64,000 bases of DNA. It comes from an uncultured Verrucomicrobiota bacterium (lineage in GTDB: Bacteria > Verrucomicrobiota > Verrucomicrobiia > Limisphaerales > UBA1412). The notes beneath the pieces were generated by a model that was given only the letters and a program-made list of their open reading frames with translations, did no database searches and was not told where the DNA came from. Where the stretch lies: NCBI GenBank assembly GCA_944389455.1, contig CALXMK010000009.1:1-64000 (forward strand), given 5' to 3'. This document shows, piece by piece, positions 1 through 64,000 of this stretch (within the stretch, counting starts at the first letter, position 1; the number at the start of each line of letters is the position of its first letter). A program made the translations under genes and the position numbers.

Positions 1-1
1 A

Positions 2-205
2 AATGAGGAGAATCCGAGAGGAGAGAATCATGTGGCCTATTTAATGAGCTGCGGTACCGGTGAAAGCAAGGTCGTTAATCAGTTTGATGGAAAGGGAGGC
101 TGGGTTTATAACCCGGAGAGCGGAGAGTTTGCGCTGAATCTGGAAGGGATGGAAGATTGTTCTACGAATCTAAACACACTTTTGAATAAAGCAGAGAGTC
201 TCTGA
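2..205 (+). CDS. C-terminal end of a pseudopilin-like protein (partial, enters from the left)
   Basis: An open frame runs from the window edge to a TGA at 203-205. Its readable part ends with FDGKGGWVYNPESGEF and then a short polar tail ending in NKAESL. The 'DGxGGWVYNPxxGE' ending is typical of the C-terminus of type II secretion/type IV pilus-like pseudopilins, which are very numerous in Lentisphaerota and Verrucomicrobiota. The N-terminal methylation helix is outside the window, so the family call rests on the tail only. A second, orphaned copy of the same tail lies at 15309-15462. Confidence 0.55.
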   Translation, partial: NEENPRGENHVAYLMSCGTGESKVVNQFDGKGGWVYNPESGEFALNLEGMEDCSTNLNTLLNKAESL

Positions 206-235
206 AGAGATGAACAGAAAGAGTGGATTTTGCTT
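50..235 (+). repeat. Pseudopilin tail repeat, copy 1
   Basis: This stretch covers the last ~50 codons of the pseudopilin-like gene plus ~30 bases after its stop. It matches 15309-15480 in the same orientation, with scattered substitutions. The match continues past the stop codon (AGAGATGAACAG and beyond), so it is a DNA duplication and not only conserved protein sequence. Confidence 0.75.
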
Positions 236-476
236 TGTGATATCAGAGAGGTCTATTTGAGGAGGGAATTTATTTAAAGTGTTTTGAGTAGTTTTCCGCA
301 TGCACGAGAAGCGTGGAGTCTCTCTATTGGGAGAGAGGTATTGTTTTAATTAAAACATCCTAATTCAGAGGAGGATGAAAGAGAGCAGATACTCTCGAGA
401 GTAAATTCCCATACAGTATCAACAATTAGGGGGAAAAAATAATTTTTGCATATTTTTATAAAAAGGCGAAAAGAGC

Positions 477-506
477 TTGCACATATTTTTTTTTTTTTTG
501 TATTTT
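477..506 (+). promoter_or_regulatory. Putative promoter with a T14 spacer
   Basis: TTGCAC at 477-482 is followed by ATA and fourteen T (486-499), then TATTTT at 501-506. Read as a sigma-70-type promoter the spacer is 18 bp and is mostly the homopolymer. The start codon of the downstream membrane protein is at 540. A similar arrangement with T16 lies at 14334-14365. The preceding stretch 206-476 has no gene that I can support. Confidence 0.45.
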
Positions 507-539
507 TCCTCTAAAGATGGAGAAGGTTTTAGAAAAGCT

Positions 540-932
540 ATGGACAAGATTCTTAAAACGATATTGTTAGGCAAGAATTGGCTGATATCCGGAATAATCG
601 TGGTAAGCGTGTTGATAATTTCATTTTTAATTATGCTGCCGAATTTTACGTTTTCATTTGCTTCAGAAGATCTCAGCAGAGAAGAGAGTACAATAACAGA
701 ATATATTCTTGCGAATGAAGAGATAAAAAAGGCAGTGGGAGATTCTTTGAATCCTGTTTTGGTTTATTCAGAGAGCAATTTGTTTTCTGACCGTATCAAT
801 GGAACAAGTTGCTATCGTGTTTCCGGCAGCAAAGGAATCAAATATTTTCAGATTGCATGGATGCAGAAACATCTGCCGGGAGAAAAACCGATAGTGATTG
901 AATGTAAGGCTGATCCGAATAGAAATAAATAG
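540..932 (+). CDS. Small membrane-anchored protein, Coa1-like fold possible
   Basis: The ATG at 540 is preferred. An in-frame extension back to a TTG at 477 would translate the poly-T tract into a Phe run and overlap the putative promoter. The product is ~130 residues with one hydrophobic segment near residues 11-35 (WLISGIIVVSVLIISFLIML). The extracytoplasmic part contains a 'DSLNPVLV...GTSCYRVSGSKGIKYFQIAW' pattern. That pattern resembles the small Coa1/DUF1783-type membrane domain, but the match is weak and from memory. It is followed after 24 bp by another membrane protein, probably in one transcript. Confidence 0.6.
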   Translation: MDKILKTILLGKNWLISGIIVVSVLIISFLIMLPNFTFSFASEDLSREESTITEYILANEEIKKAVGDSLNPVLVYSESNLFSDRINGTSCYRVSGSKGIKYFQIAWMQKHLPGEKPIVIECKADPNRNK

Positions 933-956
933 AACAACGGAGAAGAGGTTAATAGA

Positions 957-1544
957 ATGAAAAATCTAGAATCAGAACGGCAGGAGCAACTCTCTCTTCC
1001 TACCGAAAGAGAGAAAAGATCATTCTTAGGGTTTACTCCGGAATTCAATTGGAAATATAAGTTGTGTTTAGGAGGATGGGCAGTTTTGGTTATTGTTTAT
1101 TCTTTAATGTATCCTGCTATTCGGAAAGCGCTTTTCTCTTTGCCCCTAGATTATTATTCTTCTTACCCTATATTGATGAAGGCAGAGGAGTTTTTGAAGT
1201 CATCAGAAACCGAGGCGGTGTTGGGAAATAAAAGGCAGTATCTCTTTTTAAGCAGTGAAAGCAGCGAGTACCAAGATGAGTATTCAGAGGGTGTATTGCT
1301 TTATTCGATTCGGGGAGAGGAGAAGAAGGTGCGAATTTATTGGAAAGCAATCCCTCTTCCGATAGAAAAAACAGTCCTCTCTGGAGAAAATTTTTCCTGG
1401 TCCATCCACAGTATCAATGCTCCTGGAATCAATCGTGAGTCTTTTCTGAGAGAAAGCATGAGGAGCTGTACTATTTTGAAGGCGGAGGTAATAGAAGGGG
1501 ATAAAACGAATGTGTTTTATCAATTAGAGGAGATGTCGAAGTAA
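957..1544 (+). CDS. Hypothetical single-pass membrane protein
   Basis: This 195-residue protein has a strong Shine-Dalgarno (GGAGAAGAGG) upstream of the ATG. It has a charged cytoplasmic N-terminus, one membrane segment around residues 34-55 (LCLGGWAVLVIVYSLMYPAI), and a soluble ~140-residue C-terminal part. That part includes the stretch GEEKKVRIYWKAIPLP, reminiscent of the same small outer domain as its upstream partner. Known function: none that I recognise. It forms the second gene of a pair with 540-932; a similar two-gene membrane pair sits at 14429-15280. Confidence 0.6.
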   Translation: MKNLESERQEQLSLPTEREKRSFLGFTPEFNWKYKLCLGGWAVLVIVYSLMYPAIRKALFSLPLDYYSSYPILMKAEEFLKSSETEAVLGNKRQYLFLSSESSEYQDEYSEGVLLYSIRGEEKKVRIYWKAIPLPIEKTVLSGENFSWSIHSINAPGINRESFLRESMRSCTILKAEVIEGDKTNVFYQLEEMSK

Positions 1545-1783
1545 AAAGATAACGGTTTGATTTTCCGGGAAGCGGATATTTGAGTGATATTCTTTTGCCT
1601 TTCGACAATGGATAGAAGTGTGAGACTCTTTTGAAGAAAATAAAACAGCGTTGTAAAGAGAATAATATCAGAGTGTGAAGAGGGGAGAGAGAATAAGTTC
1701 GGGCTGTTTCTTTAAGAGGGAAATGGAGAATAGGCTGAGGAAAGCAGTGGAAATATGAAGTAGTTCATAGATATGCAGTTACT

Positions 1784-1975
1784 TGGGAGAATAATAGAAA
1801 AATTGCTGTCTATGTGGATAGAATAGAGCAGGTTTATCGGCTGGTGAGAAAGAAAAAGGTCTGCTTTCTCTGCCGTGTGTGTCGTTTTGAGAAGAGTCTG
1901 CTGCTATCAATCCTGAAGAATTGTTATTCAATGGTATCAATTTTAAGCAGTAGGATTACTGGAAAGATGGATTAA
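1784..1975 (+). pseudogene. Decayed fragment of an AAA-ATPase-like/PD-(D/E)XK protein
   Basis: The frame through 1805-1975 reads AVYVDRIEQVYRLVRKKK, then FLCRVCRFEKSLLLSIL. It aligns with the N-terminus of AAA-ATPase-like (PF09820 type) proteins, whose usual text is 'YVDKTELIY...FLSRPRRFGKSLLLSTL'. The Walker A GKS has become EKS. No start and no remainder of the ~500-residue gene is visible before the TAA at 1973. The rest of the gene-free stretch 1545-2264 shows only short open frames and no other recognisable remnant. Confidence 0.6.
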
Positions 1976-2264
1976 GACTTAGAGAAGATAGTGCGGTCAA
2001 AATGGAAGGGTAGCCATAGGATAATGATTTCAAAACATATTCTACGGGAGGTGGATATGTGTGATATGAAAAGAAGAGCAGTGGTGTTGATAGAGGAGAG
2101 TATAACAGGCCGCTAGTGGAGGTGTTAGATACGGATTCTGAGTTAGAGAACAGGAGAGTATAGGTTTCTGATAAAAGAGAAGTGTCTTTTCATCTCTTAA
2201 TTTTTAAGTCAAGATTTTATGAGAAATCATATATGATGAGTTTCCTAATGATTTTTCGGCGATT

Positions 2265-2400
2265 AAATTTGCATTTGAAAGGAGTTGACTTTTATCTCGT
2301 AAAATGATGAGCTAGCCCTCATGAAGAGCTATGAAGTTATCATTGAATCTGTTTTGGGCGAGGGAGGATGATTTTGATATGGTTTTAATATTCAGTCGGA
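2265..2400 (+). promoter_or_regulatory. Upstream regulatory segment, copy 1, before the sodium symporter
   Basis: This segment is similar to 3885-4020. The shared pattern is ATTTGCnTnTGAAAG, then TTGACTTT, then a 17-bp gap to TG-rich DNA, then ATGAA..TATGA..GT.AT..CATTG and TTTTGG..GATGATTTT. TTGACT at 2285-2290 is a good -35. The -10 (TGAGCT, 2308-2313, preceded by TGA) is weak. The palindrome that is perfect in copy 2 is degenerate here. It lies ~70-200 bp before the symporter start. Confidence 0.45.
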
Positions 2401-2469
2401 TTTTGTTTATGAATGGTTTGAGTATTTGCGATTTATTCAGAGCGATCCGTAAAGCAGGAATGGGGTTAT

Positions 2470-3819
2470 ATGAGTAATCGAGAGAGTTGGTCCGGAAGTT
2501 ACGGTTTCACGATTGCAGCTATTGGGGCGGCTGTTGGCTTGGGAAATCTTTGGCGTTTTCCTTATCTGGCGGGAACCTGCGGAGGGGGAGCTTTTGTGGC
2601 TTTATATTTATTTATGTCTCTTACCTTTGGTGTTAGTTTATTGATAGCGGAATTGGCATTTGGACGTAAAATGAGACTAGATCCTTATGGGGCTTACTAT
2701 TCGATGGCACCTAGGCTTGCTTTCGCTGGAGCCATTGCGGTGCTGACAAATATCCTGATTCTCTCTTTTTATGGCATGATTGGGGGCTGGGTGATTTATT
2801 ATTTGGGCACATCAATTTTTGCGCCCGGACTCCAGACAAAGGAGGGGTTTGAGCTGTTTTCAAGCTCGGTTTTTTTACCTGTGTTTTGTCAGCTTTTATT
2901 CATGGTGGCTACGGGATATTTTGTGTGGAAGGGAGTTTCCAAGGGGATAGAGAGGGCGAATCGTTTCATGATGCCTGCATTGTTTATTATGCTTTTGATT
3001 TTGGATATCCGTGCGTTGACTTTGCCGGGAGCGTTTGAGGGGGTAAAGTTTCTGTTTGTATTTGATTCTTCCAAGTTGACGTTTCCGATAATTATCGATG
3101 CGTTGGGGCAGGTTTTCTTCTCGATGAGTGTCGGCTGCGGAATGATGCTGACTTATGCCAGTTATTTGGGGAAGGAGGTGCCATTGAGCCGTGTAAGCTG
3201 GATTATTGTTTTGAGTAATTGCGGAGTTGCTGTTTTAGCCGGGCTGGCGATTTTGCCTACCGTATTTGCGTTCGGAATGGCTCCTGAGCAGGGACCGGGA
3301 TTGATTTTTGTAGCGTTGCCGGCGGTGTTTGATCATTTATATGGGGGATATATTTTCAGAATACTATTTTTTGTACTGGTTTTATTAGCGGCATTGAGTT
3401 CATCGATATCGCTTTTAGAGGTGCCTGTGGCTTATATGGCGGATCAGCATCGTTGGCCACGGCCTAAATCCACAGTTATTTTAGCTGTAGTGATTAGTTT
3501 GCTGGGGATTCTTTGTACCCTTTCAATGGGGGAGGTATTAGGGGGATTTAAGATTTTCGGTTTAGGTATTTTTGGGCTGTTGGATTTTCTTAGTAATAAT
3601 TTGCTGCTGCCGATAGGCGGGGTTTTTATCTGTATTGTAGTGGGGTATATTTGGGGAATCCAGGAGGCCGCTGCGGAGATTAGTCAAGGAGGGGGGCATA
3701 CCTTTTTTGGAAGAGAGGTTTGGGGATGGATGATTCGTTATGTAGCCCCGGTTGGAATATTGGTGATTTTGCTGATGGGAACAGGAATATTAAAGGTTCT
3801 CAAAAAGTTTTTGATTTAG
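2470..3819 (+). CDS. Sodium-dependent transporter, NSS/SNF family
   Basis: This 449-residue integral membrane protein has about eleven hydrophobic helices, the usual size for bacterial LeuT-type symporters. The first helix carries the family signature GAAVGLGNLWRFPYL (about residues 20-34), followed by GGGAF; these form the Na+ and substrate sites in LeuT. The family moves amino acids or similar amines with Na+ into the cell. The substrate cannot be told from sequence. The ATG follows AGGAATGGGG. It is upstream of the arginine operon and shares a duplicated promoter-like segment with it, so a link to amino acid supply is plausible but inferred. Confidence 0.9.
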   Translation: MSNRESWSGSYGFTIAAIGAAVGLGNLWRFPYLAGTCGGGAFVALYLFMSLTFGVSLLIAELAFGRKMRLDPYGAYYSMAPRLAFAGAIAVLTNILILSFYGMIGGWVIYYLGTSIFAPGLQTKEGFELFSSSVFLPVFCQLLFMVATGYFVWKGVSKGIERANRFMMPALFIMLLILDIRALTLPGAFEGVKFLFVFDSSKLTFPIIIDALGQVFFSMSVGCGMMLTYASYLGKEVPLSRVSWIIVLSNCGVAVLAGLAILPTVFAFGMAPEQGPGLIFVALPAVFDHLYGGYIFRILFFVLVLLAALSSSISLLEVPVAYMADQHRWPRPKSTVILAVVISLLGILCTLSMGEVLGGFKIFGLGIFGLLDFLSNNLLLPIGGVFICIVVGYIWGIQEAAAEISQGGGHTFFGREVWGWMIRYVAPVGILVILLMGTGILKVLKKFLI

Positions 3820-3884
3820 GATAAGTATCGGACTGTTTATTCTTTCCAAAGATTTTACGGAGGGTAGGAGTGAGTTTTTTGAGA

Positions 3885-4020
3885 TTTGCTTGTGAAAGAT
3901 ATTGACTTTCACGGAATAAAGTGGTGTTCTAATTCCATGAAAGGTTATGAGGTCATAACCATTGCCAGATTTTGGCGCTTGCCGATGATTTTTTAGAGAG
4001 ATGATTATTCATCTTCGATA
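3885..4020 (+). promoter_or_regulatory. Upstream regulatory segment, copy 2, before the arg operon
   Basis: This is a diverged copy of 2265-2400 placed before argJ. TTGACT at 3902-3907 is followed by a 17-bp spacer and TGTTCT at 3925-3930, with a TG one base upstream of the -10 (extended -10 style). A perfect dyad follows just downstream. The two copies bracket the symporter gene. Only these ~135 bp appear duplicated. Confidence 0.5.
3943..3960 (+). promoter_or_regulatory. Perfect 18-bp palindrome, putative operator of the arg operon
   Basis: GGTTATGA GG TCATAACC is an exact inverted repeat with a two-base centre, starting about 12 bp after the predicted -10 of the arg promoter. Its position, size and symmetry fit a repressor site. 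ArgR boxes are also 18-bp palindromes, but the sequence does not match the classical TGAAT/ATTCA core, so the regulator is not identified. Confidence 0.5.
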
Positions 4021-4085
4021 AAAAGTCATGGGAAAGCATTTCTGTTCTTCCTTTTTTCCTTTTTATTTAAGATATAGATTTTGTT

Positions 4086-5396
4086 ATGAGTTTATTATTC
4101 AATATGATTTCTGAAGGTTGCGTGACGGCACCGACCGGTTTTCGTGCCGGAGGCGTTTTTTGCGATATTAAGCGTTTGGGAACGGGAAAAGGTTCTGATA
4201 AGGGGAGAAAGAATGATTTAGCGGTTTTGTATTCAGTGAGCGATGCGGCGGTCGCGGGAGTTTTTACAACCAATCAGGTAAGCGCGGCCCCGGTGAAGGT
4301 TTGTCTGAAGCGTGTTCCGGCAGGGGTAGCTCGCGGGATTGTAGCTAATTCGGGGAATGCCAATGCTTGTACGGGAGATCAGGGAATGCAGGATGCTTTG
4401 CGGATGGCAGAGCTTACCGGACAATTACTGGGAACAGAACCGGAGAAGGTGTTGGTTTGTTCTACAGGACGGATTGGGGTCAAGATGCCTATGGAGAACG
4501 TGGAAAACGGTATTCGGGAGGCGGTTCAAATAGCAGATGAATCTCCGGAATCGGCACACAAAGCAGCGGAAGCGATCATGACCAGTGATACGGTTCGAAA
4601 AGAGGCAGCGGCTGAACTGGTTTTAGGAGGAAAGAAAGTTAAAATAGGAGGCATGTGCAAAGGAGCCGGGATGATTCAGCCCGGAATGAGTGCTACGGGG
4701 AAACGGCCAGCCTGCGCGCCGCGGCAATTGCATGCGACCATGCTGGGATTCCTTACAACGGATGCGGCAATTGAACCTGCGATTCTTCAAATTGCTTTGG
4801 AAGAAGCCGTAGCTAATAGTTTTAACCGTATCTCAGTTGATGGAGATATGAGTACGAATGATTCCGTTATTGCGCTGGCTAACGGAATGGCGGGCAATGA
4901 GAAGATTTGTTCCGTTGAATCGGAAGATTTTAAGGTTTTCTGCAAAGCGCTCTCTGAAGTCTGTCTGACTTTGGCTAAGAAAATGGTTCGAGATGGAGAA
5001 GGAGTTTCCCGTTTTATTACCTTGAAGCTGGAGGGAGCGGAGAGTTTTGAGGATGCTGACGCGGCTGTGCGCGCCGTTGCCAATAGTGCTCTGGTTAAGA
5101 CAAGCTGGTGCGGAGGAGATCCCAATTGGGGAAGAATCTTAGATGCGCTTGGTTATTCCTCTGCTAAGATTGATGAAAATAAGGTTGATCTTGCTTACAG
5201 TTTGCCGGGAGATAGCCGTATCTTGTATGTTCTTAAGAACGGACAGCCTGTGGATATTCCTCTGAGCGAAGTCCAGCAGATTACGACTCAAAAAGAGTTT
5301 GATTTGCATATTTTCCTCCATGTTGGGGATGTCGGGACAGTGTTTTATACGGCGGATTTGACTGAGGAATATGTGGATTTTAATAAAGGAGAGTAA
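4086..5396 (+). CDS. argJ: Bifunctional ornithine acetyltransferase/N-acetylglutamate synthase
   Basis: ArgJ moves the acetyl group from N-acetylornithine to glutamate and, in bifunctional forms, also acetylates glutamate from acetyl-CoA, closing the arginine cycle in the cytoplasm. The 436-residue product has the N-terminal GCVTAPTGFRAGG, the GMIQPGM segment, and HATMLGFLTTDA containing the self-cleavage Ala-Thr, so it should split into alpha and beta chains. About 15 residues (near 200-215) separate GMIQP from the cleavage site, where most ArgJ proteins read 'NMATML' directly. The start is uncertain: ATG 4086 and ATG 4107 are in frame and neither has a clear Shine-Dalgarno. First gene of the arg operon. 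Confidence 0.95.
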   Translation: MSLLFNMISEGCVTAPTGFRAGGVFCDIKRLGTGKGSDKGRKNDLAVLYSVSDAAVAGVFTTNQVSAAPVKVCLKRVPAGVARGIVANSGNANACTGDQGMQDALRMAELTGQLLGTEPEKVLVCSTGRIGVKMPMENVENGIREAVQIADESPESAHKAAEAIMTSDTVRKEAAAELVLGGKKVKIGGMCKGAGMIQPGMSATGKRPACAPRQLHATMLGFLTTDAAIEPAILQIALEEAVANSFNRISVDGDMSTNDSVIALANGMAGNEKICSVESEDFKVFCKALSEVCLTLAKKMVRDGEGVSRFITLKLEGAESFEDADAAVRAVANSALVKTSWCGGDPNWGRILDALGYSSAKIDENKVDLAYSLPGDSRILYVLKNGQPVDIPLSEVQQITTQKEFDLHIFLHVGDVGTVFYTADLTEEYVDFNKGE

Positions 5397-5419
5397 GTTA
5401 CAGAGATAGTTTTTGTGAG

Positions 5420-6301
5420 ATGACGACAACACAGCTTATTATTAGAGCGGATTTTCTGTTGGAGGCGCTGCCTTATATTCAGCGCTACCGCGGAGAAACA
5501 TTTGTGGTGAAATATGGCGGGAGCTTCATGGATGCCAAGGATCCTGAGCAGAGGGACAGTGTAGCCCGCGATATTACTTTTCTGGAAGCCGTGGGAATTA
5601 ATCCTGTGGTAGTCCATGGCGGAGGCAAGGCAATCACCAGAGCTTTGAAGGAATCGGGAATAGAAACCCGTTTTGTTCAGGGAATGCGGATAACGGATAA
5701 GCAGACAATGAATATTGCCGAAAGGGTACTTTCTTATGATATCAATCCTCGAATTGTGGAGACAATTCAGCGTTTCGGCGGTAAAGCGAAGGGGTTTTCA
5801 GGCAGCAAATTATTCAAGGCATCCAAGAAATTACTCAAAGGAGCTAATGGGGAAGAGGTAGATGTCGGTTTTGTGGGAGAAGTTTGCGGGGTAGATACTC
5901 GGCAAATTCTCGATTGTATCTCTAATAATATTACCCCAGTAATAAGTCCTACGGCAATGGATGAGGAAGGGAATATTTATAATTGCAACGCAGATGTAGC
6001 AGCGGCTCAGGTTGCGGTCGCTCTTAAGGCGCGGAGACTGGTTTTCATGAGCGATGTACCCGGGTTGATGAGAGACATCAATGATCCGACATCGTTGATC
6101 CCGAGGGTTCAGATTGAGGAGGTCGAGGAGTTGAAGAAAAAAGGAATAATTGAGTCGGGAATGATTCCTAAAATGGATAGTGCCGTTAAGGCAATCCGAG
6201 CCGGAGTGGAGAAAGTCTCCCTGGTAGATGGACGGATGCCGCACAGCGTCATGTTAGAGATTTTTACACACGCAGGTGTTGGAACAGAATTGGTTATATA
6301 G
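5420..6301 (+). CDS. argB: Acetylglutamate kinase
   Basis: ArgB phosphorylates N-acetylglutamate with ATP, the second step of arginine synthesis. The 293-residue protein shows the amino acid kinase pattern: VKYGGSFM near the N-terminus for ATP, VVHGGGKAI for the acetylglutamate site, and a C-terminal IPKMDSAVKAI helix region. Its length is that of bacterial ArgB. It starts 23 bp after argJ and ends 17 bp before argD, clearly within one operon. The N-terminal extension typical of arginine-inhibited hexameric enzymes is short but present; feedback inhibition is possible and not proven by sequence. Confidence 0.95.
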   Translation: MTTTQLIIRADFLLEALPYIQRYRGETFVVKYGGSFMDAKDPEQRDSVARDITFLEAVGINPVVVHGGGKAITRALKESGIETRFVQGMRITDKQTMNIAERVLSYDINPRIVETIQRFGGKAKGFSGSKLFKASKKLLKGANGEEVDVGFVGEVCGVDTRQILDCISNNITPVISPTAMDEEGNIYNCNADVAAAQVAVALKARRLVFMSDVPGLMRDINDPTSLIPRVQIEEVEELKKKGIIESGMIPKMDSAVKAIRAGVEKVSLVDGRMPHSVMLEIFTHAGVGTELVI

Positions 6302-6318
6302 AATAGACTTTAAAAGAA

Positions 6319-7566
6319 ATGAGCAGCGCAAAAGAGATTAAGCAACTGTTTGCTGATTATGTTGTACCTAGCTATGGTCGGTTTGATTTAGTCTTTGATC
6401 ATGGACAAGGAAGTTATCTTTGGGATACGAATGGCAAGCGTTATCTGGATTTGGGGGCAGGGATTGCCGTCTGTTGTCTGGGACACGCTCACCCTGAGAT
6501 AATCTCGGCACTTACAGAGCAAGCCGGGAAGATGATTCACATCTCTAATCTCTATTATCATAAAGGACAAGGGAGGTTGGCAGAGGAGATCGTCAAGCGT
6601 ATTGGGCGTGGAAAATGCTTTTTTGCCAATAGCGGCGGTGAGTCCAATGAGGGGCTCTATAAGCTGGCTCGTAAATTTGGACATGAGAGTGGCCGCTATG
6701 AGGTTATTACCGCTCTAAATTCTTTCCATGGCCGTACTTTGGCAGGAATTGCCGCTACCGGGCAAGATAAAGTTAAAAAGGGATTCGAGCCGATTATGGA
6801 TGGTTTTCGGTATGTTCCTTACAATGATTTGGCTGCGGTTGAATCGGCTATTGGTCCTCGTACGGCAGCAGTGCTGATTGAGGGAATTCAAGGAGAGGGT
6901 GGAATTACTCCTGCTAAAGTGGATTATTTGTTAGGATTGCGCAAGCTTTGCAATGAGAAGAATCTTCTTTTGCTGATGGATGAGGTTCAATGCGGGTATT
7001 ATCGGACGGGGAGCTTTTGCAGTTTTCAGCAGATTTTAAAAGGAGTTCCAGAAGGAAAAGATTTTCTGCCTGATGCCATTAGTATGGCAAAGGCTATTGC
7101 GTCGGGGTTCCCAATGGGGGCTATCTGGATTCGTGAGCCATATCAAGATTTGTTGGGGCCTGGAACTCATGCGACTACTTTTGGAGGGACACCGCTGGCA
7201 TGTGCTGTTGCCCTCAAGGTGCTGGAGGTAATTCAGCGAGATGCTTTACCGGAGAATGTACTGGCCCAGAGTGTGTTCATTACGGAAAAATTAAATACGC
7301 TCGTTCAGCGTTATCCCCGAGTGATGAATGGGATAAGAGGAATGGGCTTTATGCTGGGGATTAATCTCAATACGGAGTCGGGTGTTTTTTCTCCGGCAAA
7401 GGGGAATCCTTCTGGGCAATTTGTTAACCGTCTGAGTGAGAACGGAGTGTTGGCTATCCCTGCAGGAGCATCTATTGTGCGCCTGTTGCCGCCGCTGAAT
7501 CTCAGTCGTGCAGAGGCAGAAGAGGGAATAGAGGTAATAGAAAAGACTGCTGCTTCTCTGCAATAA
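6319..7566 (+). CDS. argD: Acetylornithine aminotransferase (class III, PLP)
   Basis: This 415-residue class III aminotransferase has the PLP-binding pattern LLMDEVQCGYYRTG (about residues 215-230) and SMAKAIASGFPMG with the Schiff-base lysine (about residues 255-268). The early substrate-side motif is YLDLGAGIAVCCLGHAHP. In the arginine pathway it converts N-acetylglutamate semialdehyde and glutamate to N-acetylornithine. Location between argB and argF makes argD the natural name, though such enzymes can also act on succinyl-diaminopimelate intermediates. argC, needed for the preceding step, is not in this window. Confidence 0.93.
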   Translation: MSSAKEIKQLFADYVVPSYGRFDLVFDHGQGSYLWDTNGKRYLDLGAGIAVCCLGHAHPEIISALTEQAGKMIHISNLYYHKGQGRLAEEIVKRIGRGKCFFANSGGESNEGLYKLARKFGHESGRYEVITALNSFHGRTLAGIAATGQDKVKKGFEPIMDGFRYVPYNDLAAVESAIGPRTAAVLIEGIQGEGGITPAKVDYLLGLRKLCNEKNLLLLMDEVQCGYYRTGSFCSFQQILKGVPEGKDFLPDAISMAKAIASGFPMGAIWIREPYQDLLGPGTHATTFGGTPLACAVALKVLEVIQRDALPENVLAQSVFITEKLNTLVQRYPRVMNGIRGMGFMLGINLNTESGVFSPAKGNPSGQFVNRLSENGVLAIPAGASIVRLLPPLNLSRAEAEEGIEVIEKTAASLQ

Positions 7567-7590
7567 GTTTAATAATTAAAAAATACGAAT

Positions 7591-8487
7591 ATGAACCACT
7601 TGTTAAGTATTGAAAAGATTCCTGCCAGGGATATCAGGCAGATCATTGAGAATACGGAATTATTTAAGCGAGAGCGGGGCTCGAGAACACTGCTGCCCCT
7701 TAAAGGAAAAACTTGGGGAATGATTTTTGCAAAATCGTCTACTCGTACCCGTGTTTCCTTTGAAGTCGGAATTCATGAATTGGGCGGCAATGCCATTTAT
7801 TTGAATATCAATGATATACAGCTAGGAAGAGGAGAGCTGATTAAGGATACGGCTCGTGTATTGGGCAGAATGGTCCACGGCTGCGTAATCCGCACCTATT
7901 TACAGAAAGATGTAGAGGATTTTGCATATTATTCCGGAATTCCTACCGTTAATGCTTTGACGGATGATGAACATCCATGTCAGATTCTGACGGATATCTT
8001 TACGATAGAGGAGAAGTTTGGAAGTATTAAGAATAGGGTTATTACTTTCGTAGGAGATGGAGCCTGCAATATTCCTGTCTCATGGGCTTTTGCGGCAGCT
8101 AAGATGGACTTTGAATTCCGAGTGGCTGCTCCCAAAGGATTTCAGCTGCCCGAAGAGATAATAAGTCGTGCCGGAGGCAGAATTTATCAGACAGAAAATT
8201 TAGCGGAGGCGGCCGACGGAGCGGATGTGCTCTATACCGATACCTGGATTTCGATGGGAAAAGAGGATGAAGCCAAGCAAAGAATTGAGCTCTTGAGTAA
8301 ATATCAAATCAATGATGAGCTGGTAGCCAAGGCTAAGCCTAATGCCATCGTGATGCATTGTCTGCCGGCTTATCGAGGCAAGGAGATTACCGATTCGGTT
8401 TTTGAGCGCTTCCAACAAGTTATTTTCGATCAGGCGGAAAATCGTCTTCATACTCAGAAAGCGATTATGGATTGGATGATTGATTAA
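7591..8487 (+). CDS. argF: Ornithine carbamoyltransferase
   Basis: This enzyme makes citrulline from ornithine and carbamoyl phosphate. The 298-residue protein carries SSTRTRVSFE (carbamoyl-phosphate loop), HPCQILTD, and MHCLPAYRGKEI (ornithine-side Cys-Leu-Pro motif). The order and spacing are those of anabolic OTCases. It is the last gene of the argJBDF operon, 24 bp after argD, and is followed by a strong hairpin. Confidence 0.95.
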   Translation: MNHLLSIEKIPARDIRQIIENTELFKRERGSRTLLPLKGKTWGMIFAKSSTRTRVSFEVGIHELGGNAIYLNINDIQLGRGELIKDTARVLGRMVHGCVIRTYLQKDVEDFAYYSGIPTVNALTDDEHPCQILTDIFTIEEKFGSIKNRVITFVGDGACNIPVSWAFAAAKMDFEFRVAAPKGFQLPEEIISRAGGRIYQTENLAEAADGADVLYTDTWISMGKEDEAKQRIELLSKYQINDELVAKAKPNAIVMHCLPAYRGKEITDSVFERFQQVIFDQAENRLHTQKAIMDWMID

Positions 8488-8515
8488 GACTGATCCTGGA
8501 TTTTAGATTCTTTAT

Positions 8516-8546
8516 GAAGAAGACGTTCCTCGGAACGTCTTCTTTG
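8516..8546. terminator. Strong hairpin after argF
   Basis: AAGAAGACGTTCC (8517-8529) pairs exactly with GGAACGTCTTCTT (8532-8544) across a very short loop. The stem ends in A-rich and T-rich sides, so it could stop transcription from both directions in this convergent gap between argF and the purF-like gene. Confidence 0.75.
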
Positions 8547-8608
8547 CATATAGCAATAGTAATATTCTGAAAAAGTGTGAATTATCCTGACTTGTTTGAG
8601 GGGTAAAT

Positions 8609-8649
8609 GACTCCCCCGGCGTGGAGGAGGAGTGCCGAGGGAGCGAGTC
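8609..8649 (-). terminator. GC-rich hairpin downstream of the purF-like gene
   Basis: GACTC-CCC-CGGC (8609-8620) can pair with GCCG-A-GGG-AGC-GAGTC (8634-8649), leaving small bulges. It sits about 60 bp beyond the stop of the minus-strand purF-like gene. There is no clear U-run, so a terminator role is only a guess. Confidence 0.35.
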
Positions 8650-8710
8650 TAAAGCGTATAGAATGTAATCTAGTTTATCGCAAGATAAGGATAACCTCTT
8701 GTGGTGCAAT

Positions 8711-10141
8711 CTATTCTTTTTGATTATAAGGGTCTTTCCCGGTCCAGCAGTAAGTGCAGATTTTTTGGGGATCCACGTCGATAGCTTTGAGAAGTCCTTG
8801 CAAGGTTTGGAATTCCAAACTGCTGGCTCCGATGATTTGGCGAATCCGTTCAACCATCTTCTGGTATTTCTCAGAAGATGGGTCTTGGTAACTATCAATA
8901 TCTGGATTTGGATTATCAGGCTCCAGCTCCCGGATAACTCGACGGGTAATCAGATCAAAATCGGATTTAGCGCGGGAGAAATTCAGATAAGGACATCCGT
9001 AAAGAAGCGGAGGACATGCGCTGAGCAGATGAACTTCAGTGGCTCCAATGGTACGAAGACGATGGATAATATTTTTAAGTTGAGTTCCACGGACGATAGA
9101 GTCGTCACAGAAGAGGAGTTTCTTGTTCTTGATGAGTTCTTCTACCGGGATGAGCTTCATCTTTGCAACGAGATCGCGGTGACATTGCTCCGATGGCATA
9201 AAGCTTCTGGCCCAAGTAGGAGTGTATTTAATCAAGGCTCTCCCATAAGGTGCTCCTGCTACATTAGAGTAGCCGATGGCGTGTCCAACACCGGAATCAG
9301 GAACCCCGCAAACATAATCGACGGGAGGTTTGGGCCCGTTTTCGTGCATAATGATGCCATTGCGATTGCGAACGACTTCTGAGTTCTGTCCCTCGTAGTT
9401 GGAGGAGGGGTATCCGTAGTAAACCCATAGAAAGGCACAGATTTGCATCTCCTTTTGGGCTGGAGCCAATTCTGTCATGCTATCGGCGGTCAGCTTGATA
9501 ATTTGACCGGATCCGAGTTCCTTGATGCAGCGAAAACCCATATTCAGAAAGGCTGCGTCTTCCATGGTTACAGCGTATCCATCATCTGACTTGCCGATAA
9601 AAACGGGAGTTCTGCCATAACGGTCACGGGCGGCATAAAGAGAATTCTGAGACATGACGAGCAGAGAGCAAGAGCCCTTTATTTTGCTCATGGCGTATTG
9701 AATTCCTTCCAAAAAGGAGGATTTCTGGTTAATCAATGTTGCGATAACTTCCGTGGGATTGATAATCCCGCCGCTCATTTCCAGAAAGTGACCGGAATGG
9801 TGATCATTGAATGATTCAGCCACCAGTTCTTTGAGGTTATTGATTTTACCGACAGAGATAATGGAATAGGTTCCCAGTCGGGAATGAATAGTCAGCGGTT
9901 GGTCATCATAATCGCTGATAACGCCGATACCGCAATTGCCTTTAAGTTTGTTTAGGTCTGTTTCAAACTTGGCGCGGAATTGAACGTTGCTAATATCATG
10001 AATAGTTGAATTAATCGAACCGTCTTCGGAGGTAACAGCCATACCGCCGCGGCGAGTACCGAGATGTGAGTGATAGTCTGTTCCGTAAAAAACGAAGTTT
10101 GTACACTCTTTTTTAGAAACAACACCAAAGAAACCGCCCAT
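8711..10141 (-). CDS. PurF-like amidophosphoribosyltransferase lacking the N-terminal Cys nucleophile
   Basis: PurF normally uses glutamine and PRPP to make 5-phosphoribosylamine, the first step of purine synthesis. The 476-residue protein has a class II glutaminase-like N-terminal half (DYHSHLGTRRGGMAV, QPLTIHSRLGTYSI) and a C-terminal phosphoribosyltransferase domain with the PRPP loop LLFCDDSIVRGTQ. The N-terminus reads MGGFFGVV, where true PurF has Met-Cys-Gly and the Cys becomes the catalytic N-terminal residue. The same MGGFFG start is known to me from Bacteroidota paralogues, so it is unlikely to be a sequencing error. It may use ammonia or do something else. It is 69 bp downstream of the polyprenyl synthetase gene. 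Confidence 0.85.
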   Translation of the reverse strand: MGGFFGVVSKKECTNFVFYGTDYHSHLGTRRGGMAVTSEDGSINSTIHDISNVQFRAKFETDLNKLKGNCGIGVISDYDDQPLTIHSRLGTYSIISVGKINNLKELVAESFNDHHSGHFLEMSGGIINPTEVIATLINQKSSFLEGIQYAMSKIKGSCSLLVMSQNSLYAARDRYGRTPVFIGKSDDGYAVTMEDAAFLNMGFRCIKELGSGQIIKLTADSMTELAPAQKEMQICAFLWVYYGYPSSNYEGQNSEVVRNRNGIIMHENGPKPPVDYVCGVPDSGVGHAIGYSNVAGAPYGRALIKYTPTWARSFMPSEQCHRDLVAKMKLIPVEELIKNKKLLFCDDSIVRGTQLKNIIHRLRTIGATEVHLLSACPPLLYGCPYLNFSRAKSDFDLITRRVIRELEPDNPNPDIDSYQDPSSEKYQKMVERIRQIIGASSLEFQTLQGLLKAIDVDPQKICTYCWTGKDPYNQKE

Positions 10142-10210
10142 AATATCTTATTCTTATTATAATTTTTGTTAATATTTTCTGGAATTTTCCTCTCAATGGA
10201 GAAAAGCTTT

Positions 10211-11284
10211 TTACTTATCTATTTCTTTGAATTTATCAAATTGCTGAGGCAAGAAACGCAGAAGATTAATCAATCCTTTTTGAGTGTCACTGATAGGCAG
10301 GGATTGAACTGTTGCTAATGAGGGTTCGATTCTTTCTTCCACAGCGGATTTGCATTTTTCTAAAATGGAATATTGCTTAAAGTATCTTTTTAGCTCGGCG
10401 ACATCTTCAGAAGAAACGCTGTTTTTTCCGGAGGCTTTGTTACAAATTGATTTAATACGAGCTTGTTCTTCAGGCTGAGTTTGTTCCAGGAGCAGGAAAA
10501 GAGGAAGTGTTAATTTGCCGGAAGCCAGATCCGTTCCCAGAGATTTGCCGGCATTTTGTTCGTTGGAGAACATATCGGCGCAGTCATCATAGATTTGATA
10601 GGCTGTTCCCAAATCCATTCCGTATTTTCTCATCTTGGAGCAAATTTCAGGAGAGCCACCCGCCAGAATAGCTCCTAATTCTGAGGCCAAAGCAAAAAGC
10701 TCGCCTGTTTTTAAAGCGAGCAATTCAAAATATTCATTTTTAGAGATCCGTTTTTCTGAGTAGAAGGATTGAAGAGTCTCTCCTACACAGATATAGCGAG
10801 CTCCGGTTGCAATTTTAGTAGTTATTTTTTGACCTCCGGCTTCAGAAGCCAGTAATACAGCCTGAGAGAGAATGCAATCTCCCATTAAAACAGCTGTTCT
10901 ATTCCCCCAGCGTTTAGAGAAGGAAGGGCGGTTGCGGCGTATTTCCGCTCCGTCAATGACATCATCATGAATCAAGCTTGCCAAATGGAGCATTTCAAGT
11001 ACCGTTGCAAGTGTAACTGCTTGTTCTGTATCTGGATTTCCAATGGAGTATGCGCTCAAAGCCAAAACGGCAGGACGCAGTAATTTGCCTTCTCCTTCTA
11101 AGGCATAAGAGCAGCATTCGGATAATTCTGGGGCAAAAACAGAGGCTTGCTGCCGAAGTTTTTCTCGGACGGATTGAAGAAAGGGTTCCACACACGAGGC
11201 AATCTCTTTCCATTGAATTGCAACGTGAGTCCTTTTCAGGAATGGATCTTTCTCTAAGACGGCCTGTGTCAATGAAGACAGCAT
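10211..11284 (-). CDS. Polyprenyl diphosphate synthase, trans-isoprenyl type
   Basis: This 357-residue protein has both aspartate-rich motifs of chain-elongating prenyltransferases: LIHDDVIDGAEIRRNRPS (DDxxD) and YDDCAD in the second half, with KLTLPLF downstream. Such enzymes add isopentenyl units to make octaprenyl- or similar diphosphates for quinones and related lipids. It has an extra ~30 residues at the N-terminus compared with compact forms. It is the likely first gene of a two-gene minus-strand unit with the purF-like gene. The two have no obvious functional link. Confidence 0.9.
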   Translation of the reverse strand: MLSSLTQAVLEKDPFLKRTHVAIQWKEIASCVEPFLQSVREKLRQQASVFAPELSECCSYALEGEGKLLRPAVLALSAYSIGNPDTEQAVTLATVLEMLHLASLIHDDVIDGAEIRRNRPSFSKRWGNRTAVLMGDCILSQAVLLASEAGGQKITTKIATGARYICVGETLQSFYSEKRISKNEYFELLALKTGELFALASELGAILAGGSPEICSKMRKYGMDLGTAYQIYDDCADMFSNEQNAGKSLGTDLASGKLTLPLFLLLEQTQPEEQARIKSICNKASGKNSVSSEDVAELKRYFKQYSILEKCKSAVEERIEPSLATVQSLPISDTQKGLINLLRFLPQQFDKFKEIDK

Positions 11285-11437
11285 CTGGACTTATTCTATC
11301 TTTTTAAATGCAGAAGTCAAATTGAATCGATTTTTCAAGGAGAGATGATAATTCTGATTTTTGCATGAAAAAGTAAAAATGGATGTTCATATTCCTTGTT
11401 TTCCTATCGCTCAGGAATCACAAGGGATGAGAAATAT

Positions 11438-11469
11438 AAACAAGGCAAACAAATACAGTTGCCTTGTTT
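11438..11469. promoter_or_regulatory. Perfect inverted repeat in the divergent gap before pdxA
   Basis: AAACAAGGCAA (11438-11448) and TTGCCTTGTTT (11459-11469) are exact inverted repeats with a 10-base centre. They lie in the 425-bp divergent gap (11285-11709) between the polyprenyl synthase gene and pdxA. It could be an operator serving both directions or a stable hairpin; no long T-run follows on either side. Nothing else is recognisable in the gap. Confidence 0.4.
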
Positions 11470-11709
11470 GCAGAAATGTGGAGAAATAAGTTGAGTAATA
11501 ATGAGAACATTCGATGAGTGAAAGGGATTTCTAATACTATATTCAATCGCTTGCAGGTTATTGTTTATGAAGATATTAAACCAAGAAAGGGTTTAAAAAG
11601 GCGGAATACGTTGATATTGTTTTAAAAACAGTTTATTCTCGATGAAGGAAGATTGGGCTGCGAAGTTAAGGAGCGGCAGATAAATTTTTAAGAGATTAGT
11701 GTAAAGAAG

Positions 11710-12669
11710 ATGAGAGAGAAAACGTTAGCCATTTCACTGGGGGATATTCGTGGAATTGGTCCAGAGATTACGCTAAAGGCCTTAGTGCATGAGTTATCTT
11801 TAAAGGATGGGTGGAGGTATATTGTTTATGGAGATTTAGACTTTCTACGGAATCTTAATGAGAAATTGTGTCTTGGATGTTCGCTGGAGAGTTCTCAGAT
11901 TACGGTTAGGGATACGGCTGGCGCGGCAGAGTTTCAGGAGCCGGCTCTTCGGGCGGTCTCATGGTTAAAAGGAGCTGCGGCTGCTTGTATGGCTAATGAG
12001 GCGGATGCGATGGTGACCGCTCCTGTTAATAAAGAGGAGATTATTCTTGCGGGATATCATCATTTTACGGGACAAACGGAGTATCTTTCGGAGTTAGCCA
12101 GAACGCAGGATACGGCTATGATGCTGATGGGGCAGGCTGATGGGGGGGGGCCTTGGCTGCGGATAGTATTGGCAACAACTCATGTGCGGGTTTCGGCTTT
12201 GGCTAAGATGCTTTCGGTAGAGAGAGTTGAGAGAGCTATTCGCCGAGCGGCCGATGCTTGCCGCTTACTGAGGATTCCTCGCAGTAGAATCGGAGTTTCT
12301 GCTTTTAATCCTCATGCCGGAGAGGGGGGAAAAATGGGAGATGAAGAGCAGCGATTGATCTTGCCGGCAATTGAGATTTGCCGGAAAAGCGGAATAGAGG
12401 CTGAAGGGCCTATTCCTGCAGACGCGATTTTGCGACAAGCATGGAAAGGAGAGTTTGATGTTATCGTCTCAATGTATCATGATCAGGCATTGCCGGCATT
12501 GAAGATGGTTGCTTTTGATACCGGAATTAATTGGACATTGGGCTTACCTTTTATTCGGGTATCTCCGGATCATGGAACCGCTTTTAATATTGCGGGACGG
12601 GGAATTGCTTCACCTCGTTCTATGATCTGTGCGATAGAACAGGCTAAGTTGTTGTGTAAAAAAGATTAG
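11710..12669 (+). CDS. pdxA: 4-hydroxythreonine-4-phosphate dehydrogenase
   Basis: PdxA oxidises 4-phosphohydroxy-threonine with NAD(P)+ in the DXP-dependent route to pyridoxal phosphate. The 319-residue product contains GDIRGIGPEI at the N-terminus (usually GDPxGIGPE), the metal-binding histidines in FTGQTEYL-side and MYHDQALPALK contexts, NPHAGEGG, and the C-terminal TLGLPFIRVSPDHGTAF. Length and order match PdxA. It starts a compact run with aroK (9 bp) and queG (overlapping). Confidence 0.93.
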   Translation: MREKTLAISLGDIRGIGPEITLKALVHELSLKDGWRYIVYGDLDFLRNLNEKLCLGCSLESSQITVRDTAGAAEFQEPALRAVSWLKGAAAACMANEADAMVTAPVNKEEIILAGYHHFTGQTEYLSELARTQDTAMMLMGQADGGGPWLRIVLATTHVRVSALAKMLSVERVERAIRRAADACRLLRIPRSRIGVSAFNPHAGEGGKMGDEEQRLILPAIEICRKSGIEAEGPIPADAILRQAWKGEFDVIVSMYHDQALPALKMVAFDTGINWTLGLPFIRVSPDHGTAFNIAGRGIASPRSMICAIEQAKLLCKKD

Positions 12670-12678
12670 AGGAAGACA

Positions 12679-13284
12679 GTGGGGGAGAACTTTCATGCGG
12701 AAGGGCGGAGCTATAATAATATTGCTCTAATCGGTTTTATGGGGGTGGGTAAGAGTACCTGCGGCAAATTACTGGCTCGAAAATTGGATTTTCAGTTTTT
12801 TGACACGGATACAATGATTTCGGAAGAGACGGGCTGTTCTATTCCTGAGATATTTAGGTATCATGGGGAAGAGGGATTTCGTCAGATGGAGCGACGAGTA
12901 GTTCAGGAAAAAATTCCCCTCATGAATAGATGTGTTATTGCTACCGGCGGCGGCTTAGGGGCTAACCTGGAGTATCTGGAGAGTTTGAAAAGAAACTGTT
13001 TTGTGGTTCATCTCTGGTTATCCCCGGAAGGAATTTATGATCGGGTCAAGAGGCATAAAGGCAGACCTTTGCTGGAGACAGCAGATCCCATGGCAAGAAT
13101 TCGTGAGTTGTTTGAAAAGCGGATATCGGTTTATCGTCATGCGGATGCCGAAGTATCCACTTTAAATCGCCCGGTTAAAAGAATCGTCTTTCAGATCATG
13201 CTTTCCTATCAGTCTCTGAAAAGAAAAACAAATGAGTTTGGAATCATTGAAACTCCGAGAGAGAATCAAGGAACGAGCTGCTGA
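12679..13284 (+). CDS. aroK: Shikimate kinase
   Basis: This kinase phosphorylates shikimate at the 3-hydroxyl with ATP for aromatic amino acid synthesis. The 201-residue protein shows the P-loop GFMGVGKST, the shikimate-binding DTD, the EGFRQMERRVV region and the GGG loop (VIATGGGLG). The GTG start follows AGAGGAAG. The C-terminus is ~25 residues longer than needed, and its last 53 bases overlap the start of queG in another frame, which suggests translational coupling. Confidence 0.92.
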   Translation: MGENFHAEGRSYNNIALIGFMGVGKSTCGKLLARKLDFQFFDTDTMISEETGCSIPEIFRYHGEEGFRQMERRVVQEKIPLMNRCVIATGGGLGANLEYLESLKRNCFVVHLWLSPEGIYDRVKRHKGRPLLETADPMARIRELFEKRISVYRHADAEVSTLNRPVKRIVFQIMLSYQSLKRKTNEFGIIETPRENQGTSC

Positions 13285-14215
13285 GCTAGGATTTGAGGCT
13301 TGCCGGGTGACCGGAACAGAGCCGTTAGATGAGGGAAGGGCTTTGTTGGAGTGGCTGCGGCAGGGAAATTATGCTGGGATGGAATGGATGCGCCGTGAAC
13401 CTGGATTGAATAGCCGTTTAAATCCTGCTTGTCTGCTGCCCGGGGCAAAGAGTGTTATTTGCTTAGCGAGAAGTTATTGCAGTGATTCGGAGGAGGAAAG
13501 TCCATATTTATCCGGAATTGCGCGGTATGCTTGGGTGAAAGATTATCATTATCTTTTAAAAAAACCTCTGGAAGAATTGGCTCGGTTTGTGGATGAATAT
13601 ACTCCCCGGGGGGTGCCTGCAGCGGTTTGTTGTACGGATAGTCATCCGGTATTGGAGCGTGCCTTGGCTCAGCGAGCGGGGATAGGAGTTGTCGGTTGGC
13701 ATAACAATCTGATTTCACCAAAGTTAGGGAATTATTTTTTTCTTGCCGAGGTTATCACTTGTCTTGAGTTGCCCGAGGATGAGCCGTTATCGGAGGAGTT
13801 CTGTTCCTGCGTCCATTGTGGTCTATGTTTAAGGGCTTGTCCTACGGGGGCTTTGGAAGCTCCTTATAGGCTTAATGCCCGGCGCTGTCTTTCCTATTTG
13901 ACCATCGAACACCGCGGTGAGATTTCTCCCGAATTTTATTCTGCTATGGGAGAGAGGTTTATGGGGTGTGATCGATGTTTGGAGGCTTGTCCTTGGAGTC
14001 GGATAAATAGGCGGTCTACGCTTCCCCGATGGAGACTGCCTGAAGAATTTCCGGAGAATGGAAAGGATTTTAGTTTGGAAGATTTTATTCACTTTTTAGA
14101 AGGGCTAAGCAACCGTCAGTTTCAGAGGCTTTTCAAGGATTCTTCTCTGAGCAGACCGGGAAAAGCGGGCTTGCTTCGTAATCTTCGGATTGCGCTGAGT
14201 AATTCTAAGACCTGA
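13232..14215 (+). CDS. queG: Epoxyqueuosine reductase
   Basis: QueG reduces epoxyqueuosine to queuosine in tRNA with a cobalamin cofactor and two [4Fe-4S] clusters. The 327-residue product has the N-terminal DUF1730-type region and two ferredoxin motifs, CVHCGLCLRACPTGA (around residue 190) and CDRCLEACPW (around residue 245). That is the family arrangement, without the optional C-terminal HEAT repeats. The ATG at 13232 lies inside the 3' end of aroK. The next in-frame ATG (13379, within YAGMEWM) would remove the conserved N-terminus, so the overlap is probably real. Confidence 0.92.
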   Translation: MSLESLKLRERIKERAAELGFEACRVTGTEPLDEGRALLEWLRQGNYAGMEWMRREPGLNSRLNPACLLPGAKSVICLARSYCSDSEEESPYLSGIARYAWVKDYHYLLKKPLEELARFVDEYTPRGVPAAVCCTDSHPVLERALAQRAGIGVVGWHNNLISPKLGNYFFLAEVITCLELPEDEPLSEEFCSCVHCGLCLRACPTGALEAPYRLNARRCLSYLTIEHRGEISPEFYSAMGERFMGCDRCLEACPWSRINRRSTLPRWRLPEEFPENGKDFSLEDFIHFLEGLSNRQFQRLFKDSSLSRPGKAGLLRNLRIALSNSKT

Positions 14216-14333
14216 GTTGATTTATAGTGTTGAGTTAAAAATAAGAGAGTTCCGGATCTGGAGTGATTTTTCGAGCCGTGAGAAGTTTTTTTCATTTTTG
14301 AAGCTAAAATAAGAGATAAAATAAGAAAAAAGT

Positions 14334-14365
14334 TTGCTCTCGTTTTTTTTTTTTTTTTGTAAAAT
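14334..14365 (+). promoter_or_regulatory. Putative promoter with a T16 spacer
   Basis: TTGCTC (14334-14339), then TCG, sixteen T (14343-14358), G and TAAAAT (14360-14365). The spacer is 20 bp if these hexamers are used, and would be 18 with two fewer T. The layout matches 477-506, including the GTA directly after the T-run. It precedes the two small membrane protein genes at 14429 and 14720. Confidence 0.45.
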
Positions 14366-14428
14366 CATTTGTACAAATGAGAGAAAGGATAAAATGAGAG
14401 CTCAAAATGAATTAACAAAGGAAAGAAT

Positions 14429-14698
14429 ATGAATAAGATGTTTTTGATTTATCATATTTATACAGTGACTATTTTTTTGCCATCTCTTATTTTTGATTTT
14501 GAGAAGTTTGTTGGAATTTATTTTGTTTGGCTTGGATTTTCGGTCATCATGACTCTGACATGGTTGATAGAGCGTTTTTATGCCAGACGAAAACAGACGC
14601 CGGCGAAAGCGGAGATGCCGATTTGGTTTTATCTGAGTGCTCCAATAGGCGCAGTGGGCCCCCTTTTGATGGTAATTATTTTAAGTATTATGAATTAG
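14429..14698 (+). CDS. Small hypothetical membrane protein
   Basis: This 89-residue, mostly hydrophobic protein has three predicted membrane segments: about residues 5-23, 28-48 and 65-87. A short basic loop (ERFYARRKQ) lies between the second and third. The Shine-Dalgarno AAAGGAAAG precedes the ATG. I do not recognise a family. It is the first gene of a pair with 14720-15280 behind the T16 promoter. Confidence 0.6.
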   Translation: MNKMFLIYHIYTVTIFLPSLIFDFEKFVGIYFVWLGFSVIMTLTWLIERFYARRKQTPAKAEMPIWFYLSAPIGAVGPLLMVIILSIMN

Positions 14699-14719
14699 TT
14701 GTGAGAAAGGAGGAGAGTT

Positions 14720-15280
14720 ATGTATTTTGCGGTATTGAGCTTTGAGTTTGTGATAGTGGCTATAGCTTTGTCAGCGGTCAGTCTGATCTGGTATGGAGTG
14801 CCCGCATGGAGAGAAGGTCTGAATCGATGGATAATTAAATTATTCAGTTGGAGAGCCTGGAGGCCGGGTTGGGGATTGCTGGTTTTATTGATCCCTTGGA
14901 TAATGATAGCGACGATTGCTCTGGTTAGTACAGTGGAGAATTATCCTAAAATGACGGACGCAAGAGATGTCATGCGCTTTTTTATGAGTACACTCAGAGA
15001 TGCCACTTATTATGCAGAAGGTTATACGGAGGAGAAATTTAATTCTATCCGTTCCGAAATGAGTCCGGAAGAAGTGTGTGCAATAGTCGGGGAACCGTTA
15101 GAGAGGTCAGTCTTCAGAAAATACCAATGTGTCTTAGATGTTCCAGAAGGAAATGAACGTCAGGAGATCTGGCTGTATAGTCTGAGAGATGAAAGAGTCG
15201 AAGAGGGCTGGTGGTGGCAGCGAGCCGTTGTGTGGGGTGAAGACGGTAAAGTCCAGAAAGTGATTCGCCGCGGCTGGTAG
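14720..15280 (+). CDS. Membrane protein with a possible SmpA/BamE-like outer domain
   Basis: The ATG follows a near-consensus Shine-Dalgarno (AAAGGAGGAG). The 186-residue product has two hydrophobic segments (about residues 5-30 and 50-75). Its C-terminal domain contains SPEEVCAIVGEPLE, then IWLYSL, then AVVWGEDGKVQKVIRRGW. The 'xxxEVxxxxGxPxx...W.Y' layout is like SmpA/OmlA (BamE-type) lipobox-free domains. That resemblance is an inference from pattern, and no function is claimed. It pairs with the small gene just upstream. Confidence 0.6.
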   Translation: MYFAVLSFEFVIVAIALSAVSLIWYGVPAWREGLNRWIIKLFSWRAWRPGWGLLVLLIPWIMIATIALVSTVENYPKMTDARDVMRFFMSTLRDATYYAEGYTEEKFNSIRSEMSPEEVCAIVGEPLERSVFRKYQCVLDVPEGNERQEIWLYSLRDERVEEGWWWQRAVVWGEDGKVQKVIRRGW

Positions 15281-15308
15281 TGACAGATTGTTTAATTAAA
15301 GTCAAACC

Positions 15309-15462
15309 CTGGAACAGGAGAGACGAATCTTGTCAGTCGGTTTGATGGGCAGGGAGGCTGGGTTTATCACCCGGAGAGCGGAGAGTTTTCACTGAATCTG
15401 GAAGGAATGGAGGATTGTTCTATGAATCTAAACACACTCTTGAATAAAGCAGAGAGTCTCTG
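15309..15462 (+). pseudogene. Orphan 3' fragment of a pseudopilin-like gene (repeat copy 2)
   Basis: In frame after an upstream TAA, this reads TGETNLVSRFDGQGGWVYHP and onward to the same NKAESL end as 2-205. There is no start codon and no N-terminal methylation helix, so it is a gene remnant. DNA similarity to copy 1 (50-235) continues about 18 bases beyond the stop. The wider gap 15281-15725 also holds a short GC-rich dyad at 15517-15532 (CCCCAG / CTGGGG) and the tRNA promoter. Confidence 0.7.
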
Positions 15463-15660
15463 AAGAGATGAACAGAGAGTGTTGTTTTTGCTTATTTATA
15501 GGACGGAACTCTATCACCCCAGGGCCTGGGGGTATGATCCAGAGAGAGGTTAAAAATATTTACCTAAAAAGAAATGGGTGTTTTTATTTGTAACAAAAAC
15601 AGATAGAGTATGTTTTGTTATTTTTAAAGACTTCTTCTCGAGAGTTTTTTTGATTTAGGC

Positions 15661-15689
15661 TTGAAAAAAAGAATAGGAAAAGGCATAAT
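15661..15689 (+). promoter_or_regulatory. Promoter of tRNA-Lys
   Basis: TTGAAA (15661-15666), a 17-bp spacer and CATAAT (15684-15689) form a good sigma-70-type promoter ending 36 bp before the tRNA. Confidence 0.6.
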
Positions 15690-15725
15690 TTTACCTGTGC
15701 CGCATCAGTGGCATAGCGTTTGAGT

Positions 15726-15801
<76 letters not shown>

Positions 15802-15885
15802 AGATCGAATATTTCTTCTGATTTATCCCTTTTATAAAGAATGGCTGAGGAGTTCTTTCAAATTGACTTTAAGCACTTTGAGAAA

Positions 15886-16419
15886 TTATAGCATACCCAG
15901 ATATTTACCCCAAATAGTACTTAGGTCTTGCAGAGAACAGGAGGCATTGGCGGGACTGGTTGAAGGAAGAATAGCAAAAGGGATCGTTTGCAGGCGAGAG
16001 GAATAAGATGAAGTTTTGTCTTCTGAGAGGAGTCGTTTCAAATAGCGTCTATAATGAATTCCAGCCGTTTGACCGTTAAGAAGAATTTGCCGGATAGAAG
16101 AGGTGCGAATCAGAGGGGAGAGGTCGTTGTAGGAAACTTGACAGATACTGCTGTCGGCAGAGCCGTGGATGCGGCAGCTGGCTAAGATATCCCAGAGAGC
16201 AATATGATGGGAGAGGAGGAGTTCTTTTTTGGATTCAATGGATTTAGGAGCGGATTCTTTATAAAGGGAAGCGAGAAGCTGCCAGAAACGATTCCGCGGA
16301 TGACCATAGAAGAAACGATTTAGACGGGATTGAACAGAGGGAAAACTGCCGAGAATAAGAATCTCAGAATTTGTATCGTAGACCGGTTCAATGGGATGGA
16401 TGAGAGCGTCCCCTTTCAC
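15886..16419 (-). CDS. DNA-deoxyinosine glycosylase (uracil-DNA glycosylase superfamily, family 6)
   Basis: This 177-residue protein has the signature ILGSFPSVQSR followed by FFYGHPRNRFWQLLA. In the hypoxanthine-DNA glycosylase branch that segment replaces the usual catalytic motif of UDGs, and its Asn is thought to be catalytic. Later HPRNRFW, ALWDIL and ILPSTSPAN fit the family. It would remove hypoxanthine arising from adenine deamination in DNA. It is a single gene, transcribed against its neighbours. Confidence 0.85.
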   Translation of the reverse strand: MKGDALIHPIEPVYDTNSEILILGSFPSVQSRLNRFFYGHPRNRFWQLLASLYKESAPKSIESKKELLLSHHIALWDILASCRIHGSADSSICQVSYNDLSPLIRTSSIRQILLNGQTAGIHYRRYLKRLLSEDKTSSYSSRLQTIPFAILPSTSPANASCSLQDLSTIWGKYLGML

Positions 16420-16516
16420 GGTTCAATACTAATAAAAAAGAAGGGTGATGAGTATCTTTTTTAAGATAGGAAAGATGAATTGCTCCGGATAAAAACAAGT
16501 TTTTTTAATTTTGGAC

Positions 16517-16545
16517 TTGCTTTTCTGAGGTAGAGTGAGTATCAA
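16517..16545 (+). promoter_or_regulatory. Promoter of tRNA-Leu
   Basis: TTGCTT (16517-16522), a 17-bp spacer and TATCAA (16540-16545), ending 15 bp before the tRNA. Confidence 0.45.
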
Positions 16546-16560
16546 TAATTCCGCCAGTGT

Positions 16561-16645
16561 GCGTCCATGGTGGAATTGGCAGACACGCTACTTTGAGGTG
16601 GTAGTGGGGCAACCCGTGAAGGTTCAAATCCTTTTGGACGCACCA
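16561..16645 (+). tRNA. tRNA-Leu (GAG)
   Basis: An 85-base class II tRNA: acceptor GCGTCCA/TGGACGC, anticodon stem CTACT/GGTAG with loop TTGAGGT (anticodon GAG), a long variable arm TGGGGCAACCCGT, T-arm GAAGG/CCTTT and an encoded CCA. Confidence 0.95.
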
Positions 16646-16914
16646 CAGCTGGTGATTTTTATTTATTTCCCCTTTTGTTTTTTATTTGTTTGGAATTGTT
16701 TTATCTATTTTAAGAGGAATAGGGTTTTTATTGAGGTTTTCAGGAAACAGGGAAAAGCGTAGCAGCTGATATTTGAAGAGAATATAGAGGATGAGTATAA
16801 ATGAGAGGAAGGAATTTTTGAGCAGAATAAAGAAAAAATGTCTAAATCATGGGAAAAGAGCAAAATACTGTTGACGATAAAAAAGAAGAGAGTTAAAGTG
16901 AAACCGGATTTTGT

Positions 16915-17424
16915 ATGGCAGAAAATTTGAACACCAATCCGACGGCACCGAAACCGGTTATACCGGGTGTCCCCGCATCTAAACCGGTAATACCGGGTGT
17001 CCCCAGCTCTCCTGCGCCGGCTCCGGCTGCTCCTGCCGCGCCGGCAGCGGCACCTGTGATACCTCCTAAAGCGCCTCAGGCTAAAAAGGAGACGATTCGT
17101 ATCAGTCTGCCGCCTAAGCCGACTAAACCGTCTGCTCCCCGTACCCCGGCTCCGAAAGCCCCTGCAGCGGGTGCTGCTTCTGGAGAGGAAAAACCGGCTG
17201 CGGCTCCGGCAGCGGGTGGTTTAAAAATGAGCGCGCCTCCGGGACCTTCGCCGGCAGCAGCAGCTGCTGCGCAGGCTAAAAAGAAGACTGCTGCGGCTTC
17301 TGCTCAAAAGGGTAAATTGCAGCTGGTAGATCAGATTTTAATTATTGCAGTTACGGTTGTAACCTTGGTGAGTCTTTGGGCAACCTATATGCTCAATACG
17401 TTGGGCAGAGATGCCGGATTTTAA
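16915..17424 (+). CDS. Ala/Pro-rich protein with a C-terminal membrane anchor
   Basis: This 169-residue product begins with two near-identical KPVIPGVP repeats, then a low-complexity Ala/Pro/Lys region to about residue 135. One membrane helix near the C-terminus (LQLVDQILIIAVTVVTLVSL) follows, and the protein ends with a short tail. The stretch KKETIRISLPPKPT is reminiscent of similar PVC proteins. It has no enzymatic signature; it is likely an extended tail-anchored protein. Its high GC content comes from Ala/Pro codons. It stands alone between tRNA-Leu and a strong terminator. Confidence 0.7.
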   Translation: MAENLNTNPTAPKPVIPGVPASKPVIPGVPSSPAPAPAAPAAPAAAPVIPPKAPQAKKETIRISLPPKPTKPSAPRTPAPKAPAAGAASGEEKPAAAPAAGGLKMSAPPGPSPAAAAAAQAKKKTAAASAQKGKLQLVDQILIIAVTVVTLVSLWATYMLNTLGRDAGF

Positions 17425-17477
17425 TTTTGATATTCGATAGATTATAAACGGAATATCTGTTATATTGATTCTAATTC

Positions 17478-17531
17478 AAAAAGCTGACACCTGTTTTTTC
17501 TTAGAAAAATGCAAGGGGTCAGCTTTTTTGT
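17478..17531 (+). terminator. Terminator after the Ala/Pro-rich gene
   Basis: AAAAAGCTGACACC (from 17478) pairs with GGGGTCAGCTTTTTT (ending 17529). The downstream arm ends in six T. Confidence 0.8.
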
Positions 17532-17563
17532 TTAAGGAAGCTTTTCTGAATTTGGAAATTTAA

Positions 17564-18445
17564 ATGAGACCTTGGAAATTAAGTTTGTTGTTATCTCTCT
17601 CTCTGGTAATAGGGGGATACGCAGAGAGAAATGCAGTTGAAGAGAAGAATCCCTATAGTACAGAGTGGAGCCAGCTCTATGAGGGAATCGATTTTCGGAG
17701 GGCATCTTCTGAAGAGAAACGACTCCAGAAGGTATGTGTCCTGAGAATTGATACACAGCAAGAAGAACTCTGTTTTTATACGACAGGACGGCACAAAAAT
17801 TTTAAAGATACGGATAGTGAGACGGAGCGTGAGACTGCGTCCGACTTTCTGACGGAACATCAGCTTCTGGCTGCTGTGAATGCTAACTTCTACAGTCCGT
17901 TCAATAGTCATACGAGAACCACCCGCGGTCCTTCTAACGTGATTGGATTGGCCGTTTCCGAAGGGGAATTGGTTTCAAAAGCTCAAGAGGAGTATCCCTC
18001 TTTTACAGTCTCTTCTAATAAGGTTTGCAAAATAGGTATTATTAAACCCGGAGATTCTTTAGAGGGAATTCGTACAGCAGTGGCTGGAAATGCGATTGTT
18101 CTTAAAAATGGAGAGATAACTCATCAAGAAAGTGATGATGTTCATCCCAGAACCGCAATCGGAATTTCTCAAGATGGGCGATATGTATATTTGATGACAA
18201 TAGACGGCCGCCAGCCGGGATTCAGCATGGGAGCCAGCTTGGAGGAGGTTGGAAAATGGCTGAAGAGTTTTGGTGCATGGGAGGGGCTTAATCTGGATGG
18301 TGGCGGCTCCACAACAATGGTTGTTCGGGGAGAAAACGGTAAGGCCAAGGTGATGAATGTTCCTATTGGCAACGCCAATATTCCAGGTTATCTGCGCCAT
18401 AATGCCAATCATATCGGAGTAAGAAAATTATCCGAAGAAAAATAA
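17564..18445 (+). CDS. Exported phosphodiester glycosidase family protein (NAGPA/DUF2233)
   Basis: This 293-residue protein has an N-terminal hydrophobic signal (LSLLLSLSLVIGGYA). The NAGPA-type domain shows ANFYSPFN near residue 105, PRTAIGISQDGRYVYLMTID, and the family-defining GLNLDGGGSTTMVV around residue 245. Members cleave sugar-phosphodiester links; the mammalian one uncovers mannose 6-phosphate. In bacteria the substrate may be an exopolysaccharide or teichoic-acid-like polymer. No partner gene is obvious here. Confidence 0.85.
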   Translation: MRPWKLSLLLSLSLVIGGYAERNAVEEKNPYSTEWSQLYEGIDFRRASSEEKRLQKVCVLRIDTQQEELCFYTTGRHKNFKDTDSETERETASDFLTEHQLLAAVNANFYSPFNSHTRTTRGPSNVIGLAVSEGELVSKAQEEYPSFTVSSNKVCKIGIIKPGDSLEGIRTAVAGNAIVLKNGEITHQESDDVHPRTAIGISQDGRYVYLMTIDGRQPGFSMGASLEEVGKWLKSFGAWEGLNLDGGGSTTMVVRGENGKAKVMNVPIGNANIPGYLRHNANHIGVRKLSEEK

Positions 18446-18595
18446 AATTCTATTTGAAGTCATTAGGTGTTTGACAAGAACGGTTTGTTTTATCAAACTG
18501 AAGAGGCTTTAGAGAAAATTTCAAAAAAGCTATAAATGAATAAAGAATATTCCCGTGCCGTCAAAATAAGGGGGAAGAGGAAAAGAAAGATTTTT

Positions 18596-19513
18596 ATGTT
18601 TAAATCAGTATTCTTAACAACTGCTGTGCTGGCCGCGTTGGCCGCGCTTAATACGGCTGCAACTGCTGCTGATGCTCCAAAAATGGAGAATTATACCGAA
18701 GTAGTTCCCGGAACGAGTATTAAAATCGATATGATTGCTATTCCCGGTGGAAAAGCTAAGATCGGTGCTACCGCAGAGGAAGAAGGCCGAGGCGAGTATG
18801 ATCTGGATCAGGAAGATGTAGAAATTAAGCCATTCTATATGAGCAAGACCGAAATTACTTGGAGTCAATTTACTCCTTGGGTCTTCAATAATGAGCTGCA
18901 AGTTCAATTGACCAAAGAGGTTAAGAAGAAAGAGAATGTTAATGGTATCTGCCGCCCGAGTTCTCCCTATGGAACAATTGCCCGTGGTCTGGGAGACAGC
19001 CGCAATCATCCAGCCTTTGGTATGACGCTCTTCTGCGCGCAGAAGTATTGTGAATGGCTGAGCCAGAAGACCGGTAAGAAATATCGTCTGCCGACGGAGG
19101 CAGAATGGGAATATGCCGCCCGTGCGGGTGCGACCACTCCTTACTATTGGGGCGAGAGTGCGGATGATGCCGGCGATTATGCTTGGTTCATCGATAACTC
19201 TGATTTCACAACTCAGTTGGTAGGCAAGAAGAAACCCAATAAATTTGGTCTTTATGATATGCTCGGCAATGTTGCCGAATGGGTGCAGCCTAAGACTCCG
19301 GATCAGGAATGGGCAATTCTCAGAGGCGGACATTGGGAATCAGAATCCACTTCTATTCGCTGTGCCTCACGTGATGAGGAAGCCGAAGAGTGGAACGATA
19401 TGGATCCTAATATTCCGAAGAGCATCTGGTGGTTAGCCTCTGCTAATTGGTGTGGTATTCGTTTGGTTTGCGAGCCGGGGGATGCTAAAGCTGAGGAGAA
19501 AAAAGCTGAATAA
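18596..19513 (+). CDS. Exported SUMF1/FGE-domain protein, probably not a formylglycine maker
   Basis: The start at 18596 gives a clean signal peptide (FKSVFLTTAVLAALAAL...ATAA). The upstream in-frame ATG 18536 has no Shine-Dalgarno and would bury the signal. The SUMF1 fold is clear: IPGGKAKIGA, FYMSKTEITWSQF, KYRLPTEAEWEYAARAG, DMLGNVAEW, and ILRGGHW. The Cys pair of genuine formylglycine-generating enzymes (Cys-x4-Cys after the GGxW motif) is not present. This is more likely a structural or binding member of the family, about 305 residues long. A strong terminator follows. Confidence 0.85.
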   Translation: MFKSVFLTTAVLAALAALNTAATAADAPKMENYTEVVPGTSIKIDMIAIPGGKAKIGATAEEEGRGEYDLDQEDVEIKPFYMSKTEITWSQFTPWVFNNELQVQLTKEVKKKENVNGICRPSSPYGTIARGLGDSRNHPAFGMTLFCAQKYCEWLSQKTGKKYRLPTEAEWEYAARAGATTPYYWGESADDAGDYAWFIDNSDFTTQLVGKKKPNKFGLYDMLGNVAEWVQPKTPDQEWAILRGGHWESESTSIRCASRDEEAEEWNDMDPNIPKSIWWLASANWCGIRLVCEPGDAKAEEKKAE

Positions 19514-19538
19514 GGTTTCTTAAGAAAAGTAATTTTGC

Positions 19539-19571
19539 ATTGGGCAGAGAATTCTCTGCCCAATTTTTTTG
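19539..19571 (+). terminator. Terminator after the SUMF1-domain gene
   Basis: ATTGGGCAGAG (19539-19549), loop AATT, CTCTGCCCAAT (19554-19564), then seven T. Confidence 0.9.
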
Positions 19572-19663
19572 AAAAAAAGGCTAAAAATACGAAAAAACGA
19601 TTATTATTATATTTTCTTCTTTATTTAATTAGTTTTAAAAAAGAAAAACTTATAGTTAAAAGC

Positions 19664-19691
19664 TTGCAATTTTTAAAAAATATAGTAACTT
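19664..19691 (+). promoter_or_regulatory. Putative pflB promoter
   Basis: TTGCAA (19664-19669), a 16-bp A/T-rich spacer and TAACTT (19686-19691). The predicted transcript would begin just before the first leader hairpin at 19701. Confidence 0.45.
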
Positions 19692-19700
19692 TATCTCTGT

Positions 19701-19774
19701 AAGTTGGCAGATGCTAACTTCATAAAAAGAGAGAACATCTTTGCTCCGGTACGAAGTTGTGCCGGAGATTTTTC
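19701..19774 (+). promoter_or_regulatory. Structured pflB leader: 5' hairpin plus terminator-like hairpin
   Basis: Two stem-loops follow the promoter. The first pairs AAGTTGGCA (19701-19709) with TGCTAACTT (19712-19720). The second pairs CTCCGGTAC (19744-19752) with GTGCCGGAG (19759-19767) around GAAGTT and is followed by ATTTTT. The second has the form of an intrinsic terminator placed 20 bp before the likely pflB ATG. The leader matches no riboswitch class that I know. Confidence 0.5.
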
Positions 19775-19787
19775 ATACGGCAGGTAT

Positions 19788-22040
19788 ATGTATCAATATG
19801 AGCAATGGGACGGATTTGAAGGCCGTCTTTGGAAGGAAGAAATCAACGTAAGGGATTTTGTCAAAAGAAATTATAAGACATATTCCGGCGACGAATCATT
19901 TTTGGAAGGCCCCACAGATGCTACAAATAAACTGTGGGGTGTTTTGCAAAAACTTCAGAAAGAAGAGCGAGCCAAGGGCGGTGTTTTGGATATGGATACC
20001 GACGTGGTTTCCACAATTACTTCTCATGCTCCGGGTTATATCAGTGAAGAGTATAAAGACCTGGAACAAGTTGTAGGTTTACAGACCGACAAACCTCTTA
20101 AGAGGGCATTTATGCCGTTTGGCGGAATTAAAATGGCCGAAGAAGCTTGTACTACTTATGGCTATACGCCCAGCCCTGAGCTGCATAAGATTTTTACGGA
20201 GTACTCTCGTACTCACAATGAAGGGGTGTTCGGAGCTTATACTCCAGTCATGCGCAAGGTTCGTCATAACAAGCTATTGACGGGATTGCCTGATACCTAC
20301 GGCCGCGGCCGTATTGTGGGAGATTATCGCCGTATAGCACTATACGGTGTGGATTTCCTGATGAAGGAAAAGGCCAAGGATTTTGAGAATTGCGGGGATG
20401 GAATCATGTCGGATGATATCATCCGTCTGCGTGAGGAGATTTCCATGCAGTACAAGGCCCTGGGGCAGTTGAAGAAGATGGCCGAATCCTATGGATATGA
20501 TATTTCCGAGCCGGCACGTACTGCCAAGGAAGCCGTACAGTGGCTCTATTTCGGTTATTTGGCCGCAATTAAAACGCAGAATGGCGCCGCCATGAGCGTG
20601 GGTCGAATCTCTACTTTCCTGGATATTTATATTGAGCGTGATTTGCGCAAGGGAATTTTGACTGAGAAGGAAGCTCAGGAACTGATTGATCATTTGGTGA
20701 TGAAGTTCCGTATGGTCAAGTTTGCCCGTATTCCTTCCTATAATCAGCTCTTTTCGGGAGACCCCGTCTGGGCGACACTGGAAGTAGCCGGTACGGGAGT
20801 CGATGGGAGGGCGATGGTAACCAAGACAGATTTCCGTTTCCTGCATACGCTGGAAAATATGGGGCCTTCGCCGGAGCCGAATTTGACGGTTCTCTATACC
20901 TCTTCGCTGCCTGAGAACTTCAAGAGGTATGCTGCTAAGGTTTCTATCGAAACCAGCTCGGTACAGTATGAGAATGATGACGTGATGAAACCGGTCTGGG
21001 GCGATGATTACTCGATCTGCTGCTGTGTTTCAGCAACTCAGACGGGCAAAGAGATGCAGTTCTTCGGGGCACGTGCTAATTTGGCCAAGTGCCTGCTCTA
21101 TGCTCTGAATGGCGCTCGCGATATGAGGACTAAGGAGCAGGTAGGCCCTGAGCTCAGACCGATTACGACTGAATTCCTGGATTATGAAGATGTGATTCAG
21201 AAGTTTGAGGTGATGATGGATTGGCTGGCGGGAATCTATGTCAACGCGTTGAACCTGATTCATTATATGCACGACAAGTATTACTATGAGGCACTGCAGA
21301 TGGCACTTATTGATACGGATGTGCGACGTACTTTTGCCACAGGAATTGCCGGATTCTCCCACGTAGTTGATTCGCTCAGCGCCATCAAGTATGCTTTGGT
21401 GAAGCCGATCCGTACTCCGGACGGCATGATTATGGATTTTGAGACGACGGGTGATTTCCCTCGCTATGGTAACGATGATGACCGTGCGGATGAGATTGCC
21501 GTATGGCTGCTGAAGACCTTCCGCGAGAAGCTGCGCCGCCATCGTCCTTATCGTAATTCGGAAATTACAACCTCTATTTTGACTATTACCTCGAATGTTG
21601 TTTATGGCAAGGCCACCGGTAATATGCCGGATGGACGCCGCGCAGGTGAACCTCTTTCACCGGGTGCGAATCCCAGCTATGGCGCGGAGAAAAACGGTCT
21701 GTTGGCCTCATTGAATTCTGTCGCCAAGTTGCCTTATGAGTGGGCACTGGACGGTATTTCCAATACTCAGACTATCAATCCAGATGCGCTCGGACACAAT
21801 ATGGAAGAGCGAATTACCAATTTGGTCCAGGTAATGGATGGCTACTTCGATCAGGGGGCTCATCATCTGAATGTGAACGTATTTGGTAAAGAGAAGCTTA
21901 TCGATGCGATGGAGCATCCCGAGAAGGAAGAATATGCCAATTTCACGATTCGTGTTTCAGGTTATGCTGTCAAATTTATCGATTTGACCCGTGATCAGCA
22001 GCTGGATGTGATTGCCCGTACCTGTCATAAAGAATTATAA
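19788..22040 (+). CDS. pflB: Pyruvate formate-lyase (formate C-acetyltransferase)
   Basis: This glycyl-radical enzyme converts pyruvate and CoA to formate and acetyl-CoA without oxygen. The product has the N-terminal [13 protein letters not shown], the adjacent active cysteines in [28 protein letters not shown], and the C-terminal glycyl-radical motif [18 protein letters not shown] place the start at the ATG 19788 (product begins [12 protein letters not shown], as in E. coli-type PFL). The open frame extends upstream to a TTG at 19704, but that TTG lies within the first leader hairpin and lacks a Shine-Dalgarno. It is followed by its activase gene. Confidence 0.95.
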
Positions 22041-22096
22041 TTAGCTGAGAGCAAGCCTCTTAAAGGTTTGTTCTCTGCATATACCGCGTAACATCT

Positions 22097-22843
22097 ATGG
22101 AGGGATATGTCCATTCGGTGGAAACTTTTGGTCTGGTAGACGGACCGGGGGTGCGCTATGTCATATTCCTCCAGGGATGTCATTTACGTTGCCGCTATTG
22201 CCATAACCCGGAGACGTGGAGTTGCGGCAAGGGGGAAATTTACCGTCCCGAAGATCTTTTAGCCAAAGCTTGGAGGTATCGTACCTACTGGATGAAAAAA
22301 AATGCGGAGGGTATGAATGGAGGAATTACTCTCAGCGGGGGAGAGCCTCTCCTTCAAATGGAGTTCGCAACGGAGTTTTTCCGTTTAGCTAAAGGAAAAG
22401 AGGTTCATACGGCGTTGGATACGGCCGGTGAACCGTATAGTGAAGAGAAGGCTTTCCAAAACCAATTTGAGCGGTTAATGGAGGTCACGGATCTTTTTCT
22501 GCTGGATCTTAAGGAGATTGATCCGGAAAAACATCGAGCTTTAACCGGCAAAGATAATGTAAATATCCTCCAAATGGCGCGCCGTCTCTCTGAAAGAGGG
22601 AAGGAACTCTGGATTCGCCATGTCTTGGTTCCCGGATTGACCGATGATCCGGAGGGACTCAAACGTTTGCGTGACTTTATCGGTGAGCTCAAAACGGTTA
22701 CCCGGGTGGAGGTGCTGCCTTATCATACGCTGGGACTGTTTAAATGGGAGAAATTGGGTATTCCCTATACTCTCAAAGATTTTAAAACTCCTTCGTCCGA
22801 AGAGATAGCCGCAGCCGAGGAACTTCTCGGAATCAAGCGTTAA
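22097..22843 (+). CDS. pflA: Pyruvate formate-lyase activating enzyme (radical SAM)
   Basis: PflA abstracts a hydrogen from the PFL glycine using S-adenosylmethionine and a [4Fe-4S] cluster. The 248-residue protein has VDGPGVRYVIFLQGC followed by the cluster motif CHLRCRYC (Cys-x3-Cys-x2-Cys), the GGEPLLQ SAM motif, and the HVLVPGLTDD region. It lies 56 bp after pflB, so the pair is probably co-transcribed. The length is typical of the family. Confidence 0.95.
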   Translation: MEGYVHSVETFGLVDGPGVRYVIFLQGCHLRCRYCHNPETWSCGKGEIYRPEDLLAKAWRYRTYWMKKNAEGMNGGITLSGGEPLLQMEFATEFFRLAKGKEVHTALDTAGEPYSEEKAFQNQFERLMEVTDLFLLDLKEIDPEKHRALTGKDNVNILQMARRLSERGKELWIRHVLVPGLTDDPEGLKRLRDFIGELKTVTRVEVLPYHTLGLFKWEKLGIPYTLKDFKTPSSEEIAAAEELLGIKR

Positions 22844-23030
22844 TCTCACGTCTTCTACTTGCCCTTTTTCTTATTCAATCCGGGTTTAGAGCGGTTATTT
22901 TCGATTTCAAGAGACCCTCTAGGATTGTTTGCGGTTAGGACATTCCAAAATTTTTTCAAAAATTTAAAAAAACTTTTTTTCTTTTTTTTAATATGCTAAT
23001 ATGAAGAAAATTGGGTTTGAAGTGGATATT

Positions 23031-23108
23031 ATGTTGAATAAGTTTAATTTGAAAAAAATATTTTTTGGAATTCTCTTAGCAGGGTTATCTGTTAACATCA
23101 GTAAGTAA
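23031..23108 (+). other. Short signal-peptide-like open frame in the gap before the tandem paralogues
   Basis: ATG at 23031 opens a 25-codon frame: a lysine-rich start, KKIFFGILLAGLSVNISK, then TAA. It looks like an export signal with no mature protein, so it may be a truncated gene remnant or a chance frame. The rest of the 346-bp gap 22844-23189 is A/T-rich with T7 and T8 runs near 22974-22989 and no other recognisable element. Confidence 0.25.
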
Positions 23109-23189
23109 TTCTGAGGTTTTAAGCACAAGTCGATATATAGGATATCAGGAGTATATAGATTTCAGGTTAGCATCAAGGAGGAGATTAAG

Positions 23190-24275
23190 ATGAAAGAGAG
23201 TCAAAAGAGATTGTGTTTGCGAGCGGGAAAGAGCGGATGGATCTTTCTGATGCTGCTGCTTGTTATTCTTTTTTCGCAGGCGAATACTCATGCCGTAGTC
23301 CGAGAATTCCGAGTCCAAGGTTTTGATATTATTTGGCCTCCTGCTTATCGCTCGGAGTATGGATGGGGCGAATTGAGTATGCCAATCGATTTTAATCTGG
23401 ATGGTGCGATAGATGTAATGATCGGCTATAGCAGGTGGGTGGATAATGTTCCGGTGTATCCTAAGCCTGAGCTAGGAGTTGGTTTTAATAAGGGATTTGC
23501 GGAGATAATTTCTTATGATCCACCGATTGAATATCCTTTTTTGGAACAATATTTTACAGGGGATTGGTGTGCTCCTATTCCATTTGAGACAAGTATCGGA
23601 AATAAAATTGAGGTTCCCAATAATACGGATGATTTTAAATATAGATGGGTAATGAATTTGAATGCTTATATAGATGCAGATTGGCATTATCTGTGCCGGA
23701 ACAAAGATAAGGATTCCGATAGGTTAGACTATGGAGAAATTGCTATACCGCTCTTGCCTATAGATGGAAGCTATGTGGGGCAAGAAGGGGAGGTCCTTCA
23801 CATGACGATAGGCTCTCTTCCACAGACAGAAGGGGTGATTGGAGTAAGATTTTTTGCCCCATATGAATATCGAGTATCCGAGTGGTGTAATTACGGTTAT
23901 ATACATTACAGCATGTTCAATCGCAGCGATAAAGAGGTAGTTTTTACAGTTCTGGGATGGGCCTATGAGACGGAATATAATAAGCCAATTATAGCAAAGC
24001 CGTTAGGGATGAAGACTATTACCCCGGATAATGATCCACTGGAATTCCAACTGGAGCAGGATACGGACGGGGGATTGACGCTTTCCTGGAAAGGGGTTCC
24101 CGGAGCGGTTTATCAGCTGGAGCGGGCGGAGAATCCATGGGGCTCTTTTGAGGAGTGGGGAGAGGAGATTACGCCGGAGGCCGTTGACGGAGCCCAGCTG
24201 GTTTCCATGACGCAGAGATTGTCAAGCGAAGATACTGCAGAGCAATGCTTTTGGAGGATTAAGCGAGTGAAGTAA
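23190..24275 (+). CDS. Secreted hypothetical protein, tandem paralogue 1
   Basis: This ~361-residue protein follows a consensus Shine-Dalgarno (AAGGAGGAG). It has a signal peptide (GWIFLMLLLVILFSQANTHA), a conserved segment VVREFRVQGFDI, a variable central region with several Cys and Trp, and a shared C-terminal module EFQLEQDTDGGLTLSWKGVP. That module runs into a '...YQLERAENP...' stretch and the end QCFWRIKRVK. The C-terminal module resembles the short beta-rich 'xLxWxxxPGxxYxLE' unit common on secreted PVC proteins. No enzyme motif was recognised. From 23814 its sequence is nearly identical to paralogue 2. Confidence 0.75.
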   Translation: MKESQKRLCLRAGKSGWIFLMLLLVILFSQANTHAVVREFRVQGFDIIWPPAYRSEYGWGELSMPIDFNLDGAIDVMIGYSRWVDNVPVYPKPELGVGFNKGFAEIISYDPPIEYPFLEQYFTGDWCAPIPFETSIGNKIEVPNNTDDFKYRWVMNLNAYIDADWHYLCRNKDKDSDRLDYGEIAIPLLPIDGSYVGQEGEVLHMTIGSLPQTEGVIGVRFFAPYEYRVSEWCNYGYIHYSMFNRSDKEVVFTVLGWAYETEYNKPIIAKPLGMKTITPDNDPLEFQLEQDTDGGLTLSWKGVPGAVYQLERAENPWGSFEEWGEEITPEAVDGAQLVSMTQRLSSEDTAEQCFWRIKRVK

Positions 24276-25402
24276 TAAAAGTAATAAAAAGATGAAGCTA
24301 TTTAAAGAGGAGAAAATGAAGATGAAAGAGAGTCAAAAGAGATTGTGTTTGCGAGCGGGAAAGAGCGGATGGATTTTTCTGATGCTGCTGCTTGTTATTC
24401 TTTTTTCGCGAGCGAATGCTCATGCCGTAGTTCGAGAATTCCGAGTCCAGGGCTTTGATATTATTTGGCCGCCTGTTTATAGTTCGGAGTATGCATGGGG
24501 CGAATTGAGTATGCCAATCGATTTTAATCTGGATGGTGAGATAGATGTGATGATCGGCTATAGCAGGTGGGCGTTTAGCCGTATGCTAGGAGTTGTTAGC
24601 AATAAGCGGTTTACTGAGATTATTAGCTGCGATTTAACTGGTGATGATTCCCTGTTTCAAGATTTTTTAAGAACACATATTTGGTGTGCTCCTATTCCAT
24701 TTGGGACAAGTATCGGAAATAAAATTGAGGTTCCCAATAATACGGATGATTTTAAATATAGATGGGAAATAGTGGGTACCTGTATAGATGCGGATTGGCA
24801 TTATCTGTGCCGGAACAAGGATAAGGATGGTGAAGTGATAGTCAATAGAGAGATTGCTTATTCATGGAATGGAAGCAGCTTAGGAGAAGAAGATGGGACT
24901 TATGTAACAAAAGGTTCTCTTCCACAGACAGAAGGGGTGATTGGAGTAAGATTTTTTGCCCCATACGAATATCGAGTATCAGAGTGGTGTAATTATGGTT
25001 ATATACATTACAGCATGTTCAATCGCAGCGATAAAGAGGTAGTTTTTACGGTTCTGGGATGGGCCTATGAGACGGAATACAATAAGCCAATTATAGCGAA
25101 GCCGTTAGGGATGAAGACTATTACCCCGGATAATGATCCACTGGAATTCCAACTGGAGCAGGATACGGACGGGGGATTGACGCTTTCCTGGAAAGGGGTT
25201 CCCGGAGCGGTTTATCAGCTGGAGCGGGCGGAGAATCCATGGGGCTCTTTTGAGGAGTGGGGAGAGGAGATTACGCCGGAGGCCGTTGACGGAGCCCAGC
25301 TGGTTTCCATGACGCAGAGATTGTCAAGCGAAGATACTGCAGAGCAATGCTTTTGGAGGATTAAGCGAGTGAAGTAATAAAAGTAATAAAAAGATGAAGC
25401 TA
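23814..25402 (+). repeat. Tandem repeat of ~1102 bp spanning paralogues 1-2
   Basis: The block from TCTCTTCCACAGAC at 23814 recurs at 24916 with a constant offset of 1102 bp. It runs through the C-terminus, the short intergenic AGTAATAAAAGTAATAAAA and the next gene's ribosome site and signal peptide. Only a few substitutions separate the copies. The third gene shares the junction but not the middle. Confidence 0.9.
24316..25377 (+). CDS. Secreted hypothetical protein, tandem paralogue 2
   Basis: The start at 24316 is chosen because AGAGGAG lies just before it; an upstream in-frame ATG at 24292 would translate that ribosome-binding site. The signal peptide and first ~60 residues and the last ~150 residues are nearly identical to paralogue 1. 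The region between (about residues 60-180) is diverged. It has the same Trp-rich WGELSMPIDFNLDGEIDVMI segment after the signal. Confidence 0.75.
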   Translation: MKMKESQKRLCLRAGKSGWIFLMLLLVILFSRANAHAVVREFRVQGFDIIWPPVYSSEYAWGELSMPIDFNLDGEIDVMIGYSRWAFSRMLGVVSNKRFTEIISCDLTGDDSLFQDFLRTHIWCAPIPFGTSIGNKIEVPNNTDDFKYRWEIVGTCIDADWHYLCRNKDKDGEVIVNREIAYSWNGSSLGEEDGTYVTKGSLPQTEGVIGVRFFAPYEYRVSEWCNYGYIHYSMFNRSDKEVVFTVLGWAYETEYNKPIIAKPLGMKTITPDNDPLEFQLEQDTDGGLTLSWKGVPGAVYQLERAENPWGSFEEWGEEITPEAVDGAQLVSMTQRLSSEDTAEQCFWRIKRVK

Positions 25403-25417
25403 TTTAAAGAGGAGAAA

Positions 25418-26542
25418 ATGAAGATGAAAGAGAGTCAAAAGAGATTGTGTTTGCGAGCGGGAAAGAGCGGATGGATCTTTCTGATGCTGTTGTTTGTTAT
25501 TCTTTTTTCGCGAGCGAATACTCATGCCGTAGTTCGAGAATTCCGAGTCCAGGGCTTTGATATTATCCATGGGAAAGAAGGAGATAAATATGATCCATAT
25601 TATCGTGGCTGCGGAGATCAGATTCCAATCGATTTTGACATGAATGAAGAGATTGATGTCATGGTTGGATTTGGTGATGCAGATAAATTCAATTACAGTA
25701 GTATTCTATTTTTGGGCGTTTATGTGGATTTGGATCATGCGGATATTTTAATACAGGAGGAGGAGCCGGAGAGTCCTTTTCTGGAAGGAAAGTTTTATGG
25801 GAAATGGGTGCCGGCGGTACCCTTTGGCTCAACCATTGGAGAAGAGATTCTAATCGCAGGGCAGACGGATAACAGTCGGTATCAGTGGAAAGGAAAGTGG
25901 AAAGAACCGTGGATACCTGGAGACTATTTGCTGCCTAAAGGAGCTTATACTCCTTATTCTTCCGATAGCCACTATTTATCTCGCAACTATGAGGCGAATA
26001 CAGGACGCGCCAATCTTGCGGCGCTTGTATTTGAGCCCCCCTGGTATGAAAGTTGTCAGGCAGTCGGATTTATTCCTGAAACAGAAGGAGTTATAGGAGT
26101 AAGGTTTTTCCAAGAGACAAGATATGAGGATCCGGTTGCTGAATTCGCCAGGTATGGATATATCCATTATCGGATGAAGAGCGATTCAGAGGGGAATATC
26201 CGGTTTAGTATTCTAGGCTGGGCTTATGAGACGGATTATTGTACGCCTATTGTAGCAGAGCCCTTGGCCGAGGCGGAAGTGTCTATGGCTTCCGGTGAGG
26301 TTTTGGAGTTTCAGCTGACGAAGAATGCCGAAGGAGAATTGATTTTTTCCTGGGAAGGAGAGCCCGGAGAGGTCTATCAGCTGGAACGGGCGGAGAATCC
26401 GGAGGGGCTCTTTGAGGAGTGGGGAGAAGAAATTATTGTTCCGGAGACAGATAACGGAAATCAGCCGGTTTCCATGACGCAGAGACTGTCAAGCGAAGAT
26501 ACTTCGGAGCAATGCTTTTGGAGAATCAAGCGAGTGAAGTAA
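25418..26542 (+). CDS. Secreted hypothetical protein, tandem paralogue 3
   Basis: The start at 25418 has AGAGGAG upstream, as in paralogue 2. The signal peptide and VVREFRVQGFDI are shared with the other two copies. The centre is unrelated in detail (GKEGDKYDPYYRGCGDQIP onward), and the C-terminal module is similar but clearly diverged (EGELIFSWEGEPGEVYQLE). It still ends QCFWRIKRVK. Two hairpins follow, which probably end the three-gene transcript. Confidence 0.75.
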   Translation: MKMKESQKRLCLRAGKSGWIFLMLLFVILFSRANTHAVVREFRVQGFDIIHGKEGDKYDPYYRGCGDQIPIDFDMNEEIDVMVGFGDADKFNYSSILFLGVYVDLDHADILIQEEEPESPFLEGKFYGKWVPAVPFGSTIGEEILIAGQTDNSRYQWKGKWKEPWIPGDYLLPKGAYTPYSSDSHYLSRNYEANTGRANLAALVFEPPWYESCQAVGFIPETEGVIGVRFFQETRYEDPVAEFARYGYIHYRMKSDSEGNIRFSILGWAYETDYCTPIVAEPLAEAEVSMASGEVLEFQLTKNAEGELIFSWEGEPGEVYQLERAENPEGLFEEWGEEIIVPETDNGNQPVSMTQRLSSEDTSEQCFWRIKRVK

Positions 26543-26578
26543 TTCAGCGTTCTCGGAATCTCTATTTCGAGATTTAAT

Positions 26579-26624
26579 CAAGCAGGAGATACACGATGTG
26601 TTAAGCGGAGGTATTTCCTGCTTG
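26579..26624 (+). terminator. Hairpin terminating the tandem paralogue operon
   Basis: CAAGCAGGA (26579-26587) pairs with TCCTGCTTG (26616-26624), extended inward by ATAC/GTAT, then GGCGTTTT. A smaller dyad TCTCG...CGAGA precedes it at 26551-26572. The yfcE-like gene reads towards this site from the other side. Confidence 0.65.
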
Positions 26625-26675
26625 GCGTTTTGAGAACAGACTTTATAGGAAGTTTGTTAAGATTTTCCGGCTATT

Positions 26676-27155
26676 TTATAGATAGATATGCTCTCCGATA
26701 ACGGTATCTTGCGTAAGATGCAGTATCCCTATGGAGGGATGATGGCCTCCTCGAGGAAGAGTAGGGGAACCAGGATTGAAGAAGAGAATCTGGGCGGTTT
26801 GCCGGTTATCCGGCTTATGAGTATGACCAAAAATGACAATTTGCGGCCGGAAGATACTCCATCTGCTGTAGAGGGCCGGAGGAAGATGATGAGGGTTGCA
26901 GCCCGGGAATTCATGAATCATAAAGATTCGGCGGTTTCCGAATTTGAGTTCTACGGAAGCGGGGAGGTCATATCCCCACTCGGAGACATCGCAATTGCCG
27001 CAGACGGCCGTTACAGGAGCAACGGTGCGGAGTTCATCCAGAATCATGGGTTGGACAATATCCCCAGCATGGAGAATCACATCTACTCCACGGAATTCAC
27101 GCAATATTTTAGGGTGAAGAACATTGTGAGTATCAGAGATAACACCTATTTTCAT
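26676..27155 (-). CDS. YfcE/MJ0936-type metallophosphoesterase
   Basis: This 159-residue calcineurin-like phosphoesterase has the metal ligands in order: GVISDTHN, LHAGDI, AVCGNCDV, HEFPG and IFGHTHKP. This is the compact YfcE-like family of phosphodiesterases, which act on simple phosphodiesters in vitro; the in vivo substrate is often unknown. The protein is close to the family's usual 160-180 residues. It is transcribed alone, converging on the tandem paralogue genes. Confidence 0.9.
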   Translation of the reverse strand: MKIGVISDTHNVLHPKILREFRGVDVILHAGDIVQPMILDELRTVAPVTAVCGNCDVSEWGYDLPASVELKFGNRRIFMIHEFPGCNPHHLPPALYSRWSIFRPQIVIFGHTHKPDNRQTAQILFFNPGSPTLPRGGHHPSIGILHLTQDTVIGEHIYL

Positions 27156-27181
27156 TTGTTATGGGACCTTTCTCGAACGCT

Positions 27182-27206
27182 TTTTTAATTATGCCGTAAT
27201 TAAAAA
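27182..27206. promoter_or_regulatory. A/T-rich perfect palindrome in a divergent gap
   Basis: TTTTTAATTA (27182-27191), TGCCG, TAATTAAAAA (27197-27206). It lies 27 bp upstream of the phosphoesterase start and 156 bp upstream of the DUF47 gene. It could be an operator for the phosphoesterase gene or a bidirectional stem-loop. Confidence 0.35.
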
Positions 27207-27361
27207 TAACATAATGGAATGTAGAGATCAAGTTTCAGAATAAGAAAGTGCGAAGGTGTTCAAAAATAAAGAAATCTAGAATAAATTTTCCTTCACATAA
27301 AGCTAATTTTAAAGAATAATAAACTTGAGAGCGGTTTTAACGCTGTATTTGGGTAGAGCTT

Positions 27362-27994
27362 ATGTTTTCATTACAGAGGTTTCTTTGTCGGAATGAGTTG
27401 TTTTTTGATTTAATCGAGGAATTGGCCGCATCAAGCGCGTCCAGCGTAAAAACTCTGTCGGAGGCTTTGGCAAACCCGGATCAGTTCAAGTCGGTGGATG
27501 AGATTTTACAAAAGAGACGTCGGAGCCGAGAACTTAATGATGAGATAGCGCATAGACTCTGCATGACGTTTCTTACGCCGCTTGAGCGGGAAGATATCGA
27601 AATGTTGGCTATTGCTCTGACTCGAATCAGTAAGACTTCAGAAAAGTTTATGTCTCAGTATTTTGTCTTTAAAACAAGGCTGAAGAGTGAGTATTTTGAA
27701 GGACAGGCTGAGCTGATGGCGCAAGCGGCAGAGGTATTGGTGGAGTTAGTCAAACAGATTCGAATTAAGTCTAATATCACTCATGCGGAAGAACTGAATT
27801 CACAGCTGCGTTTTTGCGAGAGTAAGTCGGATATGCTCATGTCTCACTTGGTGGAAAATATGTATATGAGCAAGAATGAGTCACTTTCGACAATCTTTGC
27901 CGCCAAGAGTTTACAGGAGGTTTTGGAGAAATTGACGGATCGGCTCAGAGATGCCGGCAATATTATCTTCAGTATTGTTCTCAAATACGCTTAA
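27362..27994 (+). CDS. DUF47/PhoU-like family protein
   Basis: This 210-residue all-helical protein has the family pattern: an N-terminal LCRNELFFDLIEELAA, then RRRSRELNDEIAHRLCMTFLTPLEREDIEMLAIAL around residues 50-85, and long helices to the end. DUF47 proteins usually sit directly upstream of a Pit phosphate transporter and regulate it. No pit gene is next to this one, so it may act on a transporter elsewhere or have another role. Confidence 0.75.
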   Translation: MFSLQRFLCRNELFFDLIEELAASSASSVKTLSEALANPDQFKSVDEILQKRRRSRELNDEIAHRLCMTFLTPLEREDIEMLAIALTRISKTSEKFMSQYFVFKTRLKSEYFEGQAELMAQAAEVLVELVKQIRIKSNITHAEELNSQLRFCESKSDMLMSHLVENMYMSKNESLSTIFAAKSLQEVLEKLTDRLRDAGNIIFSIVLKYA

Positions 27995-28309
27995 GCAGGA
28001 ATTTGTTTACTGTTCCGAGGTTTGAGAACTGCAAGGCGTTTGTTTCTGCGCTATTCCAATCAATTTGATCTATTTGACTGGCAGGGATATTCAGCACGGT
28101 GTTATCCGGTTTTAGATTTTCCTGGGAGCATTAGATCCGGAATTTGACCTGATCAGGGAGGAATTCTTTAAATTTTTTTAACCTTTTATCTGGAGTATGA
28201 GTTCCGGATTTAACTTCTATGGAGGGAGAGAGCTTTTCCCGGAATTTGATGGAAATTGACTGAACCCAAAGCAGATTAGGAGGAGACTTTTTTATGCAAG
28301 TTTAAGTGC

Positions 28310-28339
28310 TTGACAGACGCCGAATATAGATTGTATTTT
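28310..28339 (+). promoter_or_regulatory. Possible promoter in the gap before the 28-35 kb locus
   Basis: TTGACA (28310-28315) and TATTTT (28334-28339), spacer 18 bp, about 130 bp before the next start codon. The gap 27995-28467 (473 bp) has no gene I can support. A second A/T-rich candidate -10 (TAAAAT near 28446) lies closer to the start. Confidence 0.4.
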
Positions 28340-28467
28340 GGAAAAGAGAGTATTAGTGACGATTCATGGTAAATATTTAGTCAGGGCTTGACGGAATTTA
28401 ATGGAGTTTCCTAAAACAAATCTGCCTGACGATCGTTTTATAAAAGATAAAATGTACTCTAAATAAG

Positions 28468-30954
28468 ATGAATATGAAGTTGAGTGTCACAGCAGGTTTG
28501 TTGGCGGCTTTGTCAATGATGGGCAGTCCTTTGCGTGGAGCGTCAGGGGAAGTTCCAGAATCGATTTCCGGTATTTATCCTCAATTGGCGTATTACAATA
28601 ATGAAGGGGAGTGTGGGACCGGAGCGGTTGTGCCTTGGGCGGATCGTTTATGGGTGATTACGTATGGGCCTCATTTGCCGAATGGTTCTTCCGATAAACT
28701 TTATGAGGTGACACCGGATTACCGGCAGATTATACGGCAGGAAAGTATCGGAGGAACCCCTGCGAACCGGATGATTCATAAAGAGAGTAATCAGCTTTTT
28801 ATAGGACCTTATGTAATAGATAAAACGGGGAGAGTGCGAGTCATTCCCTATAACGCAATGTCAGGACGCCATACGGGGAACGCGCGTCATTTAACGGATC
28901 CTGCCGGCAAAATCTATTATGGAACTATGGAGGAGGGTTTTTACGAAGTTGATGTAAGTACGTTGAAAGTAAAAGAGTTGTATCAGGATGGAAATAAAAA
29001 TCAGCGAAAGCAGGAGAGTATGGAGCCCTCCCCGAGAAGGGCTTCTCTGCCGGGAGTGCATGGGAAGGGACTTTATTCAGGCCAAGGCCGTTTATATTAT
29101 ACAAATAACGGCGAGGGGACACAGGAGGCGTTGAAAAAATTTGATGTAGAGGCCGGAGTTTTGGCAGAATGGGATGGAGAAGAGTGGAAAACGATTCGCC
29201 GGAATCAGTTTACGGAGGTAACCGGTCCCGGCGGTATTTACGGGAATGAGAATCCGGAGACGGATCCGATTTGGACGATAGGCTGGGATTACAAGTCACT
29301 TATTTTAGGAGTACGCGATCCGGGAAAAGGATGGACTTTTTATCGTTTGCCCAAAGCCAGTCATAGCTATGATGGTGCACATGGTTGGAATACGGAATGG
29401 CCTCGTATTCGCGATATAGGCACGGAGGCTGAGCCTGACTATCTAATGACGATGCACGGGATGTTTTGGGATTTTCCGAGCGGGTTTACCGCCGATAATT
29501 CTGCCGGGATTCGTCCGCGTTCCGCTTATTTAAAGGTGATTGGTGATTTTGCCCGCTGGAATGATCAGCTGGTTTTTGGTTGTGATGATTCGGCTCAAAA
29601 AGAGTTTTTGAATAAGCGCAAAGCAAAGGGGAATATCGAGGGGCCGGCTCAATCCAATTCCAATTTGTGGTTTACCTCTTTGACAAAGCCGGATGAATTG
29701 GGGCCTGCCGCAGCGGAAGGAGCTGTCTGGGCTGGAGAAAATATAAAAGCTGATGAAGTATCTGAACCGTTCCTTTTCAGCGGTTGGGCCCAGCGCTGCA
29801 GTTGGGTGGGAAATGAGGGGAAGCAGACGGTGAGTTTTACGTTTGAGGTAGATGAAGCCGGCAATAATGAGTGGAAAACTTTGAAAACCGTGACAGTGGA
29901 TGCCGGAAAAGCGGTTTTTGTTCCTTTTGTCTCAGCAGAGAAAGGAGAGTGGATTCGGGTGAGAGCGGATAAGGATACGGCGGCGACAATAAGCTTTAAT
30001 TATATGTCTCTCGATTCTCGGCAGACGGCTCCTGATCCTATTTATAGAGGGTTGACTCCGATTGATAAGAGAGTCACAACCGGAGGTTTATTGTATGGAT
30101 TGGGGAAAAACCGCCGTGCTTTGGGGGTGTTGGCTAATATGGTCACCGACGGAGAGGTGACGGAAACCGGTTATTATGAAATGGGGGATAAGTTAGAATT
30201 GGTTCGTAAGGAAGATGTGCAGACGGCGGATTTTATCCGTGGTAAGTTCGCAATTCCTGAAAAGGTGATAACGATAGAAGAGGGCTCGGTTCTGGTAGTG
30301 GATGATTTTGGCCGCCGTTGGCGGCTGCCTTTGGGTAACAAAGATTATAAGGCTTTGACAGAGAAGGGGAGGCTTCGAGTTTGCCGAGAGGTTGCGACGG
30401 AGCGAGATCTTTTTTCCTGTATGGGAACATTCTATGAGCTTCCGGCCGAGAATGCGGATGGATATGCCAAAATTCGTCCGATATCGACCCATAATTACCA
30501 TATCAATGATTATGCCTCCTATCGAGGGATGCTGGTTTTAACGGGAGTGACCCTGGAAGAAGGAAGAGATAATCCTCATATTGTCATTTCTGATGATGGA
30601 AAAGCAGCCGTTTGGGTTGGAGTCATAGATGATTTATGGTCTTTAGGGAAACCTGTTGGTCAAGGAGGACCTTGGAAGAATGAGAAGGTAAAGGCGGGAG
30701 TTGCCTCCGATCCTTATCTGATTGCTTTTTATGATAAAAAGATCCTTTCATTATCTCATCAATCCGGTAAAAATGTGGTTATAACAGTTGAGATTGATCC
30801 GACCGGGAATGGTGATTGGATGGAGTATGAGTCTTATACGGTTAAGCCGGGAGAAAAGTTTGTTGAGCAGCTTCCGGATTCATTCCAAGCCAGATGGATT
30901 CGTTTTCTCTCTGATACGGATACTGAAGTGACAGCCTGGCTGGAGTATAAGTAA
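28468..30954 (+). CDS. Large exported protein with propeller-like and two beta-sandwich-like modules
   Basis: This 828-residue protein has an N-terminal signal (KLSVTAGLLAALSMMG...GASG). Residues ~30-400 hold recurring short strands (GGTPANRMIHKESNQLFIGP, KIYYGTMEEGFYEVD, GKGLYSGQGRLYYTNN), consistent with a beta-propeller-like domain. Two similar modules follow, one around residues 400-530 (VWAGENIKADEVSEPFLF, VSFTFEVDEAGNNEW) and one at the C-terminus (KNEKVKAGVASDPYLIAFYD, VITVEIDPTGNGDW). They are internal copies of one another. No catalytic family is recognised. It starts a three-gene run of exported proteins with 31038 and 32975. Confidence 0.75.
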   Translation: MNMKLSVTAGLLAALSMMGSPLRGASGEVPESISGIYPQLAYYNNEGECGTGAVVPWADRLWVITYGPHLPNGSSDKLYEVTPDYRQIIRQESIGGTPANRMIHKESNQLFIGPYVIDKTGRVRVIPYNAMSGRHTGNARHLTDPAGKIYYGTMEEGFYEVDVSTLKVKELYQDGNKNQRKQESMEPSPRRASLPGVHGKGLYSGQGRLYYTNNGEGTQEALKKFDVEAGVLAEWDGEEWKTIRRNQFTEVTGPGGIYGNENPETDPIWTIGWDYKSLILGVRDPGKGWTFYRLPKASHSYDGAHGWNTEWPRIRDIGTEAEPDYLMTMHGMFWDFPSGFTADNSAGIRPRSAYLKVIGDFARWNDQLVFGCDDSAQKEFLNKRKAKGNIEGPAQSNSNLWFTSLTKPDELGPAAAEGAVWAGENIKADEVSEPFLFSGWAQRCSWVGNEGKQTVSFTFEVDEAGNNEWKTLKTVTVDAGKAVFVPFVSAEKGEWIRVRADKDTAATISFNYMSLDSRQTAPDPIYRGLTPIDKRVTTGGLLYGLGKNRRALGVLANMVTDGEVTETGYYEMGDKLELVRKEDVQTADFIRGKFAIPEKVITIEEGSVLVVDDFGRRWRLPLGNKDYKALTEKGRLRVCREVATERDLFSCMGTFYELPAENADGYAKIRPISTHNYHINDYASYRGMLVLTGVTLEEGRDNPHIVISDDGKAAVWVGVIDDLWSLGKPVGQGGPWKNEKVKAGVASDPYLIAFYDKKILSLSHQSGKNVVITVEIDPTGNGDWMEYESYTVKPGEKFVEQLPDSFQARWIRFLSDTDTEVTAWLEYK

Positions 30955-31037
30955 GAAACGGTCCGGATTGTTTTGAATGGATTTGATGTTTAAGGATTTT
31001 TAAATGATAAAATTATAAAGATATAAATGGAGATATT

Positions 31038-32927
31038 ATGAGAATTTATATAATTTTAGCCTTATTGCTTTTATTAAATTCGAATTCTGCCCGGGCGGCA
31101 GAACTCTTTATCGAGGCTGAGAATTTCAGTCACAAAGGCGGCTGGGTGGTAGATAATCAATATATGGATTTGATGGGTTCCAGTTACTTGATGGCTCACG
31201 GATTAGGAAAGCCTGTGGAGAAGGCCTTTACCCAGGTTCAGATTCCAGAAGCCGGAAAATACAGACTCTATGTCCGGACCTATAATTGGACCTCTCCCTG
31301 GTATGATGGAGAGGGACCGGGGAAATTTAATCTACGCATCAATGATTCGCAGCCTTTGGGTTCCCTGGGAACTCAAGGAAAAGAGTGGGTTTGGCAATAT
31401 GCCGGCGAGATGGAGCTTCCGGTCGGAGAGGTCACGTTAAGCCTGGAAGATTTGACCGGGTTTAATGGACGCTGTGATGCGCTTTATTTTACGACTGATT
31501 TGCAAGGCGAGCCTTCAGAACAGGCAAAGCTGATTCCGAATCGGGATCCGGAGCTGAGGGTATTCCGCAATAAGCTGTTAGGTTTGCCGGAGGTGCCTCC
31601 GGAAGCGGGAGCGTTTGATTTAGTAGTTACAGGCGGAGGAGTAGCCGGAATCAGTGCGGCAGTTTCCGCAGCACGGCTTGGATTAAAGGTTGCCCTAGTG
31701 CAAAATAGACCTATCTTGGGCGGCAATAATAGTTCGGATGTCCGGGTTCATCTAGGCGGCCGTATCGAAACGGGACCTTATGGTAATCTGGGTGATTTGC
31801 AGAAAGAGTTTGGTCCAGCACGGGGCGGGAATGCCCGTCCGGCAGAGTATTACGAGGATCAGAAGAAACTCGATTTTGTTTTGGCAGAGCCGAATATTAC
31901 TCTGTTCCTCAATCACCATGTTTATGGTGTAGTGAAAGACGGAAAATCCAGAATAGAGAAGGTATTGGCTCGGCATACGGAAACGGGGCAGGAGATTGCC
32001 CTGGCGGCGCCGCTCTTTGCGGATTGTACCGGAGATGGTTCGGTCGGAGTATTGGCCGGAGCCAATTATCGAATGGGTAGGGAACCTCGTTCTGAGCATG
32101 GAGAACCGCAGGCTCCGGAGATAGCCGATAAGATGACTCTAGGGGCCTCGGTTCAGTGGTATTCGGTTGATACGGGGAAGGAGTCTTCGTTCCCGAAGTT
32201 TAAGTACGGAATTGATTTTAATGCTCAAAATGCCGAAAAGGTAACAATGGGTGAATGGACTTGGGAGACGGGTCTGAATAAAGATCAGATTCGAGAAGCG
32301 GAGCAGATTCGGGATTATGGGATGCTGGTTGTTTTTTCCAATTGGTCTTGGCTTAAGAATGAGTCGGGCTTAGAAAAATATAAGAATCTGGCACTGGATT
32401 GGGTGGCTTATATAGCGGGTAAGCGGGAGTCACGCCGCCTGCTGGGAGATCATATTCTGACGGAGAATGATATTCTGGATTTTGTGATCTATCCCGATGC
32501 GGCCGGCAGTACCACTTGGAGCATCGACTTGCATTATCCCGATCCGAAGAATACAAAGTATTTCCCCAATAAGGAGTTCAAGGCTATTGCCGTGCAGAAT
32601 AATATTTATCCATATCCGGTTCCGTATCGCTGTCTTTATTCACGTAATGTAGAGAATCTCTTTATGGCGGGACGAAATATCAGTGTGACACATATTGCGC
32701 TGGGAACAACCCGGGTCATGCGCACCTGTGGGATTATGGGAGAGGTCGTCGGTATGGCGGCGAGTCTCTGTAAGAAATATAATGTTGGACCGAGAGAGGT
32801 TTATCAAGCTCATCTGCAGGAGCTTAAAGAACTGATGGAGCTCGGAGTGGGGCGGGGCGATTTGCCTAATAACCAAACTTATAATTTAGGAGGAACCTTG
32901 GGAACTCATCCTTCCCTCAAAGAATGA
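31038..32927 (+). CDS. Exported FAD-dependent oxidoreductase with an N-terminal carbohydrate-binding-like domain
   Basis: A Shine-Dalgarno GGAGATATT precedes the ATG, and a signal peptide (IILALLLLLNSNSARAA) follows. Residues ~23-155 look like a beta-sandwich binding module (LFIEAENFSHKGGWVVDNQY, KYRLYVRTYNW). From residue ~195 there is a Rossmann FAD motif (VVTGGGVAGISAA), then the FAD-dependent oxidoreductase domain (PF12831 type) with LGGNNSSDVRVHLGG and FADCTGDGSVG. Such enzymes are abundant in Planctomycetes, Verrucomicrobiota and Lentisphaerota beside glycan-degrading genes, but their substrates are mostly unknown. Export by a Sec-type signal with a flavin is unusual and worth testing. 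Confidence 0.85.
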   Translation: MRIYIILALLLLLNSNSARAAELFIEAENFSHKGGWVVDNQYMDLMGSSYLMAHGLGKPVEKAFTQVQIPEAGKYRLYVRTYNWTSPWYDGEGPGKFNLRINDSQPLGSLGTQGKEWVWQYAGEMELPVGEVTLSLEDLTGFNGRCDALYFTTDLQGEPSEQAKLIPNRDPELRVFRNKLLGLPEVPPEAGAFDLVVTGGGVAGISAAVSAARLGLKVALVQNRPILGGNNSSDVRVHLGGRIETGPYGNLGDLQKEFGPARGGNARPAEYYEDQKKLDFVLAEPNITLFLNHHVYGVVKDGKSRIEKVLARHTETGQEIALAAPLFADCTGDGSVGVLAGANYRMGREPRSEHGEPQAPEIADKMTLGASVQWYSVDTGKESSFPKFKYGIDFNAQNAEKVTMGEWTWETGLNKDQIREAEQIRDYGMLVVFSNWSWLKNESGLEKYKNLALDWVAYIAGKRESRRLLGDHILTENDILDFVIYPDAAGSTTWSIDLHYPDPKNTKYFPNKEFKAIAVQNNIYPYPVPYRCLYSRNVENLFMAGRNISVTHIALGTTRVMRTCGIMGEVVGMAASLCKKYNVGPREVYQAHLQELKELMELGVGRGDLPNNQTYNLGGTLGTHPSLKE

Positions 32928-32974
32928 TCGGAATTGATGTGTTTATGATGGAATCGTTTAATGGAGAGAGATAA

Positions 32975-34819
32975 ATGATGAAAAATATTTGGAGTAATTG
33001 TTGGAAATGGGGGAGAAGATTCACGAGGAGAATACTTGGTTTTTGTCTTATTCTCTGCGCAGTTTTAGTTTCGGCTTCTGAGGGGAATTCTGTAAATACA
33101 GACCCTGTGAAGGATAATTCTAAAATTTTGAATCGTCAAAACGGAGGGAAACTGTTTATCGAATTAGGATGGGATATTCCGGATACAAGTTTTCTTCGGA
33201 GTAATTATGTAGAGATGGAGTCCGCAGCTCCTTTTGACGGAGTTATCTATCGCCTAAGCGGCAAGGATGAGGAGGGGGGCATTCATCATACCGAGTGGGC
33301 TTGGGATAAAAGCAAGTGGAAATGGGAGTGGTTTATTCCTGCTGTAGAGGATCTAAAGTCATGCCGTTTCCAGAAGTTTCATCATAATTTTATCCGTTTT
33401 AATGCTTCTCCGGGGAATCTCAATTGGGATGACGACGAAGGCTGGAGCGCATTGGCAGATAAAGTAGGAATTGCGGCCCGGGTTGCTTTTCAGACGGGAA
33501 GCAGGGGGATTGCTCCGGACTTTGAGTCTTACGGAGAGAAGCAGTTCTGCTGGAAACCGGAGAAGGGGTTAAGCTTTGCGGAGACCTGTAAACTGGCCCG
33601 AAAACAGGGAGCTCGGTTTATGAAGGCCATTGCCTCGGAGTATCCGAGTGCGGTAGTGATGCCGCTTTGGATGAACAGCATCAATTTCCAGATAGGAGAA
33701 CTTTGCGCGGGAAAATCTCCGGAACGTTTCCTCCAGGGAGCACATTATGGCCTTTTGCCCTCGTTTATTGATGGGATGCTGGATGCCGCACTGCCAGAAA
33801 TGATTTTGGTGGATGGATGTGAGAATGGCTATTACATGAATTCACGGGAGGAGTATTTGGCTGCTGCTCACCAGATGCGCTCTTGGAACGGTGCGGCAAT
33901 GAATCTGGTTGCCCCTGAGAATCGGGAGAAGTATCGCCGGCAGGTCCAGGCGGGGTTTGGATTTTATTTGGATATGTATCTGAATGAAGGCGGTGTGTTC
34001 TATTTCCCGCCCTTGGAGGGTTCCCGCCTGAAACGGCTCTACCGGAATCTTTCCGCCGCACGGGAGGCGGCAGATCAGTATGTCTGGGTTTATGGAGAGC
34101 AGAGCCGCTGGTGGCCGATGCCTCCTTATGATGGATGGATGGAAAGTAAAATCAGCGAAACTATCGGCAAAGGCCGTCCTTGGGAAGAAGCTTTGCCGGG
34201 CGTAACTCGTGCCATTGAATGGGCAAAGGATCCGCAGACCGCAGCCCGTCAGGAGATCTCTCAAGCTCGAGGAAAGGGAACTTTGATCAACTTGGCTCAG
34301 AATCCTTGTTTTGAGGATTGTCCGAAAGAATCTGATGGAAAACAGCTTGAAGGAGAAGTGATTGATGTTGTGCCGCCTCAATATATTCCCTGGCAGGATA
34401 CCGGCAGCGAAGGGGTCTTCAGCTGTGATTTTCAAGTCGGAGAGGGGAGTGCCCGTGCGGCAGGTGTGGCCAGAGGAACTTTGATGCAGAGATATCCGGT
34501 TAAACCCGGGGAAACCTATTATGTAGAAGCCCAAGCTATGATTCAAGGAAGCGGGGCAATGGATATCATGGTGCGTTGGCAAAAGAAGGATTACAGCTGG
34601 GTGCGCTGGCATGATGATAAGACCTTTGTATTTGAACCGGGGGAGCGTATGGAAAACGGTGAGAACTGGGAGTATGCCGGGGGAGTGGTGAAAGTACCCG
34701 AAGATGTGGATCTCTTAATCGTGCTCCTGAATGTAAATGGTCAGACGACCCCGCAAGATAGGTGCTGGTTTGATAACTTAGGCGTCTATAAGATGACGGA
34801 TATATTTCCGGCGGATTAG
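32975..34819 (+). CDS. Large exported protein, possible TIM-barrel hydrolase with C-terminal binding domain
   Basis: The Shine-Dalgarno GGAGAGAG precedes ATGATG. This 614-residue protein has a signal (FTRRILGFCLILCAVLVSA). A central domain of ~400 residues has barrel-like strands with acidic residues at strand ends (GIAPDFESYGE, EMILVDGCENGYYM, GFYLDMYLNEGG). A C-terminal CBM-like domain (TLINLAQNPCFED, GETYYVEAQAMIQGSGAMDI) follows. The Asp-x-Glu and Glu in those strands could be catalytic in a glycoside hydrolase, but no CAZy family is recognised. It is the third gene of the exported cluster. Confidence 0.7.
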   Translation: MMKNIWSNCWKWGRRFTRRILGFCLILCAVLVSASEGNSVNTDPVKDNSKILNRQNGGKLFIELGWDIPDTSFLRSNYVEMESAAPFDGVIYRLSGKDEEGGIHHTEWAWDKSKWKWEWFIPAVEDLKSCRFQKFHHNFIRFNASPGNLNWDDDEGWSALADKVGIAARVAFQTGSRGIAPDFESYGEKQFCWKPEKGLSFAETCKLARKQGARFMKAIASEYPSAVVMPLWMNSINFQIGELCAGKSPERFLQGAHYGLLPSFIDGMLDAALPEMILVDGCENGYYMNSREEYLAAAHQMRSWNGAAMNLVAPENREKYRRQVQAGFGFYLDMYLNEGGVFYFPPLEGSRLKRLYRNLSAAREAADQYVWVYGEQSRWWPMPPYDGWMESKISETIGKGRPWEEALPGVTRAIEWAKDPQTAARQEISQARGKGTLINLAQNPCFEDCPKESDGKQLEGEVIDVVPPQYIPWQDTGSEGVFSCDFQVGEGSARAAGVARGTLMQRYPVKPGETYYVEAQAMIQGSGAMDIMVRWQKKDYSWVRWHDDKTFVFEPGERMENGENWEYAGGVVKVPEDVDLLIVLLNVNGQTTPQDRCWFDNLGVYKMTDIFPAD

Positions 34820-34862
34820 TTCACAGGGTGAGTGGCTATAACAAACCGCTCCTTCTATCCTA

Positions 34863-35143
34863 TTATGCCATGCCAGGATAGTCCGTATTCACATATTCAT
34901 AGATTTTTGGGAGGTATCCAAGGATACTAGCTTGAGGGTAACACTTTGATAATGCTGTCCTCAAGGTATCCCAAATGAGGTTATTCACAGCAGCCTTGGT
35001 TTCCTGCTTGTTGTTGTAGTTCTCAATAATCTGTTGATACCGCTCGTATTAATGCGCAGGGGATTAGAAAACGGCTTGGAGCCTGCGCGCAGCAGGTCAG
35101 CGTGTTGTCAGAGTTCAGCCTCCGGTTTACGGATGTTAATCAT
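34863..35143 (-). pseudogene. Decayed fragment resembling a type I restriction HsdR C-terminus
   Basis: On the minus strand the frame ending at 34863 reads YERYQQIIENYNNKQE, then NNLIWDTLRTALSKCYPQAS and a TAA. A shifted frame just upstream reads RAGSKPFSNPLRIN, preceded by a stop. Together they look like the 'NPL...YERYQxIIxxYN' C-terminal region of HsdR, broken by a frameshift and stops. The remainder of the gap 34820-35290 has two hairpins (35161-35188 and 35195-35237) and no gene. Confidence 0.45.
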
Positions 35144-35160
35144 GTTTTTTTACGGGATGT

Positions 35161-35237
35161 TTTTATGGGAAATCGGTTTTCCATAAAACAATTTATGAAC
35201 AGGTGCCATCAACGAGAGTCGCAGGGCACCTGTTCAT
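35161..35237 (-). terminator. Two hairpins downstream of the glycoside hydrolase gene
   Basis: TTTTATGG with internal AAA/TTT pairs with CCATAAAA (35161-35188). ATGAACAGGTGCC (35195-35207) pairs exactly with GGCACCTGTTCAT (35225-35237). Both lie 50-130 bp beyond the stop of the minus-strand hydrolase gene and may end its transcript. Confidence 0.55.
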
Positions 35238-35290
35238 TGATTCAACATCAATTTATATTATATCAGGTATAAGGATCTGATCGAGAAAGA

Positions 35291-36937
35291 TTACCATTTC
35301 TGCTGATGGAGGATTTTGTCTGAGGCAGTAATGGTCAGTTCGCACCCTTCTAATTTGACAGCGTCGCCGGTATCCAGTTTTAGAGTGGTTTTTCCATAAG
35401 GTTCCAGGGAGGAAAGCTGAGCCGAAAAAACAGTGCCGTCGGTTGTTTTGAGTTCCAGTTTGGATTCTTTGGAGGCGGAGAGCCCAAAGTTTTCGACCGT
35501 GATTTCTATCTGTTTAAGTTCGTCGTTATATCGAGGCTTCAGGCTGGATAGAATCGCGGGTTTGTAGTCCAAATATGGGAGCTTGGCATATCCGAAGACC
35601 ATTTCACCTTTTTTATTTTTCCCGATCAATTTGGGAGCGAATTCGTTTGCGTCTATTCCGTTGTCGGTCCCATCAAAGGTGATAATGAGATCTTTGCCTT
35701 TTGCTTTCATCCCGAGAGCCTTGGAACCTTTGCCGAAATTGACTTTGTTATAGGATCCAAATCGCAGTGAAGAGAGCTCCAGTTCTTCCGCAGGATTGAA
35801 GTTCTCTTCTCCTTTGATCAAAACCTCGATTTTTTCCGTATTTTCATTGATAGGACTTTCATTCAAGACTTCCATGAGGAGTCCTTTATTCATTGGAAGG
35901 CAGATATTTTTGGAGCTGTGATTATCGTTGGGCAGGTCTTCCCATTTAATGGTGTCAATGACGGCAAAGTTCATTTGTATCACCCGTCCTTCCTGGTCTT
36001 GAAAAACTTTGGGCCGTTCATACTTAAACCATTTTTCCAGATATCCGTCCGGATGAACGGAAACTCCCGGAACATAGGCTTCGCCCTGTTCTACTACCCA
36101 ATGGACTCCGTCCAGAGAGCGCAGGTAGTAAGCAATACGGCCCAGCCAGTCGTTTACAATGAGATGATATTGAAGCTCATCTTTCCAAACGACCGGATCT
36201 TCAAATTCTCCTTTCACCGGAGGATAGATCCTTTTTTCGGTAATCTGTCTATAGGGGGATAAACCATCACGACTGATCCAGACTCCGCCTCCGCGGCAAA
36301 CCATGAGGCGGGAGCCGTCGTTTCTTTTTGCAAAAGTGAGGTTGCTTAGCCCTTCGATGATATTTCTGTCTCGTTGATCGAATTCAAAGTGCCCATATTT
36401 CCAGGGGCCTTCATAGGAATCGGCAATATAATAGCCATCAATAACATAAATAACGATTCGTCCGTCGTCGAGAACGAATGCTTCGGGGTTATGTCCTTTG
36501 CCTATGGCTTGGCGGACAGTGTAGGGGCCGGACAATTTTTCCGAAACTGCGTGATAGACGGTTGAGTTAGGCCAGAACATATGTCCTTTGGGAGAGTTTT
36601 CCGGCCAGCCGCAGACATATAAATGATAGAGGCCATCTTCTCCCTTCAGAATATTTCCTCCCCAAAAGGATGTTTCCGGACTTTCGATGCCGTTATCGAT
36701 AAAACGTCCCGCAACTTCTTCGACTCCCCATACTTTTTCTCCTTTATTTCCTTCCGGCATAGGGAGAATACGGTCCATGAAACGCCCTCCCATGACGAGT
36801 TGATCCCATTCTTGAGGACGAGGTCTGTCTACAATCTGAGCATGAAGGTTTTCTGTTATAAAGAAGGTAGCAACTGTAATCAGAGCGAATACGGCTGTAT
36901 TCCCGAGGATCGATTTATGAGCATATCTATTTTTCAT
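35291..36937 (-). CDS. Exported five-bladed beta-propeller glycoside hydrolase-like protein
   Basis: The start at 36937 gives a signal peptide (NTAVFALITVATFFITENLHAQ). The upstream in-frame ATG at 37075 would add 46 residues and hide it. The 548-residue protein has the clan GH-F style layout: WGGNILKGEDGLYHLYVCGW, GKGHNPEAFVLDDGRIVIY, RDRNIIEGLSNLTFAKR, KGEFEDPVVWKDELQYHLIV. A C-terminal beta domain (LRFGSYNKVNFGKG) follows. Similar proteins are frequent in Bacteroidota polysaccharide loci. Family assignment (GH43-like or GH117-like) is not certain. It lacks a Shine-Dalgarno, unlike most genes outside this island. Confidence 0.75.
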   Translation of the reverse strand: MKNRYAHKSILGNTAVFALITVATFFITENLHAQIVDRPRPQEWDQLVMGGRFMDRILPMPEGNKGEKVWGVEEVAGRFIDNGIESPETSFWGGNILKGEDGLYHLYVCGWPENSPKGHMFWPNSTVYHAVSEKLSGPYTVRQAIGKGHNPEAFVLDDGRIVIYVIDGYYIADSYEGPWKYGHFEFDQRDRNIIEGLSNLTFAKRNDGSRLMVCRGGGVWISRDGLSPYRQITEKRIYPPVKGEFEDPVVWKDELQYHLIVNDWLGRIAYYLRSLDGVHWVVEQGEAYVPGVSVHPDGYLEKWFKYERPKVFQDQEGRVIQMNFAVIDTIKWEDLPNDNHSSKNICLPMNKGLLMEVLNESPINENTEKIEVLIKGEENFNPAEELELSSLRFGSYNKVNFGKGSKALGMKAKGKDLIITFDGTDNGIDANEFAPKLIGKNKKGEMVFGYAKLPYLDYKPAILSSLKPRYNDELKQIEITVENFGLSASKESKLELKTTDGTVFSAQLSSLEPYGKTTLKLDTGDAVKLEGCELTITASDKILHQQKW

Positions 36938-36971
36938 ATTATATATTTCATCTTTTATTTTATTCTGCCCC

Positions 36972-37036
36972 AGACTGTAATAAAACTTTTGAAAGAGATC
37001 AAGTCTCATTTGAATTAAAAGGGTTCCGGAATGAAA
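36972..37036. repeat. Imperfect ~65-bp intergenic repeat, copy 1
   Basis: The shared text is CTGTAATA...GAGA..ATCAAGT, then a near-identical TTTGAATTAAAA, then GG(G/C)TCCGGAATG. Copy 2 is at 39381-39440. Both are in the same orientation and bracket the hydrolase and CMD-cupin genes. Confidence 0.55.
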
Positions 37037-37097
37037 GGAGCTGTTTTCGGAGAGAAATCGGCTAGGGTATCGCAAAGGAAAAGTTCTTCAAAGAGCA

Positions 37098-37180
37098 GGA
37101 AATTTGTTAGAGTTTATTAAGAAATGTTTAAAAAGCATATCTAAGTATTCAATACAAGTATTAGATATTTCTTTTTATTT
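37098..37180 (+). pseudogene. 3' remnant of a LysR-type regulator gene
   Basis: This stretch matches 42101-42180, the last ~20 codons of the intact LysR gene plus its 3' flank. The intact end reads EKFLEFAKKCIKRISKHTL; here the frame gives NLLEFIKKCLKSISKYSIQ. The match continues past the intact stop (AAGTATTAGATAT). A weak terminator-like stem (TGCATC-GAGTT-GATGCA, 37196-37212) with GCTTTGTTTTTT follows, in the place where the intact copy has its own terminator. The rest of the 450-bp gap 36938-37387 has no gene. Confidence 0.65.
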
Positions 37181-37387
37181 CTTCTATCTTAATGATGCAT
37201 CGAGTTGATGCAGCTTTGTTTTTTATAAAAAATGTGAAGGAACATTAAAACTATGGTGAAAACGATTTGGAGAGAGCTGTATAAAAAGAGTGAATTATTC
37301 TACTCGGCATCCATTAACAGCATATTTCCCTGGATAAAATATAGCCCGAAATCAGCGTAGAGGTGATTATTTTACTGTAAACAAAGG

Positions 37388-38449
37388 ATGAAATTAATAT
37401 TAATGACAGTGTTGGTATGTGGGATATTATTCAATACCTCGGCGGCCGACGCACAAAACAGCAAGAATATGGAAAATCTGACATTAACACAAGAATGGGA
37501 TAAGACCTTCCCGAAAAGTGATAAAGTGGAACAGTTGAAAGTTACATTCCACAACCGCTACGGTATTACACTAGCCGCAGATTTGTACAAACCGAAGAAT
37601 ATTGAAGGGCGGCTTGCTGCTATTGCAGTAAGTGGTCCTTATGGCGCTGTTAAAGAGCAAGTATCCGGACGCTATGCTCAGACATTAGCGGAATACGGAT
37701 TTCTGACCATTGCATTTGATCCATCGTATTGCGGAGAAAGCGGTGGAATGCCTCGGTCTCTTACTTCTCCCGAAATCAGCACAGAAGATTTCAGCGCCGC
37801 TGTAGATTATTTGATGACCCGTGAAGATGTGGATGGAGAATGTATTGGTATTCTTGGTATCTGTGGATGGGGAGGATTTGCCTTGAATGCCGCAGCCAAC
37901 GATCCGCGCATCAAAGCCACGGTGACTTCAACTATGTACGATATGAGCCGGGTACAGGCCAATGGATATTTTGATAAGATGTCCGTCGAAGATCGTTATG
38001 AGATGAGGAAACAGCTTAATGAGCAGCGCACGAAGGAGTATCGGACAGGAATATATGAACGTAATGGAGGTGTGATAGATCCTGTCCCGGAAGATGCACC
38101 TCTCTTTGTCCGTCAATATCATGATTATTATAAAACACAAAGAGGGTATCATCGCCGTTCTCCTAATTCCAACGACGGGATCAATAAGACAGCAACTCTT
38201 GCGTTCATTAACATGCCGCTGCTCTCCTATAGTGAGGAAATACGCAGTGCGGTTTTAATGATACATGGTGAAAAAGCACATTCACGCTATTTCAGCGAGG
38301 ATGCTTATAAGAGATTAAAAGGTGATAACAAAGAATTGCTTATTGTTCCGGGGGCAACTCATGTAGATCTTTATGACAATCTCCAGATGATACCTTTTGA
38401 TAGAATAAATATATTTTTTAGAAAATACCTGATAAATATCAATAATTGA
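37388..38449 (+). CDS. Exported alpha/beta hydrolase with a cysteine nucleophile
   Basis: This 353-residue protein has a signal (LMTVLVCGILFNTSAADA). The hydrolase core includes LAADLYKPKN, the FDPSYCGESGG loop, and the nucleophile elbow GILGICGWGGFAL, in which Cys replaces the usual Ser. HGEKAHSRYF supplies an Asp/Glu-side element, and VPGATHVDLYD the catalytic His. Cys-elbow hydrolases of this type occur in the dienelactone hydrolase superfamily and in many gut Bacteroidota. It overlaps nothing and is followed at once by the CMD-cupin gene, so both are probably co-expressed. No Shine-Dalgarno is visible. Confidence 0.8.
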   Translation: MKLILMTVLVCGILFNTSAADAQNSKNMENLTLTQEWDKTFPKSDKVEQLKVTFHNRYGITLAADLYKPKNIEGRLAAIAVSGPYGAVKEQVSGRYAQTLAEYGFLTIAFDPSYCGESGGMPRSLTSPEISTEDFSAAVDYLMTREDVDGECIGILGICGWGGFALNAAANDPRIKATVTSTMYDMSRVQANGYFDKMSVEDRYEMRKQLNEQRTKEYRTGIYERNGGVIDPVPEDAPLFVRQYHDYYKTQRGYHRRSPNSNDGINKTATLAFINMPLLSYSEEIRSAVLMIHGEKAHSRYFSEDAYKRLKGDNKELLIVPGATHVDLYDNLQMIPFDRINIFFRKYLININN

Positions 38450-38457
38450 TTATAAAT

Positions 38458-39270
38458 ATGAATAGGATTATTTTAATTTTGGTATTGAGCATCTTAACAT
38501 TTGATCTTATGGCACAGGAAAAGATTGTACAGACAGCAGGACGCAACCAGTTGGGTGAATTTGCCCCTAAGTTCGCGGAGCTCAACGATAATGTCCTTTT
38601 CGGTGAGGCAGTATGGAATGATACTACGCTCAGTCTTCATGATCGCAGTATGATAACCATTTCTATTCTCCTGGGGAAGGGACTTGTGGATTCTTCCTTC
38701 CGTTCGCACCTGGAGATGGGCAAGAAACATGGCATTACCCGTCAAGAGATTTCAGCATTATTGACGCAGGCGGCTTTCTATGCGGGATGGCCTAATGCCT
38801 GGGCAGGTTTTCGGATGGCAAAGGAGGTGTGGAGCGACAATGAGGCTGCTACCGAAAAAGAACGTTTCCAGCAAGAAATGATTTTCCCTATTGGAGAACC
38901 CAATACCGCTTATGCAAAGTTTTTTATCGGCAACAGCTATTTGGCACCTATTTCCAGAGAGCAGGTGAGAGTGTCTAATGTTACCTTTGAGCCTCGCTGC
39001 CGCAACAATTGGCACATTCATAAGGCAAGCAAAGGCGGAGGTCAGATGTTAATCGGTGTGGCTGGCCGAGGCTGGTATCAGGAAGAGGGTAAACCTGCGG
39101 TAGAGATTCTGCCGGGTACGGTTATTCATATTCCAGCCAACGTGAAGCATTGGCATGGTGCGGCAGCCGATAGCTGGTTTGCGCACTTAGCCTTTGAGGT
39201 GGAGGGGGAGGATGCTTCAAATGTATGGTTAGATCCCGTGACTGACGAGGAGTATGACAAGCTAAAATAA
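38458..39270 (+). CDS. Exported carboxymuconolactone decarboxylase-cupin fusion
   Basis: The start at 38458 gives a signal (IILILVLSILTFDLMAQ). Residues ~35-130 form a CMD/AhpD-like domain (LHDRSMITISILLGKGLVDS, LEMGKKHGITRQEI, AFYAGWPNAWAGF) that lacks the AhpD Cys-x2-Cys. Residues ~150-270 form a cupin (RNNWHIHKASKGGGQMLIG, then IHIPANVKHWHGA) with the His residues of a metal site. Such fusions are often called 4-carboxymuconolactone decarboxylases, but decarboxylation is not shown. It starts 8 bp after the hydrolase gene. Confidence 0.85.
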   Translation: MNRIILILVLSILTFDLMAQEKIVQTAGRNQLGEFAPKFAELNDNVLFGEAVWNDTTLSLHDRSMITISILLGKGLVDSSFRSHLEMGKKHGITRQEISALLTQAAFYAGWPNAWAGFRMAKEVWSDNEAATEKERFQQEMIFPIGEPNTAYAKFFIGNSYLAPISREQVRVSNVTFEPRCRNNWHIHKASKGGGQMLIGVAGRGWYQEEGKPAVEILPGTVIHIPANVKHWHGAAADSWFAHLAFEVEGEDASNVWLDPVTDEEYDKLK

Positions 39271-39302
39271 CTCTTTCTTAAATGTCGGATGTATACGAAA
39301 GA

Positions 39303-39338
39303 CCCCTGCGGATTAAAGCGAATCAGCAGGGGCTTATT
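39303..39338 (+). terminator. Terminator after the hydrolase/CMD-cupin pair
   Basis: CCCCTGC (39303-39309) pairs with GCAGGGG (39326-39332), followed by CTTATTTTTT. Confidence 0.75.
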
Positions 39339-39380
39339 TTTTCATTCTTAGCTTTATGATATCTATCTCATATGGATTCC

Positions 39381-39440
39381 GGCTGTAATAGGATGAGAGA
39401 CTCATCAAGTTTCCTTTGAATTAAAAAAGGCTCCGGAATG
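39381..39440. repeat. Imperfect ~65-bp intergenic repeat, copy 2
   Basis: The counterpart of 36972-37036. The copy ends in GGCTCCGGAATGGAG with a T-run before GCTCC, forming a small hairpin not present in copy 1. Confidence 0.55.
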
Positions 39441-39517
39441 GAGTTTTTTTGCTCCAAATAATGGGGCGCGGTTAATTCGAAGAATATACTGCATTCCTGT
39501 TTCAGGAATGCGACATT

Positions 39518-40051
39518 TTACTCCATTCTTTTCTCAAAGCGGAAATCACCTTTATCACTCATATGTCCTCTATGAACTTCGGGCAATGGATGGAGGTTGT
39601 TGAAGTATTCCACAATCTTAAAACCGCAGCGGTTCACATAAAAATGGATGTTTCTGGTCTCAAAATATGGAGTGAAGGTTTCCCATAATCGGATTTCGGG
39701 GTGCATTTTTTCCACTGCGCACCAGGCAGCATAGCCGATTCCTTTGCTGTGATGCTGAGGTGATACGAACAACAGCTGAAGAGTACCTTTGTTTTCATCT
39801 CGGTTGATACTCAAGACTACACCTCCGACCTTTTCACCTTTATAAATAATACGGTATGTTTCTCCTTTGGATTTATTTATTGCTATTTCTATGGAGCGGC
39901 GTGAAATAATTTCTCCATCTTCCTCAAAGTGTTTATTGCGCATGCCAAATTCTTCCAGAGAGCCGAATCTGAACGCTTCTTGATTATCAAGTATGAACTG
40001 ATTTCTATCAGTGCTGTCGAGAGGTATGAGCATTATATCTGTTTTAATCAT
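39518..40051 (-). CDS. GNAT family N-acetyltransferase
   Basis: This 177-residue acetyltransferase has the GNAT acetyl-CoA loop in LQLLFVSPQHHSKGIGYAAW (motif A, usually Q/RxxGxG/A), preceded by VGGVVLSI and followed by YVNRCGFKIVEYF. The acyl acceptor is unknown. Either ATG 40051 or 40033 could be the start. It reads alone between the CMD-cupin pair and the MerR gene. Confidence 0.85.
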   Translation of the reverse strand: MIKTDIMLIPLDSTDRNQFILDNQEAFRFGSLEEFGMRNKHFEEDGEIISRRSIEIAINKSKGETYRIIYKGEKVGGVVLSINRDENKGTLQLLFVSPQHHSKGIGYAAWCAVEKMHPEIRLWETFTPYFETRNIHFYVNRCGFKIVEYFNNLHPLPEVHRGHMSDKGDFRFEKRME

Positions 40052-40279
40052 ACTGTTTCGTTGTTTATAAATTTAATCTTTTTACTGTTTTTTCAGGAGC
40101 AAAGCTGTTTCAGAATTGGATGACTTGCGAGTACTCTGGCTCTGTCCACAAAAACTTTGATATAATGTACTGATTTTGTTTTTTAACAAATTCATAGATG
40201 TTTTTCTTTCTTTAACTATGTTTGCTATCTTATAGAGTGAGTTGATATTTTCCTCACAGCAGTTTATTGTAAAGTCTGC

Positions 40280-40285
40280 TATAAT
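40280..40285 (+). promoter_or_regulatory. -10 element of the MerR gene
   Basis: TATAAT at 40280-40285 is directly adjacent to the in-frame ATG at 40286. That makes the next ATG (40310, after GAGAGGG) the better start. No strong -35 is seen. Confidence 0.45.
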
Positions 40286-40309
40286 ATGAGAGTCAATAAG
40301 CGAGAGGGT

Positions 40310-41110
40310 ATGGACAAAAAACAGTTATTTTCTATTGGGAGGTTGGCTAAGCTGACGGGGGTGCATATTCAATCGCTTCGCTACTATGAAACTCTCAGTA
40401 TTTTAAAGCCTGCTTATATTGATCCGGATAGCGGATACCGTTATTATACCTACTCTCAGACAAGGATTGTAGTAGCTATCCAATATTGTGTGGAAGTGGG
40501 AATCCCACTCAAAGAATTTAAGAGGTTTATATCAGAAATCGATGGCTGGATAGACTATGCCGGTTTGCTGAAATACGGAAAACAAATTTCTCAGGAGAAG
40601 ATGAAGCGTATTCAGGAACGGCTAGATTTTTTAGACGATGTACAGCAAGATATGATCCATGCGGAAAATTGCAGTATTGGCCAATTTACAAAAGCTTGCT
40701 TTCAGGAAAAACTGTGTTGGGTTATCCCCTATGAGGGAACACAGACAGACTCGACACTCCATGCGGCTATGCACCGATTGATTTTAGAGGTGGAACGCCA
40801 AGGATTGCATTCGGGTTTTTATAATGGGCAGTTGCTCTGTTATAGGAATCAAAAGGTGGATTCCTATTTATTTATCGATTTGAGAGAAGATGATAGTATT
40901 CTTAAAAAATACAGTCAGATTATGCGTATTCCCGGAGGTGAATATCTTTGTACCGTTTCCAAAGAGAGCTGTATCAAGAGAGCGCCGGAAATTTTTCCTG
41001 AACTTTTTCGTTCTGTAAATAACCAAATTGTGGTAGAAGTGGAGTTATTCACGGGGCAATACAATTATTTTGATCCTGTATTTGAGCTCAGGTGCAGTTT
41101 TTCAAAATAA
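40310..41110 (+). CDS. MerR family transcriptional regulator
   Basis: The start at 40310 has a Shine-Dalgarno (GAGAGGG); the earlier ATG 40286 touches a consensus -10. The product has the MerR winged helix at the N-terminus (SIGRLAKLTGVHIQSLRYYE and DPDSGYRYYTYSQT), a coiled-coil linker (about residues 75-115), and a C-terminal effector domain of ~140 residues resembling the GyrI-like/AraC-binding type. It may control the flavodoxin operon, whose candidate promoter has a 19-bp spacer, but the effector is unknown. Confidence 0.9.
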   Translation: MDKKQLFSIGRLAKLTGVHIQSLRYYETLSILKPAYIDPDSGYRYYTYSQTRIVVAIQYCVEVGIPLKEFKRFISEIDGWIDYAGLLKYGKQISQEKMKRIQERLDFLDDVQQDMIHAENCSIGQFTKACFQEKLCWVIPYEGTQTDSTLHAAMHRLILEVERQGLHSGFYNGQLLCYRNQKVDSYLFIDLREDDSILKKYSQIMRIPGGEYLCTVSKESCIKRAPEIFPELFRSVNNQIVVEVELFTGQYNYFDPVFELRCSFSK

Positions 41111-41270
41111 GATGCAGGCTATAAGCTAAAATATATTTTGTTTTTTCCTTTTTAAGGAATGAGATGAGTGAAGAGCGGTTGAACGAATCTTGGAGGAAAA
41201 CTCAGTATAAATAGGAGTATTGTAGTATCGGAAGTGATGAAGTATCATAATTAAGAGGTTGAAGTAGAAT

Positions 41271-42158
41271 ATGGAACTGAGGGTATTAAAATATTTTCTG
41301 ATGGTAGCCAGGGAGGAGAATATTACCAGGGCGGCTTCGTTGCTGCATGTGTCGCAGCCATCTATTTCGCGTCAGTTGATGCAGTTGGAAGATGAGCTGG
41401 GGGTGAAGCTGTTCAATCGGAGCAATCATAGTATTGTATTAACTGATGAGGGTCTTTTGCTCAAGCGCAGAGCCCAGGAGATGCTTGCTCTGGCTGAAAA
41501 GACTAAAACGGAACTTGTGGGAGAAGATGAGATTCGGGGTGTGATTTCCATCGGTGCGGGAGAATTGAAGAGCTCTGCTTTCTTGGCGGAAATAATGACT
41601 GCCTTCCATAAAGAGTATCCCCAGGTAAAGTATGATTTTTACAGCGGCAATGCCGATAATATCAAGGAGCGTATAGAAAGAGGAATTTTGGACGTTGGAC
41701 TTTTGTTGGAACCGGTGGAAATTTCAAAATATGATTTTATTCGCATTCCCATTAAGGAGATCTGGGGAGCTTATGTCAGAGAGGATTCTCCGTTTGCAAA
41801 AAAGGATTGCCTGATGCCCGAAGATTTTGAAGGAAAATCCGTTATTATGAGCAGCCGCGCTATTATCCGCAATGAGCTCAGCAATTGGTTTGGAGAGTAT
41901 ATGGAGAGTATTGAGGTTGTGGCCGGTGGCAATTTACCCTACAACATGGCAATGTTAGCAGCGCAGCAATTGGGAATTTTTGTGACCTTGGACCTGAATT
42001 GCCGATATGAGGGATTGAAGTTTATTCCTCTCTCTCCGTCTTCTGAGCTTGGCAGTGTATTAAGTTGGAAAAAAGCGCAGCCTCATTCCCGCACAGTAGA
42101 GAAATTTTTAGAGTTTGCAAAGAAATGCATTAAACGTATATCTAAACATACATTATAA
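41271..42158 (+). CDS. LysR family transcriptional regulator
   Basis: This 295-residue LysR protein has the N-terminal helix-turn-helix (LKYFLMVAREENITRAASLL, then HVSQPSISRQLMQLEDELG) and a periplasmic-binding-like effector domain. The effector domain has VISIGAGELKSSAF and a short C-terminal tail. It is followed by a strong terminator and then the flavodoxin operon 348 bp away in the same direction. The family often controls neighbouring genes, so flavodoxin-CMD-AKR is the natural target. A tail of a paralogue lies at 37098-37180. Confidence 0.92.
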   Translation: MELRVLKYFLMVAREENITRAASLLHVSQPSISRQLMQLEDELGVKLFNRSNHSIVLTDEGLLLKRRAQEMLALAEKTKTELVGEDEIRGVISIGAGELKSSAFLAEIMTAFHKEYPQVKYDFYSGNADNIKERIERGILDVGLLLEPVEISKYDFIRIPIKEIWGAYVREDSPFAKKDCLMPEDFEGKSVIMSSRAIIRNELSNWFGEYMESIEVVAGGNLPYNMAMLAAQQLGIFVTLDLNCRYEGLKFIPLSPSSELGSVLSWKKAQPHSRTVEKFLEFAKKCIKRISKHTL

Positions 42159-42192
42159 GTATTAGATATATCTATTCTTTTTTCATAAGATG

Positions 42193-42225
42193 AAGGTGTA
42201 CCGGAAAGGTACACCTTTATTTTTT
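42193..42225 (+). terminator. Terminator after the LysR gene
   Basis: AAGGTGTACC (42193-42202), loop GGAAA, GGTACACCTT (42208-42217), then TATTTTTT. Confidence 0.9.
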
Positions 42226-42357
42226 AATAAAGAAGTAAAAGATGAAATAGTGTTTCTACACAGTTTGGATTTATATAACTAATGTTGAAGGAAGAAGAGA
42301 ATTTAAATAGAAATAAAAATGATTCCCATTTAATTTCTTCTGAAGTTTTGCGTACGT

Positions 42358-42388
42358 TTGATGTGGGATTTCTTAAGAGCTTTATAAT
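42358..42388 (+). promoter_or_regulatory. Flavodoxin operon promoter with a 19-bp spacer
   Basis: TTGATG (42358-42363) and TATAAT (42383-42388) are 19 bp apart. The palindrome TCTTAAGA lies near the spacer centre. A 19-bp spacer with a central dyad is typical of promoters activated by MerR-type regulators, and a MerR gene is 1.2 kb upstream. The remaining 347-bp gap (42159-42505) shows nothing else besides the LysR terminator. Confidence 0.45.
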
Positions 42389-42505
42389 CTGATTGTTAAG
42401 AACAAAGAATAATCTATTAACACTATTTTATAAATACGAAGGACATTACAAATAACGGTTCAGATAGAACTGATTGGAAATCAATAATTTAATAAGATTT
42501 ATATT

Positions 42506-42985
42506 ATGAATAAAAAATTAGTAGCGTATTTTAGTACCAGCGGAGTAACCGCTCAGCTAGCCAAGAGATTAGCCTCTATTTTGGGGGCGGATTTACACGA
42601 GATCAGGCCTGCTGTGCCATACAGTGAGGCGGATTTAAATTGGCAAAACTCTCATAGCCGCAGCAGCGTGGAGATGAAGGATAAATCCAGTCGTCCTGCG
42701 ATTGAGAACAAAGTAGAGAAGATGGAGCAATATGATGCGATTTATGTGGGATTCCCTATTTGGTGGTATGTGGCTCCTACGATTATCAATACTTTTTTAG
42801 AGCAATATGAGCTTAATGGTAAAAAGATTATACCGTTTGCTACTTCAGGTGGGAGTGGCATGGGAAAAACCAATGTGTATCTCAAAGATTCCTGTCCGGG
42901 AGCTTTACTGAAGGAGGGCAGAAGGTTTAATGCAACTGTCTCCGAGGCAGAATTAAAATCCTGGGCTGAAGAGATGGAGAATTAA
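42506..42985 (+). CDS. Flavodoxin family protein
   Basis: This 159-residue protein begins with the flavodoxin FMN phosphate loop (VAYFSTSGVTAQLAKRLA). It continues with the second FMN loop YVGFPIWWYVAPTIINTFLE and ATSGGSGMGKT. Flavodoxins of this short type are typical gut-bacterial redox carriers or quinone reductase-like enzymes. The gene starts a three-gene unit and abuts the next start without a gap (42985/42986). Confidence 0.9.
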   Translation: MNKKLVAYFSTSGVTAQLAKRLASILGADLHEIRPAVPYSEADLNWQNSHSRSSVEMKDKSSRPAIENKVEKMEQYDAIYVGFPIWWYVAPTIINTFLEQYELNGKKIIPFATSGGSGMGKTNVYLKDSCPGALLKEGRRFNATVSEAELKSWAEEMEN

Positions 42986-44146
42986 ATGAATATGAAACAA
43001 TTATTAATATTCGTATTGTCTGCTTTGTTGTTATTTCCTGCAATGGCGGAAGAAAATAAGAAGGCTATGAATAGAACTACACTTTGTAAACAGAACTATA
43101 ACACCCTTTTTGGGGGGGAGGCTTTGACCGGAGAAGGGAGCGATCCAGAGTTCATGGCAATTCTCCAGAAATTTATTTTTGGAGAGGTATTTGCTGTGGG
43201 GGAGCTTGATCTTAAGACACGGGAATTGATTACCTGTACGGTTCTTTCTGTAATGCAGACATTGCCGCAGCTGAAGTCACATGCGGCGGCGGCTTTGAGA
43301 GTCGGTGTCACACCGATAGAATTGCGTGAAGCTGTTTACCAGTGTGCTCCATTCATCGGATTTCCTAAAACTCTTAACGCTATTGCCGTAATCAATGAGG
43401 TTTTTAAAGAAAATGAGATTGTTCTGCCGCTTGAAGTGCAAGGAACGACTACCGAGGCGAATCGTTATGAAAAGGGATTGGCGATTCAAAAGCCCCTCTA
43501 CGGAGATGAAATATCCTTGAATCTGGCGGATGTGCCAGGAGAAATGGGAGAGAATGTATCCAAATTTCTCACGGAATATTGTTTTGGGGATATCTATACG
43601 CGTAGAGGATTGGATGTACAGCAGCGCGAATTGCTTATCTACTGCATCCTGACTACGTTGGAAGCTGATTCCCAGCTTGCCTCACACGCATTGGGCAATA
43701 TAAAGCTAGGAACAAGTAAGGAGACATTGACGACAGCCGTCATACAATGTCTACCATATATCGGTTTCCCTCCCGCTATGAAAGCTCTGAATGCAATCAA
43801 GAATGTCGGAGAGGAGAGTCAGAGTGCCAATGTGTCAAAACAACTTGTACGGTTCTCAAAAATTACGGTTGATCCGGAGAGATTAGATGAATATAACGCA
43901 TATTTGAAGGAGGAGATTGAGGCTTCGATGAGACTGGAACCCGGGGTTCTGACTCTTTATGCCACTTCTGAAAGGAAGAATCCGAATAAAGTGACGATTC
44001 TCGAAATCTATGCCGATGAGGCTGCTTACCAAAACCATATTCGTACTCCGCATTTTCAGAAATACAAACAAGGAACTCTTGAAATGGTTCAATCGCTGGA
44101 ATTGGTGGATTCAGACCCTCTTATTCCTGAATTAAAAATTAAATAG
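42986..44146 (+). CDS. Exported two-CMD-domain protein fused to an ABM monooxygenase-like domain
   Basis: A signal is present (LLIFVLSALLLFPAMA). Two CMD-type repeats follow, at about residues 45-140 (ELITCTVLSVMQTLPQLKSH, then EAVYQCAPFIGFPKTLNAI) and about residues 165-270 (RGLDVQQRELLIYCILTTLE, then TAVIQCLPYIGFPPAMKAL). The last ~95 residues form an antibiotic biosynthesis monooxygenase (ABM)-like domain (RFSKITVDPERLDEYNAYLK and HIRTPHFQKYKQGTLEMVQS). The fusion of all three is distinctive. It overlaps the flavodoxin stop and is 12 bp before the AKR gene. Confidence 0.85.
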   Translation: MNMKQLLIFVLSALLLFPAMAEENKKAMNRTTLCKQNYNTLFGGEALTGEGSDPEFMAILQKFIFGEVFAVGELDLKTRELITCTVLSVMQTLPQLKSHAAAALRVGVTPIELREAVYQCAPFIGFPKTLNAIAVINEVFKENEIVLPLEVQGTTTEANRYEKGLAIQKPLYGDEISLNLADVPGEMGENVSKFLTEYCFGDIYTRRGLDVQQRELLIYCILTTLEADSQLASHALGNIKLGTSKETLTTAVIQCLPYIGFPPAMKALNAIKNVGEESQSANVSKQLVRFSKITVDPERLDEYNAYLKEEIEASMRLEPGVLTLYATSERKNPNKVTILEIYADEAAYQNHIRTPHFQKYKQGTLEMVQSLELVDSDPLIPELKIK

Positions 44147-44158
44147 AGAGAACAAAGT

Positions 44159-45451
44159 ATGAATAGAAGAGAGTTTTTTAAACGAACGGGAGCTTCCATA
44201 GCGGCCGGAACTTTATTGGGGGCAAATGTCCTGGGGGCAGAAACTAAAAATGAGGATGGACAAAAGGAGTTATTGGGTAAGATATTAAATTATAACCCGA
44301 ATATGCAATATCGGCTGATGGGTAGAACCGGGGTAAAGGTTTCTGCTTTGGGCTTTGGAATGCTTCGATTACCGATTTTGTCGGATGGAAAGGTGGATTT
44401 TGACCAAAGTGTAGCCATGGTTCGCAGGGCGGTTGAAGGAGGCGTGAATTATATCGATACCGGACGAGTCTATCTAAATGGGCAGAGCGAACAGGTGGTA
44501 GGGGAAGCGCTGTCTGGTGGGCTGCGGGATCGGGTATATGTCACGTCCAAGTCTCCGTGGTGGATCATGGAACAGCCGGAAGATTTTGAGAAGTTTTTTG
44601 ATGAATCGCGCCGAGCGATGAAAACTGATGTCATCGATTTTTATCATATTCATATGATAATGCACCGTGGGTGGAAAGAGAAAGTAATCCCCTATCGTCT
44701 GATTGAGAAGATGGAGAAATTAAAATCCGACGGTAAAATCCGCTTTATGGGATTTTCTTTTCACGACCGGCTGCAGCTGTTCAAAAAGGTTTTGGATGCT
44801 TCGTCGGGCTGGGATTTTTGTCTGATTCAGCACAATTATCTTGATTATGAGTATGAATCCGGTGTTTTGGGACCGAAATATGCGGCAGCAAATGGAATGG
44901 GGGTTGCCGTGATGAAACCTGTGCGGACGGGATTATTAGCTGATCTTCCTCAGTCCATGCGGAAGGCTTTGTACTCTACCGGAATAAAAAAGTCCGACGT
45001 CGAGTGGGCGCTAGATTATTTATGGGATATTCCAGAAGTGGGAGTAGTGGTAAGCGGGATGAATTCCTTAGACGATGTGGAAGCCAACTTGAAATATGCT
45101 GCAAAGGCGCGGCCTAATATGCTGAATCCTGATGAGAGGAAAGCGTTGGGGGAGGCAATCCGAGCATTTCGTCAGATACCCGGGCACATTGATTGTACAG
45201 GATGCTATCAATGCATTCCATGTCCGCAGAATGTGGCCATTGGCTATATTTTCGCTTATGTGTATAACAATTATTTAGTGCATCAAAATATGAAGCGGGC
45301 ATTGGCGGATTATACGGTTTCCATGTCACCTATTCAGAGAGGAGCGCCGGCCTCTGATTGTACAGGATGCGGAGCTTGCCTGAATAGATGCCCGCAGGGA
45401 CTGGATATACCCAAGCTTTTGGCTCGTGTGAAAGAGACAATGGGCAAGTAA
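44159..45451 (+). CDS. Tat-exported aldo/keto reductase with C-terminal ferredoxin motifs
   Basis: This 430-residue protein has an N-terminal Tat-type signal (MNRREFFKRTGASIAAGTLL). The AKR core shows YIDTGRVYLNGQSE with the catalytic Asp and Tyr, VTSKSPWW with Lys, and DFYHIHMIMHR with His. The C-terminal ~90 residues carry two cysteine clusters, CTGCYQCIPCP and CTGCGACLNRCP, consistent with Fe-S binding. The combination suggests a periplasmic reductase taking electrons from the flavodoxin/CMD partners. It is the last gene of the flavodoxin operon; a T-rich run follows. Confidence 0.88.
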   Translation: MNRREFFKRTGASIAAGTLLGANVLGAETKNEDGQKELLGKILNYNPNMQYRLMGRTGVKVSALGFGMLRLPILSDGKVDFDQSVAMVRRAVEGGVNYIDTGRVYLNGQSEQVVGEALSGGLRDRVYVTSKSPWWIMEQPEDFEKFFDESRRAMKTDVIDFYHIHMIMHRGWKEKVIPYRLIEKMEKLKSDGKIRFMGFSFHDRLQLFKKVLDASSGWDFCLIQHNYLDYEYESGVLGPKYAAANGMGVAVMKPVRTGLLADLPQSMRKALYSTGIKKSDVEWALDYLWDIPEVGVVVSGMNSLDDVEANLKYAAKARPNMLNPDERKALGEAIRAFRQIPGHIDCTGCYQCIPCPQNVAIGYIFAYVYNNYLVHQNMKRALADYTVSMSPIQRGAPASDCTGCGACLNRCPQGLDIPKLLARVKETMGK

Positions 45452-45490
45452 GTTGATGCTTAAGCAGTGCTTTTTATTTTTAGGAATCTG

Positions 45491-48133
45491 TTATTTTACC
45501 TCAACCCGGAAGAAACGGTTTTGATTTTTTTGAACTGTGACGGTATAGGGACTAGATATACCTGAAAGTTCGTTCCAGCTCTGTCCGTCAGAGCTTTCCT
45601 GTAGAGTTCCGGTGAATGTCAAAGTAAAAGCCGTAATACCGGTTACGGAATCTACCGTGATATTGCCGAACGAGAGCGAGGGTTCGATAGGCTCAGGGGT
45701 ATAATCCCAAGGCTGGGTGGTGAAGTCTTGCCAATGAGTTCCCCAGTTAGCTTCTGACCCTGCAGGATAATATACAATCATGTTCATAGGACAATATTCA
45801 AATGTCAGAGGTCCTACCGTGGGAGGAACCGTAGAACGGAAGTAAATCTTAGATAAGGAGTAGCATGAATTAAAAGCGTAGTCTCCGATTTCAGTGAGAT
45901 TACTGCTGAGAGTAATGCTGGTTAGTATAGAGCAGGCGTAGAAAGCTCCTACCCCAATATTTGTGATACTGTTGGAAATAGAGATTTCGGATAATGAGCC
46001 GCAGCCAGCGAAAGCTCCTTCTTCGATAGATGTGACGCTGTTGGGAATCTCAATTTCAGTCAGTGCCCTACAGTAAGAGAAGGTATATGCTTCAATCTTA
46101 GTGATATTGCCTAGTGTGATGTGAGATAGCAAAGAGCAGGAATCAAACGCTCCTGTGCCGATCTTAGTGACGGTTTCAGGAAGAATGGCTTCTTTAAGTG
46201 ATGAACAGCCAGCGAAAGCTCCTTCTCCAATGAAAACAAGGCTGCTGCCAAAGGTTGCTGTACTGAGGGAGTTGCAATCATAGAAGGCTCCTTCCCCAAT
46301 TATATTAATAGTTTCCGGAAGAAGTGCTTGTGTGAGAGCAGTGCAGCCGGCAAAAGCATAATTCCCTATTGCTATGAGACTGTTGCCAAAAGTAACGTTG
46401 GAGAGAGAGGTGCAGTTATAGAATGCCCCTTCTCCAATCGAAGTCACAGGGTCAGGAATCGAAATTCCGGCCAATGATTCACAGTCATAGAATGCGTATG
46501 CTCCGATAGAAGAGAGATTGCTGTTGGGACTGAAATGAACAGTGGTTAAAGATGGACAGAATTCAAATGCACTTTCACCGATTGTTGAAACATTGTCCGG
46601 AAAGGAGATTTCAGTTAATTCGGTGCAGTTATAGAAAGCACATGCACCGATGGAAGAGAGATTATTGCCGAGGGTAACTTGAGTGAGCGAAGTGCAGTAG
46701 AAGAAGGCATAATCTCCAATTTCAACGACGCTGTCTGGGATTGTTATTTCAGTCAGGGAATTGCAAACATAAAAAGCATAGTCTCCAATGGAAGAGAGAT
46801 TATTGCCGAGAGTAACTTGATTCAACGATGAACAGTAGAAGAAGGCATAATCCCCAATTTCGACGACGTGGTCGGGAATAATAATCTCTTGCAGAGAAGC
46901 ACAAGATTCAAAAGCACTTCTTTTAATCTCGGTAACGCTCTCAGGGATTATTACTTCAGCCAATGCAGTGGCGCAGAAAGAAAAGTCTCCAATTGTAACA
47001 GTGCCGTTTGGAATTGTATAAGAGGAGTCTATTTTACCTATAGGATATTGAATTAGGAGAGTTCCTTCTTTATTGTAAAGAACGCCTTCGATATCTTTAT
47101 AGACAGAATTATTTGAGTCTACCCAAATTCCGCTTAAAGAGTAACAGTTATAGAAAGCGTAATCTCCAATAACTGTAACACTGTCAGGAATAACAATCTT
47201 GTTTAGTAAAGAGCAGGAGTCAAAAGCGCTTTCTCCAATGGCCATGATGCTGTCAGGGAGAGTGATTTCTATTAATGAGGGACAAGAATGGAAAGAACAT
47301 TCCGCTATGCTGGTGACTCCATCTGGAATTGTATAGGAAATATCGGTTTTGCCTATGGGATATTGAATTAAAAGGTTTCCTTCTTTGTTGAAAAGAACTC
47401 CTTCAATATCTTTAAAGGCAGCATTGTTTGTGTCTACCTGGATTTTATTTAGAGAGGAACAATTATAGAAAGCGTACAATTCAATCTCAACAACATTTTT
47501 CGGGATACAAATTTCTGTCAACGAAGTACAGAAGTAGAAAGCATAGGCTCCAATCGTTGAAATGCTTTCTGGAAAGATAAGTTCAGAGAGCTGATTGCAT
47601 TCAGCGAAGGCTCCATATGCAATTTGGGCAACACCGTTTGGGATCGTATAAGAACTATTCACTTTCCCTATAGGATAAGTATGGATCAGAGATCCATCTT
47701 TACTGAAGAGTACTCCCTCTATATCCTTGTAGAAGGGATTATTTGCGTCGACCCGCAGAGCGGACAGCGATGAGCAGCCACCGAAAGCATAAGTTTCAAT
47801 CCAAGTGATGCTGTCTGGGATGATGACTTCCGTCAGAGATTTGCATTCGTAAAAGGCCTCAGGCCCAACAGCAGTGATTGAGTAAATATTGCCTTCATAT
47901 TCGATAGCGGCTGGAATTGACAGAGAACCTGAATAGTTTGTATCGCAATAGGAAATCCAGGCAGTCCCATTAGAATTGGTTTCAAAGGTCAAAGGGGATG
48001 ATATAAGAGTATCTGCTTTGGCGGTTCCAGCGAAAATACTTATAAAGAATATAATCAGAGCAGCTGACGTTGTCAGTGCTGAGATAGTCTGTTTTAAAAC
48101 GATGCATTTAATTTGATGAAAATTCTCTTTCAT
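45491..48133 (-). CDS. Secreted BspA-type leucine-rich repeat protein
   Basis: The start at 48133 gives a signal (IISALTTSAALIIFFISIFAGTAKA; the first part overlaps basic residues). The upstream in-frame start at 48193 would add a hydrophilic extension. About 30 repeats of the LRR_5 type follow, each with a 'IGDYAFxxCSSLxxVxIPxSVxxI' rhythm (for example SIGDYAFYVCNSLTEI). The C-terminal ~70 residues are a beta-rich unit ending in QNRFFRVEVK, like the C-termini of other secreted proteins in this window. BspA relatives bind host or bacterial surfaces in oral and gut bacteria; no enzyme is expected. It has no Shine-Dalgarno. Confidence 0.9.
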   Translation of the reverse strand: MKENFHQIKCIVLKQTISALTTSAALIIFFISIFAGTAKADTLISSPLTFETNSNGTAWISYCDTNYSGSLSIPAAIEYEGNIYSITAVGPEAFYECKSLTEVIIPDSITWIETYAFGGCSSLSALRVDANNPFYKDIEGVLFSKDGSLIHTYPIGKVNSSYTIPNGVAQIAYGAFAECNQLSELIFPESISTIGAYAFYFCTSLTEICIPKNVVEIELYAFYNCSSLNKIQVDTNNAAFKDIEGVLFNKEGNLLIQYPIGKTDISYTIPDGVTSIAECSFHSCPSLIEITLPDSIMAIGESAFDSCSLLNKIVIPDSVTVIGDYAFYNCYSLSGIWVDSNNSVYKDIEGVLYNKEGTLLIQYPIGKIDSSYTIPNGTVTIGDFSFCATALAEVIIPESVTEIKRSAFESCASLQEIIIPDHVVEIGDYAFFYCSSLNQVTLGNNLSSIGDYAFYVCNSLTEITIPDSVVEIGDYAFFYCTSLTQVTLGNNLSSIGACAFYNCTELTEISFPDNVSTIGESAFEFCPSLTTVHFSPNSNLSSIGAYAFYDCESLAGISIPDPVTSIGEGAFYNCTSLSNVTFGNSLIAIGNYAFAGCTALTQALLPETINIIGEGAFYDCNSLSTATFGSSLVFIGEGAFAGCSSLKEAILPETVTKIGTGAFDSCSLLSHITLGNITKIEAYTFSYCRALTEIEIPNSVTSIEEGAFAGCGSLSEISISNSITNIGVGAFYACSILTSITLSSNLTEIGDYAFNSCYSLSKIYFRSTVPPTVGPLTFEYCPMNMIVYYPAGSEANWGTHWQDFTTQPWDYTPEPIEPSLSFGNITVDSVTGITAFTLTFTGTLQESSDGQSWNELSGISSPYTVTVQKNQNRFFRVEVK

Positions 48134-48418
48134 AATTGAAAGTATTGTCCGATGGATAAAAATGGTGTTTGTGTGTTTATATAGAGCTCTCAAAAGAAAG
48201 CGATTGTCCTAGAACAGGATTAAAACAGAAAGCAAAAGATATGTCAAATAGAGAAAGAGTGGAAGAGTTGGAAGAGAGAGGCTGATCTCTATTTTAAGTC
48301 TTTGAATCGGTTTAGGTATTGGATGACTTTGAAATATGATGATAAGGTTTTCTGTTTTAGAGAATTATAAGTCTTATATGAGTAAAGGGAGGATTTGTTA
48401 AAGAGATAAATTTGGATG

Positions 48419-49545
<1,127 letters not shown>

Positions 49546-49605
49546 TTTACCTCTAACGAGCAAAACTTGATCTTTTAGGTTAGGATCGGGTTATTGTAAT
49601 AGTTT

Positions 49606-49637
49606 GCGGGACGGCTTGAGGGCCGTCCCGCTTTTTT
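49606..49637 (+). terminator. Terminator after gapA
   Basis: GCGGGACGGC (49606-49615), loop TTGAGG, GCCGTCCCGC (49622-49631), then six T. Confidence 0.95.
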
Positions 49638-49790
49638 AATTCAAACAAGAGACCAGAGGGTTCTTCTTAAAAAAAAGCTGCGAAATATTGATTTCTTGGA
49701 AGGAAAAACGGAGAATGGAATTCGAAACTGAGAATCTTTGAGAGCAAAGAGTTTTCGGGAGGGATAGTAATAAATTAAAGAAAGCTAACT

Positions 49791-50231
49791 ATGGATTATC
49801 CGATAGGGATACAGACATTTGAGAAAATTGTAGAGGGCGGATATGTCTATGTAGACAAGACGGAGCTAGTATATCAATTGACTCAAGAGAATAGTATCTA
49901 TTTTCTCTCCTAGCCGAGACGGTTTGGAAAGAGTCTGCTCTTATCAACGCTCAAGAGTTATTATGAGGGGAGGAAAGAGCTTTTCAAAGGATTGGAGATA
50001 GTGGAGGCGGAGAAGGAGCAGAGTCAGGGAGGAGAGGATTGTATAGTGGAGACGAGGAATTATATTTACATTTTTGAATTCAAGCTGGATGGGAGTGCAG
50101 AGGAGGCTCTGAAACAGATAGAGGAGAGAGGCTATGCCAAGGAATATGGAGCGGATAAGAGAAAGCTCTACCGAATCGGAGCCAACTTCTCCTCTAAGAC
50201 CGGTACCATTGAGGAATGGAAGGTGGTTTAG
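49791..50231 (+). pseudogene. AAA-ATPase-like/PD-(D/E)XK protein, internally deleted with an in-frame stop
   Basis: From ATG 49791 the frame reads PIGIQTFEKIVEGGYVYVDKTELVYQL, then a TAG at 49911-49913, and then RRFGKSLLLSTLKSYYEG (the Walker A) on the other side. It jumps directly to EDCIVETRNYIYIFEFKLDG and ends at 50231. The N-terminal ATPase start and the C-terminal PD-(D/E)XK nuclease-like end (PF09820/DUF1703 arrangement) are present. Roughly 350-400 residues between them are missing. It is a two-fold damaged gene. A second decayed relative is at 1784-1975. Confidence 0.85.
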
Positions 50232-50502
50232 TGGAGAAATTGGAATAAAGAAGTGATATGAAAGTTTAACTTTATCTACGAAAAAGAGTGAGTTTTTTGA
50301 AGGTGTTGTTCCGAGAAATTTGGACTCTTGGAAAATCTCGGCAAATATTAATGCAGAAATGATTGGTTTCTCTATTGCCAGAGTAGCGGTTTGAAAGAAA
50401 AGTTATTCTACAGATGAATTATTCTGAGAAAAAAACGGAATAGAATTCCGTGATTAAGGAAAGTCTTGAAAGCAAACGTCCATTGAATCAGAATAAAGGG
50501 GT

Positions 50503-50883
50503 ATGGAACAGTTGGATCAACTCAGGGAAATGTTCAGAATGCAAAAAGCACTTAATCAGCGTATTGGGGTCAGTACTGACTCGATGAGCCAAGAGGAAAA
50601 GGTTCAATGGATCTTGAATTATTGCCGTGCGATGAGCCAGGAGATAGCAGAGCTGACGGACAGTGTTCCCTGGAAATGGTGGGCCAAATATCAGAAGTTT
50701 GAGGAACAAAATGCCCGTGTAGAGGTGGTTGATATTTTTCATTTCCTTATTAGTGCCGCACAGGTATTGGGAATGAGTGCGGATGATGTTTATCAGGCGT
50801 ATTTAAAGAAGAATGCCGTAAATTTTAAACGCCAGGAGTCGGGCTATACCGTCAAGGATGAGAATGACTCTAAGCATATTTAG
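50503..50883 (+). CDS. Dimeric (all-alpha) dUTPase
   Basis: This 126-residue protein has the dimeric dUTPase/MazG-fold pattern: EIAELTDSVPWKWWAKYQ (metal-binding Glu residues), ARVEVVDIFHFLISAAQVLG, KKNAVNFKRQESGY. These enzymes hydrolyse dUTP (and dUDP) to dUMP to keep uracil out of DNA. The ATG follows AAAGGGGT. It is a compact version, close to the size in Campylobacter and Leishmania-type cores. The preceding stretch 50232-50502 has no gene. Confidence 0.85.
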   Translation: MEQLDQLREMFRMQKALNQRIGVSTDSMSQEEKVQWILNYCRAMSQEIAELTDSVPWKWWAKYQKFEEQNARVEVVDIFHFLISAAQVLGMSADDVYQAYLKKNAVNFKRQESGYTVKDENDSKHI

Positions 50884-50945
50884 CGAAACGGGGTTAGAGG
50901 AATCCTAGGTTTAATCCTTCAAATATAAGGGTTTTTCGATAAAAG

Positions 50946-52145
50946 ATGGCGGTTTTCAGTTATTACGCAAGAGAAGCTGGAACGGGCCGAGAGGTCCGTG
51001 GGACAGTTGATGCTTCCTCGCAAGAGACCGCGTTAGCTCTTTTGAGAGGAAGAAACCTTTTTGTTCATTCAATTCGCGAGAGAATTAACCCCGCGGGGAC
51101 CTCTTCCCGTAAGGTTAAGTTAATTGATTTGGCAGCTTTTACCCGTCAGCTTTCTTCAATGATTGATGCTGGATTGACGATTACTCAGAGTTTACAGACA
51201 CTCCAGGGGCAGACGGTCAATCGCTCTTTGAAAGAGGCAATTCAAAATATTATTCGCCAAATTGATGAGGGAGAGAGTTTTTCAGGAGCACTGCAGCAGC
51301 ACTCGGATATTTTCAGCCGTCTTTATATCAATATGGTCGATGCTGGGGAACGGGGAGGTATTTTACCGGATATTTTGGCAAGACTGGCTTCTTACTCTGA
51401 GCGAACTCAAAAGCTGCAATCCAAAGTACGTTCAGCAATGATTTATCCTATAGTGGTACTGCTGGTGGCGTTAGGAGTAACGGGATTCCTGATGATACAG
51501 GTTGTGCCGACCTTTAGTGAAATCTTTCGGGATATGGGGGCTGAATTACCGCTTTTTACTCAACTAGTAGTGGCAATTTCGTATCTGCTGAGAGATTATT
51601 TAATCTGGATTCTGATAGCAGCCGGTTTCGCTTGGCTGGGATGGAGGTATTTGCTTCAAACTCCTGGAGGAAGGAGTTGGTGGGATAATTATAAATTGAC
51701 TTTACCGATTTTCGGAGTTCTCTGGCACAAACTAGCACTAAGTAGGTTTGCGAGAACAACGGCCGCGCTGCTTCACTCAGGAGTGCCTATCCTAGAGGTG
51801 CTGAATATAGTTTCTTCTACGGTAGATAATGTGCAGATGGAAAAAGCGCTCAAGGAATCTGCGGTTAAAATTGAGCAGGGAGATACTCTTTCGGGAGCAC
51901 TTTCAGCTTATCCTATTTTTCCGGCCTCATTGCTGAGAATGGTTGTAGCAGGAGAACAGGGAGGAATGATAGATTCCATGTTGGAAAAGATTGCTGATTA
52001 TATGGATGAGGAGTTGGAGAATTCTCTCTCGTCAATGACTTCATTGATTGAGCCAATCTTAATTGTTTTTCTGGGGATTATGATTGGGGGCATGGTTCTG
52101 GCAATGTTTTTGCCAGTCTTTGATTTGGTCAATCATATTCGTTGA
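50946..52145 (+). CDS. Type II secretion/type IV pilus inner-membrane protein, GspF/PilC family
   Basis: This 399-residue protein has the N-terminal YYAREAGTGREVRGTVDA and two T2SSF domains. Each domain has the 'FxRQLxxMxxAGxxxxxxL' pattern (LAAFTRQLSSMIDAGLTITQ and ALSRFARTTAALLHSGVPIL), followed by VDAGERGGILPDILARL and VVAGEQGGMIDSMLEKI. Three membrane helices are spaced as expected. It would form the platform for pseudopilus assembly, consistent with the pseudopilin pieces seen elsewhere in the window. No other secretion gene lies next to it. Confidence 0.93.
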   Translation: MAVFSYYAREAGTGREVRGTVDASSQETALALLRGRNLFVHSIRERINPAGTSSRKVKLIDLAAFTRQLSSMIDAGLTITQSLQTLQGQTVNRSLKEAIQNIIRQIDEGESFSGALQQHSDIFSRLYINMVDAGERGGILPDILARLASYSERTQKLQSKVRSAMIYPIVVLLVALGVTGFLMIQVVPTFSEIFRDMGAELPLFTQLVVAISYLLRDYLIWILIAAGFAWLGWRYLLQTPGGRSWWDNYKLTLPIFGVLWHKLALSRFARTTAALLHSGVPILEVLNIVSSTVDNVQMEKALKESAVKIEQGDTLSGALSAYPIFPASLLRMVVAGEQGGMIDSMLEKIADYMDEELENSLSSMTSLIEPILIVFLGIMIGGMVLAMFLPVFDLVNHIR

Positions 52146-52214
52146 TATCTGAGATAATTACACTGCTAATGATTTTGGAAAGGGCCTATCTGAATAGGAA
52201 AAGGGTAGTAAGTG

Positions 52215-52242
52215 TTGTAAAAAAAGATATTTGTGCTACACT
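52215..52242 (+). promoter_or_regulatory. Promoter before the cytochrome gene
   Basis: TTGTAA (52215-52220), a 16-bp spacer and TACACT (52237-52242) with TG at the extended -10 position. It is 66 bp before the cytochrome ATG. Confidence 0.6.
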
Positions 52243-52308
52243 TAGCCTTACTGAACGGGCGTTCGCGCGTACAGGAATATTTCAGACTCTGTATCACAAT
52301 ATCACAAT

Positions 52309-53142
52309 ATGAAGAATATGACTAGAAGGCAGGCTATCGGAGCCGCAATGGGAGCCACAGTAGGAGGTGCTTTAGGAGTTTTAATCCCGACAAAATTAAC
52401 TTCTGCTGCACAAGCCGCTCCAGTTGAGGTGAAAAAATCTGAAACACCGGTTAAAATTGAATGGAAGCCTGTGAAATTGGATGCTGCAAAGGTTGCTCCT
52501 GAAGCTTATAAACTTTATGCGGAAGGCAGTTGCATGTATGCTTCTTTTACTTCACTTTGTCGTGCATTGGCTGAAGCTTCGGAAAAAACAAATCCTTCCA
52601 TGAGTAAGGTGTTAAAGGAATTCCCATGTGAAATGATGAAGTATGGTCACTCCGGAACGGGGAATCAAGGAAGTTTGTGCGGTGCCTTAAATGGATGTTC
52701 AGCTATCTTTGGCCTGCTGGTTAGAGATAAGAAAAAAGTTGATTCTATGATTGCAGAGCTCTTTGGATATTATGAAACAACGGAGATGCCGATTTTTAAA
52801 CCAGAGCCGGAAAATCCGAAGTTCGAACCAATGGCTCAGTCTGTTGCCAATTCAGTACTCTGTCATGTTTCACAAATGAATTGGTGTAAGGAGTCAGGAG
52901 AGAGTCCTTTCTCAGAGTTTCGTAGAGATCGATGCAAACGCTTGACGGCTGATTGCGTAACTAAGGCAATTGAGATTTTGAACCGCTACGTCGAAAGCGA
53001 AGGGAAGGCTATTTTCAAGACATCAAATACCCAGCAGAAGGCCTGTATGGATTGTCATGGGGAGAATGGAGCTATTGGCAATGTCAGCGCCAGAATGGAT
53101 TGTACTACCTGCCACGATATGGTGGATCATTATGAAGAATAG
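52309..53142 (+). CDS. Tat-exported split-Soret-type cytochrome c, C-GCAxxG-C-C family
   Basis: This 277-residue protein has a Tat-like signal (TRRQAIGAAMGATVGGALGV). The mature part has the C-GCAxxG-C-C family pattern: GSCMYASFTSLCRAL, GSLCGALNGCSAIFGLL and SVLCHVSQMNWCKE. The C-terminal ~45 residues carry two haem-c attachment motifs, CMDCH and CTTCH. Split-Soret cytochromes are dimeric multihaem proteins of anaerobes. The redox partner is unknown. It is followed 2 bp later by pyrF, so the two share a transcript. Confidence 0.85.
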   Translation: MKNMTRRQAIGAAMGATVGGALGVLIPTKLTSAAQAAPVEVKKSETPVKIEWKPVKLDAAKVAPEAYKLYAEGSCMYASFTSLCRALAEASEKTNPSMSKVLKEFPCEMMKYGHSGTGNQGSLCGALNGCSAIFGLLVRDKKKVDSMIAELFGYYETTEMPIFKPEPENPKFEPMAQSVANSVLCHVSQMNWCKESGESPFSEFRRDRCKRLTADCVTKAIEILNRYVESEGKAIFKTSNTQQKACMDCHGENGAIGNVSARMDCTTCHDMVDHYEE

Positions 53143-53144
53143 AA

Positions 53145-53882
53145 ATGAAAAGTCTGCTTTCTGATAAACCCATCCCGGTTCGCGAACGGCTGATTTTTGC
53201 GATGGATTTACCCTCCGTAGAAGAGGCAGAGTCGATGATCGATCGATTGGGGGATTCTGTGCAATTTTACAAGCTAGGCCTCCAGATGTTCATGACGGGC
53301 GGTTACTTCCGTCTTTTGGAGAAGCTGCGCGGTTTGAGTAAGAAAATCTTTGTAGACCTAAAGTTTTTTGATGTTCCGGAAACGGTGAAAAACGCAGTAG
53401 AGCAACTTGCCGGCAGAGGAATTACTTTTGCCACGGTTCATGGAAATGATGATATCATGCGTGCAGCAGCAGAGGCTAAAGGCTCAGTTAAAATCTTGGC
53501 CGTTACTGTGCTGACAAGTTTGGATAAGGGTGATATGCGGGACTTGGGGTTTCAGTGTGATGTGGAAGAGCTCGTGCTCTCGCGTGCTCGCCGTGCCTTA
53601 GCTTTAGGCTGTGACGGAGTGATTTCCAGTGGATTGGAAGCTCGCCGCTTGCGTGAAGGCGTGGGAGAAAAACTCATTGTCATTACCCCAGGAATACGTC
53701 CGGCTTCTAATACAGCCGTCAAAGATGATCAAAAAAGAGTTGTCACTCCTCAGACTGCTTTTGAGAATGGTGCTGATTATGTTGTGGTAGGACGTCCTAT
53801 TCGTTCAGCAAAGGATCCCAAAGCTGCGGCAGAGGAGATTCAGCGGCAGATTGCTGAGGTCTTTGCTCAAAAAGGAAACTAA
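53145..53882 (+). CDS. pyrF: Orotidine-5'-phosphate decarboxylase
   Basis: PyrF decarboxylates OMP to UMP, the last step of de novo pyrimidine synthesis. The 245-residue TIM barrel has LIFAMDLPSVEEAE, the catalytic KIFVDLKFFDVPETV (Asp-Lys-Asp-type array), ITFATVHG, and the phosphate loop VITPGIRP plus YVVVGRPI at the C-terminus. It is the second gene after the cytochrome (2-bp gap) and precedes a small exported protein (4-bp gap). Confidence 0.93.
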   Translation: MKSLLSDKPIPVRERLIFAMDLPSVEEAESMIDRLGDSVQFYKLGLQMFMTGGYFRLLEKLRGLSKKIFVDLKFFDVPETVKNAVEQLAGRGITFATVHGNDDIMRAAAEAKGSVKILAVTVLTSLDKGDMRDLGFQCDVEELVLSRARRALALGCDGVISSGLEARRLREGVGEKLIVITPGIRPASNTAVKDDQKRVVTPQTAFENGADYVVVGRPIRSAKDPKAAAEEIQRQIAEVFAQKGN

Positions 53883-53886
53883 TATC

Positions 53887-54393
53887 ATGAGATGGCGTAA
53901 CTGGATATTCCTGACATTGGTAATGTTTTTTCTGGGGTCTGTCGGGACGCTTCAAGCCGGTTCAGTTAAGATATTCAAGGTTCTTCCTCATTATCTTGAT
54001 AAGGAAGGCCGGCATACCCTTAGTCCCAGCCCGTTTGAGCGAGATCGCTATCAGGCAATTTTGAAGGCGGATCCGGAGAAGTGTTCTACAATGCGTTTTG
54101 ATATTCAGTGGCGCAATACGTTGAAGGATTTTCAAAATATTCGTCTTAAGATAGAGCTTAGGGGATCTAATCTCCGCAGTAAACCTATTGAATTTACAGA
54201 AGAGTTTGCTGTCAATAAATCCATTTGGAGTAAATGGAGTAAAATCAAAGTTCCAGAGGAAGTCTTTGAGAAACTCCATAACGTATCTGCTTGGAGAGTC
54301 AGTATTTGGGAAGGGGAGGAAATGATAAGTGAATATCAATCCTTTTTATGGGATCCTCAGCCTGATCCTTCTCTAATTAAAAGGGAGAAATAA
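53887..54393 (+). CDS. Small exported hypothetical protein
   Basis: The ATG at 53887 lies 4 bp after pyrF; the longer frame from 53851 overlaps pyrF. The ~168-residue product has a signal (NWIFLTLVMFFLGSVGTLQA) and a beta-rich mature domain (RFDIQWRNTLKDFQNIRLKI, IELRGSNLRSKP, VSAWRVSIWEGEEMISEYQS). No known family is recognised. Its position suggests translational coupling to pyrF without implying a pyrimidine role. A terminator follows at 54431-54466. Confidence 0.7.
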   Translation: MRWRNWIFLTLVMFFLGSVGTLQAGSVKIFKVLPHYLDKEGRHTLSPSPFERDRYQAILKADPEKCSTMRFDIQWRNTLKDFQNIRLKIELRGSNLRSKPIEFTEEFAVNKSIWSKWSKIKVPEEVFEKLHNVSAWRVSIWEGEEMISEYQSFLWDPQPDPSLIKREK

Positions 54394-54430
54394 AAAGAAA
54401 TTGTTTGAAGAATATCTTTGATATGAAAAG

Positions 54431-54466
54431 GTTTCTGCTGAAATTTCTGGGCAGAAACTTTTTTTT
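54431..54466 (+). terminator. Terminator after the cytochrome-pyrF unit
   Basis: GTTTCTGC (54431-54438) pairs with GCAGAAAC (54451-54458), followed by eight T. Confidence 0.85.
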
Positions 54467-54516
54467 AGGGTGTATCGCTTGCGTTTTATGATTAAAAAAT
54501 TTAAAATACCTCTGTT

Positions 54517-55818
54517 ATGAAGATTGATAAAATAAGTAGAAGAGACTTTTTAAAGAAGAGTTCAGTGGCTTCAGCGGCTGCCGTTGCTTTCCCTTATGTA
54601 ATGACACGTCCGGCTTTTGGTGCTCCCGGAACAGAGGGAATTCGTTTAGGTGTTATCGGTACCGGTAATCAGGGACGCGGACATCTAAACCAGGGATTAG
54701 TCTATAACAATGTGGTTGCCATCTGTGATGTGGATGACAATATGTTGGCTGCCGGTAAGAAGCGTATAGAAGATAAAGCCAAACGTACTCCCGCTACCTA
54801 TAAGGATTATCGTAAGATGTTAGAGAAGGAGGATTTGGACGCAGTATTAATAGCTACTCCGGATCATTGGCATGCACTAATGACGGTTCACGCCTGTCAG
54901 GCAGGCAAGCATGTTTATGTGGAAAAACCGATGGGATTAACTATTCATGATACCCAAATGATGCTCAAAGCGGCCCGTAAGTATAATGTAGTTGTTCAGA
55001 ATGGCAGTATGCAGCGTTCTATGCCTGGTTTCCGCGAAGCCTGTGAATATGTTCGCAATGAATATATCGGAGAGGTCAAGATGGTGCGTGTAGGATTGCC
55101 TGGGGTAAATTACAATCAACCGGATCGCCCGAATACCAATCCTCCTGCTGAGCTTGACTACGATATGTGGTTAGGTCCGGCCCCTTGGCGTCCTTATAAT
55201 CAGAATCATGTTCATTACAATTTCCGCTTCTTCTGGGATTTTGCAGGAGGACAGATGGCCAATTGGGGAGCACATCATCTCGATATCGCAGCTTGGGGTT
55301 TGGGTATGGATGAGACGGGCCCCGTCGAAATCAGCGCCCGCTGTGAGTATGACAAGAGAAAACGTTATGAAGTTCCCAGTTGGTTTGAAGTCTCTTATAA
55401 GTTTGCTAATGGAGCACGTATTATATGTGGTCAGAGCCAGCGTGACGGCACCACTTTTGAGGGACAAGATGGTACAATTTGGGTTAATCGTGGACGTCTC
55501 CAATGCTCTGTTCCTGGTGTTCTTGGCAGCAAGCTGAAGGATGATGAGATTCATCTTTATAAGAGTAATAATCATCATCAGGATTGGTATAATTGCATTC
55601 TGGCGGGTAAAGATGCCAATGGTCAGTATAAACGCCCGATTTGTGATGTAGAGATTGGTCATCACTCTACGACGATCTGCAATCTTGGTTCAATTGCTTG
55701 CCGTACAGGCCGTACTATCAAGTGGGATCCTGCTAAGGAAGAGATTATTGATGATAAAGAAGCTTCATGGTATATGGGGTATCAGTATCGGGCTCCTTAT
55801 ACCATGCCGGAGATCTAG
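54517..55818 (+). CDS. Tat-exported Gfo/Idh/MocA family oxidoreductase
   Basis: This 433-residue protein has a Tat signal (ISRRDFLKKSSVASAAAVAF), a Rossmann motif (LGVIGTGNQGRGH), the family segment ATPDHWHALMTVHACQAGKH followed by VEKPMG, and the downstream AGGQMANWGAHHLDIAAWGL. Members oxidise or reduce sugars or related polyols with NAD(P). Tat-exported forms with 'GGQ.xxxGxHHxD' are frequent in Planctomycetes and Verrucomicrobiota. The substrate is unknown. It is a single gene between two terminators. Confidence 0.92.
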   Translation: MKIDKISRRDFLKKSSVASAAAVAFPYVMTRPAFGAPGTEGIRLGVIGTGNQGRGHLNQGLVYNNVVAICDVDDNMLAAGKKRIEDKAKRTPATYKDYRKMLEKEDLDAVLIATPDHWHALMTVHACQAGKHVYVEKPMGLTIHDTQMMLKAARKYNVVVQNGSMQRSMPGFREACEYVRNEYIGEVKMVRVGLPGVNYNQPDRPNTNPPAELDYDMWLGPAPWRPYNQNHVHYNFRFFWDFAGGQMANWGAHHLDIAAWGLGMDETGPVEISARCEYDKRKRYEVPSWFEVSYKFANGARIICGQSQRDGTTFEGQDGTIWVNRGRLQCSVPGVLGSKLKDDEIHLYKSNNHHQDWYNCILAGKDANGQYKRPICDVEIGHHSTTICNLGSIACRTGRTIKWDPAKEEIIDDKEASWYMGYQYRAPYTMPEI

Positions 55819-55890
55819 TCAGAACTTTCTCCGATTGATTCAAAAACTCCCCAGCGGAGAGTGAATTTGGAGATTATCTATTTTTAAAGC

Positions 55891-55933
55891 AAAGGGGCGT
55901 TTTCCGCTTTTTCAAAGGAAACCGTCCCTTTTT
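55891..55933 (+). terminator. Terminator after the Gfo/Idh/MocA gene
   Basis: AAAGGGGCGTTTTCC (55891-55905) pairs with GGAAACCGTCCCTTT (55917-55931), with G-U pairs and T's following. Confidence 0.75.
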
Positions 55934-56048
55934 ATATTTCAAGGGAGAGTCAATGAATTTTCGTAAAAAAGAAAATTTTTTAATATCGGCGGAAGACAGG
56001 AAAAAAGTTGGCCATAAGTAGGCAGGTATGATAGGGTGAGGACGCAAG

Positions 56049-57875
56049 ATGCGGATACTTATCAAGCGAATCTGGAATTTAATCAGGCCTTATAAAGTGA
56101 GACTGGCTCTGGGGGTGTTTTTTGGTCTACTCAGCGGATTGGTTTCCCCGATGTTGGTGATTACGATTAAGATTGCCGTGAGCGTGATTTTCCCGACGGC
56201 TCATGATATGCCTTTGCTGGATCAGCTTGAGGCGGCTCCGGGGTTTGTGCAGAATTTGGTCGATTGGCTCAGCTCGTTCCTGCCAAAGGATATGTCCAAT
56301 GTTTCTACGGCAGGATTGCTGCTTATTATTGTTTGTATTCCGTTGGTGATGATTTTCAAGGGAGTGACGAGCTATGGGAATATTTACCTAATGCAATGGG
56401 TTGGAGTTCGCTCGGTGATGGATCTGAAGAATCGACTTTTTGCACATCTTTTGAATCATTCCGCCGGATTCCTCAGTAAAGGAAATACCGGAGAGCTGAT
56501 GTCGCGTATTTCAAATGATACGGCTTATATGCTCAATTCAATTACAAGAGCGATTCCGACGATTGTCAGGGATCCGATTTCTATTGTATCGCTGGCGGCG
56601 TATTTGCTGTGGAACTATCTGACATTGACTCTAATTACATTAGTGGTCTTCCCGTTATGTGTGATTCCGGTATTGATCTATTCGCAGAAAATTCGTCGTT
56701 CGATGGTAGCTTTACAGAATACGCTGGCAGCTCTGGGGAAGGTAATGCAGGAGGGTTTTACGGGAAACAGAGTCATCAAGGCGTATAATTTGGAGAAGGT
56801 GGTAAATGATAAATTTGTAGAGAACTCTCGAGAACAGGTTCGATTACAGATGAAATGTGTGAAGGCTGATGAGATCCCAGGGATTTTGATTGAGATTTTT
56901 GGAGCTACAGGAGTAGCACTTGTATTGATTTATATTCGAATAATGGGGAAGATAGATATGTCTCCGGCAGATTTTATGGCATTTATTGGGAGTTTTTTCC
57001 TAATGTATCAACCAATTAAGACGCTCAGTAAGGTGTATACCCAGCTGAATCAGGCCAAGGCAGCCAGTGACCGTATTTATGAGATGCTTGAGATTCAATC
57101 AGATGTTAAAGAACCTGCTCATCCGCAAATACTTTTATCTGGAGATGCGGAGATTGTTTTTGAGAATGTTTCTTTTAGCTATGGCAGCGGCAAGGTTCTT
57201 GATGGAATTAATTTGAGAATTAAACCGGGACAGAGTGTGGCTTTGGTGGGATCGACCGGTTCAGGCAAGAGTACTTTGATGCATCTGCTGCTGAGATTTT
57301 ATGATGTGACTTCAGGGCGGATTACGATTGGAGGAGTGGATATACGCGATGTGTTGACTCATGATTTGCGTGAGAAGATGGCTATTGTGACTCAAGATAC
57401 ATTCCTCTTTGATGATACCATTCGCAATAATATCTCTTATGGGAATCCGAAGGCGAGTTTTGCTCAAATTCAGGAGGCGGCTCGGATGGCCTTGGCTGAA
57501 GAGTTTATTCTTCAAAAGCCACAGGGATATGATACCTGGATCGGAGAGAGAGGAATTATGCTCAGCGGCGGACAGCGTCAACGGTTGGCTATTGCCCGGG
57601 CTATGTTGAGAAACGCCCCGATTTTATTGTTGGATGAGGCGACTAGTGCGCTCGATACCAAGTCGGAGCGAATTGTTCAGGCGGCTCTTGATAAGCTGAT
57701 GGCAGGCAGAACGAGTATCTGTATCGCGCACCGCCTTTCCACGATTTATGATGCGGACTTGATTGTAGTGATGGATCAAGGCAGGATTGCTGAGCAAGGA
57801 ACTCATCAAGAGTTATTGGAACGAAATGGAATTTATCGCAAGTTGTATGACTTGCAATTTACGCAGATAAGCTAG
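56049..57875 (+). CDS. MsbA-like ABC exporter (membrane and ATPase domains fused)
   Basis: This 608-residue half-transporter has a six-helix N-terminal membrane domain, including the STGLLLIIVCIPLVMIFKG-like helix region near residue 90. The C-terminal nucleotide-binding domain has Walker A (GSTGSGKST), the Q-loop VTQDTFLFDD, the signature LSGGQRQRLAIARA, Walker B (ILLLDEATSALD) and the H-loop IAHRLST. Lipid A/lipid flippases and multidrug exporters share this form. MsbA-like lipid export is the most likely role but is not provable from the sequence. Confidence 0.9.
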   Translation: MRILIKRIWNLIRPYKVRLALGVFFGLLSGLVSPMLVITIKIAVSVIFPTAHDMPLLDQLEAAPGFVQNLVDWLSSFLPKDMSNVSTAGLLLIIVCIPLVMIFKGVTSYGNIYLMQWVGVRSVMDLKNRLFAHLLNHSAGFLSKGNTGELMSRISNDTAYMLNSITRAIPTIVRDPISIVSLAAYLLWNYLTLTLITLVVFPLCVIPVLIYSQKIRRSMVALQNTLAALGKVMQEGFTGNRVIKAYNLEKVVNDKFVENSREQVRLQMKCVKADEIPGILIEIFGATGVALVLIYIRIMGKIDMSPADFMAFIGSFFLMYQPIKTLSKVYTQLNQAKAASDRIYEMLEIQSDVKEPAHPQILLSGDAEIVFENVSFSYGSGKVLDGINLRIKPGQSVALVGSTGSGKSTLMHLLLRFYDVTSGRITIGGVDIRDVLTHDLREKMAIVTQDTFLFDDTIRNNISYGNPKASFAQIQEAARMALAEEFILQKPQGYDTWIGERGIMLSGGQRQRLAIARAMLRNAPILLLDEATSALDTKSERIVQAALDKLMAGRTSICIAHRLSTIYDADLIVVMDQGRIAEQGTHQELLERNGIYRKLYDLQFTQIS

Positions 57876-57929
57876 GAGAGGAAGCGAGAGGAAATCAGAG
57901 GATAGGGGAAAGCACTCTGAGATCTTTTA

Positions 57930-59309
57930 TCAGTCGTTTTGGATAAATTTTCCAGGATTAAGGATATTTTGAGGGTCTAGAGCTTTTTTAATACGTTGAT
58001 GGAGTAGACGTTCTTCTGGGGTGGTGGCAAGCTCCCACCAAGGGAGTTTAGAGAGTCCTATTCCGTGTTCTCCTGTGATTTTTCCTCCCCAGTTGAGGAC
58101 TTGTTGAAAGATTGCCTGAGTAAGTTCTCGGCTGATTTCCGTTTGCTGCTGGTTATCTGGCTTAATCATAATATTCGTGTGGATATTGCCGTCGCCTGCA
58201 TGTCCAAAGCATGCAATAGGGATTCCATATTTCTGTTGGAGAGAATCGGTAAATTCAAAGTATTCTTCTAATTTTCCGCGGGGAATGACGATGTCATGAT
58301 TAATTTTTTTTAGACCGGTATCCCGAAGTCCGTAGGAAAATTCACGCCGTATGGCCCAGATGTTCTCACATTCATTGTTGCCTCTGGCAATCTGAAGAGA
58401 ACGTGCTCCAGCCCGAAGAAGGTGTTCATGAGCTTGAAGTATCTCCGCGCAGACGCTCTGTTCTTGGCCGTCGAGTTCCAGAATGAGATGAGCTCCAGAG
58501 TCTTTAAAGATATCACTGCCAGTTCGTTTCCACGCAGCTTGAAGAGTGAATTTATCTGCCAGTTCCATAGCGCTGGGAAGAAGCCCGGAGCGAAAAACGG
58601 ACCGTATAGCTTTGGCGGCATCAGTCATGGATAAAAAACCAGCTGAGAGGCAGGCTCGGAAAGGGGGGAGGGGAATCAGTTTGAGAATAGCCTCCGTGAC
58701 AATTCCAAGCATGCCTTCGGCACCTACAAAGAAGCGGCAGAGATCAAAACCGGTTTTATTTTTGTGGGTTCGGCCTCCCAGATAGCAGATTGTTCCATCA
58801 GCCAGAACGACGGTTAGTCCAAGAATATAATCACGAGTAACACCGTATTTGAGACAGCGAGGACCTCCTGCGTTGGTTGAAATATTGCCTCCAATAGAAC
58901 TTTCAGCCCGTCCGGCGGGATCGGGGGGATAGAATAATCCTTTTTTTTCTACTTCGGCCTGCAGTTGGGCTGTGATTACGCCAGGTTGGGTGATGACTAT
59001 AAAATCTTCCGAACTGATTTCCAGAATCTGATTCATCCTTTCCAGAGAGAGGACAATTCCATTGCGTACAGGAGTAGCTCCCCCGCAGTATCCTACTCCA
59101 GCGCCGCGCGGAGTAACGGGAATTTGATGAGTGTTGGCAAATTGGAGTATAGTGGCTATTTGCTGTGTATCAGAAGGGAATGCCACTGCTTGAGGAGGAT
59201 TAGAAGCGCCGATATATTTATCATGAGAACATCGTTCCAAGTCTTCGGGAGAAAAGCTGATGACACCTTCTGGGAGGGATATTTTCAATTTATTCAAAAT
59301 CGGGTTCAT
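57930..59309 (-). CDS. FAD-linked oxidase, GlcD/D-lactate dehydrogenase family
   Basis: This 459-residue protein has the FAD-binding (PCMH) N-terminal domain (AVAFPSDTQQIATIL, then VTPRGAGVGYCGGA, GGNISTNAGGPRCLKYG). The C-terminal FAD oxidase domain has CFGHAGDGNIHTNIMI and ITGEHGIGLSKLPW. This is the GlcD/Dld layout. It would oxidise a 2-hydroxyacid such as glycolate or D-lactate. Without GlcE/GlcF next to it the substrate is open. It is transcribed against its neighbours. Confidence 0.9.
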   Translation of the reverse strand: MNPILNKLKISLPEGVISFSPEDLERCSHDKYIGASNPPQAVAFPSDTQQIATILQFANTHQIPVTPRGAGVGYCGGATPVRNGIVLSLERMNQILEISSEDFIVITQPGVITAQLQAEVEKKGLFYPPDPAGRAESSIGGNISTNAGGPRCLKYGVTRDYILGLTVVLADGTICYLGGRTHKNKTGFDLCRFFVGAEGMLGIVTEAILKLIPLPPFRACLSAGFLSMTDAAKAIRSVFRSGLLPSAMELADKFTLQAAWKRTGSDIFKDSGAHLILELDGQEQSVCAEILQAHEHLLRAGARSLQIARGNNECENIWAIRREFSYGLRDTGLKKINHDIVIPRGKLEEYFEFTDSLQQKYGIPIACFGHAGDGNIHTNIMIKPDNQQQTEISRELTQAIFQQVLNWGGKITGEHGIGLSKLPWWELATTPEERLLHQRIKKALDPQNILNPGKFIQND

Positions 59310-59556
59310 TTATTATTAGACGGTGATTTGCTTAAAATCTTATGAATTCTGATTGAAAAGCGGTAGCTCAAGTTTTAGAGTAGTCAGGATCATGTGTTGA
59401 CTCAACTGAAATAGGAATTCTATCGTTTGGACTTAGAGGTGTCAATTTAAAATTCAATTTTTTTTAAATCTTCTTATAAATTTATGAGCGTCTTTTTAGT
59501 AAAGATGATTGGATTTTACTTGTCGTCAAATCGGTTTGAGATTACTGTAGCCGCAG

Positions 59557-60144
59557 GTGAGTGAGTTGGAACAGAACGACGAATCCCTAATGCTGCGGAT
59601 GAAAGAAGGCGATTATACTGTTTTTGCGGTATTGGTTAATCGTTATAAGCAGTCTGTAGTCAATCTGATAGCTCATATATTAGGGGATAATATTGATGCA
59701 GAAGATATTGCTCAGCAAGTTTTTATACAGGTTTATAGACACGCTGTCAATTATGAGGTTCGCTCTAAATTTACCACATGGCTTTTTACAATAGCGCGAA
59801 ATTTATCATTAAATGAGATTCGTCGTCGAAAGCGTCACCCTGCCGATTCAATGGATGAGGATCAGAAAGGAGAAGAAGGTGAGTTTACTCATCAGTATGA
59901 GGATAAGAAAATGGTTTCTCCAGATGTCGCGCTGCAGAATCAAGAGGTTATGAAGCAACTCAAGAGAGTATTGGCGGAGTTGCCTGAAAAGCAACGAACT
60001 GCTTTGTTGCTTTTTCAGGAACAGGGACTTTCTTATGAGGAAATTTCGCAGGTGCTGGAAATTTCTCTTTCTTCAACCAAATCGCTAATATTTCGAGCCA
60101 GAGATACTTTGAAGCGAGAATTAAGGAATTATTTATCTTTATAA
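59557..60144 (+). CDS. ECF-type RNA polymerase sigma factor
   Basis: This 195-residue sigma-70 family protein has a GTG start (GTG AGT GAG TTG). Region 2 is FAVLVNRYKQSVVNL, IDAEDIAQQVFIQVYRHA, and TWLFTIARNLSLNEIRRRKR; region 4 is ALLLFQEQGLSYEEISQVLE followed by STKSLIFRARDTLKR. The two are separated by an acidic, charged linker. ECF factors are usually held by an anti-sigma; the next gene is the obvious candidate. Confidence 0.92.
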   Translation: MSELEQNDESLMLRMKEGDYTVFAVLVNRYKQSVVNLIAHILGDNIDAEDIAQQVFIQVYRHAVNYEVRSKFTTWLFTIARNLSLNEIRRRKRHPADSMDEDQKGEEGEFTHQYEDKKMVSPDVALQNQEVMKQLKRVLAELPEKQRTALLLFQEQGLSYEEISQVLEISLSSTKSLIFRARDTLKRELRNYLSL

Positions 60145-60198
60145 AGCAACTTGATCCATTTTCCAGTGTTATGAGTAATAGAGGGCTTGAACAGGCTT

Positions 60199-60765
60199 AT
60201 GAGAGAGAGTCTTGAAAAGTTTTTTGAAAGTTCTAGGAAGAGAGATCTTACTGAAGTAGAGAAGGTTGAACTAGAGGAACTTTTAAATCAGGATGCCGAT
60301 TTGCGCCAAGAATGGAAAGAAGAGCAAGCATTGAATCGATTATTAGATTCTTTGCCTAATGTGCCTCTTTCTGAAGATTTTACGCAAAAAGTTCTTAATC
60401 AGACAGTAGCTCAGAAAACGAAGAAAGTTTATTCCGAAGATCTTAGGTCTCAAAGTGAAACTCTTTCTCTAGCTTTCAAGGTTCGACTCCATCGTTTTTG
60501 GGGAGGACGATGGATGCAGACTGCCGCGGTATTTTGTTTATTGTTTTCTCTGTTGTTTGGAGGATATCTTTGGCAATCGCAGAAGTTTACGGAAAATCAA
60601 AGGATTGCTCAGTCTATTGCCTCATTGGCTGATACGGCTGACGAGGTACAAACGGTGGTTAACTCTGATCTCGAGGCAATCTATGTTCTGGGTGAATATG
60701 GGGATTCAGAGTCCGAGGAGAGTGGCCTAGACAGTGAGTTATGGGTGGCCATGATTTCTTATTAG
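60199..60765 (+). CDS. Putative anti-sigma factor
   Basis: This ~188-residue protein has a soluble acidic N-terminal part (residues ~1-90), one membrane helix (TAAVFCLLFSLLFGGYLW), and a short outer part with EYGDSESEESGLDSELW. It lacks the zinc-binding HxxxCxxC of ZAS anti-sigmas. The position directly after the ECF gene and before a DUF3106 gene is typical of anti-sigma factors. The ATG 60199 is preferred; TTG 60187 is in frame but has no properly spaced Shine-Dalgarno. Confidence 0.6.
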   Translation: MRESLEKFFESSRKRDLTEVEKVELEELLNQDADLRQEWKEEQALNRLLDSLPNVPLSEDFTQKVLNQTVAQKTKKVYSEDLRSQSETLSLAFKVRLHRFWGGRWMQTAAVFCLLFSLLFGGYLWQSQKFTENQRIAQSIASLADTADEVQTVVNSDLEAIYVLGEYGDSESEESGLDSELWVAMISY

Positions 60766-60769
60766 GTAA

Positions 60770-62065
60770 ATGAATAAAGTGTCATTAAGAATGAGAGGAT
60801 TACTATTGGCAGCATTGACATATTCGCTGATGGGGATACTTTCACTTTTTGCGGAAGAAGGGAAGGAACCTTTGCTTTCTCTGCCGCAAAAGGTGAATAG
60901 TAAACTGCCAGAGTTTCCTCCCGCTCCTCCGGATTCTGGACTAAAGTTTCCTTGTCCGACAGAGACAGGAAAAGCTCCGGAATCGCCTTTTTTTATTTTT
61001 CGTAAGGCACTTCAGATGACACCAGAGGATCAGGAGCAGTTTATTCAAGGAGCCCCAGAGGGATTTCGTGAGTTGATGCGATCGAAGCTGGAGATGTATA
61101 AGGAGATGCCAGAGCAAAAGCGAGAGTGGAATTTACAGTTATTGGATTTGCGTTGGTATCTCTTTTGCGGACTTCGGATTAAACCGGAGCAGATTGATTC
61201 TTATATTGAATCGGTTCCAGAGGACTATAGAGATATCATCTCTTGGCGATTGAAAAGATGGTTTGATTTAACTACAGAGGAGCGTTCCAGTATTCTTGAA
61301 ATGATGGAGAGTTCTCGAGAACAGATTCAGAAGAATGTTCTTAAAAAATGGCAGCAAGAGAATGCACCTAGAATGGGGAGAGGTCATGGGAAAGGACATG
61401 GTCCAGGAAATGGCCACAGGGGAGAGGAAGGCAGGGGCTTCGGAAGAGGAATGGGATATGGAGGGCCAGGACCAAGGTGGATGAATCCTCCTGTTCCAGA
61501 AGATTTTTCTAATAAGACTAATTTAGAAGATGAGAGCGATGTGTTTCCAGAACCTCCAATGCCGCTAAGAGGCAGAGAATGGAATCCACAATGGATGGCC
61601 AGACATCATAAAGATCCTCCTCCTTGGAGTGGATATGGAAATAGGGACAGCAATGAGCGACAAACTTGGATGGAGATTAATAATTTCTTCAGAATGAGCC
61701 AAGAGGAGCGCGAACGCGTTATGGAGTGTCTTCCTAAAGATGTCCGAAGAAGAACATGGGATGTAGTAAATCTGTTAGAAAAAATGACCCCGGTTCAAAG
61801 GCAGACTTCGATGAAGATTTTGCTGGAGATATCCAAACTATCTCCTGCAGAGAGGATGAATTATATTCAAGGAGCAGAGCGTTGGCGCTCTCTAACAGAA
61901 GAGGAAAAACAGTTTTTCCGCGTCATGTGTCTTCCTCCAGAACCAATTTTACATCCGAAACCAGGACCGAGTATAAGTAAGAAGACGATTGAAAGTAATA
62001 GAGATAATGTGTCTATAAAAAGAACTGAATCTGATAGAAAATTGTTTCAATCAAATCCAGATTAG
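60770..62065 (+). CDS. Exported DUF3106-like protein with a Gly/His/Met-rich middle
   Basis: This 431-residue protein has a signal (GLLLAALTYSLMGILSLFAEE). Repeated helices of the type LTTEERSSILEMMESS and MSQEERERVMECLPKDVRR, the DUF3106 pattern, are separated by a low-complexity segment with RGHGKGHGPGNGHRG and GRGMGYGGPGPRWMNPP. The helices resemble Spy/CpxP-type stress or metal-sensing periplasmic proteins. The ECF-anti-sigma-DUF3106 order suggests it is the outer sensing part of the module. A metal role is inferred from the His-rich stretch and the neighbouring CDF gene. Confidence 0.7.
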   Translation: MNKVSLRMRGLLLAALTYSLMGILSLFAEEGKEPLLSLPQKVNSKLPEFPPAPPDSGLKFPCPTETGKAPESPFFIFRKALQMTPEDQEQFIQGAPEGFRELMRSKLEMYKEMPEQKREWNLQLLDLRWYLFCGLRIKPEQIDSYIESVPEDYRDIISWRLKRWFDLTTEERSSILEMMESSREQIQKNVLKKWQQENAPRMGRGHGKGHGPGNGHRGEEGRGFGRGMGYGGPGPRWMNPPVPEDFSNKTNLEDESDVFPEPPMPLRGREWNPQWMARHHKDPPPWSGYGNRDSNERQTWMEINNFFRMSQEERERVMECLPKDVRRRTWDVVNLLEKMTPVQRQTSMKILLEISKLSPAERMNYIQGAERWRSLTEEEKQFFRVMCLPPEPILHPKPGPSISKKTIESNRDNVSIKRTESDRKLFQSNPD

Positions 62066-62109
62066 GATTTTAGATTGAAAAAGGTCTGGAAACTTCTTTT
62101 TAGAGGAAT

Positions 62110-63081
62110 TTAAGGGGTGTTATAGGGAGGAAGGTTGAGTTTTTTTCTTGCGTCTGGTGAGAGTGCGCAGTTTTGTAGACAGGACTCAGAACATTCATCA
62201 CACGGTTCAAAATGAATAGTAACACTGCAGTTCTTTAGGTGTTTTTCGATATCGTTCTGAATTTGATGATTAAGTTCGTGAGCTTTGTAAATAGGCATAT
62301 TGCGGTCTACTTTGAGGTGAAAATCAATAAAACGATAAGCTCCTACGCTACGAGTCCTGAATTTATGAAAGCTACGGATAATGGGGCTAAAGTGGAAAAT
62401 ATGTTCCAGAATAATTTTCTCTTCTTCTTTTGGAAGAGAGGGATCCATTAGTTCATTAAAAGATTGAATAATGAGAGAAATCCCTGTCTTGAGAATGAAA
62501 AGCGCCACAATTATGCCGATAAAAGGGTCAATCAGGTGGAGATTGACTTGAGGAAACAGAAGATTGCCTATCCATACAATTAAGAGCCCCAGCATGACGC
62601 CGGCAGAGGTCCAGACATCGGTCATCAGGTGCCAGGCATCTCCTTTGAGCGCAGGAGATTGCGTGACGGAGGCTATTTTGAATAAATGGCGTGAGACCAG
62701 AAGATTAATCAGTGAGGAGATGAACATGATCAGTACTCCCAGCCATAGATTGTGAATAGGTCCCGGATGAAGAATTTTCTGAATTGATTCCCAGATAATC
62801 CAGCCGGAAGCCAAGATAATAAGGGCAGCCTCAATAGCACTTGAAATATTTTCAATGCGTCCATGTCCATAAGGATGTCCTTTATCAGGAGGAGCGGAGG
62901 ATGTCTTAACCGCAAAATAAGCGATGACCGCGGCTAATAAATCAGTACAGGAATGGATAGCTTCTGAAATAATAGAGACTGAACCAATCAGAATTCCGAT
63001 GATAAATTTGCCGATTACAAGAAGCGTGTTTGAACAAACGGAGAGGATTGCGGCTTTGCTCTTAATATCAGATTGATTCAC
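62110..63081 (-). CDS. Cation diffusion facilitator with a cysteine-rich C-terminus
   Basis: This CDF protein of ~324 residues has six helices and the metal-site motifs HSCTDLLAA and HLMTDVWTSAGV (Asp/His sites in helices 2 and 5), plus HPYGHGRIE. The C-terminal cytoplasmic domain ends with an unusual Cys-rich segment, CDECSESCLQNCALSP. A GTG start at 63081 (NQSDIKSK...) fits the family length. The open frame extends to a TTG at 63168 without a Shine-Dalgarno. Most CDFs export Zn2+, Co2+, Fe2+ or Mn2+ against protons. It converges on the DUF3106 gene. Confidence 0.85.
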   Translation of the reverse strand: MNQSDIKSKAAILSVCSNTLLVIGKFIIGILIGSVSIISEAIHSCTDLLAAVIAYFAVKTSSAPPDKGHPYGHGRIENISSAIEAALIILASGWIIWESIQKILHPGPIHNLWLGVLIMFISSLINLLVSRHLFKIASVTQSPALKGDAWHLMTDVWTSAGVMLGLLIVWIGNLLFPQVNLHLIDPFIGIIVALFILKTGISLIIQSFNELMDPSLPKEEEKIILEHIFHFSPIIRSFHKFRTRSVGAYRFIDFHLKVDRNMPIYKAHELNHQIQNDIEKHLKNCSVTIHFEPCDECSESCLQNCALSPDARKKLNLPPYNTP

Positions 63082-63305
63082 GATTTTTTTGTTATTGGGC
63101 GTTATAGAAGGAAATATCAGATTCCTTATTGCAAAATTGAGGTTATCCTTTTTTAGGCTGAGGAGCAAGTTTTTTATTGAGTGCAGGAAGAATAATAAGA
63201 TAAAGGAAAAAAGAGGTTCTAGTTAAAGTAAATTAAAATAGAGTGTGAGAAGTTTTAAGTTGATTTTTCTCTGTTTTTTTGCTTAATTTTAAGAGGAGAT
63301 AGTTG

Positions 63306-64000
63306 ATGGCTACATATATGATTAAAATAGTCTTAAAAAGAGAATACTTATTTATAATAAAGAGATTTTATTGTTTGTTGGCACTGCTTGGGGCGGTATT
63401 TTGCGTATGGAGCGAGGAGGAGATTGTTTTTGATAATGTGGATGTAGGATATAAATTTTTTTGCGCTCCCTTAAATATAGGTGATGAAATGGGAGATGAG
63501 ATTGCTCTGGGAGGTATTGCCCGAAAGTTGGAGCGGATTGAGATAGAGTGCTATGGCGAGATGAAAGAGGTTACTTCTTCTAAATATGCGATTATTCGTC
63601 TCTATCGTCAAGATGGTCAGATAACGCCGGATTATGTCTTGCCTCCCAAAACGCTTTTTTATGAATCGCAGCCTCTGCCTGTCAAAAACGGGATTTTTGT
63701 TCTTGAGGCGGATTTGGGGGGAGTTGTTGCTGGAAGCCAAGGAGAGCATTTTACATGGATGGTACAGTTTTTGGGACAGGAACAGGGGGATAAGCTTGGA
63801 ATAATGATGTTCCCAAATCCAGGAGTCGGATATAGTTATGATGATTATTGGACACGGGCTTGTGTGGAGGGAAGCAAGGGAAGTGAGCTGGGGGAGGAAT
63901 TTAAGGTAAGGAATTTTGGAGAATCGGTAAAAGGGAATTTTGGTGTTCGGATTTATGCGTCAGATGCGCCTGAACTGCGGTTTGCAGGATTGAGATTGGA
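63306..64000 (+). CDS. Secreted hypothetical protein, N-terminal part (cut by the window end)
   Basis: ATG 63306 follows AGAGGAG. The open frame runs to the end of the window (231 codons so far, no stop). A signal-like segment (FYCLLALLGAVFCVWSE) is followed by DVGYKFFCAPLNIGDEMGDE, IALGGIARKLERIEIE and GIFVLEADLGGVVAGS. The 'IGDEIxLGGxxRxxxxxxxxYxG' pattern is a recurring secreted PVC domain that often carries a PEP-CTERM-like end. The function is unknown. Confidence 0.7.
   Translation, partial: MATYMIKIVLKREYLFIIKRFYCLLALLGAVFCVWSEEEIVFDNVDVGYKFFCAPLNIGDEMGDEIALGGIARKLERIEIECYGEMKEVTSSKYAIIRLYRQDGQITPDYVLPPKTLFYESQPLPVKNGIFVLEADLGGVVAGSQGEHFTWMVQFLGQEQGDKLGIMMFPNPGVGYSYDDYWTRACVEGSKGSELGEEFKVRNFGESVKGNFGVRIYASDAPELRFAGLRL

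Follow-up and report, generated by a model that had tools for sequence, protein, structure and literature searches.

Long T-runs as putative promoter spacers upstream of envelope and exported proteins in an uncultured Verrucomicrobiota bacterium and its class

The T16 run and its two counterparts in the genome

Does a run of 16 T's ahead of a small membrane-protein gene stand there by chance, or does it separate the two boxes of a promoter whose output would depend on the number of T's? The run lies in the window, by which we mean the whole stretch of DNA that was analysed, 64,000 nucleotides long (bases 1-64000 of contig C9; the genome comprises 2.62 Mb in 42 contigs). Direct reading of positions 14334-14365 gave TTGCTC-TCG-T16-G-TAAAAT, bearing out the preliminary description, which had listed TTGCTC, TCG and T16 with a spacer of 20 bp. 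TTGCTC begins 9 bases upstream of the run and TAAAAT follows a single G, placing the run between putative -35 and -10 boxes. The run is intergenic, upstream of a gene, with 70 nt from its end to the ATG. The locus contains the following features:

14316-14333, + strand: A-rich flank upstream of the -35-like box, within a stretch common to a copy on contig C13 (84% over 44 nt, T-run included)
14334-14339, + strand: TTGCTC, putative -35 box (direct reading; TTGC is directionally linked to long T-runs)
14343-14358, + strand: T16 run, putative slippage-prone spacer (direct reading; among the genome's three longest T-runs found)
14360-14365, + strand: TAAAAT, putative -10 box at a spacer of 20 (direct reading; TAnnnT is enriched at TTGC-T-run sites)
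14429-14698, + strand: first gene of the unit, an ORF for a small hydrophobic (membrane) protein of 89 aa
14720-15280, + strand: ORF for a 186-aa protein with a hydrophobic N-terminal region

A standard promoter scan makes no call at this site, because TTGCTC is poor as a -35 box and a spacer of 20 is outside the usual range. The 89-aa protein matched no Pfam or NCBIfam family above cut-off. The 186-aa protein gave a weak, sub-threshold BamE-like match (E = 0.12) and an unusable structure model (pLDDT 53); it has distant homologues in three same-genus genomes. One of these, G002, holds a tandem array (L044/L048, contig C84), where the three homologues have no long T-run promoter before them.

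A similar arrangement with T14 and a spacer of 18 had been described as its counterpart, and direct reading placed it near the start of the window:

448-476, + strand: A/T-rich flank ahead of the first copy, containing ATTTTTATAAAAA (the 55-nt box is 86% alike with the C13 copy; P = 1e-4)
477-506, + strand: first copy, TTGCAC (477-482), ATA, T14 (486-499), G, TATTTT (501-506), spacer 18 (direct reading)
540-932, + strand: ORF following the first copy, for a membrane protein of 130 aa with a single helix
957-1544, + strand: second ORF after the first copy, for a membrane protein of 195 aa

The structure model of the 130-aa protein (pLDDT 71) gave no significant match in a fold search. Homologous gene pairs were found in G002 and G004, that in G002 having no T-run before it. 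The 195-aa protein matched no family above cut-off.

Two occurrences had been taken to make a chance homopolymer less likely, and the genome counts point the same way. Apart from T14 and T16, T-runs in the window reach 8 at most. In a 436 kb sample (about 17% of the genome) run lengths go up to 9 and then jump to 14, 16 and 16, while a pattern search of the whole 2.62 Mb returned nine runs of at least 10. The three longest runs (14, 16, 16) all have TTGC just upstream, against a background of 3.3% for T5-T9 runs (three of the nine runs of at least 10, P = 0.003; three of three of T14 or longer, P about 4e-5), and TTGC-N(3-6)-T12+ has 3 matches in the whole genome compared with none for the reversed pattern. 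On length and rarity, T16 is longer than chance would give for an intergenic homopolymer. An ordinary promoter signal, TTGA-17-TAnnnT, is also seen in this genome (21 occurrences vs about 7), and a check of the genome's promoter spacers ruled out T-richness as a general spacer feature. The longest G-run of the window, nine G's at 12142-12150, lies inside a 319-aa ORF (11710-12669, pdxA-like by eye); it could be a coding slippage site or a sequencing error.

The genome search proposed in the preliminary description turned up a third copy, on the minus strand of contig C13 (about 71183-71205, the T-run at 71183-71198), which reads TTGCCATG-T16-AATACCAT with a spacer of 20. All three copies have TAnnnT at spacers of 18-20. 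The flanks, said to be the same in the two window copies, are indeed similar and A-rich in all three, but over 45 nt upstream the closest resemblance is between the first copy and C13 (P = 1e-4), then between T16 and C13 (P = 0.003), and the two window copies come last (P = 0.03). Likewise, both window copies have a G followed by TA, as described, but the C13 copy breaks this GTA rule; GTA is therefore probably just a G ahead of a TA-type -10. We rejected ATTTTTATAAAAA as a defining mark, since it occurs at two of the copies here and at two sites of a relative, G324, but also elsewhere without T-runs.

The three copies are followed by genes with no relation to one another: the 130/195-aa pair after the first, the 89/186-aa pair after T16, and on C13 an Rhs C-terminal fragment with a 301-aa protein behind it (on this contig the next long ATG ORF begins about 110 nt downstream of the run). 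The box therefore recurs independently of the gene served, and duplication of a cassette along with its genes is ruled out, as the 55-nt box alone is common to the copies. The two window copies do precede pairs of small membrane proteins, as claimed, but the third does not, and as a rule the claim falls, given the Rhs fragment and the many PEP-CTERM and other exported proteins served in relatives.

Rhs core fragments were found at window 15502-15549, at C13:70798-70986 and at contig ends of C7, C11, C39 and C40; the first, a 48-nt remnant, adjoins the T16 locus, and the second is an orphan C-terminal fragment that comes after the third T-run. An Rhs toxin/immunity link was considered and dropped: no Rhs was seen at the T-run genes examined in relatives, and we take it as local context. 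Separately, a 204-nt stretch encoding a protein end (..GGWVYNPESGEFALNLEG..) is present twice in the window (53-256 and 15311-15514, 83% identical). Its first copy matches the beginning of contig C15 at 98% identity, which makes the stretch multi-copy and a probable cause of the assembly break.

T-run sites in related genomes

Related genomes, several of them fragmentary, were compared; six are of the same genus. G002 and G003 share an orthologous candidate promoter, TTGCTTGC(A)-T15/T13-CTTTTTATATCC, that precedes a secreted protein and adjoins a divergent gene with 91% identity between both genomes. The stretches adjoining that gene in G001, G005 and G000 have no long T-run, and for T16 itself we found no orthologue with a T-run. 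As T-runs are missing at homologous loci of relatives, these putative T-run promoters come and go. Long runs without TTGC were also seen in the genus: T14 and T17 upstream of secreted proteins (G002:C21:50812 and G002:C24:37793, the T17 abutting an N stretch) and T13 upstream of a prepilin-like gene (G000:C22:7193).

A search for TTGC-N(0-6)-T12+ in a 286-genome sample of the class gave 13 distinct sites in 6 other genomes, compared with 2 reversed-control sites. When the sites of genus and class were combined, TAnnnT, a loose -10 criterion, stood at a spacer of 16-20 in 9 of 18, against 2.9 expected from shuffling the downstream 40 nt (P = 7e-4). Not every site in the class agrees with the spacer model. 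The G284 sites, for example, have T12-T13 and a constant total length, lack a well-placed -10 and have their ATG 17 nt beyond the run.

Two genomes from another family of the class, G324 (737 kb sampled, 52% GC) and G228 (397 kb sampled), lent weight to the promoter reading. In G324, TTGC lies just upstream of 13 of the 22 T-runs of at least 10, vs about 4% of T5-T9 runs (P = 3e-13, to be read as a guide, the tests on both genomes having been built after the sites were seen). The typical form there is an A-rich flank, CTTGCG, T10-T14, about 6 nt and TAnAAT, with the ATG usually 39-93 nt further on. Most G228 sites are more canonical, with TTGACA/G, 5-6 nt, T9-T12, GC and GAnAAT at spacers of 17-19 before PEP-CTERM genes. 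Taken together, the two genomes have 21 sites (12 in G228, 9 in G324) where T9-T14 separates TTGCGT or TTGACA/G from TAnAAT or GAnAAT, the spacers being mostly 15-19, and none in the mirror control of either genome. Many of these sites are upstream of PEP-CTERM or other exported proteins, though some T-run targets in G324 are not exported. With the PEP-CTERM motif found by a simple pattern, runs of T9 or more were enriched upstream of such genes in G228 (P = 5e-7) and G324 (P = 1e-4), again as guides. The NCBIfam PEP-CTERM cut-off was passed by proteins at L086, L101 and L102; other downstream proteins fall just below it.

Several PEP-CTERM leaders of G228 (L130, two copies at L133, L144, L147) also contain a strongly conserved hairpin, GAGACAAA..GGCGGGAACGCC..TTTGTCTCGGTTTTT, between the T-run promoter and the ATG. 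It is terminator- or attenuator-like, and one copy was predicted at -27.7 kcal/mol (z = -5.8).

At loci other than T16, paralogues and orthologues differ in T number while their flanks are conserved. Three G228 promoters, nearly identical over about 200 nt, have T9, T11 and T11; a second group in the same genome has T10, T11 and T11; tandem paralogues in G324 have T13 and T11; and the G002/G003 orthologues differ as given above. The comparison is between copies and species, each species being represented by a single assembly, and T counts taken from draft assemblies may contain errors. Such length differences are what slippage would leave behind.

Readings of the T-run

We consider it probable, if well short of certain, that T16 separates the -35 and -10 boxes of a sigma-70-type promoter, as a slippage-prone spacer that would phase-vary or tune envelope genes. 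The recurring promoter-like box, its third copy, the -35/-10 hexamers of relatives and the differing T numbers uphold the promoter proposed in the preliminary description, without its rule on small membrane-protein pairs. On this model, TTGCTC - TCG T16 G - TAAAAT would drive the two-gene membrane-protein unit at 14429-15280. Slipped-strand mispairing would change the number of T's and with it the distance between -35 and -10, and transcription of genes for envelope or exported proteins could be switched or graded accordingly. As assembled, with a spacer of 20, the promoter would be weak or off; a spacer of 18 would be acceptable, and loss of about three T's would give 17; it is on these grounds that we read the run as a slip-prone spacer that may act as a switch or a dial. 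That the promoter is active, that the run slips within a population and that its length controls expression are all three points that we infer. The window's genome would then have a small set of putative poly-T-spacer promoters.

The strongest rival is that the T-run is a structural element, a rigid or curved A/T-tract that makes the promoter stronger or serves as a binding site for a regulator, its length differences being by-products of little effect. It owes this rank to the predominance of T11 in the PEP-CTERM promoters of G228, which could reflect a fixed length, and to the constant-length sites of G284. The A/T-rich flanks conserved upstream of the boxes would suit it as well, as would T9 runs in spacers of exactly 17 before two housekeeping-type genes of the window's genome, within the part that was sampled (TTGAC-N6-T9-GA-GAnAAT, at L019:8222 on the + strand before a 1176-aa metH-like gene and at L024:12229 on the - strand before a 407-aa gene). 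Against this, near-identical copies do differ in T number, and the runs are pure and far above background length in a genome whose spacers are not T-rich in general. We judge a purely structural role unlikely, while giving it real weight.

Alternatively, the run could lie upstream of the true -35, as documented for sabA of Helicobacter pylori (PMC4081817), its length phasing upstream A-tracts with the core promoter. A second box pair, TTGTAC (14369-14374) - 15 - TAAAAT (14390-14395), is indeed present downstream of T16, and a T13 on contig C22 of the window's genome runs straight into GACA, with which it could make TTGACA. However, a spacer of 15 is short, the other two copies have no such layout and the class-level sites have their -35 ahead of the run, making this arrangement improbable here. 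We consider it very improbable that the run is the tail of a terminator, belongs to a coding region or is a homopolymer of no function. The ORF of the first copy can be read from TTG 477 through T14, and the three runs of G284 share their frame with the ATG that follows. Against this, the ORF at 14429 does not reach back through T16, the next long ATG ORF on C13 starts well beyond its run, the directional TTGC link and the length outliers speak against neutrality, and a search of 14200-14450 found no G+C-rich hairpin directly before T16, as an intrinsic terminator would need.

Returning to the slippage-prone spacer, we put forward tentatively, with somewhat less than even confidence, that the poly-T-spacer promoters in at least two families of the class form one slippage-tuned family that determines, in each cell, the choice of PEP-CTERM and other envelope proteins produced. 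If true, this would be a lineage-wide contingency system where the phase variation reported so far proceeds by inversion or coding tracts. It would provide a simple envelope-protein switch in a poorly studied lineage, its state readable from T counts in metagenome reads, and a regulatory handle on PEP-CTERM proteins. A search of open-licence papers found none that joins PEP-CTERM, promoter and homopolymer, which is weak evidence because the search was limited to such papers; those open-licence papers that mention both PEP-CTERM and 'phase variation' do not appear to describe poly-T-spacer promoters.

Comparison with known systems

The closest precedents are porA of Neisseria meningitidis, with poly-G between -10 and -35, and hifA/hifB of Haemophilus influenzae, with a TA repeat (PMC3899988). 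There, as in our model, a repeat tract upstream of surface-protein genes sets the distance between -35 and -10. The repeat is T here rather than G or TA, and several unrelated loci share the box; switching is demonstrated at porA and hifA/hifB, while for the window it is proposed from sequence.

The vlp promoters of Mycoplasma hyorhinis have a poly-A tract between -35 and -10. They too have an A/T homopolymer within the promoter spacer, at several genes per genome, the vlp genes encoding surface proteins. The phylum is different, however, and the vlp genes are paralogous whereas the units described here are unrelated. These promoters are listed as a promoter-repeat case (PMC3899988).

In sabA, a T-tract of similar length adjoins the -35 on its upstream side, with A-boxes further upstream, and slippage tunes the promoter (PMC4081817); the window T-tract would lie between -35 and -10. 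Poly-T and T-rich promoters also precede vlp, vmp and ospAB of Borrelia (PMC2525819). These genes encode surface lipoproteins and share with the window a long poly-T in the promoter, but the tract is far longer in B. duttonii (174) and B. recurrentis (46) and is not linked there to a variable -35/-10 spacer (PMC2525819).

Within Verrucomicrobiota, the phylum to which protein content and the genomes compared point for the window's genome, phase variation in Akkermansia uses invertons at the capsule locus (PMC13343947) and, in Amuc_1413, a G9 tract within the coding sequence (PMC13055324). The phylum is a setting for phase variation, in which the window would take its place by a promoter homopolymer instead of DNA inversion or coding-frame slippage. 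The type of switch is already known, as in porA; going by the open-licence papers searched, the lineage would be new for it.
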